Below, in pieces: positions 1 through 64,000 of a DNA stretch of 64,000 nt (position 1 is the first letter of the stretch; every line of letters begins with the position of its first letter). This stretch comes from Candidatus Thioglobus sp. (GTDB taxonomy: Bacteria; Pseudomonadota; Gammaproteobacteria; PS1; Pseudothioglobaceae): assembly GCA_028345955.1 (NCBI GenBank), contig JAOMEO010000002.1:1-64000 (forward strand). The letters run 5' to 3'. The translations under genes and the position numbers were made by a program. Below the pieces are notes generated by a model. That model was not told the DNA's origin. It ran no database searches and saw nothing but the letters and a program-made list of their open reading frames with translations.

Positions 1-168
1 ACCCTTATTAACCTCGAAAGAGGCATTATTAACTCCGACCACACAACCAGCTTTTTGAAATTCTGTAGCAACAACTTTGCCATTGGCATCTTGAAGCAAT
101 TTTTCGGCATTTTTGCCAAATATTTTATAAACGGAATCGCATTTAATTACAGGTTGCTGATCAGACAT
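1..168 (-). CDS. proV: Glycine betaine/proline ABC transporter ATP-binding protein, N-terminal part (runs off window start)
   Basis: Manual minus-strand translation MSDQQPVIKCDSVYKIFGKNAEKLLQDANGKVVATEFQKAGCVVGVNNASFEVNKG resembles ProV N-terminus; lies after a betaine-binding protein gene. Confidence 0.75.
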   Translation of the reverse strand, partial: MSDQQPVIKCDSVYKIFGKNAEKLLQDANGKVVATEFQKAGCVVGVNNASFEVNKG

Positions 169-210
169 AATATCTTCCTAAATTCTTTGAAACAAATAAA
201 ACACTCAGTA

Positions 211-316
211 TATACAAAAATACCCCTACCCCCTTATTATAATTAATTTAAGGGTAAGGGTAATATACAAAAATACCCCTACCCCCTTATTATAATTAAT
301 TTAAGGGTAAGGGTAC
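211..316. repeat. Two exact tandem copies of a 53-bp unit, each containing an inverted repeat (TACCCCTACCC...GGGTAAGGGTA)
   Basis: Direct reading: tatacaaaaatacccctacccccttattataattaatttaagggtaagggtaa occurs at 211 and 264. Confidence 0.9.
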
Positions 317-375
317 TTAGTACTTAACAAACACCCCTCATTCTATTCGAATAAAGAGCGCTCTAGATTAAAGGA

Positions 376-1332
376 CTACTTTGTGAAAGCCGTCCAAACA
401 GCCTCGTTATCTGCAAGCCACTTAGCTGCAGCATCTTCATGAGACATCTTATCAATATCAACTAGAGCAGCCATCTGACCGATTTGTCCAGTCGAGAAGT
501 CTATCTTAGTGTAGGCTGTATACGCAGCTGGATGAGTCTTAGGGAACTTATAGTTCGCCGCTTTCTTCAACCAACCTCTAGGTGAACCACAAGCCCCGTC
601 ACCACCTTCTGTTTCACGGCAACCATAGAAGTATGGAGGAAACTCTATGAAGTAAAAACCATCACTATCCGTAAAGTTAGGTGTCCAGTTAAATATAATT
701 ATACCTTCTCCAGCAGCTTCTGCAGAATCAATAGCCGCCCAAAGAGCGTCTGCACTACCAGTTTGTTTATAAGTGTATTCATCATCTAAACCAAGAGCTC
801 CAATACGATCTTCAAATAGATTCTTTCCGGTATCCGGATCAACGTGCCAAGGACCGTCTAAGAAAACACCTTTACCACCAGAATCGGCAGTAGCAAAAAC
901 TGATCCACAACCTTTAAGAGCATTCCAATCTGGAAGTCCAGGACATAGATTTTGCTCTATTACGAAGTTAGGAACGCCCATATCTTCAATAGTCAAGGCA
1001 GAATGGGTACCAGCCTCTATTAGACCGCCCTTCTCCATGGCTGTATAGTAAGCATGGCCAAAGGCTCCTTCCCAAACTTCGTGAGATATAGTAACGTCTC
1101 CAAGACGAATCGATTCATATACACCGTTCGAGTCAGCAGGAACGTAAGCTACGTTGTTACCCATAGACTCAAAAATACCACCAATCACGTAGGACATAAC
1201 CACTTGGCTTGACCAGTTGTGAATTGGTATAACGATTGGCTTTGTCGAGTCAGCCGCAAGAGCCTGACCAGATACCGAAGCCAAAGTTAACGACAAAGCA
1301 GCTGCAGCTACCTTACTTGTAAACTTATTCAT
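376..1332 (-). CDS. proX: Glycine betaine/proline ABC transporter substrate-binding protein
   Basis: 318 aa with signal peptide (MNKFTSKVAAAALSLTLASVSGQALA) and OpuAC/ProX-like sequence. Confidence 0.85.
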   Translation of the reverse strand: MNKFTSKVAAAALSLTLASVSGQALAADSTKPIVIPIHNWSSQVVMSYVIGGIFESMGNNVAYVPADSNGVYESIRLGDVTISHEVWEGAFGHAYYTAMEKGGLIEAGTHSALTIEDMGVPNFVIEQNLCPGLPDWNALKGCGSVFATADSGGKGVFLDGPWHVDPDTGKNLFEDRIGALGLDDEYTYKQTGSADALWAAIDSAEAAGEGIIIFNWTPNFTDSDGFYFIEFPPYFYGCRETEGGDGACGSPRGWLKKAANYKFPKTHPAAYTAYTKIDFSTGQIGQMAALVDIDKMSHEDAAAKWLADNEAVWTAFTK

Positions 1333-1500
1333 TTATTTCTCCTATATAGTTATCATTGAATACTTTGTATACGCTTCAAATAAAAGAAACAGTCAAAATA
1401 TACAACTTTCAAAATGATTTTTTTAACGTTAAAAAAAAATCAAACTTACATTCTTAGAACTTGTTACTCTCTAAGATTGTTTAGTAGCCTGAGAACTCTC

Positions 1501-3801
1501 TTACATTCTAACTCGAGTTTTCTCAGGATCATAAAACGGAAAGCGAACTACAGTCGCTGCTAGGCGCTTTTGATGTCCATCTAACTTTCCTACCTCAACC
1601 TCGGTGCCAATTTCTGACTCTGAGATTGAAATTCTGCACAAGGCAATGTTCTTTTTTAAAATCGGTGAACGTGTTGCGCTTGTAACGATTCCTACCTGTT
1701 GCTTACCAATATACACGCCATCACCGTGCAGTGCAACTTCATTGTTGTGTAATTCTAACCCAACTAGGGTTCTTTGGGGAGAATTCTTCCTAAGAATTAA
1801 AGCTTCTTTTCCAGAAAAATCATCCTCTTTTGACTTCAATGGAACGGTAAATGCAATACCAGCCTCGAACGGATCTGTCTGGTCACAGAACTCATAACCT
1901 CCGAAAATTAAACCCGATTCAATTCTCAACATATCAAGTGCATTAAGGCCTAGAGGACATATATTAAATTCTTCACCAGCCTCAGCAATTGCATCCCAAA
2001 CTGCCTCACAGTCATTAGGATGAGCAAAAATCTCATAACCAAGTTCACCTGAGTATCCTGTACGAGAAACCATCACCGGTATCCCAAACTCTCCTCCGAT
2101 ACGTCCAATTGAGAATCGGAACCATTTAAGATCCTCAACGTCAGGTTGAAGTCTTGGTGTCCAAATAATTTTGGCTAGAGTTTCGCGACTCTTTGGACCT
2201 TGGACAGCAACATTATGTAATTGGTCTGTGGAAGATTTAACCCAAACATCTAAATTCTTTTCCTTGGCAATTTTACGAAGTAATTTGCCTCCATCTTCTG
2301 AGCCACCGACCCAGCGGAAATTATTTTCACAGAGACGATACAAGGTGCCATCATCTACCATACAACCATTTTCGTAGCACATAGCAGAATAGACAACTTG
2401 ACCAACGGCTAGTTTACGAACATCTCTGGTTATTGCATACTGCATTAATGTTTCTGCATCTTGACCATAGACTTCAAACTTTCTGAGTGGCGCTAGGTCA
2501 ATCATAACAACCCCTTCACGGCATTGCCAGTATTCTTTTATTGCACCTAAATTAGTGTAATCAAGTGGTAACCAATAGCCATTATAGTTATCAAAGTTTT
2601 TGGTTAATTTTGATGTATTTTTATGAAAACCGGTTTCTTTAGTCATAGTGGGGATTGATTGTGGGTCAGGCCTAAAGGCCATCGCAGTTGAAAAATTGTT
2701 ATTATTGTCGTATATCCTAACATGGATATCGGTTGGATTCCATCCATTAGCAGAGGAGGTGTCGTCTGGACATGCTGATGATATACACACCAAATCATCC
2801 AAAGCTTTAAATAAAACATAGTCACCTGGCCTAGACCAAGAAACATCAGCAGTCATTGCATGACACTCTTCAATTGCTGTATTAAAAAATAGATTCACAG
2901 CCACCCAATTCTTGCGCGGAGCGATTCCATACTCAGCAAGAGAATTGTTGAAGTTCTCATTACAATTGACATGCCCTGGAAAACCTCTATCATCATAATA
3001 TTTAGCATTGCAAGCCAAACCAAATGTGTCATGCCTACAAACCGTGTCTCGAACAATTTCAACTAATGGAACTGAATTCTGATTATAAAACTTGTCATGG
3101 CATCCCGGTTCAGGATAACTTTTAAGCATGTGTGATCTTGTCACTGTTGGATCGAGGTTTAATTCTCTATTGTTTTTTAAATCTTCGACTAAAAAAGCTT
3201 GAAAATCTGAACATTGTTGTCCTTCAACATCAATAACCTGTATATATTCACCAGCTTTGACTTTATAAGCCACTGCCGTACTTTTATTTACCCTGATTTC
3301 CTGAGCGTTTTTTGCTAGAGGTTCTGGGAGACGTTCAGAAGGTTTTGTTGGATTTGCGCGAGAAACATTTATCAAAATCTCTGTTGGTGCATCATGTTCA
3401 TCGACAATCATAGGACCACCTTTTGCATCAAATACACATAAGGTGTCCTTATCAATCCGAAAAGATTGACGCGAGTCAGCAGGACTCGAAGTTGAAAAAA
3501 GTTCAGCGCCTGTTAAATTATTAGTTTTGATTTTCTTATGACCTAAGATCGCCTTTAGCATATCAGAACAGTCATCAAGTGCCATTTTTGAAGAATTGTT
3601 ACTTGGCTGACTACTCCAATCAAGTGCATCCATCACTGAAGAGCCTTTCGAATCAAACGCTAAAATACTACATTGCTGGTCACCTTCAACATCAATAACT
3701 TCGACAGAGTCTCCGCTTTGCAAATCAATTGAAACCGCTTCACCACCTAGTATTTGGTAGGTCTCACAGTCATCAGTATATTTAATGTTAGACAGTCTCA
3801 T
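1501..3801 (-). CDS. DUF1989-like x2 + GcvT-type aminomethyltransferase fusion protein
   Basis: 766 aa; residues ~170-370 match the DUF1989 pattern (DTVCRHDTFG, NCNENF, SSACPDDTS), the N-terminal ~130 aa look like a degenerate second copy, C-terminal half is GcvT-like (GYTGELGYEIF-type motif). Confidence 0.8.
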   Translation of the reverse strand: MRLSNIKYTDDCETYQILGGEAVSIDLQSGDSVEVIDVEGDQQCSILAFDSKGSSVMDALDWSSQPSNNSSKMALDDCSDMLKAILGHKKIKTNNLTGAELFSTSSPADSRQSFRIDKDTLCVFDAKGGPMIVDEHDAPTEILINVSRANPTKPSERLPEPLAKNAQEIRVNKSTAVAYKVKAGEYIQVIDVEGQQCSDFQAFLVEDLKNNRELNLDPTVTRSHMLKSYPEPGCHDKFYNQNSVPLVEIVRDTVCRHDTFGLACNAKYYDDRGFPGHVNCNENFNNSLAEYGIAPRKNWVAVNLFFNTAIEECHAMTADVSWSRPGDYVLFKALDDLVCISSACPDDTSSANGWNPTDIHVRIYDNNNNFSTAMAFRPDPQSIPTMTKETGFHKNTSKLTKNFDNYNGYWLPLDYTNLGAIKEYWQCREGVVMIDLAPLRKFEVYGQDAETLMQYAITRDVRKLAVGQVVYSAMCYENGCMVDDGTLYRLCENNFRWVGGSEDGGKLLRKIAKEKNLDVWVKSSTDQLHNVAVQGPKSRETLAKIIWTPRLQPDVEDLKWFRFSIGRIGGEFGIPVMVSRTGYSGELGYEIFAHPNDCEAVWDAIAEAGEEFNICPLGLNALDMLRIESGLIFGGYEFCDQTDPFEAGIAFTVPLKSKEDDFSGKEALILRKNSPQRTLVGLELHNNEVALHGDGVYIGKQQVGIVTSATRSPILKKNIALCRISISESEIGTEVEVGKLDGHQKRLAATVVRFPFYDPEKTRVRM

Positions 3802-3921
3802 TTATATACATATTCACAAATAGGCGAATTATACTTAAGAATAATATAAAGAGTCAATTTGAAATCATTCATATTATGAAATAATTTAACGATATTTTTA
3901 GGATTATATAGTGAATATAAA

Positions 3922-3967
3922 CTTAGTTTTAACAGCATCTCAGGGGGAGAGATGCCGTAAAACTAAG
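3922..3967. promoter_or_regulatory. Long interrupted inverted repeat (CTTAGTTTTA..GCATCTC-loop-GAGATGC..TAAAACTAAG)
   Basis: 10-bp outer stem + 7-bp inner stem; 7-nt loop TCCCCCT on minus strand; lies between two minus-strand genes. Confidence 0.8.
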
Positions 3968-4033
3968 GAAGCAAACTTGAAAGCTAATTTTGAATAGCAA
4001 TCAGTTAACTCCCTAAAAAATCACTTACATTAA

Positions 4034-4420
4034 TTAAAACTTACGGTAAGCGTTGTTCAGATCAACCATTGGATGGTTTTCTGACATTTGAAACTTAATC
4101 AACAGTTCACGAGCAATCATGTCACGCTCCTGTTGATTGTCTGGAAGTGTAATCGTGTCAGGTATGGTTACCCAGCCGTTAATGTTTCTATCAAAAACTG
4201 CTGCTTGGTCTCCCTCATAACCCATATGGACATCCTCTAACCAGTTAAGATCTTTCCAGCCCATCTTGTCAATATATTTTTGCAGAAACGGTGTGATAAA
4301 CTTAAGGTCAGGAACTAAGTTCACATCATATCTATAGCCAATGTGTTGTCCAATTTCTTGTTCACGATCCGTATCTAAGCCATCAGCTCCAACTACAAAT
4401 GTTTCTTCATTAGTACTCAT
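4034..4420 (-). CDS. Small conserved-looking protein of unknown function in glutamate-synthase-like operon
   Basis: 128 aa ORF 10 bp downstream of the mgsC-like ORF, same strand. Confidence 0.65.
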   Translation of the reverse strand: MSTNEETFVVGADGLDTDREQEIGQHIGYRYDVNLVPDLKFITPFLQKYIDKMGWKDLNWLEDVHMGYEGDQAAVFDRNINGWVTIPDTITLPDNQQERDMIARELLIKFQMSENHPMVDLNNAYRKF

Positions 4421-4430
4421 AATAACTCCT

Positions 4431-5768
4431 TTAAAAACGTGTCATGTCAGGGCGACCAACTGTATGCTGAGATCCTGCAATAGGAACCTGTGCGCAGGCT
4501 GAAGCCTCCATAGTTAAAGCAGCTAAGTCTTCTGGTTCTAATGAATGTATATTCGTCTTACCACATGCACGAGCCATCATTTGACACTCAATTGCTAATG
4601 TGTGTAGGAAGTTATATACACGCTCCGAAGCTGCATCTGGGTCAAGACGCTTTCTAAGCTCAGGGTCTTGAGTCGCAACACCAACTGGGCAACGACCTGT
4701 ATGACAGTGATAGCATTCACCAGCTTTAACACCCATTTCCTTTTCATAATCTGCTTCTGGTGTGTCTCTATTACAGTTAAGTGCCATTAAAGCAGAATGA
4801 CCAATAGCAATCGCATCAGCACCTAGTGCTATTGCTTTAGCAACATCACCACCATTACGGATACCACCTGCATAAACCAACGTGATTTCACCTGTCATAC
4901 CAACATCATCGAGTGCTCTACGAGCTTGACGAATTGCTGCAATTCCTGGTACACCTGTTTCTTCTGTTGCTAAATGAGGTCCAGCACCAGTACCACCTTC
5001 CATGCCGTCAATGTAGATACTGTCACAACCAGTTTTAGCAGCCATACGGACGTCATCGTATACACGTGCAGCACCTAGCTTCAATTGAATAGGAATCTGA
5101 CCATCCGTCGCTTCACGAATTTCTCCAATTTTAAGCGCTAGATCATCCGGACCTAACCAGTCAGGATGTCTTGCAGGTGAGCGTTGGTCAATACCGGCTG
5201 GTAGTGAACGCATTTCTGCAACTTGGTCTGTTACTTTTTGGCCCATCAAGTGACCACCTAAACCTACCTTACAACCTTGACCGATGAAAAATTCAACAGC
5301 ATCAGCTAAACGCAAATGGTTAGGATTAAAACCATAACGAGATTGGATACACTGGTAGAACCATTTGCTAGAATAACGTCTTTCATCTGGAATCATACCT
5401 CCCTCTCCAGAACAAGTCGCTGTACCAGCCATGGTAGCACCACGCGCTAAAGCTGTCTTAGCTTCGTAACTTAGGGCACCAAAACTCATACCTGTGATGT
5501 AGATAGGAATGTCTAGTTCTAGTGGTCGCTTAGCGTTTGGCCCAATAATCGTTTTTGTTAAACATTTTTCCCTGTAACCCTCAATAACAAAACGGGTAAG
5601 AGTACCTGGCATAAAAGTTAAATCATCCCAAGTTGGAATCTTTTTGAATAGAGAGAAGCCTCTCATTCTGTAACGACCCAGGTCTGATTTGATATGAATA
5701 TCGTTCATCACTTCCTTAGAGAAGATAAAACTTTTACCTAAATTGTATTGATCGTCTGTATCACTCAT
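4431..5768 (-). CDS. mgsC: Glutamate synthase large-subunit-like FMN protein (N-methylglutamate synthase subunit C-like / GlxD-like)
   Basis: 445 aa; GltB FMN/central domain motifs (IYIDGMEGGTGAGP, YAGGIRNGGDVAKAIALGADA, CYHCHTGRCPVGVATQDP). Confidence 0.8.
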   Translation of the reverse strand: MSDTDDQYNLGKSFIFSKEVMNDIHIKSDLGRYRMRGFSLFKKIPTWDDLTFMPGTLTRFVIEGYREKCLTKTIIGPNAKRPLELDIPIYITGMSFGALSYEAKTALARGATMAGTATCSGEGGMIPDERRYSSKWFYQCIQSRYGFNPNHLRLADAVEFFIGQGCKVGLGGHLMGQKVTDQVAEMRSLPAGIDQRSPARHPDWLGPDDLALKIGEIREATDGQIPIQLKLGAARVYDDVRMAAKTGCDSIYIDGMEGGTGAGPHLATEETGVPGIAAIRQARRALDDVGMTGEITLVYAGGIRNGGDVAKAIALGADAIAIGHSALMALNCNRDTPEADYEKEMGVKAGECYHCHTGRCPVGVATQDPELRKRLDPDAASERVYNFLHTLAIECQMMARACGKTNIHSLEPEDLAALTMEASACAQVPIAGSQHTVGRPDMTRF

Positions 5769-5804
5769 AATTTTTCCTTTTATTTAATTTATTTAGAAGT
5801 ATGA

Positions 5805-6647
5805 TTAAAGAACCAGTTTTTTCTCACTTGGCTCTAAATTATCGTAGTTCCATAATTGCTTACCAGAAACATACTTTTGCATTTTTTCAACACCTTTGGG
5901 TGCCTTCATGCCATAAAGATCTAATTTAGATGTAAGGTATCGAACATCAAGTTCTGTCATTTCACCCGGTACACAATCAACACCAAGTTCTTCGACCTCA
6001 CCGCCGACATAAATAGTACCGTCATACATTGAATCACCTAGGTTCATACCAGCATCACCACAAATAATCATACGACCACGCTGCATCATGAAACCAGAGA
6101 AAGCACCCGTCTTTCCACCAACAATAATAGTGCCTCCTTTTTGGTCGATACCAGTACGTGCACCTACACTACCTTTACATACAAGATCTCCACCACGAAT
6201 AGCAGCACCAAATGTAGAACCCGCATTTCCATCAATTACAACTGTACCGGCCATCATGTTTTCTGCGCATGACCAACCAACACGTCCCTTAATGTGAACG
6301 TTAGGTCCATCAATCAAACCACAACCAAAGTAACCTAAACTGTCAGAAAAAGTTAAATTAAGTCGGTTTAGGATACCAACACCAACGCCATGTCTTGACA
6401 TAGGATTATCAACCGTAATGTTTCCGATACCTTTTTCCATTAACGCTCTAATTTCACCATTGATTTCTCTTGGTGTCATTTCTAGAGCGTCAATTGTTCC
6501 ACTCTTGCTAGTGTCCACGTCAAATGAGTGAAAATATGTTAGATTTTCATTTTCATCAACCGAGAAAAAACGTTGCTGGGTACGTCCCTTTAATTGCTCT
6601 TCGTGAAGCCCCATTTCATGAGACTTATCTTCTTTTAATGTTGCCAT
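5805..6647 (-). CDS. mgsB: GXGXG-domain glutamate synthase-like subunit (N-methylglutamate synthase subunit B-like / GlxC-like)
   Basis: 280 aa; repeated beta-helix glycine pattern (GNAGSTFGAAIRGGDLVCKGSVGARTG). Confidence 0.78.
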   Translation of the reverse strand: MATLKEDKSHEMGLHEEQLKGRTQQRFFSVDENENLTYFHSFDVDTSKSGTIDALEMTPREINGEIRALMEKGIGNITVDNPMSRHGVGVGILNRLNLTFSDSLGYFGCGLIDGPNVHIKGRVGWSCAENMMAGTVVIDGNAGSTFGAAIRGGDLVCKGSVGARTGIDQKGGTIIVGGKTGAFSGFMMQRGRMIICGDAGMNLGDSMYDGTIYVGGEVEELGVDCVPGEMTELDVRYLTSKLDLYGMKAPKGVEKMQKYVSGKQLWNYDNLEPSEKKLVL

Positions 6648-7573
6648 ACTCTTACCTCTCCGTGATATGGGTCAAATGTTTCAATGCGATGGTCAAACAA
6701 TTTTCTGATTGCTACTTCTTCTGAAGCTAATGCAATCATGTCATCGCCTTCATATACAACCATCGGTTTAGCAGCCATAACGTCCTTAGCCATACCAAGT
6801 TCGTCTTTAGTTGCTACTAGATAAGTGAAAACGCCATCTAGATATTCAACTGAATTTTTCATCGCTGTCTCTAAATCATCTCCCTGATTCATTCTATCTG
6901 CTATATAAACTGCGATGAGCTCTGAATCACAATTAGATGAGAAGCGATGTCCTTTACGCTCAAGTGCTCGTCTGTTTGTCCAATAGTTAGTTAACTGGCC
7001 ATTGTGAACCACAGCAACGTCACTAAATGGGTACGCCCAATAAGGGTGAGCAGAACGAATATCTACATCAGACTCTGTTGCCATACGTGTATGACCAATA
7101 CCGTGAGTACCATTAAAACCGTCTAGACCATACTGACCAGAAACAATCGCTGCATCACCAAGGTCTTTAATCAACTCTAGCGAGTTACCAATTGACAAGA
7201 TTTCAACGCCTTCAATATCTTCCACAAAGTCTGCCACTTTTTTCATGTCTCCCGAGAAATCGATCTCGTAACGGTGGGCATACTCAGTGGGGCTTTCTTT
7301 CTTAACTACTTTAACGCCAAGTTCTGCAAGGCGTGAGTCAATCAATGCAAGACGTTCCTCAATTGCAGCATGTATATCGTAACTACCTTCTAGGTCAGCC
7401 GCTTCAGCCACCTTAAAACGCATAATTTGATTGCCGTTATCTTCTCCATACATTGCATAACCAGTAGAGTCTGGACCTCTATGCTTCAAAGCCTGCAACA
7501 TTGATGTCATTTGCTCACCAATATTTGCACCTTTTCCAGCTTGTTTATGAATAATTCCCGCTATTCCGCACAT
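6635..7573 (-). CDS. mgsA: Class II glutamine amidotransferase (N-methylglutamate synthase subunit A-like / GlxB-like)
   Basis: 312 aa; N-terminal MCGIAGIIH nucleophile motif, HNGQLTN, overlaps next ORF. Confidence 0.8.
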   Translation of the reverse strand: MCGIAGIIHKQAGKGANIGEQMTSMLQALKHRGPDSTGYAMYGEDNGNQIMRFKVAEAADLEGSYDIHAAIEERLALIDSRLAELGVKVVKKESPTEYAHRYEIDFSGDMKKVADFVEDIEGVEILSIGNSLELIKDLGDAAIVSGQYGLDGFNGTHGIGHTRMATESDVDIRSAHPYWAYPFSDVAVVHNGQLTNYWTNRRALERKGHRFSSNCDSELIAVYIADRMNQGDDLETAMKNSVEYLDGVFTYLVATKDELGMAKDVMAAKPMVVYEGDDMIALASEEVAIRKLFDHRIETFDPYHGEVRVWQH

Positions 7574-7599
7574 AAATATATCTCCTATTCTAAAATTAA

Positions 7600-7619
7600 C
7601 CCACCTTCGCGAAGGTGGG
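7600..7619. promoter_or_regulatory. 20-bp perfect palindrome/hairpin between gmaS-like and mgsA-like genes
   Basis: cccaccttcgcgaaggtggg read directly. Confidence 0.85.
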
Positions 7620-7650
7620 CATTCTAAATAAAAACCTAAATCTAGCTAGC

Positions 7651-9129
7651 CTACGGCAAGCAATCCAAGTAAGTCTCCGTATCCCAATTAGTAACCGTAT
7701 GGTTAAATCTTTCCCACTCGTCATTCTTGTAGTGGCTATAGACTTTATACATTTCATCAGGCATTGCAGATTTGATTACTTCATCATTTGCAAGTTCTTT
7801 CATCGCATCACCTAATGACATAGGTAGCTTCTTAACATCTTTACCTGCTTCCAAAGCTTCATAGATGTTGCGCTCTTCAGCCTCACCCGCATCGATGTTA
7901 TTATCAATACCGTCACCCATTGCCTTTAACAAGGCTGAACCCATTAAGTAAGGATTCACCATTGAATCGACTGAACGATATTCGAAACGACCTGGTGCAG
8001 AAACACGAAGCGCACAAGTACGGTTTTGATAACCCCAATCAGCAAAAATTGGCGCCCAGAAACCCGTGTCCCAAAGACGACGATATGAGTTTACTGTAGA
8101 AGAACCAATTGAAGTTAGTGCTGGCAAGTGTTTGATAACACCACCGATTGAGTTTAGACCAATAGGACCAGGCATTTTCTCGTCAATCTTAGGATCTGGC
8201 ATGAATGTGTTTTCGCCACCCTCTTTGTAAGTGAAGCATCCTGGCATACCTGGAAGCTCACCATTACCCGAAGCAATCTCTGGATGAAATACGTCTTTAC
8301 CACCTCTCCACAAAGACATATTATGGTGACAACCTGAAGCCGAAACACCCATAAATGGCTTACTCATAAAGCATGCAATCAAACCAAACTCACGTGCAAC
8401 CTGCGCACAAATTTGACGATAAGTAGTGAGACGGTCCGCATTACGTAAGACATCATCGAACTGAGTATTAAGTTCAAGTTGTCCTGGAGCATCTTCGTGA
8501 TCACCCTGAATAATATCAAGACCCATTTGTTCTGAATATTCAATTACCCTCATGAATACGGGGCGTAACTCTTCAAATTGGTCTATGTGGTAACAGTTTG
8601 GCTTCGTAACACCACCGTTTGGTCCACCATCATCTCCCCTCTTAAGCCACATCATTTCTGGTTCAGTACCGCAACGCATGTCTAAGCCATATTGATCTTG
8701 GAACTCTTTATGTTGTCTATATAGGTTCCCACGGCAGTCAGAAGTTAAAGCTGCCCCTGGGTTTTCTCGCTCCTCACGGTTTCTATAAAGTCTACAGAAA
8801 ACGCGAGCGACGCGTTTATCCCATGGAAGTTGACAAAAAGTATCAGGATCAGCTATACCAACAAGCTCTGAAGCTTCAGGTCCATAACCAATATAATCAC
8901 CATGACGGTCAATGAATAAATTAGCTGTCGAACCGTATACTAATTGAAAACCTTTTTCAGCCAAACGTTCCCAGTGACGAGCAGGAATACCTTTACCGAC
9001 AATACGGCCAGTAACTGAAACAAATTGATAATATACATATCTAATATCCAAAGCATCGATTTTAGCTTTAACTTCCTTTACTAGCTTATCGCGCCCAGGT
9101 GCATTAACGTGTTGTTCTAAATCTGTCAT
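7651..9129 (-). CDS. gmaS: Type III glutamine synthetase family, gamma-glutamylmethylamide synthetase-like
   Basis: 492 aa; GS catalytic motifs (EDAPGQLELN, KPFMGVSASGCHHNMSLW, NRTCALRVSAPGRFEYRSVDSMVNPYL); adjacent to mgs-like genes. Confidence 0.78.
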   Translation of the reverse strand: MTDLEQHVNAPGRDKLVKEVKAKIDALDIRYVYYQFVSVTGRIVGKGIPARHWERLAEKGFQLVYGSTANLFIDRHGDYIGYGPEASELVGIADPDTFCQLPWDKRVARVFCRLYRNREERENPGAALTSDCRGNLYRQHKEFQDQYGLDMRCGTEPEMMWLKRGDDGGPNGGVTKPNCYHIDQFEELRPVFMRVIEYSEQMGLDIIQGDHEDAPGQLELNTQFDDVLRNADRLTTYRQICAQVAREFGLIACFMSKPFMGVSASGCHHNMSLWRGGKDVFHPEIASGNGELPGMPGCFTYKEGGENTFMPDPKIDEKMPGPIGLNSIGGVIKHLPALTSIGSSTVNSYRRLWDTGFWAPIFADWGYQNRTCALRVSAPGRFEYRSVDSMVNPYLMGSALLKAMGDGIDNNIDAGEAEERNIYEALEAGKDVKKLPMSLGDAMKELANDEVIKSAMPDEMYKVYSHYKNDEWERFNHTVTNWDTETYLDCLP

Positions 9130-9185
9130 TTAATCTCTCCGATTAATTAAAAAAATCTTGTATAAGATTAGTCCCCCTTTTGCTT

Positions 9186-9227
9186 TTATTTTGTTTTGTT
9201 GTGATTTAATAAAACAAAACAAAATAA
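9186..9227. promoter_or_regulatory. 15-bp perfect inverted repeat upstream of gmaS-like gene
   Basis: TTATTTTGTTTTGTT-12 nt-AACAAAACAAAATAA read directly. Confidence 0.85.
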
Positions 9228-9532
9228 GTGCATCAGAAAAATTTGTCGATTAATTTAGATAAATCAAACGGTTAAGAGGACATATAAAAGAACAACTTAA
9301 CTCAAAATATCCTTGTCTCTCCACAAATTGAAATGGAAGTATACGCCACTTGTTATTCCATTGTCAAGAAATTTTTTTGATTTTAAAGAAATTATGAAAA
9401 GTATTATATTTCTTCTATGAATCACTCAAAAAAACTAAAAATAATTGTAAATTCTTGCAAGCCTATAAACAAAGCTATATTATGAATATTGACACAAAAT
9501 TAGTTAGCAACTGAGTTATGATTAATTTATCG

Positions 9533-10183
9533 TTAATCGGGGCTGTTTGAGCAAATAACAGTTAAAAATTGACATTCATCAGAGATGATTTTTTTTGGAC
9601 CATGAGGCTTATCTGAGTCAAAATATATTGAATCTCCTTTCTTAAAGTGATACACCTGGGTTCCGTAATAATAATCCATTTGACCTTTAAGCATGTAAAT
9701 AAACTCAACACCTTTATGTTGAAATTCAGGGAAATCATAATCTCTAGAAGTAACGGTAATTAGACAAGGTTCGACTTTTAGTGAACCACCAACGGTATGC
9801 CCTAGAAGCTGATAGTGTCGCCCTGCATCTGAGCCTGCCCTTTCAATTGTTAATCCTTCACCTGACTTAACAAACGTAGGTTCGACATCTTTATCGTGTT
9901 GTTTAAACAGCGAAGTGATTGATATATTGAGTGCGTGGCATATCAACTGAATAGTTTTTAGTGAGGCACTAATCTGGCCATTCTCTATCTTTGAAAGCAT
10001 GCTTGCAGAAAGCAAAGACTGTCTTGACAACTGTTGAAGAGTAACACCAGCATTTTTTCGGGCAATTCTGACTTGCTTGCCTATTGAAGCCTCTAATTGT
10101 TTATCACTACCAAAACTAGGTAGCGCTTTATTAATAATTGATACACCCTTTTTAAGGGGTGTCTCTTCTGGATTTGAAGCCAT
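9533..10183 (-). CDS. XRE-family transcriptional regulator with C-terminal cupin domain
   Basis: 216 aa; HTH (VTLQQLSRQSLLSASMLSKIENGQISASLKTIQLI) then cupin (GVEFIYMLKGQMDYYYG..GDSIYFDSDKPHGP). Confidence 0.88.
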   Translation of the reverse strand: MASNPEETPLKKGVSIINKALPSFGSDKQLEASIGKQVRIARKNAGVTLQQLSRQSLLSASMLSKIENGQISASLKTIQLICHALNISITSLFKQHDKDVEPTFVKSGEGLTIERAGSDAGRHYQLLGHTVGGSLKVEPCLITVTSRDYDFPEFQHKGVEFIYMLKGQMDYYYGTQVYHFKKGDSIYFDSDKPHGPKKIISDECQFLTVICSNSPD

Positions 10184-10275
10184 TATCGAGTGTTACTTAG
10201 AATAAAAAAAAATAATTTAGAGGAACAATTTTAACAGACTACAATCCTAAATGACCTTATTAATACTGACAGTAA

Positions 10276-11289
10276 TTATTTTGAACGTCGACTTCTTCGT
10301 TTTTTAACTGGAGTAGAGTCATCGCCTAGAAATATAGCTCTAGACCCTTTTGACATTTTTCCTATCTTTTCTTCAATATCTAGCATGCTTGGTGATTCGT
10401 TCATTTGATGTTCATCCATTGCTTGTCTCATGGCTTTAATATGTCCAAAAGTTGTTCCACAGCAACCACCAATAATCCTTGCTCCAGAGTTCATTGCAAG
10501 ATGAACATAATCAGCCATCAATTTCTCGGTTCCTGTATAAACGATGCTGCCTTCTTTAAATTTTGGAATACCACAGTTCGCCTTAGCAATTACGGTTGTA
10601 TCCGGATCTACATGTCGACTTATATCAGTAATTGTTGCCAATAGGTCAGATGCACCTATCCCACAGTTAGCTCCAAAACCTGAGAGACCAAGATCTTTTG
10701 CCTTGATAGCAAGATTTGCTGGGGTGACACCCATCATCGTTTTTCCTGCAGTATCAAAACTCATCGTAGCACAGACAGGAAGTTCAAACTCTTTTACTGC
10801 ATCAAGGGCAGCTTCTAACTCTTCCATGGCATACATGGTCTCCAACCACAAAACATCAACACCTCCCTCAACGAGTCCTTCGGCTTGCACTTTAAATGCC
10901 TCTGTCGCTTCTTTAGTGGTCATTGGCCCGTGTGGTTCGATGATCTCACCTGTTGGTCCCATTGACCCAGCCACTACAATAAGACGGTCTGCTTTATCGG
11001 CAACCTCTCTTGCAATAATAGCTGCAGTCTTATTCAATTCGAAAACTCGATTCTCAAGCTTGTGAAGCTTCAGTCTAAAAGCCGTACCACCAAAGCTATT
11101 TGTTAATAAAAGGTCAGAACCAGCGTCAATAAAGCCTTGATGTAAAGCACGAATTCGCTCAGCATGATTCACATTCCATGGCTCTGGCGGGTCTCCCGTT
11201 TCAAGACCCATACCGAACAAGTTAGTGCCCGTAGCACCATCAGCCAGTATGTGTTTTTTTTCACTTATAATTTTTAAAAAATTATTCAC
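10276..11289 (-). CDS. bhmT: Betaine--homocysteine S-methyltransferase-like
   Basis: 337 aa homocysteine methyltransferase (DGATGTNLFGMGLETGDPPEPWN, GANCGIG, GGCCGTT Zn motif); basic C-terminal tail. Confidence 0.8.
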   Translation of the reverse strand: MNNFLKIISEKKHILADGATGTNLFGMGLETGDPPEPWNVNHAERIRALHQGFIDAGSDLLLTNSFGGTAFRLKLHKLENRVFELNKTAAIIAREVADKADRLIVVAGSMGPTGEIIEPHGPMTTKEATEAFKVQAEGLVEGGVDVLWLETMYAMEELEAALDAVKEFELPVCATMSFDTAGKTMMGVTPANLAIKAKDLGLSGFGANCGIGASDLLATITDISRHVDPDTTVIAKANCGIPKFKEGSIVYTGTEKLMADYVHLAMNSGARIIGGCCGTTFGHIKAMRQAMDEHQMNESPSMLDIEEKIGKMSKGSRAIFLGDDSTPVKKRRSRRSK

Positions 11290-11527
11290 TGTTATAAAGA
11301 ATTAAAGTCTCTATATAAAGCAAAAGAATATGTGGTCCAGATGCATTAATAAAGATCGTGAATATGATACAGTTGTTACGTTTTCATATCAATTTATTAT
11401 CATTCACAGAAAGTTCAAATTATTGTCATCAATAATTTCACATTATTTTTGATAATTAACTACTGTTATAAATCAATACCTATATAATCTGAGATAAAAA
11501 TCTAACTCACAAATTGTGAATATTTTG

Positions 11528-11650
11528 ATGACAGAGCAAGAGAGTGATTACAGGCTAATTTATAGCCAACAGGCTTATCTCGGACATTTGCAAAAAAATC
11601 CTAAACTTCTTTATTTTCTTCCTTTAAATCCTTGCAATAATGAAAACTAA
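11528..11650 (+). CDS. Small ORF (40 aa) overlapping start of sucA
   Basis: Manual translation MTEQESDYRLIYSQQAYLGHLQKNPKLLYFLPLNPCNNEN; stop overlaps sucA ATG in a different frame. Confidence 0.35.
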   Translation: MTEQESDYRLIYSQQAYLGHLQKNPKLLYFLPLNPCNNEN

Positions 11651-14324
11651 TTCCATCTCACATAAAGATGTAATTGATCGCTTTGTTAGTTACGGTGAGA
11701 GTAATTTTGAAACGACTTCAGTTAATAATCATTCTGATGGTAGAAGTAAAGAGCAGCTTGGAGTTCTTCGTCTCATATATGCTTACCGATTCTCTGGACA
11801 TTTAAGCGCAAAACTTGATCCCTTAAATCGACCAAGACATCATGCAACACAACCTTTTAAGATTTCTGAATTCGGATTAAGCGACGATGACCTCGACAAG
11901 ACTTTTGGTATGGGTTCCTACCAGGATCCAAATTGCAAAACTTTACGTGAGCTTCGTGCCTCCCTAGAAAAAAACTATTGCGGCAGCCTAGGTGCTGAAT
12001 ATATGCAAATACCGAACATTGAGGAAAGGAAGTGGATTCAACATCGAATTGAAACCATGTCCTTGGAGCCAGAAAATTCGCCAGAATATCAAAAATGGTT
12101 ACTTCAGCGTTTAACGGCAGCTGAAGTTTTTGAAAAATTTTTACACAATAAATATGTTGGCCAAAAGCGCTTCTCCTTAGAAGGTAGTGACACATTAATA
12201 CCTCTACTTAATGTCCTGATTGAGCATTCTGGAAGTCATTCAATGAAAAGGATTTGCCTAGGGATGGCTCACCGCGGTCGATTGAATGTATTAATTAATA
12301 TCATGGGTAAGCTTGCAGAAAAATTGTTTCAAGAATTCGATGGCGATCTTGGTCTTACTAAAAACCAAACAGGCGATGTGAAATACCATCAGGGCTTCTC
12401 TTCAGACATTAAAACCTCTCGAAATGACATCCATCTTGCCCTAATGTTTAACCCTTCTCATCTAGAATTAGTGAACCCAGTGATTGAAGGTTATGCTCGC
12501 TATCATCAAGAAAAAATTGGTGATGAAGAGGGTCAAAAGATATTGCCAGTCCTTATTCATGGAGATGCTGCATTTTCGGGCCAAGGTATTGTTATGGAGA
12601 CATTAAACATGTCCCAGTCACGAGGCTATACCACTAAGGGCACTATACATATCATTATCAATAATCAGATTGGTTTTACTACAAGTAAGCAATACGATGC
12701 GAGGTCGACCGATTATTGTACGGATGTTGTGAAGATGGTAAATGCACCTGTTTTTCATGTCAACGCGGAAGACCCTGAAATGATGAGCTTTATAACGCGC
12801 TTGGCGCTAGATTACCGTATGCGATATAAAAAAGATGTGGTAATTGATATGATCTGCTATAGGCGCCATGGTCACAACGAAGCTGACGAACCAGCTGTCA
12901 CCCAACCAATGATGTATGAAGCTATACGAAAAATGCCTACAACAAGAGCAAACTATGCCGCTACCCTATTGAAGCAAGGTATTATCGATCAGTCAGAAAT
13001 CGATGTAATGATTAAAGACTATCGTCAACAATTAAAAGATGGAAAGAGGGTTGCCTACAACATCGTAAAGCCTGAAAATAGAAGAGCTTGGGAAGTTCTT
13101 TGGGAGGATTACTTTAACTCTTCATGGTTGGCGCCTTATGAATCTGCCATTACCCTTAAGCACATCAAAAAACTCAATAAGAAACTTCAAGCCGTTCCTA
13201 AGGGTTTTGAACTCCATCCTCGAGTTAAAAAAATGTTGTCGGAGAGACAAAAAATGGCAGATGGTAAAATTAATGCAGACTGGGGCTTTGCTGAAACCTT
13301 AGCTTATGCTAGTCTTGCAGAACAAGGGACTTCAATAAGACTCTCTGGACAAGACACTGGAAGAGGCACTTTTTTTCACCGCCATGCTGTCGTTCACAAT
13401 CAGTTGTGCATTGAGGACTATATTCCTCTCCAGCACATCAGTAAAAAACAAGGGAGAGTTCAAATTATTGACTCAATCCTTTCAGAAGAAGCTGCCCTCG
13501 GATTTGAGTATGGCTATGCAACTGCGAATCCTGAATCTTTGGTTATATGGGAAGCTCAATTTGGAGACTTTGCAAATGGCGCGCAGGCAATCATTGACCA
13601 ATTTGTTGCCTCCGCAGAAGCTAAATGGGGTCGCCTCTCTAACTTAGTTATGCTGCTACCTCATGGCTTAGAAGGTCAAGGACCTGAACACTCCTCAGGT
13701 CGAATAGAAAGATTCCTTCAGTTATGCGCTAGTTGGAATATGCAAGTCTGTGTGCCGTCTACCGCTTCCCAAATATTTCACTTAATGAGACGTCAAGTTA
13801 TAAGAAAGTTTCGAGCGCCATTGATTATTATGTCACCAAAAAGCTTACTCAGGAACCCTCTTGCTGCTTCACCTTTATTTAAATTTACAGAGGGAAAATT
13901 TAAAGACGTTTATGAGGAACAGTATGACAACATTAAAGACAAAAAAGTTGACCGCGTCGTTATGTGCAGTGGTAAAGTTTTCTATGAATTGTTAACTCGA
14001 CGACAAGATGACCAAATTAACAATGTGGCTATTCTTAGGCTTGAGCAACTCTATCCCTTTCCACTCGAATTGCTCAAATCAGAACTCGCAAAGTATCCTA
14101 ACTCTAAGGAGTTGATTTGGTGTCAAGAAGAACCTATCAATCAAGGAGCATGGTACACTTCAAGACATAACTTTATGCAATGTACATCAGAAAATCAAAT
14201 CTTGGATGTTGTTGCTCGTGACCTTTACTCTGCACCTGCAGAAGGCAGTGTTAGGCAACACAATTTAAACCAAAACTACGTAATTGAACAGGCTCTTGGT
14301 CTTCAGCCAGTCAAACAGCGCTAG
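11640..14324 (+). CDS. sucA: 2-oxoglutarate dehydrogenase E1 component
   Basis: 894 aa, typical OGDH E1 (GMAHRGRLNVLINIMGK, HGDAAFSGQGIVMETLNMS, LPHGLEGQGPEHSSGR). Confidence 0.95.
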   Translation: MKTNSISHKDVIDRFVSYGESNFETTSVNNHSDGRSKEQLGVLRLIYAYRFSGHLSAKLDPLNRPRHHATQPFKISEFGLSDDDLDKTFGMGSYQDPNCKTLRELRASLEKNYCGSLGAEYMQIPNIEERKWIQHRIETMSLEPENSPEYQKWLLQRLTAAEVFEKFLHNKYVGQKRFSLEGSDTLIPLLNVLIEHSGSHSMKRICLGMAHRGRLNVLINIMGKLAEKLFQEFDGDLGLTKNQTGDVKYHQGFSSDIKTSRNDIHLALMFNPSHLELVNPVIEGYARYHQEKIGDEEGQKILPVLIHGDAAFSGQGIVMETLNMSQSRGYTTKGTIHIIINNQIGFTTSKQYDARSTDYCTDVVKMVNAPVFHVNAEDPEMMSFITRLALDYRMRYKKDVVIDMICYRRHGHNEADEPAVTQPMMYEAIRKMPTTRANYAATLLKQGIIDQSEIDVMIKDYRQQLKDGKRVAYNIVKPENRRAWEVLWEDYFNSSWLAPYESAITLKHIKKLNKKLQAVPKGFELHPRVKKMLSERQKMADGKINADWGFAETLAYASLAEQGTSIRLSGQDTGRGTFFHRHAVVHNQLCIEDYIPLQHISKKQGRVQIIDSILSEEAALGFEYGYATANPESLVIWEAQFGDFANGAQAIIDQFVASAEAKWGRLSNLVMLLPHGLEGQGPEHSSGRIERFLQLCASWNMQVCVPSTASQIFHLMRRQVIRKFRAPLIIMSPKSLLRNPLAASPLFKFTEGKFKDVYEEQYDNIKDKKVDRVVMCSGKVFYELLTRRQDDQINNVAILRLEQLYPFPLELLKSELAKYPNSKELIWCQEEPINQGAWYTSRHNFMQCTSENQILDVVARDLYSAPAEGSVRQHNLNQNYVIEQALGLQPVKQR

Positions 14325-14336
14325 GAGTATACATAA

Positions 14337-15494
14337 ATGATAGAAGTAAAAGTTCCTGTCCTGCCAGAATCTATTAACGAGGCAACGGTAGCTGTTTGGC
14401 ATAAAAAGCCTGGTGACTTTGTTGAACTAGATGACGTCATTGTCGAAATTGAAACTGAGAAAGTCGTACTTGAGGTTCCCGCAGAGGACTCAGGCGTACT
14501 AACTGAAATTAAAGCAAAAGAAGGTGAAACAGTTGGAGAACAACAGGTACTAGGAATAATCGAGAGAAAACCGCAAGATGATTCCAAAGAAGCCTCAACT
14601 GCTAAAAGTGATTCAACTAAAAAAGAAGAACCTACTCAGGAAACTCCTGAAGAAATAGAACAAGAGGCTTCCGAGGAAGTGACTCAAGAAGCTCCTGAAG
14701 AAAAAGAACAAGAGGCTTCCGAGAAAGTGATTCAGGAACCCCAACAAAATAGCTCTGAACTTTCAGATAATGGAGATGCTTCGCCTAAAGGAAACCGCTT
14801 AGAAGAAAAAGTACCAATGAGTCGAATTCGTAAAACAATAGCGAAAAGATTACATTCAGCGACACAAAATACTGCGATGTTAACAACTTTTAATGAAGTT
14901 GATATGAGCGCTATACTTTCTATGAGATCAACCTATAAAGAAGCTTTTGAGAAAAAGTACTCGGTCAAACTAGGTCTTATGTCATTTTTTGTTAAGGCGG
15001 CTGTCGAGTCACTTAAAAAATTTCCAACGGTAAACGCTTATCTGGATGGTGATGATATCGTTTATCACGCTTATTGCGATGTTTCTATTGCAATCTCTTC
15101 AGAGCGTGGACTTGTCGTTCCAGTACTTAGGGATGCCCACAAGATGGCAATGCATGATATTGAAAAATCAATCATTGATTTTTCAGTTAGAGCTCAAGAT
15201 GGCACACTTGGTATTGACGAAATGAGTGGTGGTACCTTTACCATTTCCAATGGCGGTGTGTTTGGTTCGCTTCTCTCGACACCGATTCTGAATAGTCCAC
15301 AAAGTGCAATATTGGGAATGCACAAAACACAAGAACGACCTGTAGTGGTTGATGGTGAAATTGTGATTCGACCAATGATGTACCTTGCACTTTCTTATGA
15401 TCACCAAATCATTGACGGCAAAGAAGCCGTTCAATTCTTGATTTCTATTAAAGAAGCCTTAGAAGATCCAACTCGATTATTGCTAAAAGTCTGA
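14337..15494 (+). CDS. sucB: Dihydrolipoamide succinyltransferase (E2)
   Basis: 385 aa; lipoyl domain ([14 protein letters not shown]) and catalytic domain ([17 protein letters not shown]). Confidence 0.95.
14634..14729 (+). repeat. Two imperfect 48-bp (16-aa) tandem repeats in the sucB linker
   Basis: [16 protein letters not shown] / [16 protein letters not shown]. Confidence 0.85.
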
Positions 15495-15516
15495 TATAAA
15501 GTAGATGATAAAAAAA

Positions 15517-15543
15517 AAGGGCGGTATTAAATACCGCCCTTTT
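15517..15543 (+). terminator. Rho-independent terminator-like hairpin after sucB (A-rich left flank suggests possible bidirectionality)
   Basis: aagggcggtat taa ataccgcccttt hairpin with short T run. Confidence 0.75.
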
Positions 15544-15567
15544 ACTATTAGTAAGACTTACAACGTA

Positions 15568-15735
15568 TTACTGATGCTTGTCATACTTCTCATGCTCGGA
15601 CTGGTTTCCCATAGCTAAAATGACAATACACATAACTATAGCAATAAAGCTGTACCAACCGGCACCACCGTCTGCTCCAATGTACATGCCAACATCTGTA
15701 AGAAGTTCGTCCCACGAGTTTGCTGGAAATCCCAT
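15568..15735 (-). CDS. Small single-TM membrane protein co-encoded with amtB
   Basis: Manual translation MGFPANSWDELLTDVGMYIGADGGAGWYSFIAIVMCIVILAMGNQSEHEKYDKHQ (55 aa), 19 bp downstream of amtB. Confidence 0.65.
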   Translation of the reverse strand: MGFPANSWDELLTDVGMYIGADGGAGWYSFIAIVMCIVILAMGNQSEHEKYDKHQ

Positions 15736-15754
15736 AATTATCTCCTTATATTAA

Positions 15755-17128
15755 TTAATTATCAGATCCTGGACTAGCCATTCCTTCTGGGAATGCCTGA
15801 GCCGGAACCTTGACAGGGTCAAGTCCTTTGATCTGTACTGCATCTGGGACACGCAACATTCCTGCTGCACTCAACACCGTCGCTACAATGTAACCTGGTA
15901 CAAAACCAAGAAGGAACATTACAACAGCACCAACTAATTGTCCAAGGAAAGAGATAGTTGCTGTACCTTCAGGAGCGAAAGCCGCCAAAGCAGGATATCC
16001 AGAACCAAAGATACCTAGTACAAGAAGACCGAACAAACCTATCGTTCCGTGAATCGTAACGGCACCAACAGCATCATCGATGCCACGGGCCTCTAACCAA
16101 TCAGCACAAGGTTTTATAATGATACCGGCAACGGTAGCAATTATGAAAACGTGCGCTGGGAAGTAGATATCCAACCCTGCGGCAACAGAAATAATACCAG
16201 CAAGAGCGCCAGACATCATCCAGAAAGGATCTTTAGTGAAAATCCAAGCTCCGATAATACCGCCTGCAACAGCCATGACAACATTAAATCCAAGTGCCGA
16301 TAGTGTCATTGGTGTACCATAAATGGTTGTTGCATGTTCACCGTACCAACTCCATCCTTCGCCAGGCAAAATAATACAAGCCATCAAGAACCCAAAGAAA
16401 CCTACGATAATCAGCATCAAGCCAATCACGGTAGCCATCATATTATGTCCTGCGATATGGTTCGCCGAACCATCTGCATTGAATTTGCCTACACGAGGTC
16501 CTAATTTCATTAAGACACCGAGTGCGAAAAATCCAGCAACCGCATGAACCAAACCAGCGGCACCGAAATCATGATAACCCCATTGTGTAACTAGCCAGCC
16601 ATCAGCGTGCCATCCCCATGCCGCAGCAATACCCCAAGCAGCAGTGCCTAGTACAATCGCGCAGATTACAAAACCTACGGTCTGTACTCTTTCAATCAAA
16701 GCACCTGACATGATTGATGCGGTAGTCGCAGCAAACAGCGCAAAAGCGCCCCAGAAAACACCAGAGGCGTGATCTCCCGCATTAGGACCCATGTATTGGG
16801 CTGAATCGCCCCATGGTAAAGCAATCGCGTTAGCATAGGCAATACCAGATATTGCCATATAACCTTCCGATCCGGTGAATCCAGTTGGTAAGGCCCAATA
16901 GAACCACCAGCCAAACAGGTACCACGCTACAATCGTAAACGAGAAAGCCAAAAGATTTTTAATACCTGAAGACAATACATTCTTCACACGGGTTGCGCCC
17001 ATTTCATAGGACAAGAAACCAACATGAATCAACATCATCAGAGGTATTGATAAGAAGTAATATGTCTCAGCAAAAAATGTGTTTGTCACTTGTGCTGAGG
17101 CAATTACTTGTGCAAGTTGTTCTTCCAA
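15755..17128 (-). CDS. amtB: Ammonium transporter, Amt family
   Basis: 457 aa polytopic protein with Amt motifs (GFFALGVLMKLGPRVG, DDAVGAVTIHGTIGLFGLL). Confidence 0.93.
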   Translation of the reverse strand: MEEQLAQVIASAQVTNTFFAETYYFLSIPLMMLIHVGFLSYEMGATRVKNVLSSGIKNLLAFSFTIVAWYLFGWWFYWALPTGFTGSEGYMAISGIAYANAIALPWGDSAQYMGPNAGDHASGVFWGAFALFAATTASIMSGALIERVQTVGFVICAIVLGTAAWGIAAAWGWHADGWLVTQWGYHDFGAAGLVHAVAGFFALGVLMKLGPRVGKFNADGSANHIAGHNMMATVIGLMLIIVGFFGFLMACIILPGEGWSWYGEHATTIYGTPMTLSALGFNVVMAVAGGIIGAWIFTKDPFWMMSGALAGIISVAAGLDIYFPAHVFIIATVAGIIIKPCADWLEARGIDDAVGAVTIHGTIGLFGLLVLGIFGSGYPALAAFAPEGTATISFLGQLVGAVVMFLLGFVPGYIVATVLSAAGMLRVPDAVQIKGLDPVKVPAQAFPEGMASPGSDN

Positions 17129-17388
17129 AACAATTCTCCTTTTGTTAAAAAATAAAAAACATCTCCCTTTTTCTTAGCAGGAAAAAAACAACCCTACTAA
17201 CAGAAAGAGTATATAGTATCGCACAAATCAAATCTAGTAAATTTATCTTTAATTTGAACTTTAAAAAGATAAAAATCAAAGAAATTTGTGTCAATGAAGG
17301 TTGTTTATTGACCTACTAATTTCAGTTTAATTTAATCTCAAAAAGTTTAATTTCACTATATGAAATATTAAGAAATTTTTTTATGTAT

Positions 17389-18162
17389 TTAAGACTGTTT
17401 TAGAAGAAATTCGCGAACCTTTTCTCCAACTTCATGAGGTGCTTCGATCAATAGTGAATGCTTGTAATTCTTTAAAATACAGAGCTCAGAGTTTGACAAG
17501 CTGTCTGCAATTAGATGGTTAAGTCTAGGACTGCATCCGCCATCATTTTCGCCCGTAAGTACGAGACATGAGTGCTTAATTTTATTCAACCAGGGTGACA
17601 TTTCTGTTTCAGCATATATCCGAAATACGTCCAAAAAAACCTCCACGTCTGTTTCCAGAACTTGCTGCAAACGGAACTCTACGTCAGCAGATCTTTGCTT
17701 TATAAATTTGTCGGTAAACCATCTCTCAGTAAGAGTAGTCAAGATAGGACCAATCCCCTTTTCTCTCATACTTTCAAGTACAGCTTGAACTTTATTTTTA
17801 TCTACCAATGTTCGAAATGCGGCTGTACTAAGCAAGGAAACAGATTTAACATTTTCAGGAAAAGATAAGGCGTAGGCTGGACCAATCATGCCACCCAATG
17901 AATGACCAACAATATGAATCTTTTGGATATTTAGTTTTTGTCTAAGCGTTTCTAGATCATTAACCAAGTCTTCCAAACTGTATGGCATAAATCCTTTGGG
18001 TGAATCACCATGTCCCCTTAAATCATAACTGATACAAGTAAAATCCTTCTCCAAGTATTTGCAAACTTCATTCCAAGAAGTTTTACGTGCGCCAATGCCA
18101 TGTACAAAAAATACTGCAGGTCCAGAACCTTTAATAGAATAACTACAATCAACACTATCCAT
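17389..18162 (-). CDS. Alpha/beta hydrolase
   Basis: 257 aa; HGIGARKTSW, nucleophile elbow GHSLGG, C-terminal catalytic His region. Confidence 0.9.
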   Translation of the reverse strand: MDSVDCSYSIKGSGPAVFFVHGIGARKTSWNEVCKYLEKDFTCISYDLRGHGDSPKGFMPYSLEDLVNDLETLRQKLNIQKIHIVGHSLGGMIGPAYALSFPENVKSVSLLSTAAFRTLVDKNKVQAVLESMREKGIGPILTTLTERWFTDKFIKQRSADVEFRLQQVLETDVEVFLDVFRIYAETEMSPWLNKIKHSCLVLTGENDGGCSPRLNHLIADSLSNSELCILKNYKHSLLIEAPHEVGEKVREFLLKQS

Positions 18163-18227
18163 TATTACTCACCTAGGCATTTGTTGATAACAAAATTCAA
18201 AATGAAAAAATAACATTGGTATCTACC

Positions 18228-19244
18228 TTATGAAAAATGAAGTGCCACCTTCTCTGCAAAGTGCTGAATTGATACCATAGTATCTTTGTGACTGGCGCCA
18301 AAATTCATGTTGAGTATAACACGATCAATGCCTGCTTCTTGGTATGGTGAAAGTTTTTCAATCATTTCATCAGATGTACAAATTAGCAAGCTTTCTGATA
18401 ATTCTTCGACACTTTGTTTTCTGGGTAAAACTTTAATCATGCCATTACTAACTATGCCTGGGCCTGTAAAAACATTATCAAATCTAGAATAGTATTCATA
18501 AGCCATCTCAATTTTCTCTTTTCTATCTGATTCATTTTTGGCTATAAAAGCAACTCTAGAAAGAGATAAAGTTAAATCCTTACCTTGATCTCCCAGCTCA
18601 GTTTTACCTCGCGTAAATCCATCTACTTGGTCCAACATGAGTTGGTGGTCACCAGAAAGAGGTGTTGTCATAATATGAAAGCCTTTTTTTGTACAAGCAT
18701 AAATCCCCTCTGGATTGAGAACGGCCATCATGATGTCAGGTCCATTCTTAGTCATTGGACGAGGCATCACCGTCAATGATTCAAAATTATAGTACTGACC
18801 CTTCCATGAAACTTCCTCTTCTGATAGAAGTACTCTTAATACATCAAGTGACTCATTAAACTTGTCTCTACTATCTTCAAGAGGCGAACCTAAGAGCGCC
18901 ATTTCACATGCGAATGCACCCCTCCCAACGCCTAAAATTAATCGGTCATCTGTAAACATTTGAGAAGCGATCACCTCACCCGCAAAAATTCTCATATCAT
19001 GAATCGGTAGGACGGCTACTGCAGTGATTATTTTAATATTTTTTGTAGCTTCCGCAATTTTTACGGCAAACTGAAGTGGCGCTGGCATCATTAAGATATT
19101 GATTAAATGGTGCTCTGTCAGACCTACACTATCATACCCACCCTGATCACAAAGAATTGCTTGCTCGAACATGTCCTGATATAGCCGATGCCCGGTGTAC
19201 TCTTTGACCTTTAAATAGGCTGACAATTGTTGGCAAAACTTCAT
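18228..19244 (-). CDS. LLM class flavin-dependent oxidoreductase (luciferase-like)
   Basis: 338 aa luciferase-like monooxygenase pattern. Confidence 0.85.
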   Translation of the reverse strand: MKFCQQLSAYLKVKEYTGHRLYQDMFEQAILCDQGGYDSVGLTEHHLINILMMPAPLQFAVKIAEATKNIKIITAVAVLPIHDMRIFAGEVIASQMFTDDRLILGVGRGAFACEMALLGSPLEDSRDKFNESLDVLRVLLSEEEVSWKGQYYNFESLTVMPRPMTKNGPDIMMAVLNPEGIYACTKKGFHIMTTPLSGDHQLMLDQVDGFTRGKTELGDQGKDLTLSLSRVAFIAKNESDRKEKIEMAYEYYSRFDNVFTGPGIVSNGMIKVLPRKQSVEELSESLLICTSDEMIEKLSPYQEAGIDRVILNMNFGASHKDTMVSIQHFAEKVALHFS

Positions 19245-19290
19245 AAGACCTGCTTTTAAAAAAACATTAATACATTTCTAATAAATTTAT

Positions 19291-19785
19291 TTAGGTGTTA
19301 TTCTTTATATCTAATTCAAGCAAATAAGGAGCAACAAAGCCTTTATATTGTTGCTTTTTATCGATTGCAAGATCCTTCCAACCACCAATCTTTCCTCGAC
19401 AATCTTTTACACCACACAAACATTTGCTTGGAAAATGTCCAACATCATAATTCTGCATGGCGTAGTCAAACGTAATCTCCTCGCCAGCTGTGATATCTTG
19501 CATTGCAACGTAATCATGTGCACCAGTTTCATTTAACCTGATACCACAATTAGGTCTACATGAATGGTTAACTAGTGCCATAAAACCAATCGGAGTAACG
19601 AATTCGTTTTCCCCAATCTGAGAAGCATGCTCATGATTGATATTAGTGATCTTGTCTATAACTCCCCTCATCACAACTTCTCCTTGACTATAAGAACACT
19701 TTGTAATAATTCCAGCGCCTCGGTCTTCAGAGTTTTTTAACTCAAAATTATTGTCCTGACTACTAGCTTCCATACTGCTCAACAA
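19291..19785 (-). CDS. SET domain-containing protein
   Basis: 164 aa; NHSCRPNCGIRL, GEEITFDYAMQNYD, post-SET-like CLCGVKDCRGKIGG. Confidence 0.85.
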   Translation of the reverse strand: MLSSMEASSQDNNFELKNSEDRGAGIITKCSYSQGEVVMRGVIDKITNINHEHASQIGENEFVTPIGFMALVNHSCRPNCGIRLNETGAHDYVAMQDITAGEEITFDYAMQNYDVGHFPSKCLCGVKDCRGKIGGWKDLAIDKKQQYKGFVAPYLLELDIKNNT

Positions 19786-20335
19786 TAGTCATAACTTTTT
19801 CTTTAAAGGCTTCTTCATGATGAACTGCAAATTCTTCTAAAGTAGATAAAGAGTTTGCACCTTTCAAGTGGTCGGTAAAAAGTAGGCCGTCAAGGTGGTC
19901 AAGCTCATGCTGAAATGTACCTGCACTGATACCTTTAGAAACAAAATTGACGCTTTCACCATTCCGGTCTAAACCCTCTACCTTAATCTCAGGGCAACGC
20001 TCTACTTGACCTCTAAGGTTTGGTACTGACAAACAACCCTCATAAACAGTAATTTTTTTGTTCGTTAAAAAAGTAATTTTAGGGTTAATTAGAATGGTTA
20101 ATGGAATGTCGGGCTTATAAGGATAGCGAGGATTTTTTTTAACTTCAATTACGCAAACTCTTAGTGGCACAGCAATTTGTGTTGCAGCCAGTCCAGCTCC
20201 ATTTGCATATCTCATTGTATCAATTAGGTCATCAACGAGTCGTTGAATTTCTTTTGAAGCAATATTAGCTTTCGGAACAGTCTTGGCTACTTCACGTAAA
20301 TCAGGGTGACCTATTTCAATTATTTTTCTGATCAT
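19763..20335 (-). CDS. def: Peptide deformylase
   Basis: 190 aa; GAGLAATQI, EGCLSVPN, QHELDHLDG motifs. Confidence 0.93.
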   Translation of the reverse strand: MIRKIIEIGHPDLREVAKTVPKANIASKEIQRLVDDLIDTMRYANGAGLAATQIAVPLRVCVIEVKKNPRYPYKPDIPLTILINPKITFLTNKKITVYEGCLSVPNLRGQVERCPEIKVEGLDRNGESVNFVSKGISAGTFQHELDHLDGLLFTDHLKGANSLSTLEEFAVHHEEAFKEKVMTIVEQYGS

Positions 20336-20361
20336 CTATTGACCTCTCTATGATAGTTTAA

Positions 20362-20712
20362 CTAGTAAGGACAATTCTGGCAATCGTTACCACAACATTC
20401 ACCACGCTTAATATGGTGCCACTTACTAAAAACATAGAGGTCGTTGACTACTTTAAAATCAACACCCTTAATAAGTTCAGATTGATTCCTGTACGGTTCA
20501 GCAAGTGTCAACATTCGATCAATTCCATTCTCATTAATGAGTTCACCAATTCGACTATCAATTGAATCAGAAAGACAAGCTGGGCAGCGACAGTCTTTAT
20601 CGAATTCGAGTGGCATTATTGGTGGAAATGATACGCACCAACAATTACCCGGTTCAAAACCAGCTCCGCAACCAAATTCTTCATTACAAATCGAACATTT
20701 TTTTTGATTCAT
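20362..20712 (-). CDS. Cysteine-rich (CWC/DUF5522-like) protein
   Basis: 116 aa; KKCSICNEEFGCGAG..CWCVSFPPI..CRCPACL, C-terminal CCGNDCQNCPY. Confidence 0.7.
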   Translation of the reverse strand: MNQKKCSICNEEFGCGAGFEPGNCWCVSFPPIMPLEFDKDCRCPACLSDSIDSRIGELINENGIDRMLTLAEPYRNQSELIKGVDFKVVNDLYVFSKWHHIKRGECCGNDCQNCPY

Positions 20713-21452
20713 TAATAATTGGTATTACTTGAATTGAAAACCAGGTTACACCAGTTTTCGAATAAGATTAACGAGGCTGCGTTGTTAGTAGGTAAATTTT
20801 CAGTGATACTGGATTTGAAATAATCAAGACTTCCAGCACCTAATAAGTCTTCAATAGCTTCTGGTATGCCTGGAATTTTCAACCAACCATCTAGGGTATG
20901 ATCACATACTTCAGGGTGAAACTGACAAGAGTAGGCGAATTCTCCAAGTTGCATAACATGGTTTTGACAAATACCCGACGTTGCTAGAATAACTGCCCCC
21001 TTAGGCGCCTCAACTACTTCCACTAAATGTACGTTGACCCATTTATCTGACTTTCTAAAATTCTTTAAGAGTGGGTGATTTAATCCCTCTTCAGTAGGTT
21101 CTATTCCAAACAAACCGACCTCATAATTATCAGTTTTTTCGGCTCTACCACCTAAAGCCTCTGCAACCAACTGATGGCCAAGACATATACCCAGAAAAGG
21201 CATATTTAGATCCTTTACTGCATGGAGTATTGCTTGTTTTTCTTCAATCAACCAGGGATATTTATCTTCCTCCCAAACATTCATGGAGCCACCCATTACC
21301 CAAAGGCCATTGAACTGAGTCAAATCAGGAATTTCGTCTCCTGCATGGAGGTCTATTTCAACAAAATTAATACCTTGTTTAACAGTATAGTCACGAAATA
21401 TGCCAGGATTTTGACACGACATATGTTTAAAAACGAGGATGTTTTTCATCAA
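20712..21452 (-). CDS. Class I glutamine amidotransferase (GMP synthase-like)
   Basis: 246 aa; FLGICLGHQL nucleophile and CQFHPEV. Confidence 0.88.
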   Translation of the reverse strand: MMKNILVFKHMSCQNPGIFRDYTVKQGINFVEIDLHAGDEIPDLTQFNGLWVMGGSMNVWEEDKYPWLIEEKQAILHAVKDLNMPFLGICLGHQLVAEALGGRAEKTDNYEVGLFGIEPTEEGLNHPLLKNFRKSDKWVNVHLVEVVEAPKGAVILATSGICQNHVMQLGEFAYSCQFHPEVCDHTLDGWLKIPGIPEAIEDLLGAGSLDYFKSSITENLPTNNAASLILFENWCNLVFNSSNTNY

Positions 21453-21581
21453 TTTGTTAATTCCTTGAAGATTGCAGTTTTAAGACTATATTTTAAGTAA
21501 TGTGACTTAAAACAGTAGCAATAATATACATATTCGATTGAGATTAATTCAATTCAAATATCGCAAATCATAAAAAGTGCT

Positions 21582-22415
21582 ATGATAGATTTAGATATGC
21601 AAATTGAAGATTTAAAACTCGGAAACCAATATTCAAATGAGGAGGTTCGTTCGACTTTCCGTTGCTCTTTGCAGTCTGGAATGAATAAATCCAATACGAC
21701 AAACACAATCGTCTTAATTATTAACCATGTTAAATCCATTTACCATGATAGATGGCTTGATAACAAAGTCCATCATATTGGCAAGGGCCAGGTTGGTGAC
21801 CAGACAATGACACGTGAAAATAAAATCCTCTCCGAGTCACAAACTAATGGTGTAACTCCTCATCTATTTGAAGTGTTTAGGACAGGAATCTATATTTATC
21901 GTGGTCAAGTCCATCTATACGAAAAGCCCTACCAAAAAGAACAACTCGACAAAAACGGAAAGACTAGAAAGGTTTGGGTTTTCCCGTTGGAGTTTGATGA
22001 TAATTCTAGACCGATTGAGAATTCTGAAATTGAAGATCTTTTCCGAGTCAAATTCAATAAAGCTCAAAAACTTAGCAATGAAAAATTAGAAGATAAAGCA
22101 AACAACTTGCCAGATGTACTTGGATTCAGAGAAGTCACTACCGTGCGTAACCAAAGAAACCCTTATGTCGTTGCCTACACTTTAAGAAGAGCTAATGGTA
22201 TCTGTGAGTTATGTGAACAACCAGCGCCTTTTAATAGGGGCAATGGTGAACCCTTTCTTGAAGTACACCATATTAAGCATTTAGAAGATGGTGGAAATGA
22301 TATGACAGAAAATGCTGTTGCGTTATGCCCAAACTGCCACCGCATGATGCACTCACTGAATAGAAAAAGTGACATTGACATATTGATTCTGGCCAACAAA
22401 AATAAGAAAATATAA
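21582..22415 (+). CDS. HNH endonuclease domain protein
   Basis: 277 aa; CELCEQPAPF..EVHHIKHLEDGGNDMTENAVALCPNCHRMMH. Confidence 0.85.
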   Translation: MIDLDMQIEDLKLGNQYSNEEVRSTFRCSLQSGMNKSNTTNTIVLIINHVKSIYHDRWLDNKVHHIGKGQVGDQTMTRENKILSESQTNGVTPHLFEVFRTGIYIYRGQVHLYEKPYQKEQLDKNGKTRKVWVFPLEFDDNSRPIENSEIEDLFRVKFNKAQKLSNEKLEDKANNLPDVLGFREVTTVRNQRNPYVVAYTLRRANGICELCEQPAPFNRGNGEPFLEVHHIKHLEDGGNDMTENAVALCPNCHRMMHSLNRKSDIDILILANKNKKI

Positions 22416-22420
22416 TATAT

Positions 22421-23296
22421 ATGGCAATTAAGAATGTAGAAGCTGTAATACCACCCAATAAACCTCATTTTGTAGGGGATGGTTTTCGAGTTCATGGATT
22501 TATTCCTGGTAAACATCCATTAAGTATGAAGCGTATGAGCCCGTTCTTGTTACTGGACTATAATGCCAAAGTCAACTTTCCACCTTCAGAAACACCTAGA
22601 GGCGTAGGAGTGCACCCACACAGGGGATTTGAGACGGTTACCATTGCCTACAAAGGTAAAGTTGCTCACCATGATAGTGGTGGTGGTGGTGGTGTAATCA
22701 GTGAAGGTGATGTTCAATGGATGACTGCAGCCTCAGGCATTTTGCATAAAGAATTCCATGAGGAAGGTTACAGTAAGAAAGGTGGTGATTTTCAGATGGT
22801 ACAGCTTTGGGTCAATCTTCCAGCAAAAGACAAAATGTCAGAACCTAAATACCAAGCCATAAAAAATGAAGATATGACAAAGCTAGAGTTGAAGAATAAT
22901 GCTGGAACCTTAGAAATTATTGCTGGTAGTTATAGTGATGCTAAAGGAACAGCTACCACATTTACACCAATCAATCTTTTTAATGCATACCTTAAAAAGG
23001 ATGGAGATATTTCATTCAGTTTTGCCGAGAATGACAATACTGCATTATTGGTTATAGAAGGTAATATTACTGTTAATAATACTGATAAAGCTCCCACGGA
23101 CCATTTTGTGTTGTTCACAAATAAGGGAGAAGATTTTACTGTTCGAGCTGATGAAGATGCCCTGGTGCTTGTACTTAGCGGGCAGCCGATTGATGAGCCT
23201 ATTGCTTCATATGGACCATTTGTGATGAATACCGATGAAGAAATTATGCAGGCTGTTAAAGATTTTCAAAATGGAAAATTTGGCTACTTAGATTAG
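22421..23296 (+). CDS. Pirin family protein
   Basis: 291 aa; GVGVHPHRGFETVTIAYKG, VQWMTAASGILHKEF. Confidence 0.92.
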   Translation: MAIKNVEAVIPPNKPHFVGDGFRVHGFIPGKHPLSMKRMSPFLLLDYNAKVNFPPSETPRGVGVHPHRGFETVTIAYKGKVAHHDSGGGGGVISEGDVQWMTAASGILHKEFHEEGYSKKGGDFQMVQLWVNLPAKDKMSEPKYQAIKNEDMTKLELKNNAGTLEIIAGSYSDAKGTATTFTPINLFNAYLKKDGDISFSFAENDNTALLVIEGNITVNNTDKAPTDHFVLFTNKGEDFTVRADEDALVLVLSGQPIDEPIASYGPFVMNTDEEIMQAVKDFQNGKFGYLD

Positions 23297-23318
23297 GTCA
23301 GAAAGTTAAAGCCATAGA

Positions 23319-23395
23319 TGGTCGGGACGAGAGGATTTGAACCTCTGACCACTTGACCCCCAGTCAAGTACGCTACCAGACTGCGCCACGCCCCG
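23319..23395 (-). tRNA. tRNA-Pro (GGG)
   Basis: Cloverleaf by eye, CTTGA-CTGGGGG-TCAAG anticodon arm, GGTTCAAATCC T-arm, encoded CCA. Confidence 0.93.
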
Positions 23396-23404
23396 AAATG
23401 ACAA

Positions 23405-23689
23405 TTACTTTTCCCGATTTATGAACTTACCATAAGCAAAACCAACAATAAAAGCTATTAAGCCAAAAGGCAGTGTTCTAGACAACCACGTAAATAAATG
23501 AGCTGCGTCCGGAATTAATAGGAATTGAGGCATCGTAACTGAAGTTGATATAAAGAGACTCCAGGCAAAAAAGAGCTGCGCATAGTCTAAGGGTATGTTC
23601 CCAGAGTCTGTTTTTGGCTTTACAAGTCTAAAAAAAAGGTAACCAAAACCAACTGAAACAACTACTGCAAAAACTTCAATAAATCCCAT
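23405..23689 (-). CDS. Small membrane protein, unknown function
   Basis: 94 aa ORF with about three hydrophobic segments. Confidence 0.6.
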   Translation of the reverse strand: MGFIEVFAVVVSVGFGYLFFRLVKPKTDSGNIPLDYAQLFFAWSLFISTSVTMPQFLLIPDAAHLFTWLSRTLPFGLIAFIVGFAYGKFINREK

Positions 23690-23726
23690 TCTAAAACCTC
23701 CAATTTTGTTACACCTTAAAAAAAAT

Positions 23727-24473
23727 TTAATTCAAGCCACATATAGGGCACTCAGAGTCCTTAGCTATTTTAACTTTTCTAAAACTAAGGTCTAGACCAT
23801 CAATCAACAACAATTCTCCACAAAGCTGTTCACCTAGTCTTAGTAATACTTTAATCGCTTGCAGAGCTTGTATTGTCCCAACAAGTCCGGCAACGGGTGC
23901 TAAAACACCATTTTCTACGCAGCTTTCATGACTATCACCCTGTTCAGAGTATAGGCACTGATAGCAAGGTTTATCTACTTCATATCCTTTAAAAACTGAT
24001 ATTTGGCCCTCGAAACGAATCACTGCTGCAGAAATTAGCGGTTTATGATATTCAACACATGCTTTGTTAATTTCAAAGCGACTTTCAAAGTTATCAGTAC
24101 CATCCAAGACTATGTCCACATCTTTTATTAAAGAGGTAAGATTGTCACTATGTATTATCTCATTGGCAACCGTTACCTTGATGTTGGGATTTAACTCTAG
24201 TAGTTTAGCCTTAGCAGAATTAACTTTGTCGTCGCCTATATCTACAGTTCGATGAATAATTTGGCGTTGTAAGTTCGACAATTCTACTTGATCAAAGTCA
24301 GCGATAATTAAATGACCCACTCCTGCTGCTGCCAAGTACAATGCTGTCGGTGAACCCAAACCACCCATTCCAATAATTAGCATTGTGGAATCGATTATTT
24401 TTTGTTGACCTCCAGCATCAATTTGAGGCAACATAATTTGCTTAGAGTATCTCAGTAAATCCTGGTCGTTCAT
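23727..24473 (-). CDS. ThiF/MoeB/HesA-family adenylyltransferase
   Basis: 248 aa; RYSKQIMLPQID, GMGGLGSP, DGTDNFESRF. Confidence 0.9.
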   Translation of the reverse strand: MNDQDLLRYSKQIMLPQIDAGGQQKIIDSTMLIIGMGGLGSPTALYLAAAGVGHLIIADFDQVELSNLQRQIIHRTVDIGDDKVNSAKAKLLELNPNIKVTVANEIIHSDNLTSLIKDVDIVLDGTDNFESRFEINKACVEYHKPLISAAVIRFEGQISVFKGYEVDKPCYQCLYSEQGDSHESCVENGVLAPVAGLVGTIQALQAIKVLLRLGEQLCGELLLIDGLDLSFRKVKIAKDSECPICGLN

Positions 24474-24482
24474 CTAAATCTT

Positions 24483-24968
24483 CTATTTGAAATACTTGTC
24501 AATCTTAGGCAATATGACTAACTGACAGTAAGGTTGGTTAGGGTTATTATTATAGTAGTTTTGATGATAACTCTCAGCTGGATAAAAAACATCCAATGGG
24601 CTAATCTCAGTTACCGCATCTGGTATCGAGTTTATAACTGATACGGTTTGCTCTCTTTGATTTATATCAGTATAGAATACTGCTGAACGGTACTGAGTGC
24701 CTCTGTCAGAACCCTGTTGGTTAAGGCTCGTTGGATCGTGAGTCTCAACAAAGACCTCAAGTAAGTCAGCAAAAGAAATTTGTTGCTCATCAAATTCAAT
24801 TTTTAAAACTTCTGCGTGACCACTTAGGCCACTACATACCTCTTCATAGGTTGGATTTAGTGTCGACCCATTACAATACCCATTCGTCAATTCATTGACA
24901 CCATCAATGCGCTGAAATATAGCCTCTACACACCAAAAACATCCACCGGCAAAGTAAGCTGTTTGCAT
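24483..24968 (-). CDS. msrA: Peptide-methionine (S)-S-oxide reductase
   Basis: 161 aa; FAGGCFWCVEAIF, QGSDRGTQYRSAVF, YPAESYHQNYY. Confidence 0.95.
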   Translation of the reverse strand: MQTAYFAGGCFWCVEAIFQRIDGVNELTNGYCNGSTLNPTYEEVCSGLSGHAEVLKIEFDEQQISFADLLEVFVETHDPTSLNQQGSDRGTQYRSAVFYTDINQREQTVSVINSIPDAVTEISPLDVFYPAESYHQNYYNNNPNQPYCQLVILPKIDKYFK

Positions 24969-25006
24969 CTATGATTATTAATTAATAAAAGAATATAGTA
25001 TATCTG

Positions 25007-25105
25007 ATGATAGCAAAGGAAGTCATCAATGCTCTAAAAACCTTAGCAACTGAAGACCGTCGCAAAACTAACGAATGGATAAAGAAGAAAGATTTTTATA
25101 CCTAA
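25007..25105 (+). pseudogene. Possible N-terminal relic of a DNA alkylation repair (AlkD-like) gene
   Basis: Manual translation MIAKEVINALKTLATEDRRKTNEWIKKKDFYT then stop; weak similarity by eye only. Confidence 0.25.
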
Positions 25106-25291
25106 AAGGAAATTTTGATGAGAAACAAAGATAAAATAGAGAACGTTGTTACTTGTATGAAAAATAGTCACCTTTATGAAAGTATTTCTTATACTGTTAT
25201 CAGATTGGAGGATATCTGACAGAGAACACTGAAAACATATATATAGAGTGTTATTTTTATTTATTTACCCTTATCTTATATATATTATTAT

Positions 25292-25321
25292 TTGACATAT
25301 TTATTGATATTTAGGTAAAAT
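25292..25321 (+). promoter_or_regulatory. Sigma70-type promoter candidate (TTGACA-18-TAAAAT)
   Basis: Direct reading, upstream of 25358 ORF. Confidence 0.55.
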
Positions 25322-25323
25322 AA

Positions 25324-25350
25324 GTCACTATTTAGTCACAAAATTGTCAC
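25324..25350 (+). repeat. Three direct GTCAC repeats with exact 11-bp phasing
   Basis: GTCAC at 25324, 25335 and 25346. Confidence 0.85.
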
Positions 25351-25357
25351 AATCTTA

Positions 25358-26584
25358 ATGGCGAGTATATATAAAAGAGGGAAATATTGGCACCTACAAT
25401 GGAATGACCACAAAGGTAGACATAGAAAATCTCTAGGTAAGATTAGTAAAAAGGATGCTGAAGACTTATTAAAGAGAAAAGAATATGAACTGACTTATGT
25501 GCCTCTAATTCAAAACAATCCTGAAAAAGGAAATGTGCTTATAATTTCCCTATTGGCTATTTCAGTTATTGCCATAATGTGGCTTTTCACTCCCTTTCTC
25601 CCCTCCCTATTTCTGTCCTTGTTAATTTGTATTACAACTTATAGTGGATTCAATAAATTATCACAAAAACGCTCTTTAAAGCAAGCAGCAATGATTATGA
25701 CTTTGGGAGTAACAGTTCTTTTAATTTTACCACTGAGTTATGTAATGTTGATTAGTGGTATTGAGGTTAGTGTACTCATTAACAAAATACAGAATGACTT
25801 CCAAATCAGTGATATTAGAAGAATTCTAGATCAGACAATTACAGGACTTCCTTTTTCTGATTCAATGAGTGAATTTTTAGATAGTACTCTAAGAAACAAT
25901 ATAGAAGGCATTCTTATCACTATCAAAGACTTTGCTATTATGGTCCTTAAAAGTGTCGCCACTTTGTCAAGCCAATTTATCTTTTTTATTATCATTACGA
26001 TATTTTCTCTCTACTACTTCTACCTTGATGGTGAAACAATTATCAAAAAAATTAGATCAATATCGCCTCTAGATAGAGAACTCAACAACCTTCTCTTGAG
26101 GCAATTCTCTGGTTTGTCAGTGACACTAGTTGGTAGTGTCTTTTTAGTTTCTCTGATTCAGGGTGTCGTATTTTCTTTTGGTGTCATGATAATCGGTTTA
26201 CCTGTACTATTTTTTGGGGTTGCAATGGCCCTCGCTGGCTTTATTCCGGTATTGGGTGGATTATTTGTATGGTTGCCTTTATCACTTTATTTGTTCGCTA
26301 TAGGAGAGACAGCTAGTGCCTTTATCATTCTCTTCTTTGGTGCAATTTTGGCGGGAACATTGATTGATAATTTTTTGAGACCTGTGATAATTAAAAAACT
26401 CTCCAGTTCGATGAATCATCAAAGTGCGCTTAATCACACACTAATTACTGTACTTTCTACCCTTGCAGGCATCATACAATTTGGAATATTGGGTCTCTTT
26501 ATTGGACCAATCATTGCCGCCATGACAATTACAATTTTTGAGGTTTATCGTCTTCAATACAATAAACCTTATGAAAGCAATTAA
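25358..26584 (+). CDS. Chimeric ORF: tyrosine-integrase-like N-terminal arm domain fused to AI-2E family transporter
   Basis: 408 aa; MASIYKRGKYWHLQWNDHKGRHRKSLGKISKKDAEDLLKRKEYEL resembles integrase N-termini; remainder is a polytopic AI-2E/PerM-like permease. Confidence 0.7.
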   Translation: MASIYKRGKYWHLQWNDHKGRHRKSLGKISKKDAEDLLKRKEYELTYVPLIQNNPEKGNVLIISLLAISVIAIMWLFTPFLPSLFLSLLICITTYSGFNKLSQKRSLKQAAMIMTLGVTVLLILPLSYVMLISGIEVSVLINKIQNDFQISDIRRILDQTITGLPFSDSMSEFLDSTLRNNIEGILITIKDFAIMVLKSVATLSSQFIFFIIITIFSLYYFYLDGETIIKKIRSISPLDRELNNLLLRQFSGLSVTLVGSVFLVSLIQGVVFSFGVMIIGLPVLFFGVAMALAGFIPVLGGLFVWLPLSLYLFAIGETASAFIILFFGAILAGTLIDNFLRPVIIKKLSSSMNHQSALNHTLITVLSTLAGIIQFGILGLFIGPIIAAMTITIFEVYRLQYNKPYESN

Positions 26585-26648
26585 GATTTTTTTTTTCACT
26601 AATTTTTAGATAAAATCCTTAATCATACTTTTACTAAAATATGACTTT

Positions 26649-27113
26649 ATGCTTAAAGAGTTGATTGAATACATTAAAGAAGGTCAGACTGGTAGTGATA
26701 TAGATAATTATTTAGATTCCAAATATATTCACCTAACTGATGCTCATTATGACCAGATAGCTGGCGCTATATCTCAAGGTGAGTTAAGCTCAAAAAAAGC
26801 CTCAGATTGTCCTGCAGTAAGGTTTTTTCTGCACTTTAGTGAGACTATACTGTTCGTAAATAAATCATCCAAAGGACAACATTCTGTCTATGATGTCGAA
26901 CTAGTTATGGATACTAATTATTCAATCGAAAAAATGGATGAAGGTGAGTCAAAAAACCTTGCATTTGTGTCGTTTTCTATTAACAATGATTACCAACCAA
27001 CTCTCATAAAACGTGTGACTACTTCTGAGACCATTGATGAGCAGGAAAAACAGCAAACAATTCAGTCAGTAATACCTATATTGAGAGGTTTTATGGGTGC
27101 TATCAGCGACTAA
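26649..27113 (+). CDS. Hypothetical protein
   Basis: 154 aa ORF, intergenic, codon usage plausible. Confidence 0.6.
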   Translation: MLKELIEYIKEGQTGSDIDNYLDSKYIHLTDAHYDQIAGAISQGELSSKKASDCPAVRFFLHFSETILFVNKSSKGQHSVYDVELVMDTNYSIEKMDEGESKNLAFVSFSINNDYQPTLIKRVTTSETIDEQEKQQTIQSVIPILRGFMGAISD

Positions 27114-27116
27114 CGG

Positions 27117-27407
27117 CTAATTGCTGCCTTTTTGAGTTGCTGATTTTAGCTTCGGACCAGCCTTAAATGTGACCACCTTTCTAGCGCTAATTATGACCTC
27201 TTCTCCAGTTTTTGGGTTCCTACCTGGTCGCTGAGATTTTTTTCGAACCACAAAGTTACCGAAGCTTGATAATTTAACATCCTCTCCTTTTCTTAATGTA
27301 TTAATTATTTGTTCAAAAAACTGATTTGTTAGGACCAAGGCTTGTGTTTGTGTCAGGTCAGTTTTTTTTACCAGTGCGTTAGCTATATCTTGCTTAGTAA
27401 GTGACAT
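27117..27407 (-). CDS. ihfA: Integration host factor alpha subunit
   Basis: 96 aa HU/IHF fold, downstream of pheT. Confidence 0.9.
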   Translation of the reverse strand: MSLTKQDIANALVKKTDLTQTQALVLTNQFFEQIINTLRKGEDVKLSSFGNFVVRKKSQRPGRNPKTGEEVIISARKVVTFKAGPKLKSATQKGSN

Positions 27408-27412
27408 AATGG

Positions 27413-29782
27413 TTACCTTAATTTTGCTGAAAACTTAGATTCTAAGTGAGTGATTATATCTTCGACTTGTTGGTTCAATTGATCGTCAGTTAGGGTTGCA
27501 TCACTTGACTGGAAGGTAAGATTCAAAGCGACACTTTTTTTACCTCTTTCAATGTGTTTACCCTCGTAAACATCAAACAAGTTAACTTCAATCAGATGTT
27601 TTTGGTCTAATGACTGGATTGCATGTATAAGTTGATCTGCATTGATATCCTTAGCAACCACCAATGCGATGTCTCTTTGTGACGCCTGAAAGGATGAGAA
27701 GGATTGATAACTCGAAACTTTTCGCTCTTCTAAGTCACTCTGGTTAATCTCGAATAAAAACAGTTTCGGTAGTGATAATTTTTTTTGTAAATGAGGAGAA
27801 AGAGCGCCTATCCATCCAATAAGTTGGCCATTTCTAGAGATTTTCGCTGCCTGACCAGCCTGCAAGGCGGGGTGTTCTGTAGCTTCGAATAAATAATCTT
27901 TACCATTGAGACTTAATAGAGATTCAACATCTGATTTAGCATCAAAAAAATCAACCTCTCTTTCAAGACTTCCCCATTGAGATTTAAATCGCTCACCACA
28001 AATAATGCCGGCAATTTTTTGTCTCTGATCATCAACCGATGTTCCACCAAAACAAAGCCCTGCTTCAAAGAACCTAGCATTGTGGTGACCCCTTCTTTGA
28101 TTCATTTCAACAGTTTGTAGGAGTCCTGGCCATAAACTTGATCTCATAATGGACATATCATCAGAGATTGGATTCTTGAGTGTAATTTTCTTTGCATCTG
28201 GATCTATTAAGTCATGGTATTCGTTAGAAATAAAGCTGTAGGTAATAACCTCTTGATAGCCTCTATTCACTAGTGTCTGTGAAATATCATAGGAGCCAAC
28301 CCTTGATTGAGATGTTTGAGATATATTGGTGTCCACAGATAACCTCTGGACGGGAACCTTATCGTAACCGTAGAGCCTTGCTAATTCCTCTATTAGGTCT
28401 GCAGGAATGCGAATATCAAAGCGAAAACTGGGAGGAATAATAGCCCAAGAGTTGTTATTTTTTTTGGTAATATTAAATCCAAGAAACTTAAATTTAGATT
28501 CTATCCAAGAAGGATCCAAATCAAAACCCAAGACACTAGATATTTTTTCTCTAGTAATAAGGATTGTTTCTAACTTTGGCAGCGTCGATGAGTCAATACA
28601 TTCATTGATTGATGATGCCTTGCCGCCACAAATATCAAGAACCAATTCTGTCGCCCTCTCCATTGCTTGGTGGGTTATATTAAAATCAACGCCACGCTCA
28701 AATCGAATCGAAGATTCAGTATGGAGTCCATAAGATCTCGCAACACCTGAGACAGCGATTGAATCAAAAAAAGCACTCTCAAGCAAGACCTCTGTTGAAT
28801 CAGCCTGTGTGCCTGTTTTCATTCCACCCATAACACCTGCAACCGCTATAGCTGATTTCTGATCCGCAATCACTAGGGTGTTTTTATTCAATGAAACGGT
28901 TTGTTCATTCAATAACTCAAGTTTTTCACCACTCTTTGCCATCCTGACGTCAATGTTGCCGTTGATTTTATTGAGATCAAAAGCGTGCATTGGTTGACCC
29001 AACTCCAACAAAACATAGTTAGTAATGTCTACCACAGGAGAATGCAATTGCTGTGAAGCTCTTTGCAATCTCTGTGCCATCCATTTCGGAGTAACAACGC
29101 TATTATCAATCCCTTCAATAACCCTTGTTAAATATTTAGGACATGCATTTGAGTTAGATACTTTGGCTTTGAAAGATTTACTTCCTTTTTGTTTGGCCTT
29201 ATAATTTTTTATAAATAGTGATAAATCGTAATTTGCACAAACTTCTCGAGCAATTCCAAGGACACTAAAGCAGTCTCCTCTGTTCGGGGTAAGGTCAAGC
29301 TCAATGATATGGTCATCTAGGTCGAGATAGGTCCTGACATTTTCACCCAAAGTTGCGGATGAATCTAACTCCATGATGCTGTCGTGACAATCTGAAATAC
29401 ATATTTCAGCTTCTGAACATATCATTCCTCTTGATTCGACGCCTCGCAACTTGGCTTTCTTGATTTTAAGATTATTAGGCAGGACTGAGCCAACTGTAGC
29501 TACCACAACTTTAAGGCCTTTACGAACGTTAGGTGCGCCACAAATAATTTGTAAGTTGCTGTCAACACCTATATCAACTTCGCAAAGACTTAACTTATCT
29601 GCATTGGGGTGTTTATCACAGTTCACTACTTGACCTACCACAAGACCTTCAAACGGTGGTGCTACTGGGGCAACTCTTTCAACCTCAAGGCCTGCCATAG
29701 TTAACTTTTCAGACAGCTCAATGTCGCTGACTTTTGGGTCAACCCATTCTCTGAGCCATCTACTCGAAAAATTCATATACAA
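27413..29782 (-). CDS. pheT: Phenylalanyl-tRNA synthetase beta subunit
   Basis: 789 aa; typical PheT (start probably MNFSSRWLREWV, 2 codons in). Confidence 0.95.
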   Translation of the reverse strand: MYMNFSSRWLREWVDPKVSDIELSEKLTMAGLEVERVAPVAPPFEGLVVGQVVNCDKHPNADKLSLCEVDIGVDSNLQIICGAPNVRKGLKVVVATVGSVLPNNLKIKKAKLRGVESRGMICSEAEICISDCHDSIMELDSSATLGENVRTYLDLDDHIIELDLTPNRGDCFSVLGIAREVCANYDLSLFIKNYKAKQKGSKSFKAKVSNSNACPKYLTRVIEGIDNSVVTPKWMAQRLQRASQQLHSPVVDITNYVLLELGQPMHAFDLNKINGNIDVRMAKSGEKLELLNEQTVSLNKNTLVIADQKSAIAVAGVMGGMKTGTQADSTEVLLESAFFDSIAVSGVARSYGLHTESSIRFERGVDFNITHQAMERATELVLDICGGKASSINECIDSSTLPKLETILITREKISSVLGFDLDPSWIESKFKFLGFNITKKNNNSWAIIPPSFRFDIRIPADLIEELARLYGYDKVPVQRLSVDTNISQTSQSRVGSYDISQTLVNRGYQEVITYSFISNEYHDLIDPDAKKITLKNPISDDMSIMRSSLWPGLLQTVEMNQRRGHHNARFFEAGLCFGGTSVDDQRQKIAGIICGERFKSQWGSLEREVDFFDAKSDVESLLSLNGKDYLFEATEHPALQAGQAAKISRNGQLIGWIGALSPHLQKKLSLPKLFLFEINQSDLEERKVSSYQSFSSFQASQRDIALVVAKDINADQLIHAIQSLDQKHLIEVNLFDVYEGKHIERGKKSVALNLTFQSSDATLTDDQLNQQVEDIITHLESKFSAKLR

Positions 29783-29792
29783 TCCCTGCCTA

Positions 29793-30866
<1,074 letters not shown>

Positions 30867-31229
30867 TTACTTTTGTGCTAATCCAACTTTTGCTTGATCT
30901 GCGATTTTTGCAAAAGCATCTTTGTCAAAAATCGCAATATCTGATAGAACTTTGCGATCAATTTCAACGCCAGCTTTATTTAAACCATTAATAAATTGTG
31001 AATAACTTAAGCCATTGTTACGCGCCTCTGCATTGATACGTACAATCCATAATCTGCGGAACTGCCGACGACGTTGACGACGATCACGATAAGCATACTG
31101 TCCAGCCTTAATAACCGCCTGCTTAGCAACACGATATACTTTTGAACGAGCACCATAGTAACCCTTAGCTTTTTTTAATACTTTTTTATGTTTGGCATGC
31201 GCCTGCACACCTCTTGAAACTCTTGCCAT
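30867..31229 (-). CDS. rplT: 50S ribosomal protein L20
   Basis: 120 aa, typical L20. Confidence 0.97.
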
Positions 31230-31244
31230 CGTAATACTCCTAGA

Positions 31245-31445
31245 TTAACTATAAGGTAACATTTTCTTAACCATTGGTACGTCGACCTTTTCAATGGTAT
31301 CTGGTGAACGCAAAGAGCGTTTTCTAGAAGTACTCTTCTTGGTTAATATATGATTCAAGTGAGAGTGTTTACATTTATAACTACCGCTGGCAGTTTTTTT
31401 GAAGCGCTTTGCAGCACCCCTATTCGTCTTTAACTTCGGCATCAT
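31245..31445 (-). CDS. rpmI: 50S ribosomal protein L35
   Basis: 66 aa, typical L35. Confidence 0.95.
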
Positions 31446-32019
31446 TTACTCCTTCACCCTGTTCGGGTTTAATTTTTCGGGCTGGCGCCTTACTTTTCTT
31501 CGATTTGGGTGCTAGCATCATGCCAAGCTGGCGACCCTCCATTTTTGCACGCTGTTCTACAGTGGCAAATTCTTCAGTATCTTGTTCAATTCTATCTAGC
31601 ATCTCCATGCCTAGTTCTCGATGCTGCACTTCTCGGCCACGAAACCAAATAACTATTTTGACTTTGTCTCCATTATCTATAAATTCAACCAATTTCTTAA
31701 ACTTAATCTGGTAATCGGCTTCTTCAGTACCAGGACGATATTTAATCATCTTAACGTGAGTTTTCTTCTGCTTTTTCTTAGCGTCACTCTTCTGTTTTTT
31801 TTGCTCGTACTGATATTTACCAAAATCCATAATACGACAAACTGGCGGATCTGCATTTGGCGAAACTTCTACTAAATCTAATCCTGAATCAGCTGCCAAC
31901 TCAAGAGCTTTATCATTGCTTAGGACACCCACTTGCTCCCCTTCTCGATCAATCACCCTAACTTCGGGTGAATTAATATATTGATTGACTCTTGTCTTTA
32001 CCCTATTTGGTTGTTTAAT
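31420..32019 (-). CDS. infC: Translation initiation factor IF-3, probable ATT start
   Basis: Extends tracked ORF (ATG 31956) upstream in frame: CAGGAG TAATT ATT AAA CAA CCA AAT AGG...; IF-3 N-terminus ([22 protein letters not shown]) requires upstream start. Confidence 0.85.
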
Positions 32020-32021
32020 AA

Positions 32022-33914
32022 TTACTCCTGATTAATTAATTTAATCAATGTCTCTAAAGACATTGAACCTAAATCCTGTCCACCTCTTTGACGAACTGAA
32101 ATTTGATTGTTTTCCACCTCTCGATCACCAACAACTAATATATATGGATAACGTTGCATCGAGTGCTCGCGTATTTTATAGCCTATCTTCTCATTCCGCA
32201 AGTCCGAAATCACTCTAAGTCCTTGTTTTTTTAACTTCTTCTCAACTTTTTCGGCAAATTCTTCTTGTTTCTGAGTAATGTTAAGAATAACTGCTTGAAT
32301 TGGAGCTAACCATGAGGGAAATGCACCCTCATAATGCTCAATCAAAATACCTGCGAAGCGCTCTATCGAACCAACTATCACTCTATGAAGCATAACAGGT
32401 GTTTGTTTCGAACCATCTTCAGCAATATACTGGGCTTCGAGACGCTCTGGCATAGAAAAATCTGCCTGTATTGTGCCGCATTGCCACTCACGCTCTAAAC
32501 AATCTTTCAACACAAATTCAACCTTAGGTCCGTAAAAGGCACCCTCACCTTCTTGCAATTCCCATTTAATTCCTTTTGCGTTTAATGCTTCAGCAAGTGC
32601 AGCTTCTGCTTTATCCCATGCCTCATCAGAGCCAACACGTATTTCTGGTCGAGTAGAAAGTTTTATATCAATACTTTCAAAACCAAAATGTTTGTAAACT
32701 TCAAAAGTTAAATCAATAAAAGCTGAAACTTCACTCTGAATTTGTTCAGTTGTGCAAAAAATATGCGCATCATCTTGAACAAAATTTCGAACTCTCATAA
32801 TGCCATGCAAAGTTCCTGATGGTTCGTTACGATGACAAGAGCCAAACTCAGCTAAACGCAATGGTAAGTCTCTATATGACTTTAAGCTATGCTTATAGAT
32901 TTGAACGTGGCCAGGACAATTCATTGGCTTGATGGCATATTCACGACTCTCAGAGTGAGTTGTAAACATTGAGTCACCAAACTTGTCCCAATGCCCTGAT
33001 TTTTCCCACATTGTGCGATCCAGCACCTCAGGTGTGTGTACCTCGAGATAGCCGTTATCTCTATACACTTGACTCATATACTGCACAATCAATTGATATA
33101 AGGTCCATCCCTTGGGGTGCCAAAAGACCATCCCTGGGGCTTCCTCTTGAGTATGAAAAAGGTCCTGTACCTTTCCAATCTTTCTGTGGTCTCTTTTTTC
33201 AGCCTCTTCTAGTCTATAAAGATAATCTTCTAGGTCTTTTTTATTTTCCCAAGCTGTTCCATAGACTCTTTGTAGCATTTCATTGTTTGAATCACCACGC
33301 CAATAAGCACCAGCTACTTTCATCAACTTGAATACTTTGAGTTTACTTGTCGAAGGTACGTGAGGACCTCGACAAAGGTCAATAAAATCACCCTGCTTAT
33401 AAAGGGATAGCACCTCACTAGTAGGAATAGATTCAATAATTTCAGCTTTGTAATACTCACCCATCGACTTAAAGAGTTCTATCGTATCTTCTCTTTTCAT
33501 CTCAAGTCGTTGAATCGGCAGGTTCTGTTTAACAATGGCTTTCATTTTTTTCTCTATCTTTACTAGATCTTCTTCAGAAAAGCCCTTTTCATAAGCAAAA
33601 TCATAATAAAAGCCGTTCTCAATAACAGGACCAATTGTTACTTGCGCTTTGGGATAGAGTTGCTGAGTAGCTTGCGCCAATAAGTGTGCAGTAGAATGAC
33701 GAATAACCTCAAGGGCCTTATCATCTTTATTAGTAATAATGGCCAGAGAGGTATCACCCTCAATCATATAAGAGGTGTCAACTAATTGCCCATCAACCTC
33801 ACCTGCTATTGCATCTTTTGCCAAGCCAGATCCTATTGAAGAAGCCACATCAGCTACAGTTAAAGACTGATCATAAGATTTAACTGTACCGTCTGGCAAT
33901 GTTACATTTGGCAT
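32022..33914 (-). CDS. thrS: Threonyl-tRNA synthetase
   Basis: 630 aa, TGS domain and class II motifs. Confidence 0.97.
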
Positions 33915-34029
33915 ATCTAATGAAAAAAAATTAAAAAATTTATTTTACCTTGATAGCACTCTTATCTTGGTCGAAATTAATACTTTAAATATCTTTCAAA
34001 TTGCAGCTTTAAAGGTATATTAACAGGTT

Positions 34030-35202
34030 ATGAAAATAGCTCGAAAATCGCCTGAATTATTAATTCTTTTAATGACCATAGGTGGTGCGATAAGTTGGGC
34101 TGTATGGCTTAATTTACTGAACAATTTCGCGATTGAAAAGGTTGATTTTACTGGTGCAGAAATAGGAATCCTTCAAAGTCTAAGGGAAATTCCTGGCTTT
34201 CTAGCTTTTACTGTCATTCTAGTTTTAGCTTTCATAAGAGAACAAAAACTGGCCTATATTTCCCTAGCACTTCTAGGTATTGGAGTCATGGTAACTGGCA
34301 TAGTCCAAACAAATATGCCATTTTATTTAGCAACAATAGTTATGTCGATTGGTTTTCATTACTTTGAAACAATCAATAGCTCATTAACTCTTCAGTGGGT
34401 TGATAAAGAAAAAACAGCTGAATTTTTAGGTAGAGTTATTGCTACCCGATCTGCAGCATCAATCATAGCGTTCAGTTTGGTTTGGTTATTATTTCAGCAA
34501 TTTCATATGGGGTTTTTATGGATTTATATGATTGGCGGTGGTATCTCTGTCGCTATAGTTGTGTTTTGCTGGCAGCATTTCTCCTTTTTTCCAGAAAAAG
34601 TAAGTCAGACTAAAAAAATTATTCTACGTAAGCGCTACTGGCTCTACTACGCATTGCAATTTATGAGCGGAGCTAGAAGACAGATTTTTATGGTTTTTGC
34701 AGGCTTCTTGATGGTTGCAAAGTTTGAATTTAGTGTTGCTGAAATATCTCTCTTATTACTTGCAAATGCGGCCATTAATGTTGTAATAGCTCCAAAAATT
34801 GGCAGACTCATTCATAAATTTGGAGAGCGCAAAGCACTTATATTTGAGTATGCTGGACTTACCTTTATCTTCGCTGGATACGCACTTGTAGAAAGCAGCT
34901 ATGTTGCAGTTTTTTTGTATATTGCAGATCATCTTTTATTCTCAATCTATATCGCACTTAAAACTTATTTTCAAAAAATTGCTGACCCCGCAGATATAGC
35001 TTCAAGCGCCGGAGTGTCATTCACGATTAATCACATTGCGGCAGTCTTCATCCCTGTAGTGTTTGGATTTATCTGGCTTTACTCGCCCTCTATAGTCTTT
35101 TTTGCAGGATCAGGAATGGCAGTAGTTTCACTACTTCTAGCTCTTAATATGCCAACAAAACCTTCTGCTGGAAACGAAGTGTTATTAGGTAGGTTTTCAT
35201 AA
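34030..35202 (+). CDS. MFS transporter
   Basis: 390 aa polytopic, MFS-like. Confidence 0.8.
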   Translation: MKIARKSPELLILLMTIGGAISWAVWLNLLNNFAIEKVDFTGAEIGILQSLREIPGFLAFTVILVLAFIREQKLAYISLALLGIGVMVTGIVQTNMPFYLATIVMSIGFHYFETINSSLTLQWVDKEKTAEFLGRVIATRSAASIIAFSLVWLLFQQFHMGFLWIYMIGGGISVAIVVFCWQHFSFFPEKVSQTKKIILRKRYWLYYALQFMSGARRQIFMVFAGFLMVAKFEFSVAEISLLLLANAAINVVIAPKIGRLIHKFGERKALIFEYAGLTFIFAGYALVESSYVAVFLYIADHLLFSIYIALKTYFQKIADPADIASSAGVSFTINHIAAVFIPVVFGFIWLYSPSIVFFAGSGMAVVSLLLALNMPTKPSAGNEVLLGRFS

Positions 35203-35245
35203 ATATTTTAGTTTTTTCAACTGACTTTGAGTTTACACTTACTTT

Positions 35246-36733
35246 ATGAATGAACAATTTCGAGTTGCTCATAAATTAGGCCTTATGTTTCTACATGATA
35301 CCCCTCTCCCTGAGGATGTAAAAGCTTGGGCAACCTCTCAACTACACGCTAAATCCCCTGCACTCGGCATTAAGAAAATAAAACTCTATCCCAAAGCTAA
35401 AGTTCAGAAATGGCCAAAATCTCTCCAACCTGATCTAAAGAAACGGGATGATATGTTTGCTATGTACAAACAAAATGTAAGAAAACAAAGAATGAAACTA
35501 GAAGGTCACACCTCAGAAGCTGCAAAAAGAGCGAACAATAGAGATAATTTGATGGGCGAAAAGGATGAGATGAAATTTGCTCATAGAAACGTCTACGGTA
35601 AAGATCAAGTTAGATTACGCTTTACCTCCTTTTGGGCAAATCATTTCACGACTGGTAATATATGGGACAATCAAAACCATATTGGACATGCTATTGATGA
35701 GGCAATATTAGCCAATCTGAATGGGAGTTTTTCCCATATGTTATACAAAATGACTACGCATCCATCAATGTTAGTTTATTTAGATAATGTCTGGAGTTCT
35801 GGCCCAAACTCAAAGAATGTCATTTGGGCTAAAGAGAATGGAGAACAAGCCGGTCTTAATGATAATTTAGGAAGGGAACTGTTGGAACTACATACAGTAT
35901 CACCGTCTGCTAAATATAGTGAAACAGACATCAGGAATGCAGCTAAAGTTTTAGCTGGCTGGGGGATATGGCCTGGTAATCTATCTGATGGATTAATGAC
36001 ACTCAATGAAAGAAATAATAAGTTAATTGAAATGGGAGAAACAACAAATTCTTGGGATTTTTTCAAAAAATGGCACGCTGAGCCCGGCAATAAAACTGTA
36101 TTGGGTAAAGTGATAACACCAGGTAAAGGCGGACTGAGAAATTTAACTGATTTTTTGGCATCCCATGAAAACACAATCATGTTTATCTCATTTAAATTAG
36201 CTGAGCACTTTGTTAGTGACAAGCCAAGCAAATCAGACATTGACTATATCGCCAATGCATGGAGACATAGTAACGGCAACTTGGATCAGATTCATAGTGC
36301 AGTAATTGAGCGTGCAATATCCTCAAAAGCACCAAAGTTTCAGTGGCCTATGACATGGTTATTTCAAGTCGTCAGGTTAAGTGACGCTTCTTTTTTTAAA
36401 GGTTGGGATCAAATAGAAAAGTACGATCAAGGGTTGATGGAAGTCAGGAAAATCTTCGAAGAACTTGGGCAAAGTTTTTGGCATACAAGACAACCCAATG
36501 GCTATTCAAGCGCTAAAAGTGAATGGCTCTCTGGTGAAATGTTTGAACGTCGCATTAGGTTTTCCGATGCGATTTATACTGCTGGATATCCAAGTTTCTC
36601 TCCGCAAGATATTATGGACAGAATCGGTGTTAATAAAGCTACTCGAGAACTCGTTAACAGCCTTGTTGGAAGAAAAAAACAGTTTATTGCTTTAATGTGT
36701 AGTCCTGAACTCATGGGGTTAGAAAATGCCTAA
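35246..36733 (+). CDS. DUF1800 family protein
   Basis: 495 aa; DRxGF-type region replaced, RLRFTSFWANHFT, NLGRELLELHTVSPSAKYSETDIRNAAKVLAGW. Confidence 0.8.
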   Translation: MNEQFRVAHKLGLMFLHDTPLPEDVKAWATSQLHAKSPALGIKKIKLYPKAKVQKWPKSLQPDLKKRDDMFAMYKQNVRKQRMKLEGHTSEAAKRANNRDNLMGEKDEMKFAHRNVYGKDQVRLRFTSFWANHFTTGNIWDNQNHIGHAIDEAILANLNGSFSHMLYKMTTHPSMLVYLDNVWSSGPNSKNVIWAKENGEQAGLNDNLGRELLELHTVSPSAKYSETDIRNAAKVLAGWGIWPGNLSDGLMTLNERNNKLIEMGETTNSWDFFKKWHAEPGNKTVLGKVITPGKGGLRNLTDFLASHENTIMFISFKLAEHFVSDKPSKSDIDYIANAWRHSNGNLDQIHSAVIERAISSKAPKFQWPMTWLFQVVRLSDASFFKGWDQIEKYDQGLMEVRKIFEELGQSFWHTRQPNGYSSAKSEWLSGEMFERRIRFSDAIYTAGYPSFSPQDIMDRIGVNKATRELVNSLVGRKKQFIALMCSPELMGLENA

Positions 36734-37877
36734 ACTTAATTTGACACGTAGAGAGTTTTTAAAAGCATCTGGCGCTTCATTATTCCTAGCGGGTCTTCCT
36801 CTTCCCGGCTTTACTAAAGACAAACCACCAGGCACTATCTCAGTAATTATGCTTGAAGGTGGTATGGACGGACTTACTGCTGTTCCTCCATTTGGCGATC
36901 CTAATCTATTGAAGATGAGAAAAAATCTTACCTCTAATAATTTTTTAAAGCTTAATTCTTTCTTTGGACTTCACCCATCTTTTCAATACTTTGGTGGACT
37001 AATGGCTCAAAATAATGCTTCTGTAGTCCATGCAACTAACTTTCCATATGTACTTAGATCTCACTTCGAGGGTCAAAATTTAATGCAAGGTGGGGGATTG
37101 AGCCCATTCTCTGATACAACAGGCTGGCTAGGCAGAGCACTTGACCTCGCTAAGGTTCCTGGAAGGTCACTTTCACTTGATATGCCTTTAGTTCTTAGAG
37201 GAATGAGTGACAATGATAATTTTTACCCTGCAAGTATAAAGAGCTCTTCTGATTTAATGACTCAACTAATAGACACTATTTCAATGGCTCATAGTAAAGA
37301 AGGATCTGTAATCTTTGCTAAAGTTAGTAAAAAAAGCACTCAAAAGAATTCAATAGTTCCAAGAAATCCAGCAAGCCTTGCAAAATTTGCAGGTAAAGCG
37401 ATGTCTCAGGATGGTGGCCCTTTATCCTCTGTTATTAAAGTCGACCAGTTTGATACTCATGCCAACCAAGGGGCAGATGAGAACGGTAATCATGGTACTC
37501 AGCTAACTTTAATCGATGACATTATTGCTGGCTATAAAGAAGGCCTAGGAGATGCTTGGGATAGAAGCATCATCCTTACTTTAACTGAGTTTGGTAGAAC
37601 AGTATTAGAAAACGGCACCGGAGGTACCGAACATGGTTACGGCTCTGCTGGACTTTTAGCTGGTGGTGCTATTACAAAAAGTAGAGTTATCTCTCAGTGG
37701 CCTGGGCTTGCAAAAAACGAACAATTCGAAAAAAGAGACTTGATGTCAACGATTGATTATCGATCCGTTTGTGCTGCATGCATTGAAAAATCACTCGGTC
37801 TTGATCATGACCTAATCGCAAGCAAGGTCTTCTATACACCTAAATTACCTCGTGTCTATGATCAAATTTTTTCTTAA
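36726..37877 (+). CDS. DUF1501 family protein with twin-Arg-like leader
   Basis: 383 aa; TRREFLKASGASLFLAGLPLPGF leader, LTEFGRTVLENGTGGTEHGYG; overlaps DUF1800 ORF by 8 bp. Confidence 0.85.
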   Translation: MPKLNLTRREFLKASGASLFLAGLPLPGFTKDKPPGTISVIMLEGGMDGLTAVPPFGDPNLLKMRKNLTSNNFLKLNSFFGLHPSFQYFGGLMAQNNASVVHATNFPYVLRSHFEGQNLMQGGGLSPFSDTTGWLGRALDLAKVPGRSLSLDMPLVLRGMSDNDNFYPASIKSSSDLMTQLIDTISMAHSKEGSVIFAKVSKKSTQKNSIVPRNPASLAKFAGKAMSQDGGPLSSVIKVDQFDTHANQGADENGNHGTQLTLIDDIIAGYKEGLGDAWDRSIILTLTEFGRTVLENGTGGTEHGYGSAGLLAGGAITKSRVISQWPGLAKNEQFEKRDLMSTIDYRSVCAACIEKSLGLDHDLIASKVFYTPKLPRVYDQIFS

Positions 37878-37927
37878 ACAATCTCATAACTATTATAGAG
37901 ATCACTAATTTTTACTCAAAGTCACTT

Positions 37928-38722
37928 ATGAAATTAAAAAGGATACTATTAACTGTATTACTTGCAATAGGTTTCATTGGAACGACTTTTGCTGGCCCTT
38001 ATGATGACTGGCCTGATGACTCAATATGTGGCTGGCTAGAACAAAAACCAACACACGCAGGTTATCTAGGAGAAGCTAAAAAAAGAAGCCTAACTTGCGA
38101 AGGTGGTAAAGCATTAAAAGGTTTAGCAAAAACTACGACTACTAATATAAGCACTTCAACAACTAAGAGTAAAACTTCTACTGCTAATTCAAATATTACA
38201 ATCTATGAAGTCGTTTTCTCTCCAGCAGTTTTGAAAGAACTGTTAAATAGGGTCATCTCGAAAACCGACTATGACTTTAGCAAACATAAGCTGACTAATA
38301 ATGTTAAAGATATTCAGTGCCGCTTCACAATCAAACGGGTAGTTTACGATAATTCAGAACTAGGAGTACCAGAATATTGGGATATAGCCCTAGGCACTAT
38401 AAATGTAAAAGGTTCTGAAGTAGAGTTTGGTGAAGGCTCATACTGGCAAATGGGAGGGCTATCGACTGATAAAAGTTATCTTAGAGATGAAGTCAATATT
38501 AAGCTTACAGAGGATGGACACTTTGTCGGCAAGATGGCATATTTTACTCATACTATAAAACAAGGCGAAGTCCCAAGGGAGCCTCTTTATCCGACATTAA
38601 CGAAGCATAAAAGATCTAAACCAATAAATCTTAAAAGTATTGGAGATTCTGCTGAACTCTGGATTGATGTAGAGGATTGGGCTGGCGGCATTATGCGTAT
38701 TAGTGGATGCAAATATTTATAA
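37928..38722 (+). CDS. Secreted hypothetical protein
   Basis: 264 aa with signal peptide MKLKRILLTVLLAIGFIGTTFA. Confidence 0.7.
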   Translation: MKLKRILLTVLLAIGFIGTTFAGPYDDWPDDSICGWLEQKPTHAGYLGEAKKRSLTCEGGKALKGLAKTTTTNISTSTTKSKTSTANSNITIYEVVFSPAVLKELLNRVISKTDYDFSKHKLTNNVKDIQCRFTIKRVVYDNSELGVPEYWDIALGTINVKGSEVEFGEGSYWQMGGLSTDKSYLRDEVNIKLTEDGHFVGKMAYFTHTIKQGEVPREPLYPTLTKHKRSKPINLKSIGDSAELWIDVEDWAGGIMRISGCKYL

Positions 38723-38764
38723 ATACCTTTAAGAACTCTAGTAGATTTCAATAAAGACAATTGA

Positions 38765-40465
38765 TTAATATTCGATTGATTCTATGATCAACTGCAAAGA
38801 TTCATTCCCTCGAAAAGAATTAACGTTTAACTTGTATGCGACTTTTAATTTTTTAGTTTCAAGCTTTTCTTGAAAAAAAGCAATTCCCTCAAATATAGCA
38901 CTAGAATCAATCAATTTCAATGTGCATTTGAGATGTTTTTCACCAACAATTCTCTGTTCGAGAATCTCAAAGTCTCCGTAAAAAATAGGTTCCTCAAAAC
39001 CTTGGCCCCACGGAGCTGACTCACAAAGAAGTTGAGCATTCTTTAAAGTCATCTCTGAAGCATCAAGTTCACCATCAGTAAGCAAATCAAGGGCTGGTTT
39101 TTTACCATTAAGATGTTTGGAAATAGCTTCAGAAAAAGCTTCTTTGAACTGCAAAAAATTCTCAGGGAGAATGCTCAGACCTGCAGCCATAGCATGCCCT
39201 CCAAACCTTTCTATAAGGGTTGGATTCTCTCTAGCAATTAAGTCGAGCAGGTCCTTGATATGTACGTCTGGTATTGACCTAATAGAGCCTTTCAAGAATG
39301 TGCCAGATTTTGCAAAGACAACACAAGGGCATCGGTAATCTTCTTTTAATTTCCCTGCGACAATTCCAACAATGCCTTCATGCCAGGACTCATCAAACAA
39401 AGTAATCGAAAAAGAACTTTCATCAATAGACTGCTTGGCAACGATAGCCAATGCCTCGTCTTGCATTCTAGACTGCTCTTCGCGTCTTTGTTTATTGAAT
39501 TCTTCCAAGCTTACAGCATATCTTCTAGCGTCATTGATATCGTCTGAGAGAAGGCAGCGTATTCCTTGTGATATATCGCTCAGACGACCAGCTGCGTTAA
39601 TTCTCGGGGCTACAGAAAAACCCAAGTCAGAAGCTTGCAGTGACTCGACGGGACGTTTTGTCATCTCAAGTATTGCTAATATCCCCTTCGAGCAGAGTTT
39701 TTGCCGAATTATTTTAAGCCCCTCATTGACTAGAATCCGATTATTCTGATCTAATCTAACAACATCAGCCACTGTACCAAGTGCTACCAAGTCAAGTAGT
39801 TCACGAAGATCTGGTACTGAAATATTATGCTTTTCAAAATAATTCAAGTCTTCTAAGTGTGTCTTGAGCCCTGAAAACAAATAAAAACAAACCCCAACAC
39901 CTGCTAAGTTTTTTGAGGGAAATTTACAACCCTTTAGATTTGGGTTAATTATGGCATTTGCATCTGGAAGAATGTTGGGAGGCAAGTGATGATCAGTAAT
40001 GATGACATCGATACCAAGAGATCTAGCTAGTTTAGTTCCTTCAATACTAGAAATACCATTGTCAACGGTTATGATTAAGTCTGGTTCCTTCTCCTTCTTT
40101 GCCTCGCTAACAATTTCCGGACTTAATCCATAGCCATGCTCAAATCGATTTGGCACTAGAAAGTCTACAAACTTTGCGCCCATCATCCTAAGTGCCTTGA
40201 TTGCAACAGCGCTCGCAGTAGCCCCATCTGCATCAAAATCTCCAACAACCAATATACTTCTATTTTCAGTAATTGCACGCTCAAGAAGATTAAGTGCAAC
40301 ATCCAATTGATCAAAGTTTGGTTTTAATAAACCAGACAGTGACAATGCCAGCTGAGATTCATTGACAGACCTAGCTGCATATATATTTTTCAAGAACGCA
40401 GGTATGTCGTCTGAATAAGAATTATAGAGCGTTTTGTCTATTTCTCTAGTCAGCACTGCGTACAA
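38765..40465 (-). CDS. recJ: Single-stranded-DNA-specific exonuclease RecJ
   Basis: 566 aa; DFDADGATA, DHHLPP, GRINAAGRLSD-type motifs. Confidence 0.95.
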   Translation of the reverse strand: MYAVLTREIDKTLYNSYSDDIPAFLKNIYAARSVNESQLALSLSGLLKPNFDQLDVALNLLERAITENRSILVVGDFDADGATASAVAIKALRMMGAKFVDFLVPNRFEHGYGLSPEIVSEAKKEKEPDLIITVDNGISSIEGTKLARSLGIDVIITDHHLPPNILPDANAIINPNLKGCKFPSKNLAGVGVCFYLFSGLKTHLEDLNYFEKHNISVPDLRELLDLVALGTVADVVRLDQNNRILVNEGLKIIRQKLCSKGILAILEMTKRPVESLQASDLGFSVAPRINAAGRLSDISQGIRCLLSDDINDARRYAVSLEEFNKQRREEQSRMQDEALAIVAKQSIDESSFSITLFDESWHEGIVGIVAGKLKEDYRCPCVVFAKSGTFLKGSIRSIPDVHIKDLLDLIARENPTLIERFGGHAMAAGLSILPENFLQFKEAFSEAISKHLNGKKPALDLLTDGELDASEMTLKNAQLLCESAPWGQGFEEPIFYGDFEILEQRIVGEKHLKCTLKLIDSSAIFEGIAFFQEKLETKKLKVAYKLNVNSFRGNESLQLIIESIEY

Positions 40466-41006
40466 GTCGAATGTATGTATCTATGGACTTATCTCTGACT
40501 ATAGAGCCCCCATAAAAGAATGGAATTTCGTAAGCTAGTGAAGGTTTATCTTTGGCTGTCATGGATGTCCAATAGGTATCCTTCTGGGTATTTGGGAAAA
40601 AGGACAAATCAATTAAAATGTCATTGTCACTATAATAATTGATTATTGTTTTTATTTCATCCCTTGTTGGTAGACGCCAGTTTGTATAGTTACAGAGTTG
40701 TGCTTCATTGATGTCATCAATGTAGGATTGAGTGTTACAATTCTCACCCCAAAAACAATTTTTACTATACATTCCATCCCCTCTTCCAGTCTCACCATCG
40801 AACCAGGTGTAAGTGTTCAAGGTGTATTGTAATCCCTCTTTTTCACTTTTTACTTCCCATACAAGAGAGGTCTTATGATCCAATACGCATGACCAATTCG
40901 AATTTTCGAAATCCAAAATTTCGCCATCGCTGGACAGTTTCACAAAATCAGCAATCACGATGTTGCTGATTGACATAAACAATGAAAGAATCAGAGTCTT
41001 ATTCAT
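40446..41006 (-). CDS. DUF1566/Lcl-domain secreted protein
   Basis: 186 aa; signal peptide, NWRLPTRDEIKTII, YWTSM. Confidence 0.8.
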   Translation of the reverse strand: MNKTLILSLFMSISNIVIADFVKLSSDGEILDFENSNWSCVLDHKTSLVWEVKSEKEGLQYTLNTYTWFDGETGRGDGMYSKNCFWGENCNTQSYIDDINEAQLCNYTNWRLPTRDEIKTIINYYSDNDILIDLSFFPNTQKDTYWTSMTAKDKPSLAYEIPFFYGGSIVRDKSIDTYIRLVRSAD

Positions 41007-41095
41007 GCATCGACACTTGATAATTAAAGGAAAATTATATTCTACCAGTTAAGTCTATTATTGAAACGCCTGCAAAATTATTATAGTAAAAATTT

Positions 41096-41560
41096 TCAGT
41101 AAGAAGGTTGTCTACGCTCAAATATAAGCAATATGACACCGATAAAAATTAAGCTATCAGCAACATTAAATACCGGCCAATAATAATTCTGGTAATGGAC
41201 ATCAATAAAATCAACCACGTAGCCATATTGAGCACGATCTAATAAGTTACCTAGGGCGCCTGAGAGCAATATAAACTGCCCAAAAAGCCTTTGACGATGT
41301 ATAGCTGGCGTTTTATGAATCCAAACCATAACCATAGCAGACACAAAAAGTGATACCGCCAACAAAAAAGCTTTTTGTATTTCACCACCGCCTGACAAAA
41401 TACTAAACGCAGCGCCAGTGTTTTGTATATAAGTCCAACTAAGATATGAATTGATGACCATTGATTCACCTAAGGTAAATAACGAAACAATAATCTGTTT
41501 CGTTAGCTGGTCGAGAATTACTAGCACCAGACACAATAAGTAGTAACTTTTATATTTCAT
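41096..41560 (-). CDS. lspA: Lipoprotein signal peptidase
   Basis: 154 aa; LVLDQLTK-like, NTGAAFSIL, GALGNLLDRAQYGYVVDFID, FNVADS. Confidence 0.95.
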   Translation of the reverse strand: MKYKSYYLLCLVLVILDQLTKQIIVSLFTLGESMVINSYLSWTYIQNTGAAFSILSGGGEIQKAFLLAVSLFVSAMVMVWIHKTPAIHRQRLFGQFILLSGALGNLLDRAQYGYVVDFIDVHYQNYYWPVFNVADSLIFIGVILLIFERRQPSY

Positions 41561-41670
41561 AAGTCATAACAAATATTTAAAAAAATGACAAGAGCCAAGT
41601 ACCTAGCACCTATTTAATCAATGTGTTTATAATTCACTGTTAATTGTATTATAAATTTAGTGGAGGCTTT

Positions 41671-42456
41671 ATGGGTTTTTTAACTGGTAAAAAAGCTCTC
41701 ATTGTGGGTGTTGCTTCAAACCGCTCAATTGCATGGGGTATTGCAGAAGCGATGGCTTCAAATGGATGTGAAATCGCACTCACTTATCAAACTGATAAAC
41801 TTAAAAGTCGAGTTGAAAAGTGCGCTGAGGTTTGTAAGTCATCAATTGTGATCCCCTGTGATGTTTCTGAAGACGAGCAAATTAACCAGACCTTTATTAA
41901 ATTGAAGGAGTCATGGGACAGTTTTGATATTCTTGTTCATTCAGTTGCATTTGCTGACCGCGCCGAACTAGATGGAAACTACGTTGAGGTCACAACACGT
42001 GAGGGGTTTCTTAAAGCCCATGAAATAAGTTCATATAGCTTTACTGCTCTTGCAAAAGCTGCACTTCCAATGCTAAATAATAATAGTGCACTATTAACAC
42101 TAACCTACTTAGGAGCTCTTCGTGCAATACCTAACTACAATGTCATGGGTATTGCCAAAGCATCACTTGAAGCCAACGTAAGATATATGGCTGCTGCTCT
42201 TGGAGGTGACAAGGGTATTCGAGTTAATGCCATTTCTGCAGGTGCCATTAAAACACTTGCAGCAAGCGGTATAAAAGGCTTTGGAAAGCTTTTGGACCAT
42301 GCTGCTGAAAGTTCAGCATTGAAGCGTAACATTAGCACCGAAGAAGTTGGTAATGCTGCTGCTTTTTTATGTTCGGACCTAGCGTCTGGCATTACTGGCG
42401 AGGTTACTTATGTAGATGCGGGTTATAACTTTTACGAAAAAGGCCCTGACTTATAA
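41671..42456 (+). CDS. fabI: Enoyl-[ACP] reductase (NADH)
   Basis: Typical Fab[29 protein letters not shown]; start after tggagg SD, downstream of tracked start 41644. Confidence 0.93.
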
Positions 42457-42484
42457 TGAAGGCTTAAGTAATAAATTGTTTCAC

Positions 42485-42808
42485 ATGCTAACTTGTTTTG
42501 ATCTTAAGCCAAAGCATTCTATAGAAGAGTTTCAAAAATCACTGACTCAGTATACAGCTCATATGCATGAACTTGACTTAGTAGAAGGTCACAGCCCAAT
42601 TGGCCTACGTCAAAGCGACACAATTTTAGATACCGACGATGAAAGGAAACAGAAATACTTTATGATTATGCATTTTCGAGACAGAGAGCAATCTGATAAT
42701 GCCGTAGCTTATATTAAGAATCTTGAAGAACCATCTAAATCACTTCATACTAACGCATACTCGAAAACACAAAACCTTATTTTTATTAGTTGGGAAGATA
42801 TCCAGTAA
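42485..42808 (+). CDS. Hypothetical protein (DUF6614-like)
   Basis: 107 aa from internal ATG; upstream part of tracked ORF overlaps fabI out of frame. Confidence 0.6.
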   Translation: MLTCFDLKPKHSIEEFQKSLTQYTAHMHELDLVEGHSPIGLRQSDTILDTDDERKQKYFMIMHFRDREQSDNAVAYIKNLEEPSKSLHTNAYSKTQNLIFISWEDIQ

Positions 42809-42827
42809 TTGTGAAAACTGTAATAAT

Positions 42828-44669
42828 TTAAAGAAGTTCAGAAAAAACTTTTATTTCTGCAGAGTCTCTTAATTTCTTAACAAGACTTATAAATAGTTCG
42901 TTACTCTCCTCACTCAAATAAAGGTCAACAATTTCACTATTTAAGACCTTATCTGAGAGCTTTACAGCCTTCAAGTCTATCACAAGAGTTGTATTGGCAT
43001 CAGCACTCTGAGAATGATAGGTGTGTTCACCAGTATTAGGTTTAGATAATTTGTAGACTTTACTAGTTGCATTGAATGGCAATTGTGAATCTCTATTGAT
43101 CCAACCTACGTCATTCCATTCAAGCTCATTTTCAACCATTAAAGTTTTAACTTGAGCATCATTCCCGCTTGTTAAAGAAGAAGAAATAGTTTGAGCTAAT
43201 TCATCAATCAATTGTTTTGCGCCTAGATTTCTTAAAATATCTACTAACTGATCTTCAACTTCATCTAATAGTTTCTGGCGTTCAGGTTGCTGATTTGCAA
43301 GACTCATAACTATAAATCTATCCTTACTTAATTCTATGACATCAGAATTTTCTCCATTCTTAAGAACAACATCACTGAATGCAGTTGACACAAAAACTTC
43401 ATCATATTCAGTACTGAGCTCTGAGAAAAAATCAGAAGTTTGGAGCTCGAGATCTAGTTGACTTGAGACCACATCGATTGGCTCTTCATATGCTAAATTA
43501 CTGAGTTCTTCTTGCAAGTTATAAAGTTCTTTTTTGTTAACATTTTTCTTGTGTAAAGCCAATAGTTTCCCTTCTACTTCTTCAAAAGATTGTAAAGTAG
43601 ATGGTTGGATTTCGTTAAGCTTGATGATATGGTAACCATAATCCGTCTTTACAACCTCACTGATATTGCCAACATTCATAGCAAAAACAGCTTTGTCAAA
43701 CTCTGGAACCATAAGCTCTCTTTCAAATAAACCCAAGTCACCACCCTCTTCACTGGTAGTGATGTCTTTAGAATGAATTCTTGCTAATTCAGAAAAATTA
43801 GCACCCTCATTAATCTCTTTTAATATCGCAATTGCATTGTCTTCCTCTTCAAGCAAAATATGTTGTGCTCTTCTTTGTTCAGGATTTGTATAGAACTCTT
43901 CATTCTCTATATAGAGTTCCCGAAGAGTTTCACTATCAGGATTAGTCTGTTGATCTATATTGTCTAAGGATAATTCTACAAAATCAACTTGAACTTTACG
44001 ACTCTCTATAAAGTTTGATTTATTATTATCAAAGTATTCAGAAATTTGATCCTTATCAACAACAATCTGGTCTTTATATTTTTCGGTATTTAAAACCAAA
44101 AAGGATACATCACGTTGCTGAGCAGACAGGTCATTGAGTTGTTCAATTTGTAATGTTGATAAAAAAGCAGAATTATTCAAATTTCTCTTGATTTGATCAA
44201 GTGACATCGATTTTGATTGCTCTAATTCGTACGCAAGCGGAGTGAAATTATTCAATCTTAGTAATTGAATGTAACGATCCTCAGAAAAAACACCATCTAC
44301 CTGAAAAACAGGGTCTGATTGAATAAATGAACGAACTTCTTCATCCAGAGTGACTATCTTCATTGAATTAGTGAAATTCTCTAGTAATTTCTCATTAATC
44401 AATGATTCAATAAGTGTTTGTCTAAGAGCATTATCAATTTCAGCAGAATAAGATGCACCAAGCTGTTGTTGTAAATTTCTTTGCTGGATATTTAGTTCTT
44501 GATAATAAGTAGTCAAAGAAATATCTTCCCCATCAACTGATGCAACAGCAGGATTCGATGAACCTCCCATATATTCCTGTATCCCAAACAATGCAAAAGG
44601 CACTGTAATAAGACCCACGATAAGGTAAGCGACCCAGCCTTTAGATTTTTTTCTAATTGCACCTAACAT
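42828..44669 (-). CDS. ppiD: PpiD/SurA-type peptidylprolyl isomerase (membrane anchored)
   Basis: 613 aa; N-terminal TM, parvulin domain (QRRAQHILLEEED..GANFSELARIHSKDITTSEEGGDLGLFE). Confidence 0.88.
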   Translation of the reverse strand: MLGAIRKKSKGWVAYLIVGLITVPFALFGIQEYMGGSSNPAVASVDGEDISLTTYYQELNIQQRNLQQQLGASYSAEIDNALRQTLIESLINEKLLENFTNSMKIVTLDEEVRSFIQSDPVFQVDGVFSEDRYIQLLRLNNFTPLAYELEQSKSMSLDQIKRNLNNSAFLSTLQIEQLNDLSAQQRDVSFLVLNTEKYKDQIVVDKDQISEYFDNNKSNFIESRKVQVDFVELSLDNIDQQTNPDSETLRELYIENEEFYTNPEQRRAQHILLEEEDNAIAILKEINEGANFSELARIHSKDITTSEEGGDLGLFERELMVPEFDKAVFAMNVGNISEVVKTDYGYHIIKLNEIQPSTLQSFEEVEGKLLALHKKNVNKKELYNLQEELSNLAYEEPIDVVSSQLDLELQTSDFFSELSTEYDEVFVSTAFSDVVLKNGENSDVIELSKDRFIVMSLANQQPERQKLLDEVEDQLVDILRNLGAKQLIDELAQTISSSLTSGNDAQVKTLMVENELEWNDVGWINRDSQLPFNATSKVYKLSKPNTGEHTYHSQSADANTTLVIDLKAVKLSDKVLNSEIVDLYLSEESNELFISLVKKLRDSAEIKVFSELL

Positions 44670-44691
44670 ATTTTCAACTAATTTTAGAGGA

Positions 44692-44703
44692 GCGGACGTC
44701 CGC
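44692..44703. repeat. 12-bp GC-rich perfect palindrome GCGGACGTCCGC
   Basis: Direct reading upstream of ppiD-like gene. Confidence 0.85.
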
Positions 44704-44852
44704 GATACATTATAGTTTATCCCTTGTATGAAAGGGATTAATTACAAAAAACAATTGTTCATATTATTTTGCAAGTTTCTGAAAAACACTCAAAAAAAAC
44801 AATAAAAGACTTATAGGTCTTATAGTTAATGAGTTTAAGAAGATAAAAAGGT

Positions 44853-45461
44853 CTATATAAACCCCTTTGGTAAGAATGGAAGTGCTATTTTTTTTATTTC
44901 CTCCTCAGATTTTTTTTGTTTAAATGCAACAATAAATAAATCCCAGTGTTTTGCTCTTCTAGCCCCGCATCTAGCCTTAAATCCTGCCGCATAGAGTGCC
45001 TTATCTAATACGGAATAGGTGAATCCACCCTTATGAGCCATATATTCATTCCCTTGTGCTATAGGTTCTCTCCATCCATACAAAATATCTATAGGAGATA
45101 TTGGACGTCCTACAGCTGTATGATAAAGCGGTTCCAACAACTTATCTTGTACAACTGCTTCGCAAACACTTTGTAAGTCAGGACATGTAATAGAAACCAT
45201 GCCGTCTTCTTTCAACACTCTATAGAATTCTCTTAGAGCGATTGGAACCTCGTGTGGAAATATGTGTTCGATGTTGTGAGAAGAATAAACAGCATCAACA
45301 CTCCCAGTTTCAACTAACTTCATGTCTGTCAACGTACCAACTATATCCGGATTGACATTCTTATCAATATCAAGCCTAATTTCTTTCCAATTATCATTAT
45401 TAAATCCCAAACAAGAGGATTTATTAACAGGGCCACAGCCAACATGTAGAAAAGTTTTCAT
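44853..45461 (-). CDS. SAM-dependent methyltransferase (paralog 1, intact)
   Basis: 202 aa; LHVGCGP, VDAVYSSHNIEHIFPHEVPIALREFYRVLKEDG. Confidence 0.85.
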   Translation of the reverse strand: MKTFLHVGCGPVNKSSCLGFNNDNWKEIRLDIDKNVNPDIVGTLTDMKLVETGSVDAVYSSHNIEHIFPHEVPIALREFYRVLKEDGMVSITCPDLQSVCEAVVQDKLLEPLYHTAVGRPISPIDILYGWREPIAQGNEYMAHKGGFTYSVLDKALYAAGFKARCGARRAKHWDLFIVAFKQKKSEEEIKKIALPFLPKGFI

Positions 45462-45503
45462 AAGATTTATTATTAATAATTAATAAAATGAAGATATTTA
45501 AAT

Positions 45504-46116
45504 TCACTCAAATTGAAGTAATGGATTGAATGGTATTACTATTTTTTTTATTTCCTCCTCAGATTTTTTTTGTTTAAATGCAACAAGAAATAAATCATAA
45601 GCTTCTAGTCTTCTCCCCCCCGCATCTAGCCTTAAATCCTGCTTCATAGAATACCCTGTCTAATACGGAATAGGTGAATCCACCCTTATGAATCATATAT
45701 ACATTCCCTTGTGCTATAGGTTCTCTCCATCCATACAAAATATCTATAGGAGATATTGGACGTCCTACAGCTGTATGATAAAGCGGTTCCAACAACTTAT
45801 CTTGTGCAACTGCTTCGCCAGCAGTTTGTATGTCAGGGCATTTAATAACAACTAAGCCGTCTTCTTTCAACACTCTATAGAATTCTCTTAGAGCGATTGG
45901 AACCTCGTGTGGAAATATGTGTTCGATGTTGTGAGAAGAATAAACAGCATCAACACTCCCAGTTTCAACTAACTTCATGTCTGTCAACGTACCAACTATA
46001 TCCGGATTGACATTCTTATCAATATCAAGCCTAATTTCTTTCCAATTATCATTATTAAATCCCAAACAAGAGGATTTATTAAGAGGGCCACAGCCAACAT
46101 GTAGAAAAGTTTTCAT
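45504..46116 (-). pseudogene. SAM-dependent methyltransferase (paralog 2), frameshifted at a G7 run
   Basis: First 115 aa near-identical to paralog 1; ORF 45595..46116 ends early; +1 nt at GGGGGGG restores homology to ...VAFKQKKSEEEIKKI... Confidence 0.75.
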
Positions 46117-46176
46117 AAATTTTATTTTTAATAACTATAAAAATAATTATTATAATTATATCTAAAATTACAGTTC

Positions 46177-46341
46177 TTAATAAGAACGATAGTGATTCCG
46201 GTTTGGATAATTGATGGAGTCTTTAAGTTTCTTTCGAGCCAACTTCAACAATACCGTATTAACATCAAATTTCTTAAAATTGTCTGCAAATAGGTTTACA
46301 AGTTTTTTCACTTCAGCATCGCAACTTTCTTTGCCTCCCAT
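46177..46341 (-). CDS. Small ORF (54 aa), possible gene fragment
   Basis: Manual translation MGGKESCDAEVKKLVNLFADNFKKFDVNTVLLKLARKKLKDSINYPNRNHYRSY. Confidence 0.35.
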   Translation of the reverse strand: MGGKESCDAEVKKLVNLFADNFKKFDVNTVLLKLARKKLKDSINYPNRNHYRSY

Positions 46342-46405
46342 TTCAATTTAAAACTCTCATACAAAGAAAAACCCCTCTATATAAGGGGTTTCATGTGGTT
46401 TTAAT

Positions 46406-46482
46406 TGGCGGAGTGGACGGGAGTCGAACCCGCGACCTCCTGCGTGACAGGCAGGCGTTCTAACCAACTGAACTACCACTCC
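46406..46482 (-). tRNA. tRNA-Asp (GTC)
   Basis: Cloverleaf by eye; CCTGCCT-GTC-AC anticodon arm; encoded CCA. Confidence 0.93.
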
Positions 46483-46488
46483 AAATTT

Positions 46489-46564
46489 TGGTGGGCGCTA
46501 CAAGACTTGAACTTGTGACCCTCGCCTTGTAAGGGCGATGCTCTCCCAACTGAGCTAAGCGCCC
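46489..46564 (-). tRNA. tRNA-Val (TAC)
   Basis: GGGCGCTTAGCTCAGTTGGGAGAGC...CCTTACAAG...; encoded CCA. Confidence 0.93.
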
Positions 46565-46574
46565 AAAAAAAAAT

Positions 46575-46600
46575 GCCCGATTCTTTTTTTAGAATCGGGC
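46575..46600 (-). terminator. Terminator-like hairpin after hup
   Basis: gcccgattct-tttttt-agaatcgggc, followed on minus strand by ATTTTTTTTT. Confidence 0.8.
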
Positions 46601-46624
46601 GTATTATACTGACAAAAAATCTGA

Positions 46625-46897
46625 TTAGTTAACTGATTCCTTCAATAATTTACCTGCTTTAAATGCTGGTACTTTTGAAGCAGAAATGTAGATAGTTGCA
46701 CCCGTTTGTGGATTACGTCCTGAGCGGGCTGCACGACTTCTTACCAAAAAACTACCAAAACCTGTAATGGAAACTTTATCTCCACTTGCTAGTGCGTCTG
46801 AAATTGCACCTGTTGTAGCTGATAGAGCTCGAGCAGCATCAGCTTTGTTTAGACCTGAGCCATCAGCAATAGCTGCGACTAAATCTGATTTATTCAT
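46625..46897 (-). CDS. hup: HU family DNA-binding protein
   Basis: MNKSDLVAAIADGSGLNKADAARALSA...; start at 46897 after aggagaga. Confidence 0.93.
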   Translation of the reverse strand: MNKSDLVAAIADGSGLNKADAARALSATTGAISDALASGDKVSITGFGSFLVRSRAARSGRNPQTGATIYISASKVPAFKAGKLLKESVN

Positions 46898-47072
46898 TTT
46901 TCTCTCCTTATTTTTTTTATGAATTTGCGTAAATCTAATTGAATCATACAAAGATTACATTTAATCTTTAATTTGATTATCCATTATTAAACCCTTCTGT
47001 CAAGCGACTTTCAGCAAAAAAAAATCAAATAAAATTGCATAATTTATTCAAATAAAATTATTCAATTATTGG

Positions 47073-47594
47073 CTAGATAGTTTTTTTCTTTATATGAGGA
47101 ATAAAACCTTCCTCCCAGATTTTGGAATCAATTGCTCCAATGTGTTTATATAAGACTACACCCTGTTGATTTACTAAAAAAGTTTCAGGTGTTGCATAGA
47201 CTCCTAAATCAAGTCCTATCTTACCACTTGGATCAAAAACGATAACATCAAAAGGATTACCCATCACCTCTAAATATTGTTCACCATCAGCCCTTGTGTC
47301 TTTGTAATTGATGCCAATTAATTGTAGATCTTTGTTGTTTGCTATCTTCATCATCATTTGATGCTCTTGTCGACAAGTAACACACCAGGAAGCCCAGATG
47401 TTAACCAGAGACATCTTTTCACTAAACAGGTTTGTCAACAAAATCGATTCATCGGAATAAAAATCCTTAGCTTCGATGTTAGGAAACATTTTTCCCAATA
47501 ATGGTGAAGGAAGCTTATTTGAGGTAGCGTTAAGGCTGAAGTAAAGAAAGACAGCTATAACGACAAATAAGATGAGTGGAATGAGTTTTTTCAT
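47073..47594 (-). CDS. ccmG: Thiol:disulfide interchange protein DsbE/CcmG
   Basis: 173 aa; thioredoxin-like WASWCVTCRQEH. Confidence 0.88.
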   Translation of the reverse strand: MKKLIPLILFVVIAVFLYFSLNATSNKLPSPLLGKMFPNIEAKDFYSDESILLTNLFSEKMSLVNIWASWCVTCRQEHQMMMKIANNKDLQLIGINYKDTRADGEQYLEVMGNPFDVIVFDPSGKIGLDLGVYATPETFLVNQQGVVLYKHIGAIDSKIWEEGFIPHIKKKTI

Positions 47595-48016
47595 TCTTTT
47601 GTACTAGAGTTTTGCAGAGCTTCTGCAACCTCAGGGGGCATATAATTTTCGTCATGCTTAGCCAAAACTTCAGTTGCTAGAAAAACGTTTTCATCAGACA
47701 ATGAACCCGTCGCAACTATACCCTGTCCTTCTCTAAATAGATCGGGCAATATACCCTCAAAGTGTATTTCAATGGTCTTTTTGTTATCTGTTAATGTAAA
47801 GAAAACGAGCAAATCATCTCTAATAATACTCCCTGGCTGTACTAATCCCCCAATCCTAAAACTTTTTCCTTTAGGAGCCTTACCCTCTAAAACATCCGTT
47901 GGCGTAAAAAAATAAAGTAAATTTTCATTGAAAGCCTTAATTCCAAAGTAACCCGCCAAACTAACTCCAAATACAAGAAGTGCAACTAACGTCATACGAT
48001 TTTGTCGCTTAGTCAT
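47591..48016 (-). CDS. ccmE: Cytochrome c maturation protein CcmE
   Basis: 141 aa; LVQPGSI, heme-binding region LAKHDENYMP. Confidence 0.92.
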   Translation of the reverse strand: MTKRQNRMTLVALLVFGVSLAGYFGIKAFNENLLYFFTPTDVLEGKAPKGKSFRIGGLVQPGSIIRDDLLVFFTLTDNKKTIEIHFEGILPDLFREGQGIVATGSLSDENVFLATEVLAKHDENYMPPEVAEALQNSSTKE

Positions 48017-48182
48017 TCTCTCTTGAGTACTTGTTTTTTAATTGACTGCGTATTTTTTTGTAGTTAATTGAAGCACGTACAAATAGCCCTACAATTAATA
48101 TAAAGGTTATTCCATAAGAAAGCCAAATATAAAGAGCATACTTACCATATGGCAAGAAGGATAAGGTTTCAGCTAAGGTCAT
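48009..48182 (-). CDS. ccmD: Heme exporter protein CcmD
   Basis: 57 aa manual translation MTLAETLSFLPYGKYALYIWLSYGITFILIVGLFVRASINYKKIRSQLKNKYSREND, between ccmC and ccmE. Confidence 0.85.
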   Translation of the reverse strand: MTLAETLSFLPYGKYALYIWLSYGITFILIVGLFVRASINYKKIRSQLKNKYSREND

Positions 48183-48184
48183 GA

Positions 48185-48922
48185 CTATTCTCCCATTACA
48201 ACGGTACGAACCCAGCGTGAATTTTGTTCACGAACCAACACTTCATCTCTAGCGTTAACTAAAGCAAGAACACCGTAAAGAAACTGGAATGCAAAAACCA
48301 TAATAAGTAATGGCCAAAGCATATCTGGATGCATGGAAGGATTTGATATATCATTAAAGATTGAGCCTTGATGAAGGGTATTCCACCACTTGACTGAGTA
48401 ATGAATGATCGGAAGATTTACTAGACCAACAATCGCCAAAATGGAACTTGCTTTTGCAGCAGTTTTAGGGTTGTCAAAAGCGTTGTTTAAGGAAATATAT
48501 GCTAGATACAAAAATAACAATATAAGTTCAGATGTCAGTCTGGCATCCCAAACCCACCAAGTACCCCACATCGGCTTTCCCCAAATAGCACCGGTAGAAA
48601 GAGCAATCAAGGTAAAAGTAGCTCCAATTGGAGCTGATACTTTAGCGACAACTTCAGCCATCTTGATTTGCCATATCAGACCGATACCGCCCGCCATTGC
48701 CATAATAAAATAGACGAACATAGACATCCAAGCACTGGGAACATGTATGTAAATAATTCGAAAACTTTCACCTTGCTGATAGTCGGCTGGCGCAAGCACT
48801 AAACCCCAGTACAATCCTATAATTATTAAGACTATAAAAGGCCAGAAAAACCAAGGAATTAACTTGTTGGTTGTCTCATAGAAAACCTTAGGTGAAGCAA
48901 GCTTCTGAATCCACTTCCACAT
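48185..48922 (-). CDS. ccmC: Heme exporter protein CcmC
   Basis: 245 aa; IYIHVPSAWMSMFVY, WGTWWVWDARLTSELILLFLYLAY. Confidence 0.94.
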   Translation of the reverse strand: MWKWIQKLASPKVFYETTNKLIPWFFWPFIVLIIIGLYWGLVLAPADYQQGESFRIIYIHVPSAWMSMFVYFIMAMAGGIGLIWQIKMAEVVAKVSAPIGATFTLIALSTGAIWGKPMWGTWWVWDARLTSELILLFLYLAYISLNNAFDNPKTAAKASSILAIVGLVNLPIIHYSVKWWNTLHQGSIFNDISNPSMHPDMLWPLLIMVFAFQFLYGVLALVNARDEVLVREQNSRWVRTVVMGE

Positions 48923-48951
48923 ATCTAAATCATAGTAAAAAATATAAGGAT

Positions 48952-49608
48952 TTATTTTAATGACTTTTGCGCTACATTGTTTCGTAAATATGTAGGCTGT
49001 GGTAACTCATATGTTGCTTTTTTGCCTAAATTAATAGACAATATTGATAAATCAACAAGGTCAGAAGAATCGGGATAAAATTCAGGCTCAACACACTTAA
49101 TTTCACTCGCTTGAATCAATGAATCTTTGTAGATCTTCCATCCACTGCCAACACCTACAAATTCAGCACTTAACTCGTCAACCTGTTCTGGTTTACAAAT
49201 TCGCTCACTTGTGACTATACCTTCTAAATAGACTGCCCAATATACTTCCCCCATTCTGGCATCAATAGCAGTTGCTACTTTTTGTGTTCTAAATTTCTTA
49301 GAAGCTCTATAACCAAGTAACTCAAGAGTTGAGAAACCCAAAGTAGGAATATTACAAGCAAGTGACAATCCCTGAACAACTCCAATACACATTCTAACAC
49401 CAGTAAAAGCCCCAGGACCTCTAGTGTAAGCTATAAAGTCAACTTCACTTAGCTTTGTTTCAGCTTCACTAAAAACTTCGTCACATAACTTCAAAATATG
49501 ACCTGAACTTTTATCAATATCAGAAACTTTCCTACTTATTTTTACTCCAGTTGAGTAAAGTGTTATGGAAGCAACTTCAGTACAAGTATCAATAGCTAGT
49601 ATATTCAT
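48952..49608 (-). CDS. tsaB: tRNA threonylcarbamoyladenosine biosynthesis protein TsaB
   Basis: 218 aa; MNILAIDTCTE, GPGAFTGVRM. Confidence 0.92.
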   Translation of the reverse strand: MNILAIDTCTEVASITLYSTGVKISRKVSDIDKSSGHILKLCDEVFSEAETKLSEVDFIAYTRGPGAFTGVRMCIGVVQGLSLACNIPTLGFSTLELLGYRASKKFRTQKVATAIDARMGEVYWAVYLEGIVTSERICKPEQVDELSAEFVGVGSGWKIYKDSLIQASEIKCVEPEFYPDSSDLVDLSILSINLGKKATYELPQPTYLRNNVAQKSLK

Positions 49609-50276
49609 TGAATAATTTTTTTATACTTATTATGCATTGATAATATCATGACTACTCTTTTATTTAAGCGATCAGGGTACTTAACTGGATGGTAATAAGT
49701 TGGACCTTTTAATAACGCAACTAGAGTTGCCATTCCTCTTAAATCTAAATCGTCCACCTTCTTGTCAAAGTAGAACTGGCTAGCACTCGCAAAACCGTGG
49801 ATCGCCACCGAACCTTGCTGTGCCAAATATACCGTATTGATATAACGTTCAAGAATATAATTCTTATCATAGTTCAGTTCCATCAACATTGCCATTAAAG
49901 CTTCATCAATTTTCCTGGATAAAGTTTTATCCCTTGAAAGAAGAGTATTCTTGATTAGTTGTTGAGTAATTGTACTGGCACCTCTAATAGCCTTATCCTC
50001 AAATAAATATCCATAGACAACTCGCACAACTTCTTTGAAATCGACGCCCCAATGCTGAAAAAATGATTGATCTTCAACCAGCAAAAGCATATTCACCATT
50101 TCTTTAGGATATTCCTCTAGGGGATATTCAATGTAATTGATTGTTTTGCTAGACTGAATCTCTGAAGAGAAGGCATCTTTAACTAGATGATTTAAATACA
50201 TAAGATAACCAAAAAATAAAATCAAGCCCAGTAATAAAAGTCGCTTTAGCCATTTTTTCATATATATTAAGCACAA
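49605..50276 (-). CDS. mtgA: Monofunctional peptidoglycan glycosyltransferase
   Basis: 223 aa; EDQSFFQHWGVDFKE, GASTITQQLIKN. Confidence 0.9.
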   Translation of the reverse strand: MCLIYMKKWLKRLLLLGLILFFGYLMYLNHLVKDAFSSEIQSSKTINYIEYPLEEYPKEMVNMLLLVEDQSFFQHWGVDFKEVVRVVYGYLFEDKAIRGASTITQQLIKNTLLSRDKTLSRKIDEALMAMLMELNYDKNYILERYINTVYLAQQGSVAIHGFASASQFYFDKKVDDLDLRGMATLVALLKGPTYYHPVKYPDRLNKRVVMILSMHNKYKKIIQ

Positions 50277-50445
50277 AATTAACTAACCTTATTGTAACAA
50301 AATCACAAACTTAGAATCTTTAATCCCCAATATCTATAAAACTTCCACAAATAATTGTGAAAAAACAACAAGTAGTATAAAATACCCACTTCCTTGCTTG
50401 ATTAGCGCTAGCTGGCAAGCTTTTATAATCCATAAGGAGATGTTA

Positions 50446-50799
50446 ATGAGACATTACGAAATAACTCTCATTGTCCACCCTGACCAAAGCTCTCAGGTAA
50501 CGACAATGATAGAAAAGTACAAAGAAATCATCACAGCAAGTGGTGGTAACATTCACCGTGAAGAAGACTGGGGTCGTAAACACCTGGCATACCCAATTAA
50601 CAAAATCTATAAAGCACATTACTTGATGATGAATATCGAGTGTGATCAAGAAACTCTAGATAAGCTTAATTATAATTTCCGTTTTAATGATGCAGTACTT
50701 AGAAACTTAATTATCTCTAAATCAGAAGCTATTTCTTCACCATCAATCATGATGGTAAAAGCTGAAGAAGACAAAGAAAAAGTTACTGAAAAAGTATAG
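50446..50799 (+). CDS. rpsF: 30S ribosomal protein S6
   Basis: [15 protein letters not shown]...; start after taaggag, downstream of tracked start. Confidence 0.95.
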
Positions 50800-50808
50800 G
50801 AGATCGAT

Positions 50809-51066
50809 ATGGCTAAAAAACAAGTAAATAAAAGACGTAAATTTCAAATTCCTATCAACCGCTTTTGTCGCTTCACTGCAGCTGGTGTTAAGGAAATAGA
50901 TTACAAAGATGTTGACACTTTATTAAAGAATATTGACGAAAGCGGTAAAATAACACCATCAAGAATAACTGGTACCTGTGCCAAATTTCAGCGTCAGTTA
51001 ACTACTGCAATCAAGAGAGCTAGGTTCTTGGCATTGATCCCTTATACAGACAAACACAAAAAATAG
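50809..51066 (+). CDS. rpsR: 30S ribosomal protein S18
   Basis: 85 aa, typical S18. Confidence 0.95.
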
Positions 51067-51075
51067 GAGTTCCTT

Positions 51076-51531
51076 ATGCAAGTAATTTTATTAGAAAAAA
51101 ATGAAAAGCTGGGTAACTTAGGCGACGTAGCAAATGTGAAGTCTGGATATGCACGTAACTATCTAATTCCACAAGGTAAAGCCAAACCAGCAAATAAAGC
51201 AAACTTAGCGGCATTTGAAACAATTAGATCAGAGCTTGAAGTAAAAGAAGCAGCAGCTTTATCAGATGCACAAACCAAAGAGTCAGCAATGACAGATATC
51301 GTATGTACTATTTCTGCTAATGCTGGAGAAGAAGGCAAACTATATGGATCTGTTAGTCCAGCTGATATAGTTGATAATCTTCTCTCCCAAGGTTTTGAAG
51401 TTGAAAAGCGAGATATTCACATGCCAGAAGCTATCCGCTATATAGGTGAATATGAAGTTACTGTTTCCCTATATGCAGAGGTTATTGTGACAATAAAAGT
51501 GATCGTTTTAGCAGCTACTGAGAACGAATAA
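51076..51531 (+). CDS. rplI: 50S ribosomal protein L9
   Basis: 151 aa, typical L9. Confidence 0.95.
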   Translation: MQVILLEKNEKLGNLGDVANVKSGYARNYLIPQGKAKPANKANLAAFETIRSELEVKEAAALSDAQTKESAMTDIVCTISANAGEEGKLYGSVSPADIVDNLLSQGFEVEKRDIHMPEAIRYIGEYEVTVSLYAEVIVTIKVIVLAATENE

Positions 51532-51568
51532 GTAAAACCAATTCATATAAGTGAGTTAAAATAAAGGG

Positions 51569-51596
51569 CCCTTCTTCGAGGGTTTTTTATTTTTTT
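51569..51596 (+). terminator. Terminator-like hairpin after rplI
   Basis: ccctt-cttc-gaggg followed by T-rich tract. Confidence 0.6.
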
Positions 51597-51608
51597 TCTT
51601 ATAGTGTA

Positions 51609-53051
51609 ATGGATATTGAAAATACCAAGTTACCACCAAACTCGATGGACTCAGAACAGTCAGTACTTGGTGGTCTCCTTTTGCACAACGATTCCTGGGA
51701 TAGAGTTGTCAATATCCTCAGTACGGATGATTTTTATCAAGCCTCGCATCGCATTATTTATGATGCAATCGTAACCCTCCTTGAGCACGACAAGCCTGCA
51801 GATATTTTGACAGTTAAAGAACAAGTAATAAAAACCCATGACGAAGATTCTATTGGTGGTTTTGCCTACCTTGCACAAATCGCAGACAATACTCCTACTG
51901 TTTCTAATATTGAAACTTATGCAAATCATGTTAGAGAGCTTTCCGTATACAGACAGCTTATAAAAATCGGTCGAGAAATTGCCGACACTGCATTCCAACC
52001 AAAAGACATGGAAGTCAACGAACTACTTGACCTTTCTGAAAAAAAGATTTTTGAGATTGCAGAACAAGTTAGTCGTAACAAAAAGGAAATAACGAATATC
52101 AAAGATATTATCAAAGATGTAGTAAATAGAGTTCATGAGATGCAAGAGAAAAAAGGTTTTAAAGGTATTGAAACAGGTTTTGCAGAGTTAGACAAACTAA
52201 CATCAGGCCTTCAAAATGGTGATCTAGTTGTCATCGCCGGACGTCCTAGTATGGGAAAAACTTCACTATCAATGAATATTGTTGAACATGTTGCTATTCA
52301 TAACTCTATTCCAGTAGCAGTTTTTAGTTTAGAGATGCCAACAGAACAATTAGTAATAAGAATGATTTCGTCTTTTGGTCGTATAGATTCAAGCAAATTA
52401 CGCGATGGTGATATGACGGAAGTGAACTGGAACAGCTTTAATCACGCAGTTAGAGCCTTCGAAGAAAATACAATATTAATTGATGAAACTCCCTCCATTA
52501 CTCCGACTGAAATACGCGCAAAGTGCCGCCGACTCAAAAGGCAATATCCAGATTTGGGTTTAGTAATGGTGGATTACCTCCAACTTATGACGGTTCACGG
52601 GAAAGCTGAAAACAGAGTCCAAGAGATTTCTGAAATATCACGTTCATTAAAATCACTTGCCAAGGAAATCAATGTGCCAGTTATTGCCATCTCTCAGCTC
52701 AATCGTGGCGTCGAATCTCGTACAAAGACTGGTAAAGGAAGAATGCCTCAAATGGCTGACCTGCGTGAGTCTGGATCGATTGAGCAGGATGCTGACATTA
52801 TCGGCTTCATTTATCGTGATGAGTTATATCACGATGATGCGTACACCAATCCTGAAGAAGTTGGTAAGGCCGATTTAAGAATTTCAAAGCATCGTAACGG
52901 TGCAACAGGGAACATCAAGCTTGCCTTCATTGGTCAATATGCAAGATTCGAAGATTTGGCTTTTGATGACCGATTCCAAAATGTTACAGATGATGAAATT
53001 GATAATTCCTACGTCAATAATATGACAAATTTTGATCAGGACAATTTCTAG
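51609..53051 (+). CDS. dnaB: Replicative DNA helicase
   Basis: 480 aa; AGRPSMGKTSLSMNI, MVDYLQLM. Confidence 0.97.
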   Translation: MDIENTKLPPNSMDSEQSVLGGLLLHNDSWDRVVNILSTDDFYQASHRIIYDAIVTLLEHDKPADILTVKEQVIKTHDEDSIGGFAYLAQIADNTPTVSNIETYANHVRELSVYRQLIKIGREIADTAFQPKDMEVNELLDLSEKKIFEIAEQVSRNKKEITNIKDIIKDVVNRVHEMQEKKGFKGIETGFAELDKLTSGLQNGDLVVIAGRPSMGKTSLSMNIVEHVAIHNSIPVAVFSLEMPTEQLVIRMISSFGRIDSSKLRDGDMTEVNWNSFNHAVRAFEENTILIDETPSITPTEIRAKCRRLKRQYPDLGLVMVDYLQLMTVHGKAENRVQEISEISRSLKSLAKEINVPVIAISQLNRGVESRTKTGKGRMPQMADLRESGSIEQDADIIGFIYRDELYHDDAYTNPEEVGKADLRISKHRNGATGNIKLAFIGQYARFEDLAFDDRFQNVTDDEIDNSYVNNMTNFDQDNF

Positions 53052-53096
53052 AATTAAATTTCAAGCCCTTACCACACATCATAGTTACGATCCACG

Positions 53097-53798
53097 ATGA
53101 CAAAGACTTTTATTCAAATTACTGACAGTCATATTGATGATGACAAATTAATTATGGGTGTTGATTCACAAGCGAACTTAAGCGCTATCGTTAGTGTGAT
53201 CTCACAGAAGAATTATGATGCCTTACTTATAAGTGGTGACCTGGCTCATAATGGAACTCTTGAGTCATATCAAATACTCCAAAAAATACTTGATCCTATT
53301 GCAACCGAAATCTACGTATTACCAGGAAATCATGATGACTTGTCAAACCTATCTCAAGTTTTTAACAAATCGTATTTGTGTAACTTTACTATTGATTGTT
53401 GGGAAGTTATCACTATAGATTCAGTTCAAGCTGGTAAAGTTAGTGGCCGACTAAGCAATGAACAACTTCATTCCTTGTCCCAAGAACTTCGTTCATCAAG
53501 TGCAAAATATATTGTTCTTTGTCTACATCACCCTCCCGTCTCAATGCAAAGTGACTGGGATGATGAAATGTCACTTGAAAATCCTGAAGATTTGTTTGCT
53601 GTGATTGATCAATATGACAACATTAAAGCTGTTATGTGGGGACATGCTCATCAGAGTTCTGAATTCAATCGTAATGGTGTAAAGTTGTTCTCCTGTCCTT
53701 CTACTGCACTTCAGTTTAATGGATCTTCGAGTATTGGCTATAACCACTACACGCTTAATGATAATGGCGAAATTTATTGTAAAACTCAGTGGCTATAA
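53097..53798 (+). CDS. cpdA: Metallophosphoesterase, cAMP phosphodiesterase CpdA-like
   Basis: 233 aa; ITDSHI, SGDLAHNG, LPGNHDD, LHHPPV, WGHAHQ. Confidence 0.85.
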   Translation: MTKTFIQITDSHIDDDKLIMGVDSQANLSAIVSVISQKNYDALLISGDLAHNGTLESYQILQKILDPIATEIYVLPGNHDDLSNLSQVFNKSYLCNFTIDCWEVITIDSVQAGKVSGRLSNEQLHSLSQELRSSSAKYIVLCLHHPPVSMQSDWDDEMSLENPEDLFAVIDQYDNIKAVMWGHAHQSSEFNRNGVKLFSCPSTALQFNGSSSIGYNHYTLNDNGEIYCKTQWL

Positions 53799-54262
53799 TA
53801 GACGACCAAGCTCAAATCAAAGTAATTTATGAACAACAAAAGAAGGTTTCATATTCAAATATATGTGAATTGTTTGACTTAAACTTTAAAAAAATTTGTA
53901 GACTTGTTCCCTTACTTCCTGCAATTAAAGATGACCATATTGCAAAGAAGGACTTATTGAAAAATCTTCATCTCATTTGTCATGAAAAGCAGCCTTATAC
54001 AGGAACTTACACACTAACCCATCAGCATGATTTGAAAAGTAATACAATCAATCGACCCAATATCCGTTTTAAACTCTATTTTGATGCCCAGCTATTAGAG
54101 GTGATCTCTGTTTGTAAAGAAACTACAATTAACAAATACCATCCAATGCGTCATAACTGTAGTGACTTCGTATTTCAATGGGAATTAAATCTCTTCATGT
54201 TAAGATGGCTTGAATATTGTTTGGATAGGTACAATGGTGCGAAATGGCAAAAAGACAAATAA
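53789..54262 (+). CDS. DUF1249 family protein
   Basis: 157 aa; C-terminal QWELNLFMLRWLEYCLD; overlaps both neighbours. Confidence 0.8.
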   Translation: MAIIDDQAQIKVIYEQQKKVSYSNICELFDLNFKKICRLVPLLPAIKDDHIAKKDLLKNLHLICHEKQPYTGTYTLTHQHDLKSNTINRPNIRFKLYFDAQLLEVISVCKETTINKYHPMRHNCSDFVFQWELNLFMLRWLEYCLDRYNGAKWQKDK

Positions 54263-55137
54263 AAGAAGAGACTCATAAACTGGTTATTGCAATATCTTCC
54301 AGAGCTCTCTTTAATCTAGACCATTCACATCAGATCTTTAAGGAAGAAGGGATTGAAGCGTATGCAAAACACCAACAGGAAAACGAAAGTGCTGTACTAG
54401 AGCCAGGAGTAGGCTTCACACTGGTTAAAAAATTACTCAAACTGAATAGTGAAAAGACCCCGATTGATGTTATTTTACTTTCCAGAAATAGTGCAGATAC
54501 TGGACTAAGAATCTTTAACTCAATCGAGCACTATGGCTTAAAAATATCTAGAGCAGCCTTTACTAGAGGTGAAAGCACGCATCCATTTGTTGGTGCTTTT
54601 GGGGCTGATTTATTCCTATCTAGTAATTACCACGATGTGCAAAAAGCCTTACAATCTGGCTTTGCTGCCGCTTCTATTGTGGAATCAAATTCGGATAATA
54701 TTCACCCTTCTCAACTTCGAATAGCTTTTGATGGTGATGCGGTTATTTTTTCTGACGAATCTGAAAAGATATTTCAAGAACAGGGTCTTAAAGCATTTCA
54801 AGAAAATGAGAAACTATCTGAAAATGTAGAACTTAAAGCTGGACCCTTTAAATCTTTTCTTGTTTCTTTGCAAAAAATTCAATCAACCTTTCCTGAAGAA
54901 AACAATCCCATTAGAACAGCTTTAGTTACCGCTAGATCTGCCCCATCACACAAACGAGTAATCCACACGATGAGGGAATGGGGTATTCGAATTGACGAGT
55001 CCTTTTTTCTTGGCGGTTTAGAGAAGGGTATTTTCTTAAGAGAGTTTGCTGCCGACATCTTTTTTGATGACCAACAACAGCACTGCAATTCTGCCTCAAA
55101 ATATGTACCAACTGGACACGTACCAAGCATGATATAA
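54244..55137 (+). CDS. 5'-nucleotidase (cytosolic cN-I-like)
   Basis: 297 aa; VIAISSRALFNLD, LLSRNSADTGLRIFNSI, AFDGDAVIFSDESE. Confidence 0.85.
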   Translation: MAKRQIKEETHKLVIAISSRALFNLDHSHQIFKEEGIEAYAKHQQENESAVLEPGVGFTLVKKLLKLNSEKTPIDVILLSRNSADTGLRIFNSIEHYGLKISRAAFTRGESTHPFVGAFGADLFLSSNYHDVQKALQSGFAAASIVESNSDNIHPSQLRIAFDGDAVIFSDESEKIFQEQGLKAFQENEKLSENVELKAGPFKSFLVSLQKIQSTFPEENNPIRTALVTARSAPSHKRVIHTMREWGIRIDESFFLGGLEKGIFLREFAADIFFDDQQQHCNSASKYVPTGHVPSMI

Positions 55138-55231
55138 AATATATAAAGTATAAATAACAACTTCAACATTGCTTGAACAGTGAAACGTATTTCATTGGTA
55201 AAATACCTCCAAACAATATAAAACCTTAGTA

Positions 55232-56500
55232 ATGTCAAAAAAAATTCAAGCTATTCGGGGAATGAACGATCTCCTTCCATCAGAGTCGAATCTCTGGTTA
55301 ACACTAGAAGAGACCATTAATCAGTTATTGATTTCCTATGGCTATAAAAATTGCCGCACACCTATCGTTGAAAAAACTGAAACTTTCTCGCGAGCAATTG
55401 GAGAAGTTACCGATATCGTAGAGAAAGAGATGTACACCTGGAAAGACCTCAGTGGAGAGTCTCTGACCTTGAGGCCTGAAGCAACAGCTGGAATTGTGCG
55501 AATGATGATTGAACATAACTTACCACGCGAAGGAGTTCAAAAAGTTTTTTACCTTGGTCCCATGTTTAGGCATGAACGACCTCAAAAAGGTAGATATCGC
55601 CAATTTCATCAAGTTGATGTTGAAGTGTTTGGTGCCTCTGATGCCAAAATTGATGCCGAATTAATCGACATAGCTGACTCTCTCTGGAAGCTAATCGGAA
55701 TTAATAATGCCAGATTAGAAATTAACTCTTTAGGTTCAAGCGAGACTCGGTCATCCTATAGAAAGCTTCTACAAAATTACTTTATCGACAACAAATCTCA
55801 ACTAGACGAAGTCAGTATTCGACGACTAACAACTAACCCGTTACGAATATTAGATAGTAAAAACAGTGAAATGGAAGCTTTGATAGAAAGTGCACCAAAA
55901 ATGATTGACCACCTTGATGATGAATCTGCAGAACACTTCTCGGCGTTTAAAAATTATCTTGATTGTCTTGAAATACCATACACCATAAATTCGAGACTTG
56001 TCAGAGGACTGGATTATTACAATCGTACCGTTTTTGAATGGATTTCAAATGACTTAGGTGCCCAAGGAACTATTTGTGGGGGCGGCAGATATGATGGTCT
56101 GGTGGAAAAAATGGGGGGTAAACCAACCCCTGCTATAGGTTTTGCTATTGGTATAGAGAGACTTATCCTTCTCATCAAAGATCAACCTAATAAACTTCAG
56201 GAAAATATATCACACTTGTATTTTGTCGCACTAGGTAAAAGAGCTCAAATGATATCAATGAAGCTCTCTAGAGATATCCATAAGGCTCTGCCAGATATAA
56301 TTATTACTAATGATATGAGCACAGGTAGCTTAAAAAACCAAATGAAAAAAGCAGACAAATCCAATGCAGATTTTGCTTTAATTTTAGGTGAAGAAGAATT
56401 ATTAAACAATCAACTTAGCTTCAAACCCCTAAAAGGGCAAGGTGACCAACAATTAATTAAGCTTGAGGGTATCATTCAATATCTTCAGGAGATATTATGA
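55232..56500 (+). CDS. hisS: Histidyl-tRNA synthetase
   Basis: 422 aa; IRGMNDLLP, LRPEATAGIVR, GRYDGLVEKMGG. Confidence 0.97.
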   Translation: MSKKIQAIRGMNDLLPSESNLWLTLEETINQLLISYGYKNCRTPIVEKTETFSRAIGEVTDIVEKEMYTWKDLSGESLTLRPEATAGIVRMMIEHNLPREGVQKVFYLGPMFRHERPQKGRYRQFHQVDVEVFGASDAKIDAELIDIADSLWKLIGINNARLEINSLGSSETRSSYRKLLQNYFIDNKSQLDEVSIRRLTTNPLRILDSKNSEMEALIESAPKMIDHLDDESAEHFSAFKNYLDCLEIPYTINSRLVRGLDYYNRTVFEWISNDLGAQGTICGGGRYDGLVEKMGGKPTPAIGFAIGIERLILLIKDQPNKLQENISHLYFVALGKRAQMISMKLSRDIHKALPDIIITNDMSTGSLKNQMKKADKSNADFALILGEEELLNNQLSFKPLKGQGDQQLIKLEGIIQYLQEIL

Positions 56501-57114
56501 AAAACTTTATCCAGGTCGACAACACAGAAGAAGAAAATGTCGAACAAATTAAGAATTGGTGGAACAGTAATGTTAAACAGATCATAGTTGGTGCTGTTAT
56601 TGGTCTCTCTGGTATTTGGGGTTGGAATACTTATTCAGACTATCAAGATAAGCAGTCTTTTAATGCTAGAAACCTTTACCTTAGTTATGCTTCAGATTCT
56701 AACAATCTCGGAGCGTTCGATAAATTAACTACAGATTTTTCTTCGAGTAGTTACTCAGATCAGGCAATATTATTGATGGCTAAATATCTTTTTGATGCAG
56801 GAAGTTATACCCAAGCACTTGGTGTAATTGAGCCTCTTATCAATAACCCAAGTTCAGTAATTGCTACAACTGCAGCTCTAAGAGCAGCTTCTATTTACTT
56901 ACAACTCGGGCAACACAACCAAGCACTATCAATACTTGAGAAACAATCTAATGATGGCTTTTCAGGCCTAATTTATAATTTAATGGGTGATATATACTTA
57001 GATTTTGGCAACCGCGTGGAGGCACAGAATTATTACAGTCTGGCAATCGATAATGTCACTAAAAACTCTAATTTAACTCAATTAATTCAGATCAAACTTG
57101 ATGATCTGAATTAA
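56497..57114 (+). CDS. YfgM-like TPR membrane protein
   Basis: 205 aa between hisS and der; N-terminal TM then TPR-like repeats. Confidence 0.8.
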   Translation: MKNFIQVDNTEEENVEQIKNWWNSNVKQIIVGAVIGLSGIWGWNTYSDYQDKQSFNARNLYLSYASDSNNLGAFDKLTTDFSSSSYSDQAILLMAKYLFDAGSYTQALGVIEPLINNPSSVIATTAALRAASIYLQLGQHNQALSILEKQSNDGFSGLIYNLMGDIYLDFGNRVEAQNYYSLAIDNVTKNSNLTQLIQIKLDDLN

Positions 57115-57134
57115 TATAAATTCATTTATTTGCT

Positions 57135-58526
57135 GTGAACTACCCTGTCATCTCATTGGTTGGTCGAACCAATGTAGGAAAATCTACCCTGTTTAATCGT
57201 TTGAGCAATTCCCGTCAAGCGCTTGTTTCAGATTTTGAGGGTTTAACGCGTGATCGACAATATGCAACCGTTCAACTTAATGATGAAACTAAATGCTCAA
57301 TAATTGACACTGGTGGCTTAACCAATGAAGATTCCTTGATAGATACTGGAATTCATGAACAGGTTCTAAATGCGCTCGATGAGTCAGATGTAATTTTTTT
57401 TATTGTCAGCAATAAAGATGGTGTTACGTCATTAGACCTAGACATTTCTAGTCAACTAAGAAAGCTGAAAAAAAACATCATTCTGGTGTGTAATAAAGCT
57501 GAAGGTTTGAATCAAGCTACAGCTGCTGAATTTTTTGAATTGGGATTAGGTGAACCCATCCTTATCTCAGCTGAACATAATCAGGGAATATCAGAACTGA
57601 TCGAAATTACCCTACCTTTATTACCCCAATTTTTTGAAGATAATAAAACAGAAGTTAAAGGTATAGCAGTGGCTGTACTTGGTAGACCGAATGTTGGAAA
57701 ATCTACGCTAATTAATCGCATGCTGGGTGAACAAAGAGTTCTTGCTATTGATATACCAGGAACCACTCGTGACACAATATTTATCCCTTTTGAGCGTGAG
57801 GGTCAACAGTACACAATGATTGATACAGCAGGTATCAGACGTAAACGCAGTGTCGAAGAAAAAATTGAAAAATTTAGTATTATTAAAGCTATCGATGCGC
57901 TAGAAAACTCACATGTAGTCATTCTTGTTCTTGATGCCCATGAAGGTGTTACAGAACAGGATGCAACCCTTCTTGGAATGATTGACGATAAAGGTAGAGC
58001 CCTATTAATAGTCATCAATAAATGGGATGGTTTAGATGACTATCAAAAAAGTGAAGTAAAAAGAAAACTCGACATGAAACTTTCATTTGTTAGCTATGCT
58101 TCTGTTCATTATATTTCAGCACTTCATGGTTCTGGTGTGGGTAAATTATTTAACCCCATTAGGAAATCCTTTGAACATGCTGGCACAAGATTTTCAACAC
58201 CTTTACTTAACAAAATATTAGAGAAGGCTAATATTAAACATCAAGCCCCAGCTGTTAGAGGAAGGAGGCCAAAACTAAAATATGTCCACCAATCTAATGT
58301 TTTTCCACCAACACTTACGTTGCATGGGAATCACCTACAAAGCATTCCTAAGGCTTATGAACAATTTTTAAAAAACTTTTTTATAGGCGCCCTTAAGCTT
58401 TCAAATACACCAATTAAGCTTGAATTTAAAAGTGGTGAAAACCCATTTAAGGATAAAAAAAATAAACTATCAGCGCGTCAGGTTCAAAAAAGGAAGCGCC
58501 TAATGAAATTCATTAAGAAAAAATAA
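57135..58526 (+). CDS. der: Ribosome-associated GTPase Der
   Basis: 463 aa; two G domains (GRTNVGKSTLFNRL, GRPNVGKSTLINRML). Confidence 0.97.
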   Translation: MNYPVISLVGRTNVGKSTLFNRLSNSRQALVSDFEGLTRDRQYATVQLNDETKCSIIDTGGLTNEDSLIDTGIHEQVLNALDESDVIFFIVSNKDGVTSLDLDISSQLRKLKKNIILVCNKAEGLNQATAAEFFELGLGEPILISAEHNQGISELIEITLPLLPQFFEDNKTEVKGIAVAVLGRPNVGKSTLINRMLGEQRVLAIDIPGTTRDTIFIPFEREGQQYTMIDTAGIRRKRSVEEKIEKFSIIKAIDALENSHVVILVLDAHEGVTEQDATLLGMIDDKGRALLIVINKWDGLDDYQKSEVKRKLDMKLSFVSYASVHYISALHGSGVGKLFNPIRKSFEHAGTRFSTPLLNKILEKANIKHQAPAVRGRRPKLKYVHQSNVFPPTLTLHGNHLQSIPKAYEQFLKNFFIGALKLSNTPIKLEFKSGENPFKDKKNKLSARQVQKRKRLMKFIKKK

Positions 58527-58557
58527 ATAATCTTTAGAAAAATCTGAGAATAGATAA

Positions 58558-60192
<1,635 letters not shown>

Positions 60193-60271
60193 CTAAAACT
60201 AACAAAGTTTGAAATAGATATGATACACAAATTTGTGTAGAATATTGGCACATCCAATTAAAGTAATTACG

Positions 60272-61987
60272 ATGGATTATAAACAATTCATAAACCGACT
60301 CTTTCCTTACATAAAAAGCCACATTGGAAAGCTTGTTTTGATCTCGCTTATGATGGCTTTTGCTACCGCATTAGAAGCTTCAATTCCTGAAATAACTGGC
60401 CAAATCGTTGATACACTATTTTCTACAGAGCGCTCTAATGATGCAGCACTAATTTATTCATTAATACTATTTACAGTCATTGCACTGAGCTCATTATTTG
60501 CTTTAGCCTCAGTCAGCGCTAGTTCTTGGATTTCAAACAAGGTCATCATGGATCTAAGAGTTGAAATGTTTGCCAAATTGTTAAAATTACCTAAGACCTA
60601 CTTTGATAAAAACACAACCGGAGGAACGCTCTCTAAGTTAACCTTTGATGTAGAACAAATCTCTGCAGCAGCTTCTACTATATGGCTTGACTTTATCAAA
60701 TCATCATTGACCGTTGTGTTATTAACTGGGTATTTATTTTACAAAAACTACCTATTAAGTCTCACACTGTTATTGCTATTGCCTTTGGTTTATCTAGCTG
60801 TTAAGTTCTCAACCTCTCGTATAAGAAGTGGTTCTAAAAAGGTTCAAGACTCAATGGGAAAAATGACTCACCTTCTGGATGAAAATATTTCAGGCAGTGA
60901 TCTGGTTAAAATCTATCACGCACAGAAAGACGAACAAAATAAGTTTTTTGTACTCATTAAGACAATTCGCCAACAACGTTTTAAAGTTGACATGGCTAGT
61001 GGTCTTAATACCTCAATAGTTAATACACTTATAGGAATGTCTCTAGCTTTTGTGGTTTACATATCATCAACCTATTTAACAATGAGTGCTGGTGATTTTC
61101 TGGCTTTCTTTACTGCAATGGCAATGTTAGTTAAGCCTGCAAAAACCCTTATTAATATTAACAAGCCGTTACAACAGGCAATAGTCGCTGCGATAAGTGT
61201 CTTTACATTAATTGACGAAAAAAATGAAGTCAATGTAGGCAATCAAATACTAAACCGTGTAAATGGTGATATCAACTTTGTCAACGTAAGTTTTTCCTAT
61301 GATGGAGAGAAGTCACCATTAAAAAATATCAACTTAAGCATCAAGCGCGGTGAAACTGTTGCCTTGGTTGGTGCTACAGGGAGTGGTAAGACGACACTAG
61401 TAAACTTGTTAGCACGCTTCTATAAACCTAGTATTGGTGAGATAACAATAAACAATGTTAACATCGATGAATTTGATTTGGATTCATTTAGGTCTAATAT
61501 TTCTTTTGTAGACCAACACGTACGTTTGTTTAATGACACAGTAAAAGGTAATATAGCTTTCGGACAAAAAGATAATATGCCTCTAGAATCAATTATTCAT
61601 GCTGCCAAAGTTTCAAACTCAACTGAGTTTATTGAAAAGTTGGATAATCAATTCGAAACTCAAATTGGTGAAGATGGTATCACTTTATCAGGTGGTCAAC
61701 GTCAAAGACTTTCAATAGCACGAGCTATAGCCAAAGACAGTCCAATTCTTATTCTAGATGAGGCAACTTCAGCCCTTGATTCTGCCACTGAAAGACTCGT
61801 ACAATCGGCAATCAATAAAATGCAGCAAGGGCGAACAACAATTATTATTGCTCATCGCTTAAGCACCATCAAGAATGTTGACCGCATAATTGTTCTAAAA
61901 GAAGGCGAAATTATTGAACAAGGCTCACATAAGAAATTAATGAAGTCTTCTGGTGAGTACGCTAAGCTACACCAGAAACAATCTTAA
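60272..61987 (+). CDS. msbA: Lipid A export ABC transporter MsbA-like
   Basis: ABC exporter; GATGSGKTTLVNLLARF, LSGGQRQRLSIARA; start MDYKQFINRLFPY at 60272. Confidence 0.88.
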   Translation: MDYKQFINRLFPYIKSHIGKLVLISLMMAFATALEASIPEITGQIVDTLFSTERSNDAALIYSLILFTVIALSSLFALASVSASSWISNKVIMDLRVEMFAKLLKLPKTYFDKNTTGGTLSKLTFDVEQISAAASTIWLDFIKSSLTVVLLTGYLFYKNYLLSLTLLLLLPLVYLAVKFSTSRIRSGSKKVQDSMGKMTHLLDENISGSDLVKIYHAQKDEQNKFFVLIKTIRQQRFKVDMASGLNTSIVNTLIGMSLAFVVYISSTYLTMSAGDFLAFFTAMAMLVKPAKTLININKPLQQAIVAAISVFTLIDEKNEVNVGNQILNRVNGDINFVNVSFSYDGEKSPLKNINLSIKRGETVALVGATGSGKTTLVNLLARFYKPSIGEITINNVNIDEFDLDSFRSNISFVDQHVRLFNDTVKGNIAFGQKDNMPLESIIHAAKVSNSTEFIEKLDNQFETQIGEDGITLSGGQRQRLSIARAIAKDSPILILDEATSALDSATERLVQSAINKMQQGRTTIIIAHRLSTIKNVDRIIVLKEGEIIEQGSHKKLMKSSGEYAKLHQKQS

Positions 61988-61991
61988 TAAT

Positions 61992-63077
61992 TTAAAGGTT
62001 TTTTTTAGTCACCAATCGATTTAAAGCTCTGCCTGAATTTAAAACTTCTCTTACCTTTTCAGCAGCCTCTGGCAGTGTTTTTGATTGCTTTAAATGCCAA
62101 AGAATTAAACTAGCTGAATATACCAAACCATCATAAAACAAGCCCGACTCGCCTGAAAGTGCAGAATGGCCTAAATTAACTGTATGCTCTGCCAGTAAAG
62201 ATCTTTCTTTACCATTTTCAAACTCTTTAGGAAAGGCAATAGAACGCAACTCACTTCTAATTCCCAAGAGTTTAGGGTCTATATCAACTTGGGCCTTTTC
62301 AACTCCTTTATGGTAGGAAATCATCAAACCTTTTTGTCTAAGTGATGGCACAACACCTCCCTCAATACCACGAATCAGCAGACTACTACTGAATCCTACT
62401 TTCTCACATAATGCAGCATAAATAGGAGGATAAGGTTTATGGACGTAACCCAAAATGGAATGGGTTTTTTTTCCTCTAAGCGGCCCAATCAAAGTTTCCA
62501 CAGTGTTAAGAACAGTCCTTTTAACTACTTTGTTTCTAAGCGGAACAAGGTTATGAAGTGGCTTGCAATATTGACTTTGATCAACATATGACCAACCAAT
62601 ATCGCTATCCTCAATCCTAGCCTTAGATTCACTAACTGATAAATCTACATTCTCCCCTAAAGCTTGATTAATATGCCGATGAGTTAATCCGTACTTTGGA
62701 GACACAGAGTCTAGACCATGAATCAGAGTTGGTAGATCGAGCTCTGCAAGAAGTGGTGGCAAGAATGCTGAAATTGGAATAGAACGATTATAGCCACTAT
62801 AAGGATCCCCTAAGTCGATTAGGTTATCTACATCAATTTTCTGGATATCAGTAAACTTTAATAAAGCTTCAAGAATGCCTATATTTTCTTCCATTGTTTC
62901 ACGCTTCATTCTAAGCGCAATCAAGAATATAGCAGATTGCACTTCATCTATTTTGCCACTAAGAATTGCACTCATGGCTGCTTCTGCCTCTTCCGTTTCA
63001 ATGTTTTTACTGAGTTCTGGGCCAGTAGCAATTCTTTGAATAATGGAATGAATAAGCTTTTGTGAGTTCATTAACAA
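61992..63077 (-). CDS. Anthranilate phosphoribosyltransferase-like protein (TrpD2/YbiB-type)
   Basis: 361 aa; glycosyltransferase family 3 pattern, DLGDPYSGYNR, LRGKKTHSILGYVHKPYPP. Confidence 0.78.
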   Translation of the reverse strand: MLMNSQKLIHSIIQRIATGPELSKNIETEEAEAAMSAILSGKIDEVQSAIFLIALRMKRETMEENIGILEALLKFTDIQKIDVDNLIDLGDPYSGYNRSIPISAFLPPLLAELDLPTLIHGLDSVSPKYGLTHRHINQALGENVDLSVSESKARIEDSDIGWSYVDQSQYCKPLHNLVPLRNKVVKRTVLNTVETLIGPLRGKKTHSILGYVHKPYPPIYAALCEKVGFSSSLLIRGIEGGVVPSLRQKGLMISYHKGVEKAQVDIDPKLLGIRSELRSIAFPKEFENGKERSLLAEHTVNLGHSALSGESGLFYDGLVYSASLILWHLKQSKTLPEAAEKVREVLNSGRALNRLVTKKNL

Positions 63078-63376
63078 TCCTCCATCTCGACAAATATCCC
63101 GGACTTTTCACGCTTAACCCGATAGACTTTTAATCGCTCCAACTCTTCCTCTGAACTCCAGCCAGTTTCTAGATTAAAACTATATCCATGCAGAGCACAT
63201 TTAATTTTTTCATTTTTAATACAACCCAAGCTAAGCCTCACTTCTTCATGTGGACAACGGTTCTCGAAACAGTAAAGCCTACCATTAATATTCGTCAAGA
63301 CTAATTCAAAGCCATTTACAGAAACCTCTTTTAAGGCGTTGGGTTCTGGTGAGTGCTCTAAAACCTTGAACCACAT
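63071..63376 (-). CDS. Rieske [2Fe-2S] domain protein
   Basis: 101 aa; CPHEEVRLSLG...CALHGYSFN. Confidence 0.88.
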   Translation of the reverse strand: MWFKVLEHSPEPNALKEVSVNGFELVLTNINGRLYCFENRCPHEEVRLSLGCIKNEKIKCALHGYSFNLETGWSSEEELERLKVYRVKREKSGIFVEMEDC

Positions 63377-63394
63377 CTCATCTATTAAAATTAA

Positions 63395-63979
63395 TTAGAA
63401 AAGTGTCCAAAGACGATTTTCATCAAGCTGAGTCCTGCATTGAGATAGTTGACTCTTATAAATATTAGACTTCTTTTCAACATTTTTAGCAATATCAATG
63501 AGCCAAGCCTTATTTTCATAAGTCTTATTGTTATAACCACCATGACCTTCATGATAAGCTAGATACTGGCGGTAGGCATTTGTTTTGCCAATATTTGAAC
63601 GCAACGAAGATTGATTAACGTACCATCCAACAAAGTCAACGGCGTCAGTAAAATTGTCTCGTTTAGCTGACTTGTTTCCTGTTTTCAGTTGATACCATTC
63701 CCAAGTAGCCTTCTTTGCCTGAGTGAAACCGAATGATGATGTTGGTCTAGCTCCTGGTATTATTCCAAAAATCTTATTTCTTGGTGGTTTTGCGTCTGAG
63801 GCAAAGCGTGATTCTTGATAAATAATTGCTAATTGTATGTGCATGGGGGCACCCCATTTTTGTTCGCTTTTCTTGACTGCTTGATACCAACTCACTTTCT
63901 CATCTAGTAAATCACAAATATTAGTAACTTCCCTTGCTGGAGTTGAAAAACATCCAGAAAGCACTATCAAAATTGCCAA
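63395..63979 (-). CDS. Lytic transglycosylase-like lipoprotein; start may lie beyond window end
   Basis: LIVLSGC lipobox, IYQESRFASDAKPP, SSFGFTQAKKATWEWY, YLAYHEGHGGY; open frame continues upstream (KKLIVLGLAILIVLSGC). Confidence 0.78.
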   Translation of the reverse strand: MAILIVLSGCFSTPAREVTNICDLLDEKVSWYQAVKKSEQKWGAPMHIQLAIIYQESRFASDAKPPRNKIFGIIPGARPTSSFGFTQAKKATWEWYQLKTGNKSAKRDNFTDAVDFVGWYVNQSSLRSNIGKTNAYRQYLAYHEGHGGYNNKTYENKAWLIDIAKNVEKKSNIYKSQLSQCRTQLDENRLWTLF

Positions 63980-64000
63980 ACCAAGAACAATTAGTTTTTT

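What the first reader, a model, noticed from the sequence alone, without database searches (positions are those of the whole stretch)
25358..26584. Integrase N-terminus fused in frame to AI-2E-family permease
First ~45 aa (MASIYKRGKYWHLQWNDHKGRHRKSLGKISKKDAEDLLKRKEYEL) read like a tyrosine-recombinase arm-binding domain, then the ORF continues without a stop into a complete polytopic AI-2E/PerM-like transporter (from about VPLIQNNPEKGN). This looks like a deletion-generated chimera that put a permease under an integrase promoter, possibly with a cytosolic DNA-binding head. An internal GTG start could still produce plain permease.
Basis: partly seen in the sequence, partly recalled or inferred. 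Interest (0 to 1): 0.7.

Follow-up and report, generated by a model that had tools for sequence, protein, structure and literature searches.

The report
Integrase stub fused onto permease gene
A piece of a decayed mobile element (its promoter plus the first 47 codons of its integrase) has replaced the front end of a bacterial membrane-transporter gene, so a dead element's control region now appears to drive, and possibly adds a DNA-binding head to, a working host gene.

Summary
One open frame, 25358-26584 (408 aa), joins about 47 codons of a tyrosine-recombinase N-terminus to a nearly complete AI-2E/PerM permease. No perM relative found, close (up to 93% identical) or distant, carries the first 37 residues; integrases from phage contigs, a Phycisphaerales MAG and a same-family genome do, and the segment models confidently as a beta-beta-beta-alpha domain. 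Relatives show the ancestral order msrA / alkD-NIF3-perM. Here perM was split after about codon 7 by a ~290-bp remnant carrying a strong sigma-70-like promoter, three 11-bp-spaced GTCAC repeats and the integrase start. A second genome (G015) holds the same left junction; its promoter-to-codon-11 stretch differs at 2 of 99 bases, against 33 of 173 just upstream. The permease is under purifying selection (14 non-synonymous, 43 synonymous changes on this branch). Best reading: an integrative element entered the 5' end of perM and a later deletion fused the integrase stub in frame, so the integrase promoter replaced perM's own start. Whether the product is the chimera (ATG 25358) or a trimmed permease (internal GTG 25535, unique to this genome) is open. 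Close precedent: mutL rescue by the SpyCIM5 int pseudogene. New variant of a known kind.

The parts
24483..24968 (-). msrA, divergent neighbour that fixes the ancestral synteny
   Evidence: same neighbour in L003, L004, L017 and G054
25007..25116 (+). remnant of an alkD-like DNA alkylation repair gene (start joined to end, middle deleted)
   Evidence: intact in L003, L017 and G015, alignment
25117..25214 (+). remnant of a NIF3/YqfO-like gene; large internal deletion whose endpoints look the same in G015
25216..25236 (+). decayed original perM start: native ATGACACAGAACACC.. reads CTGACAGAGAACACTGAAAAC here; left edge of the insert
25237..25498 (+). left end of an integrative element (insert): promoter, repeats and integrase codons 1-47; further element or att-derived bases may run on to about 25528
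   Evidence: absent in L003, L004, L005, L017; first 154 bp present in G015
25292..25321 (+). sigma-70-like promoter TTGACA-18-TAAAAT
   Evidence: 11 of 12 consensus; unchanged in G015
25324..25350 (+). three GTCAC boxes at exact 11-bp spacing between the -10 box and the integrase ATG; candidate arm-type sites or operator
   Evidence: 0 expected by chance; only this genome and G015 of 83; parallel 11-bp array upstream of the G054 integrase
25358..25498 (+). integrase N-terminal domain, codons 1-47
   Evidence: predicted fold E2-7 E10-17 E20-27 H31-52, pLDDT 90-93 over residues 1-40
25493..25528 (+). junction stretch of uncertain origin (TYVPLIQNNPEK)
   Evidence: similarity to native perM codons 2-7 not significant (p 0.09-0.35; first 19 nt 0.7-0.85); similarity to the left copy weak (p=0.02)
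25526..25537 (+). AAAGGA plus in-frame GTG (codon 60) at 25535: candidate internal start giving plain permease
   Evidence: the aligned codon is GGC or GGT in all 14 relatives inspected
25529..26584 (+). perM (AI-2E family permease) from about native codon 9 to the stop
   Evidence: PF01594; 43 syn and 14 nonsyn changes on this branch, pairwise dN/dS about 0.07

Best explanation
An integrative element of the tyrosine-recombinase kind inserted into the 5' end of perM, after about codon 7, with its integrase gene at the left end reading towards perM (shown: left edge and orientation; inferred: site-specific entry). A deletion then removed the rest of the integrase and the element, joining integrase codon ~47 in frame to perM at about codon 9 (shown: the joint; inferred: a deletion made it). 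The original perM start decayed from ATG to CTG (shown). perM is now transcribed from the integrase promoter at 25292-25321 (inferred from consensus and conservation). Translation starts either at the integrase ATG, giving a permease with a 47-60-residue basic cytosolic head (my estimate 55%), or at GTG 25535 behind AAAGGA, giving an ordinary permease (35%); both may occur. The permease keeps working (inferred from purifying selection).
For: Close relatives carry perM with its own start and strong Shine-Dalgarno (-9.3 kcal/mol in L003, L004, L017) and no stub. The two halves of the native perM 5' end flank the insert. The stub aligns with the starts of full-length integrases and models as beta-beta-beta-alpha; its top viral fold match is an integrase (E=0.036, probability 1.00). 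G015 has the same left edge and what looks like the same NIF3 deletion; the TTGACA-to-codon-11 stretch differs at 2 of 99 bases against 33 of 173 in the stretch just upstream, 25117-25291 (Fisher p=1.7e-5), which points to constraint on it. Iterons lie between promoter and start, as in the related G054 integrase. perM is under purifying selection. Five of 17 residues changed only in this genome fall in the first 15 codons after the joint, as if the N-terminus were re-adapting.
Against: The right joint is seen in one draft genome only (81% complete, 41 contigs), without reads. No att-site duplication is proven. No intact copy of the parent element was found. The conserved stretch in G015 could also reflect a recently active integrase or exchange. 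In-frame joining alone has a one-in-three chance. Neither ATG 25358 nor GTG 25499 has a Shine-Dalgarno sequence, though first-ATG sites of long ORFs in the window also often lack one (median -1.5 kcal/mol).
Confidence: 0.72

Rival explanations
1. Only the promoter was captured: plain permease is made from the internal GTG at 25535, and the stub is merely leader RNA.
For: AAAGGA 3 nt before an in-frame GTG (-4.0 kcal/mol). All 14 relatives inspected have a glycine codon GGC or GGT there, so two base changes made the GTG, only in this genome. The product would start at the first membrane helix.
Against: The 3-nt spacing is short, and the site is no more open in the predicted mRNA than the ATG (0.36 against 0.45 unpaired). 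The stub is still an open frame with no stop, and its first 11 codons are unchanged in G015.
Confidence: 0.35
2. The right joint is an assembly error; in the cell the full element, or the integrase, lies between the stub and perM.
For: Draft genome. The sister genome G015 has an apparent misjoin in the same stub (to soxA, over an 8-nt overlap AATATTGG, with normal soxA at the contig end).
Against: The joint is in frame and perM follows without disturbance; the original perM start is mutated, as expected if it is no longer used; one copy in the assembly.
Confidence: 0.12
3. The chimera is a decaying pseudogene under no selection.
For: The neighbouring alkD and NIF3 genes are remnants.
Against: 43 synonymous against 14 non-synonymous changes on this branch, much like the sister genomes (19:6 and 33:6), and no frameshift or stop.
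Confidence: 0.07
4. The N-terminus is a normal feature of a subgroup of AI-2E permeases.
For: None found.
Against: None of the perM matches in the relatives, genus or phylum-wide searches begins before query residue 38.
Confidence: 0.01

Closest known systems
SpyCIM5 in Streptococcus pyogenes Manfredo (PMC3430984)
   Different: There the island remains, the int gene is frameshifted by a 128-bp deletion and no in-frame host fusion is described; here most of the element is gone and the int N-terminus is joined in frame to the host protein
Tyrosine-recombinase N-terminal (arm-binding type) domain
   Same: Sequence start MASIYKRGK..W, beta-beta-beta-alpha model, 11-bp repeats just upstream of the gene
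   Different: Core-binding and catalytic domains absent; attached to a membrane protein
AI-2E family transporter / PerM / YdiK (PF01594)
   Same: Whole permease domain from the first membrane helix to the C-terminus
   Different: Native start and first ~8 codons replaced
Related integrase at tRNA-Pro in G054 (L077)
   Same: 57-60% identical N-terminus, 11-bp iterons directly upstream, near the same msrA-moeB block
   Different: Sits at the tRNA-Pro 3' end and not in perM; itself frameshifted, with its C-terminal part fused to a Fic-like domain

Membership tests
AI-2E transporter (PF01594) | Profile match over the curated cut-off along the full domain | tested here: met
   109.6 bits against 34.3, residues 61-398, profile 2-327 of 327
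AI-2E transporter (PF01594) | Transport function | not testable with these tools
   needs an assay
Tyrosine recombinase (integrase) | N-terminal arm-binding type domain | tested here: met
   homology to the starts of intact integrases and fold; no Pfam match; Foldseek against PDB not significant
Tyrosine recombinase (integrase) | Catalytic domain | tested here: not met
   ORF continues into permease; PF01594 is its only Pfam match
Element integrated at the 5' end of a host gene (SpyCI-like) | Insert splits the host gene's first codons | tested here: met
   perM codons 1-7 left of the insert, codon ~9 onwards right of it
Element integrated at the 5' end of a host gene (SpyCI-like) | Direct att repeats at both edges | tested here: inconclusive
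   left against right similarity p=0.02; right flank against native perM p 0.09-0.35
Element integrated at the 5' end of a host gene (SpyCI-like) | Element promoter drives the host gene | not testable with these tools
   promoter consensus only; needs RNA 5'-end mapping

The most novel reading that the evidence does not exclude
The chimera is made, and its integrase-derived head still binds the three 11-bp-spaced GTCAC repeats that overlap its own transcription start, making the permease a membrane-anchored autoregulator of its own gene.
Probability: 0.06. Interest if true: 0.8.

Novelty: new variant of a known kind. Interest (0 to 1): 0.45.

Why it matters
It catches an intermediate step of mobile-element domestication: the element is nearly gone, but its promoter, putative operator and DNA-binding domain remain attached to a host gene under selection. 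It offers a testable case of a new protein head, and possibly a new start codon, arising from an integrase, with ancestral states preserved in close relatives.

Tried and rejected
Search for an intact parent integrase in viral contigs, genome contigs, phages, plasmids and the order: only distant relatives and the broken G054 copy. A weak DNA match in G018:C34 lies inside a coding gene and was set aside as chance. A clear att-site duplication could not be proven. G015's stub-to-soxA joint was considered as a second fusion and rejected as a probable assembly misjoin. Single-sequence folding of the whole protein was too poor to use (pLDDT 55). Foldseek of the head against PDB gave nothing significant.

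Full report
What is there. The open frame at 25358-26584 is real and uninterrupted. From residue 61 it is an AI-2E/PerM permease, with a full-length Pfam match far over the cut-off. The first 47 residues are something else. They have no Pfam or NCBIfam match and a weak PHROG match to integrase. A translated scan of viral and genome contigs finds them at the very start of integrases, with MASIYKRG and W11 kept throughout; three of the loci hold intact integrase frames of 333-355 residues. A same-family genome, G054, has a 57-60% identical integrase start. Modelled with these relatives, the segment is three strands and a helix at pLDDT 90-93 over residues 1-40. The best viral fold match is an integrase at probability 1.00, though its E-value is only 0.036, and nothing in PDB is significant.

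It is not a normal part of AI-2E proteins. In the nearest 40 genomes, in further genus members, and in 399 genomes across the phylum (98 with a match, this genome included), no other perM match starts before query residue 38. The closest, 93%, 91% and 83% identical, start at 57, 56 and 54.

What the locus looked like before. In G018, G008 and G054 the order is msrA (divergent), then alkD-like, NIF3-like and perM in one direction, with perM beginning MTQSTQNGHGNG or MTQNTQNGHGNG in G018 and G008 and MNTNTQKPFEHG in G054. In L003, L004 and L017 it sits behind a strong Shine-Dalgarno sequence. In the window alkD and NIF3 are shrunken remnants. The old perM start survives as CTGACAGAGAACACTGAAAAC at 25216-25236, the ATG changed to CTG, and is followed by foreign DNA; perM resumes at about native codon 9 near 25529. 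So perM was split by an insert of about 290 bp.

What the insert holds. In order: an AT-rich edge; a sigma-70-like promoter (TTGACA, 18 nt, TAAAAT); three GTCAC boxes at exact 11-bp spacing, a pattern not expected by chance and seen in only this genome and G015 of 83 in the order; then the integrase start. In G054 the related integrase is also preceded by an 11-bp array (TTAGCACACTT, ten perfect copies), lying between tRNA-Pro and the integrase ATG. Repeats directly before such an integrase are thus likely part of its att or control region (inference).

A second genome. G015 carries the same left junction and what looks like the same NIF3 deletion, so the insert is shared by descent or exchange and is not a slip of one assembly. 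Between the two genomes the NIF3 remnant differs at 25 of 97 bases and the insert edge at 7 of 54, but the stretch from TTGACA to integrase codon 11 at only 2 of 99 (Fisher p=1.7e-5 against the region upstream). That fits constraint on the promoter, repeats and start, either for the integrase while the element lived or for perM afterwards; the data do not separate these. By flanking DNA, G015 is no closer to the window than genomes that lack the insert, so loss in those or exchange between lineages must be allowed for. G015's contig then runs into soxA through an 8-nt overlap while the normal soxA end lies at the contig's other end. I take this as a misjoin, so what follows the stub in G015 is unknown; its assembly also lacks perM and the pheST side.

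Is the permease alive? On the branch leading to the window, perM has 43 synonymous and 14 non-synonymous changes, much like its sisters (19:6, 33:6); pairwise dN/dS is about 0.07. Part of that branch may predate the insertion. Five of the 17 residues changed only here lie in the first 15 codons after the joint, where under one is expected by length. One of these changes turns a conserved glycine codon (GGC or GGT in all 14 relatives inspected) into GTG, three bases after AAAGGA. It could be a newly made start codon, or drift in a tail that no longer matters.

How it most likely works. The integrase promoter transcribes perM. Translation from the integrase ATG would give a permease with a basic head (14 K/R, 7 D/E in 59 residues), expected on the cytosolic side; translation from GTG 25535 would give an essentially ordinary permease. 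I lean slightly to the first because that start region is perfectly conserved, but this is not shown. The closest published precedent is SpyCIM5, where a promoter within a broken int gene rescues mutL expression (PMC3430984); the in-frame protein fusion is what differs here.

Limits. Draft genome, no reads, no intact parent element, no proven att duplication, no expression data.

Noticed in passing
L077:7374-8964 (G054): Related integrase at the tRNA-Pro 3' end is frameshifted after 89 codons, and its C-terminal part runs in frame into a Fic-like domain (446-aa ORF; Fic call from reading the sequence, not searched): a second integrase chimera in the same family.
   Followed up: partly
L075:1377-1487 (G054): Ten perfect tandem copies of an 11-bp unit TTAGCACACTT directly before the integrase start; same period as the GTCAC boxes in the window.
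   Followed up: partly
L034:18600-18750 and end of L035 (G015:C4): Integrase stub joined to soxA antisense through an 8-nt overlap while normal soxA lies at the contig end; probable misassembly or inversion variant.
   Followed up: yes
L079 (G008), perM: perM is about 72% identical to the window while the flanking DNA is 91-93%: perM appears to have been replaced by recombination in that genome.
   Followed up: no
window 25007-25214 and relatives L004, L006, L007: alkD and NIF3-like genes between msrA and perM are eroded or deleted differently in several lineages; this gap looks deletion-prone in the genus.
   Followed up: partly
L020/L023 (G011:C55): perM appears broken into two overlapping frames in G011.
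   Followed up: no
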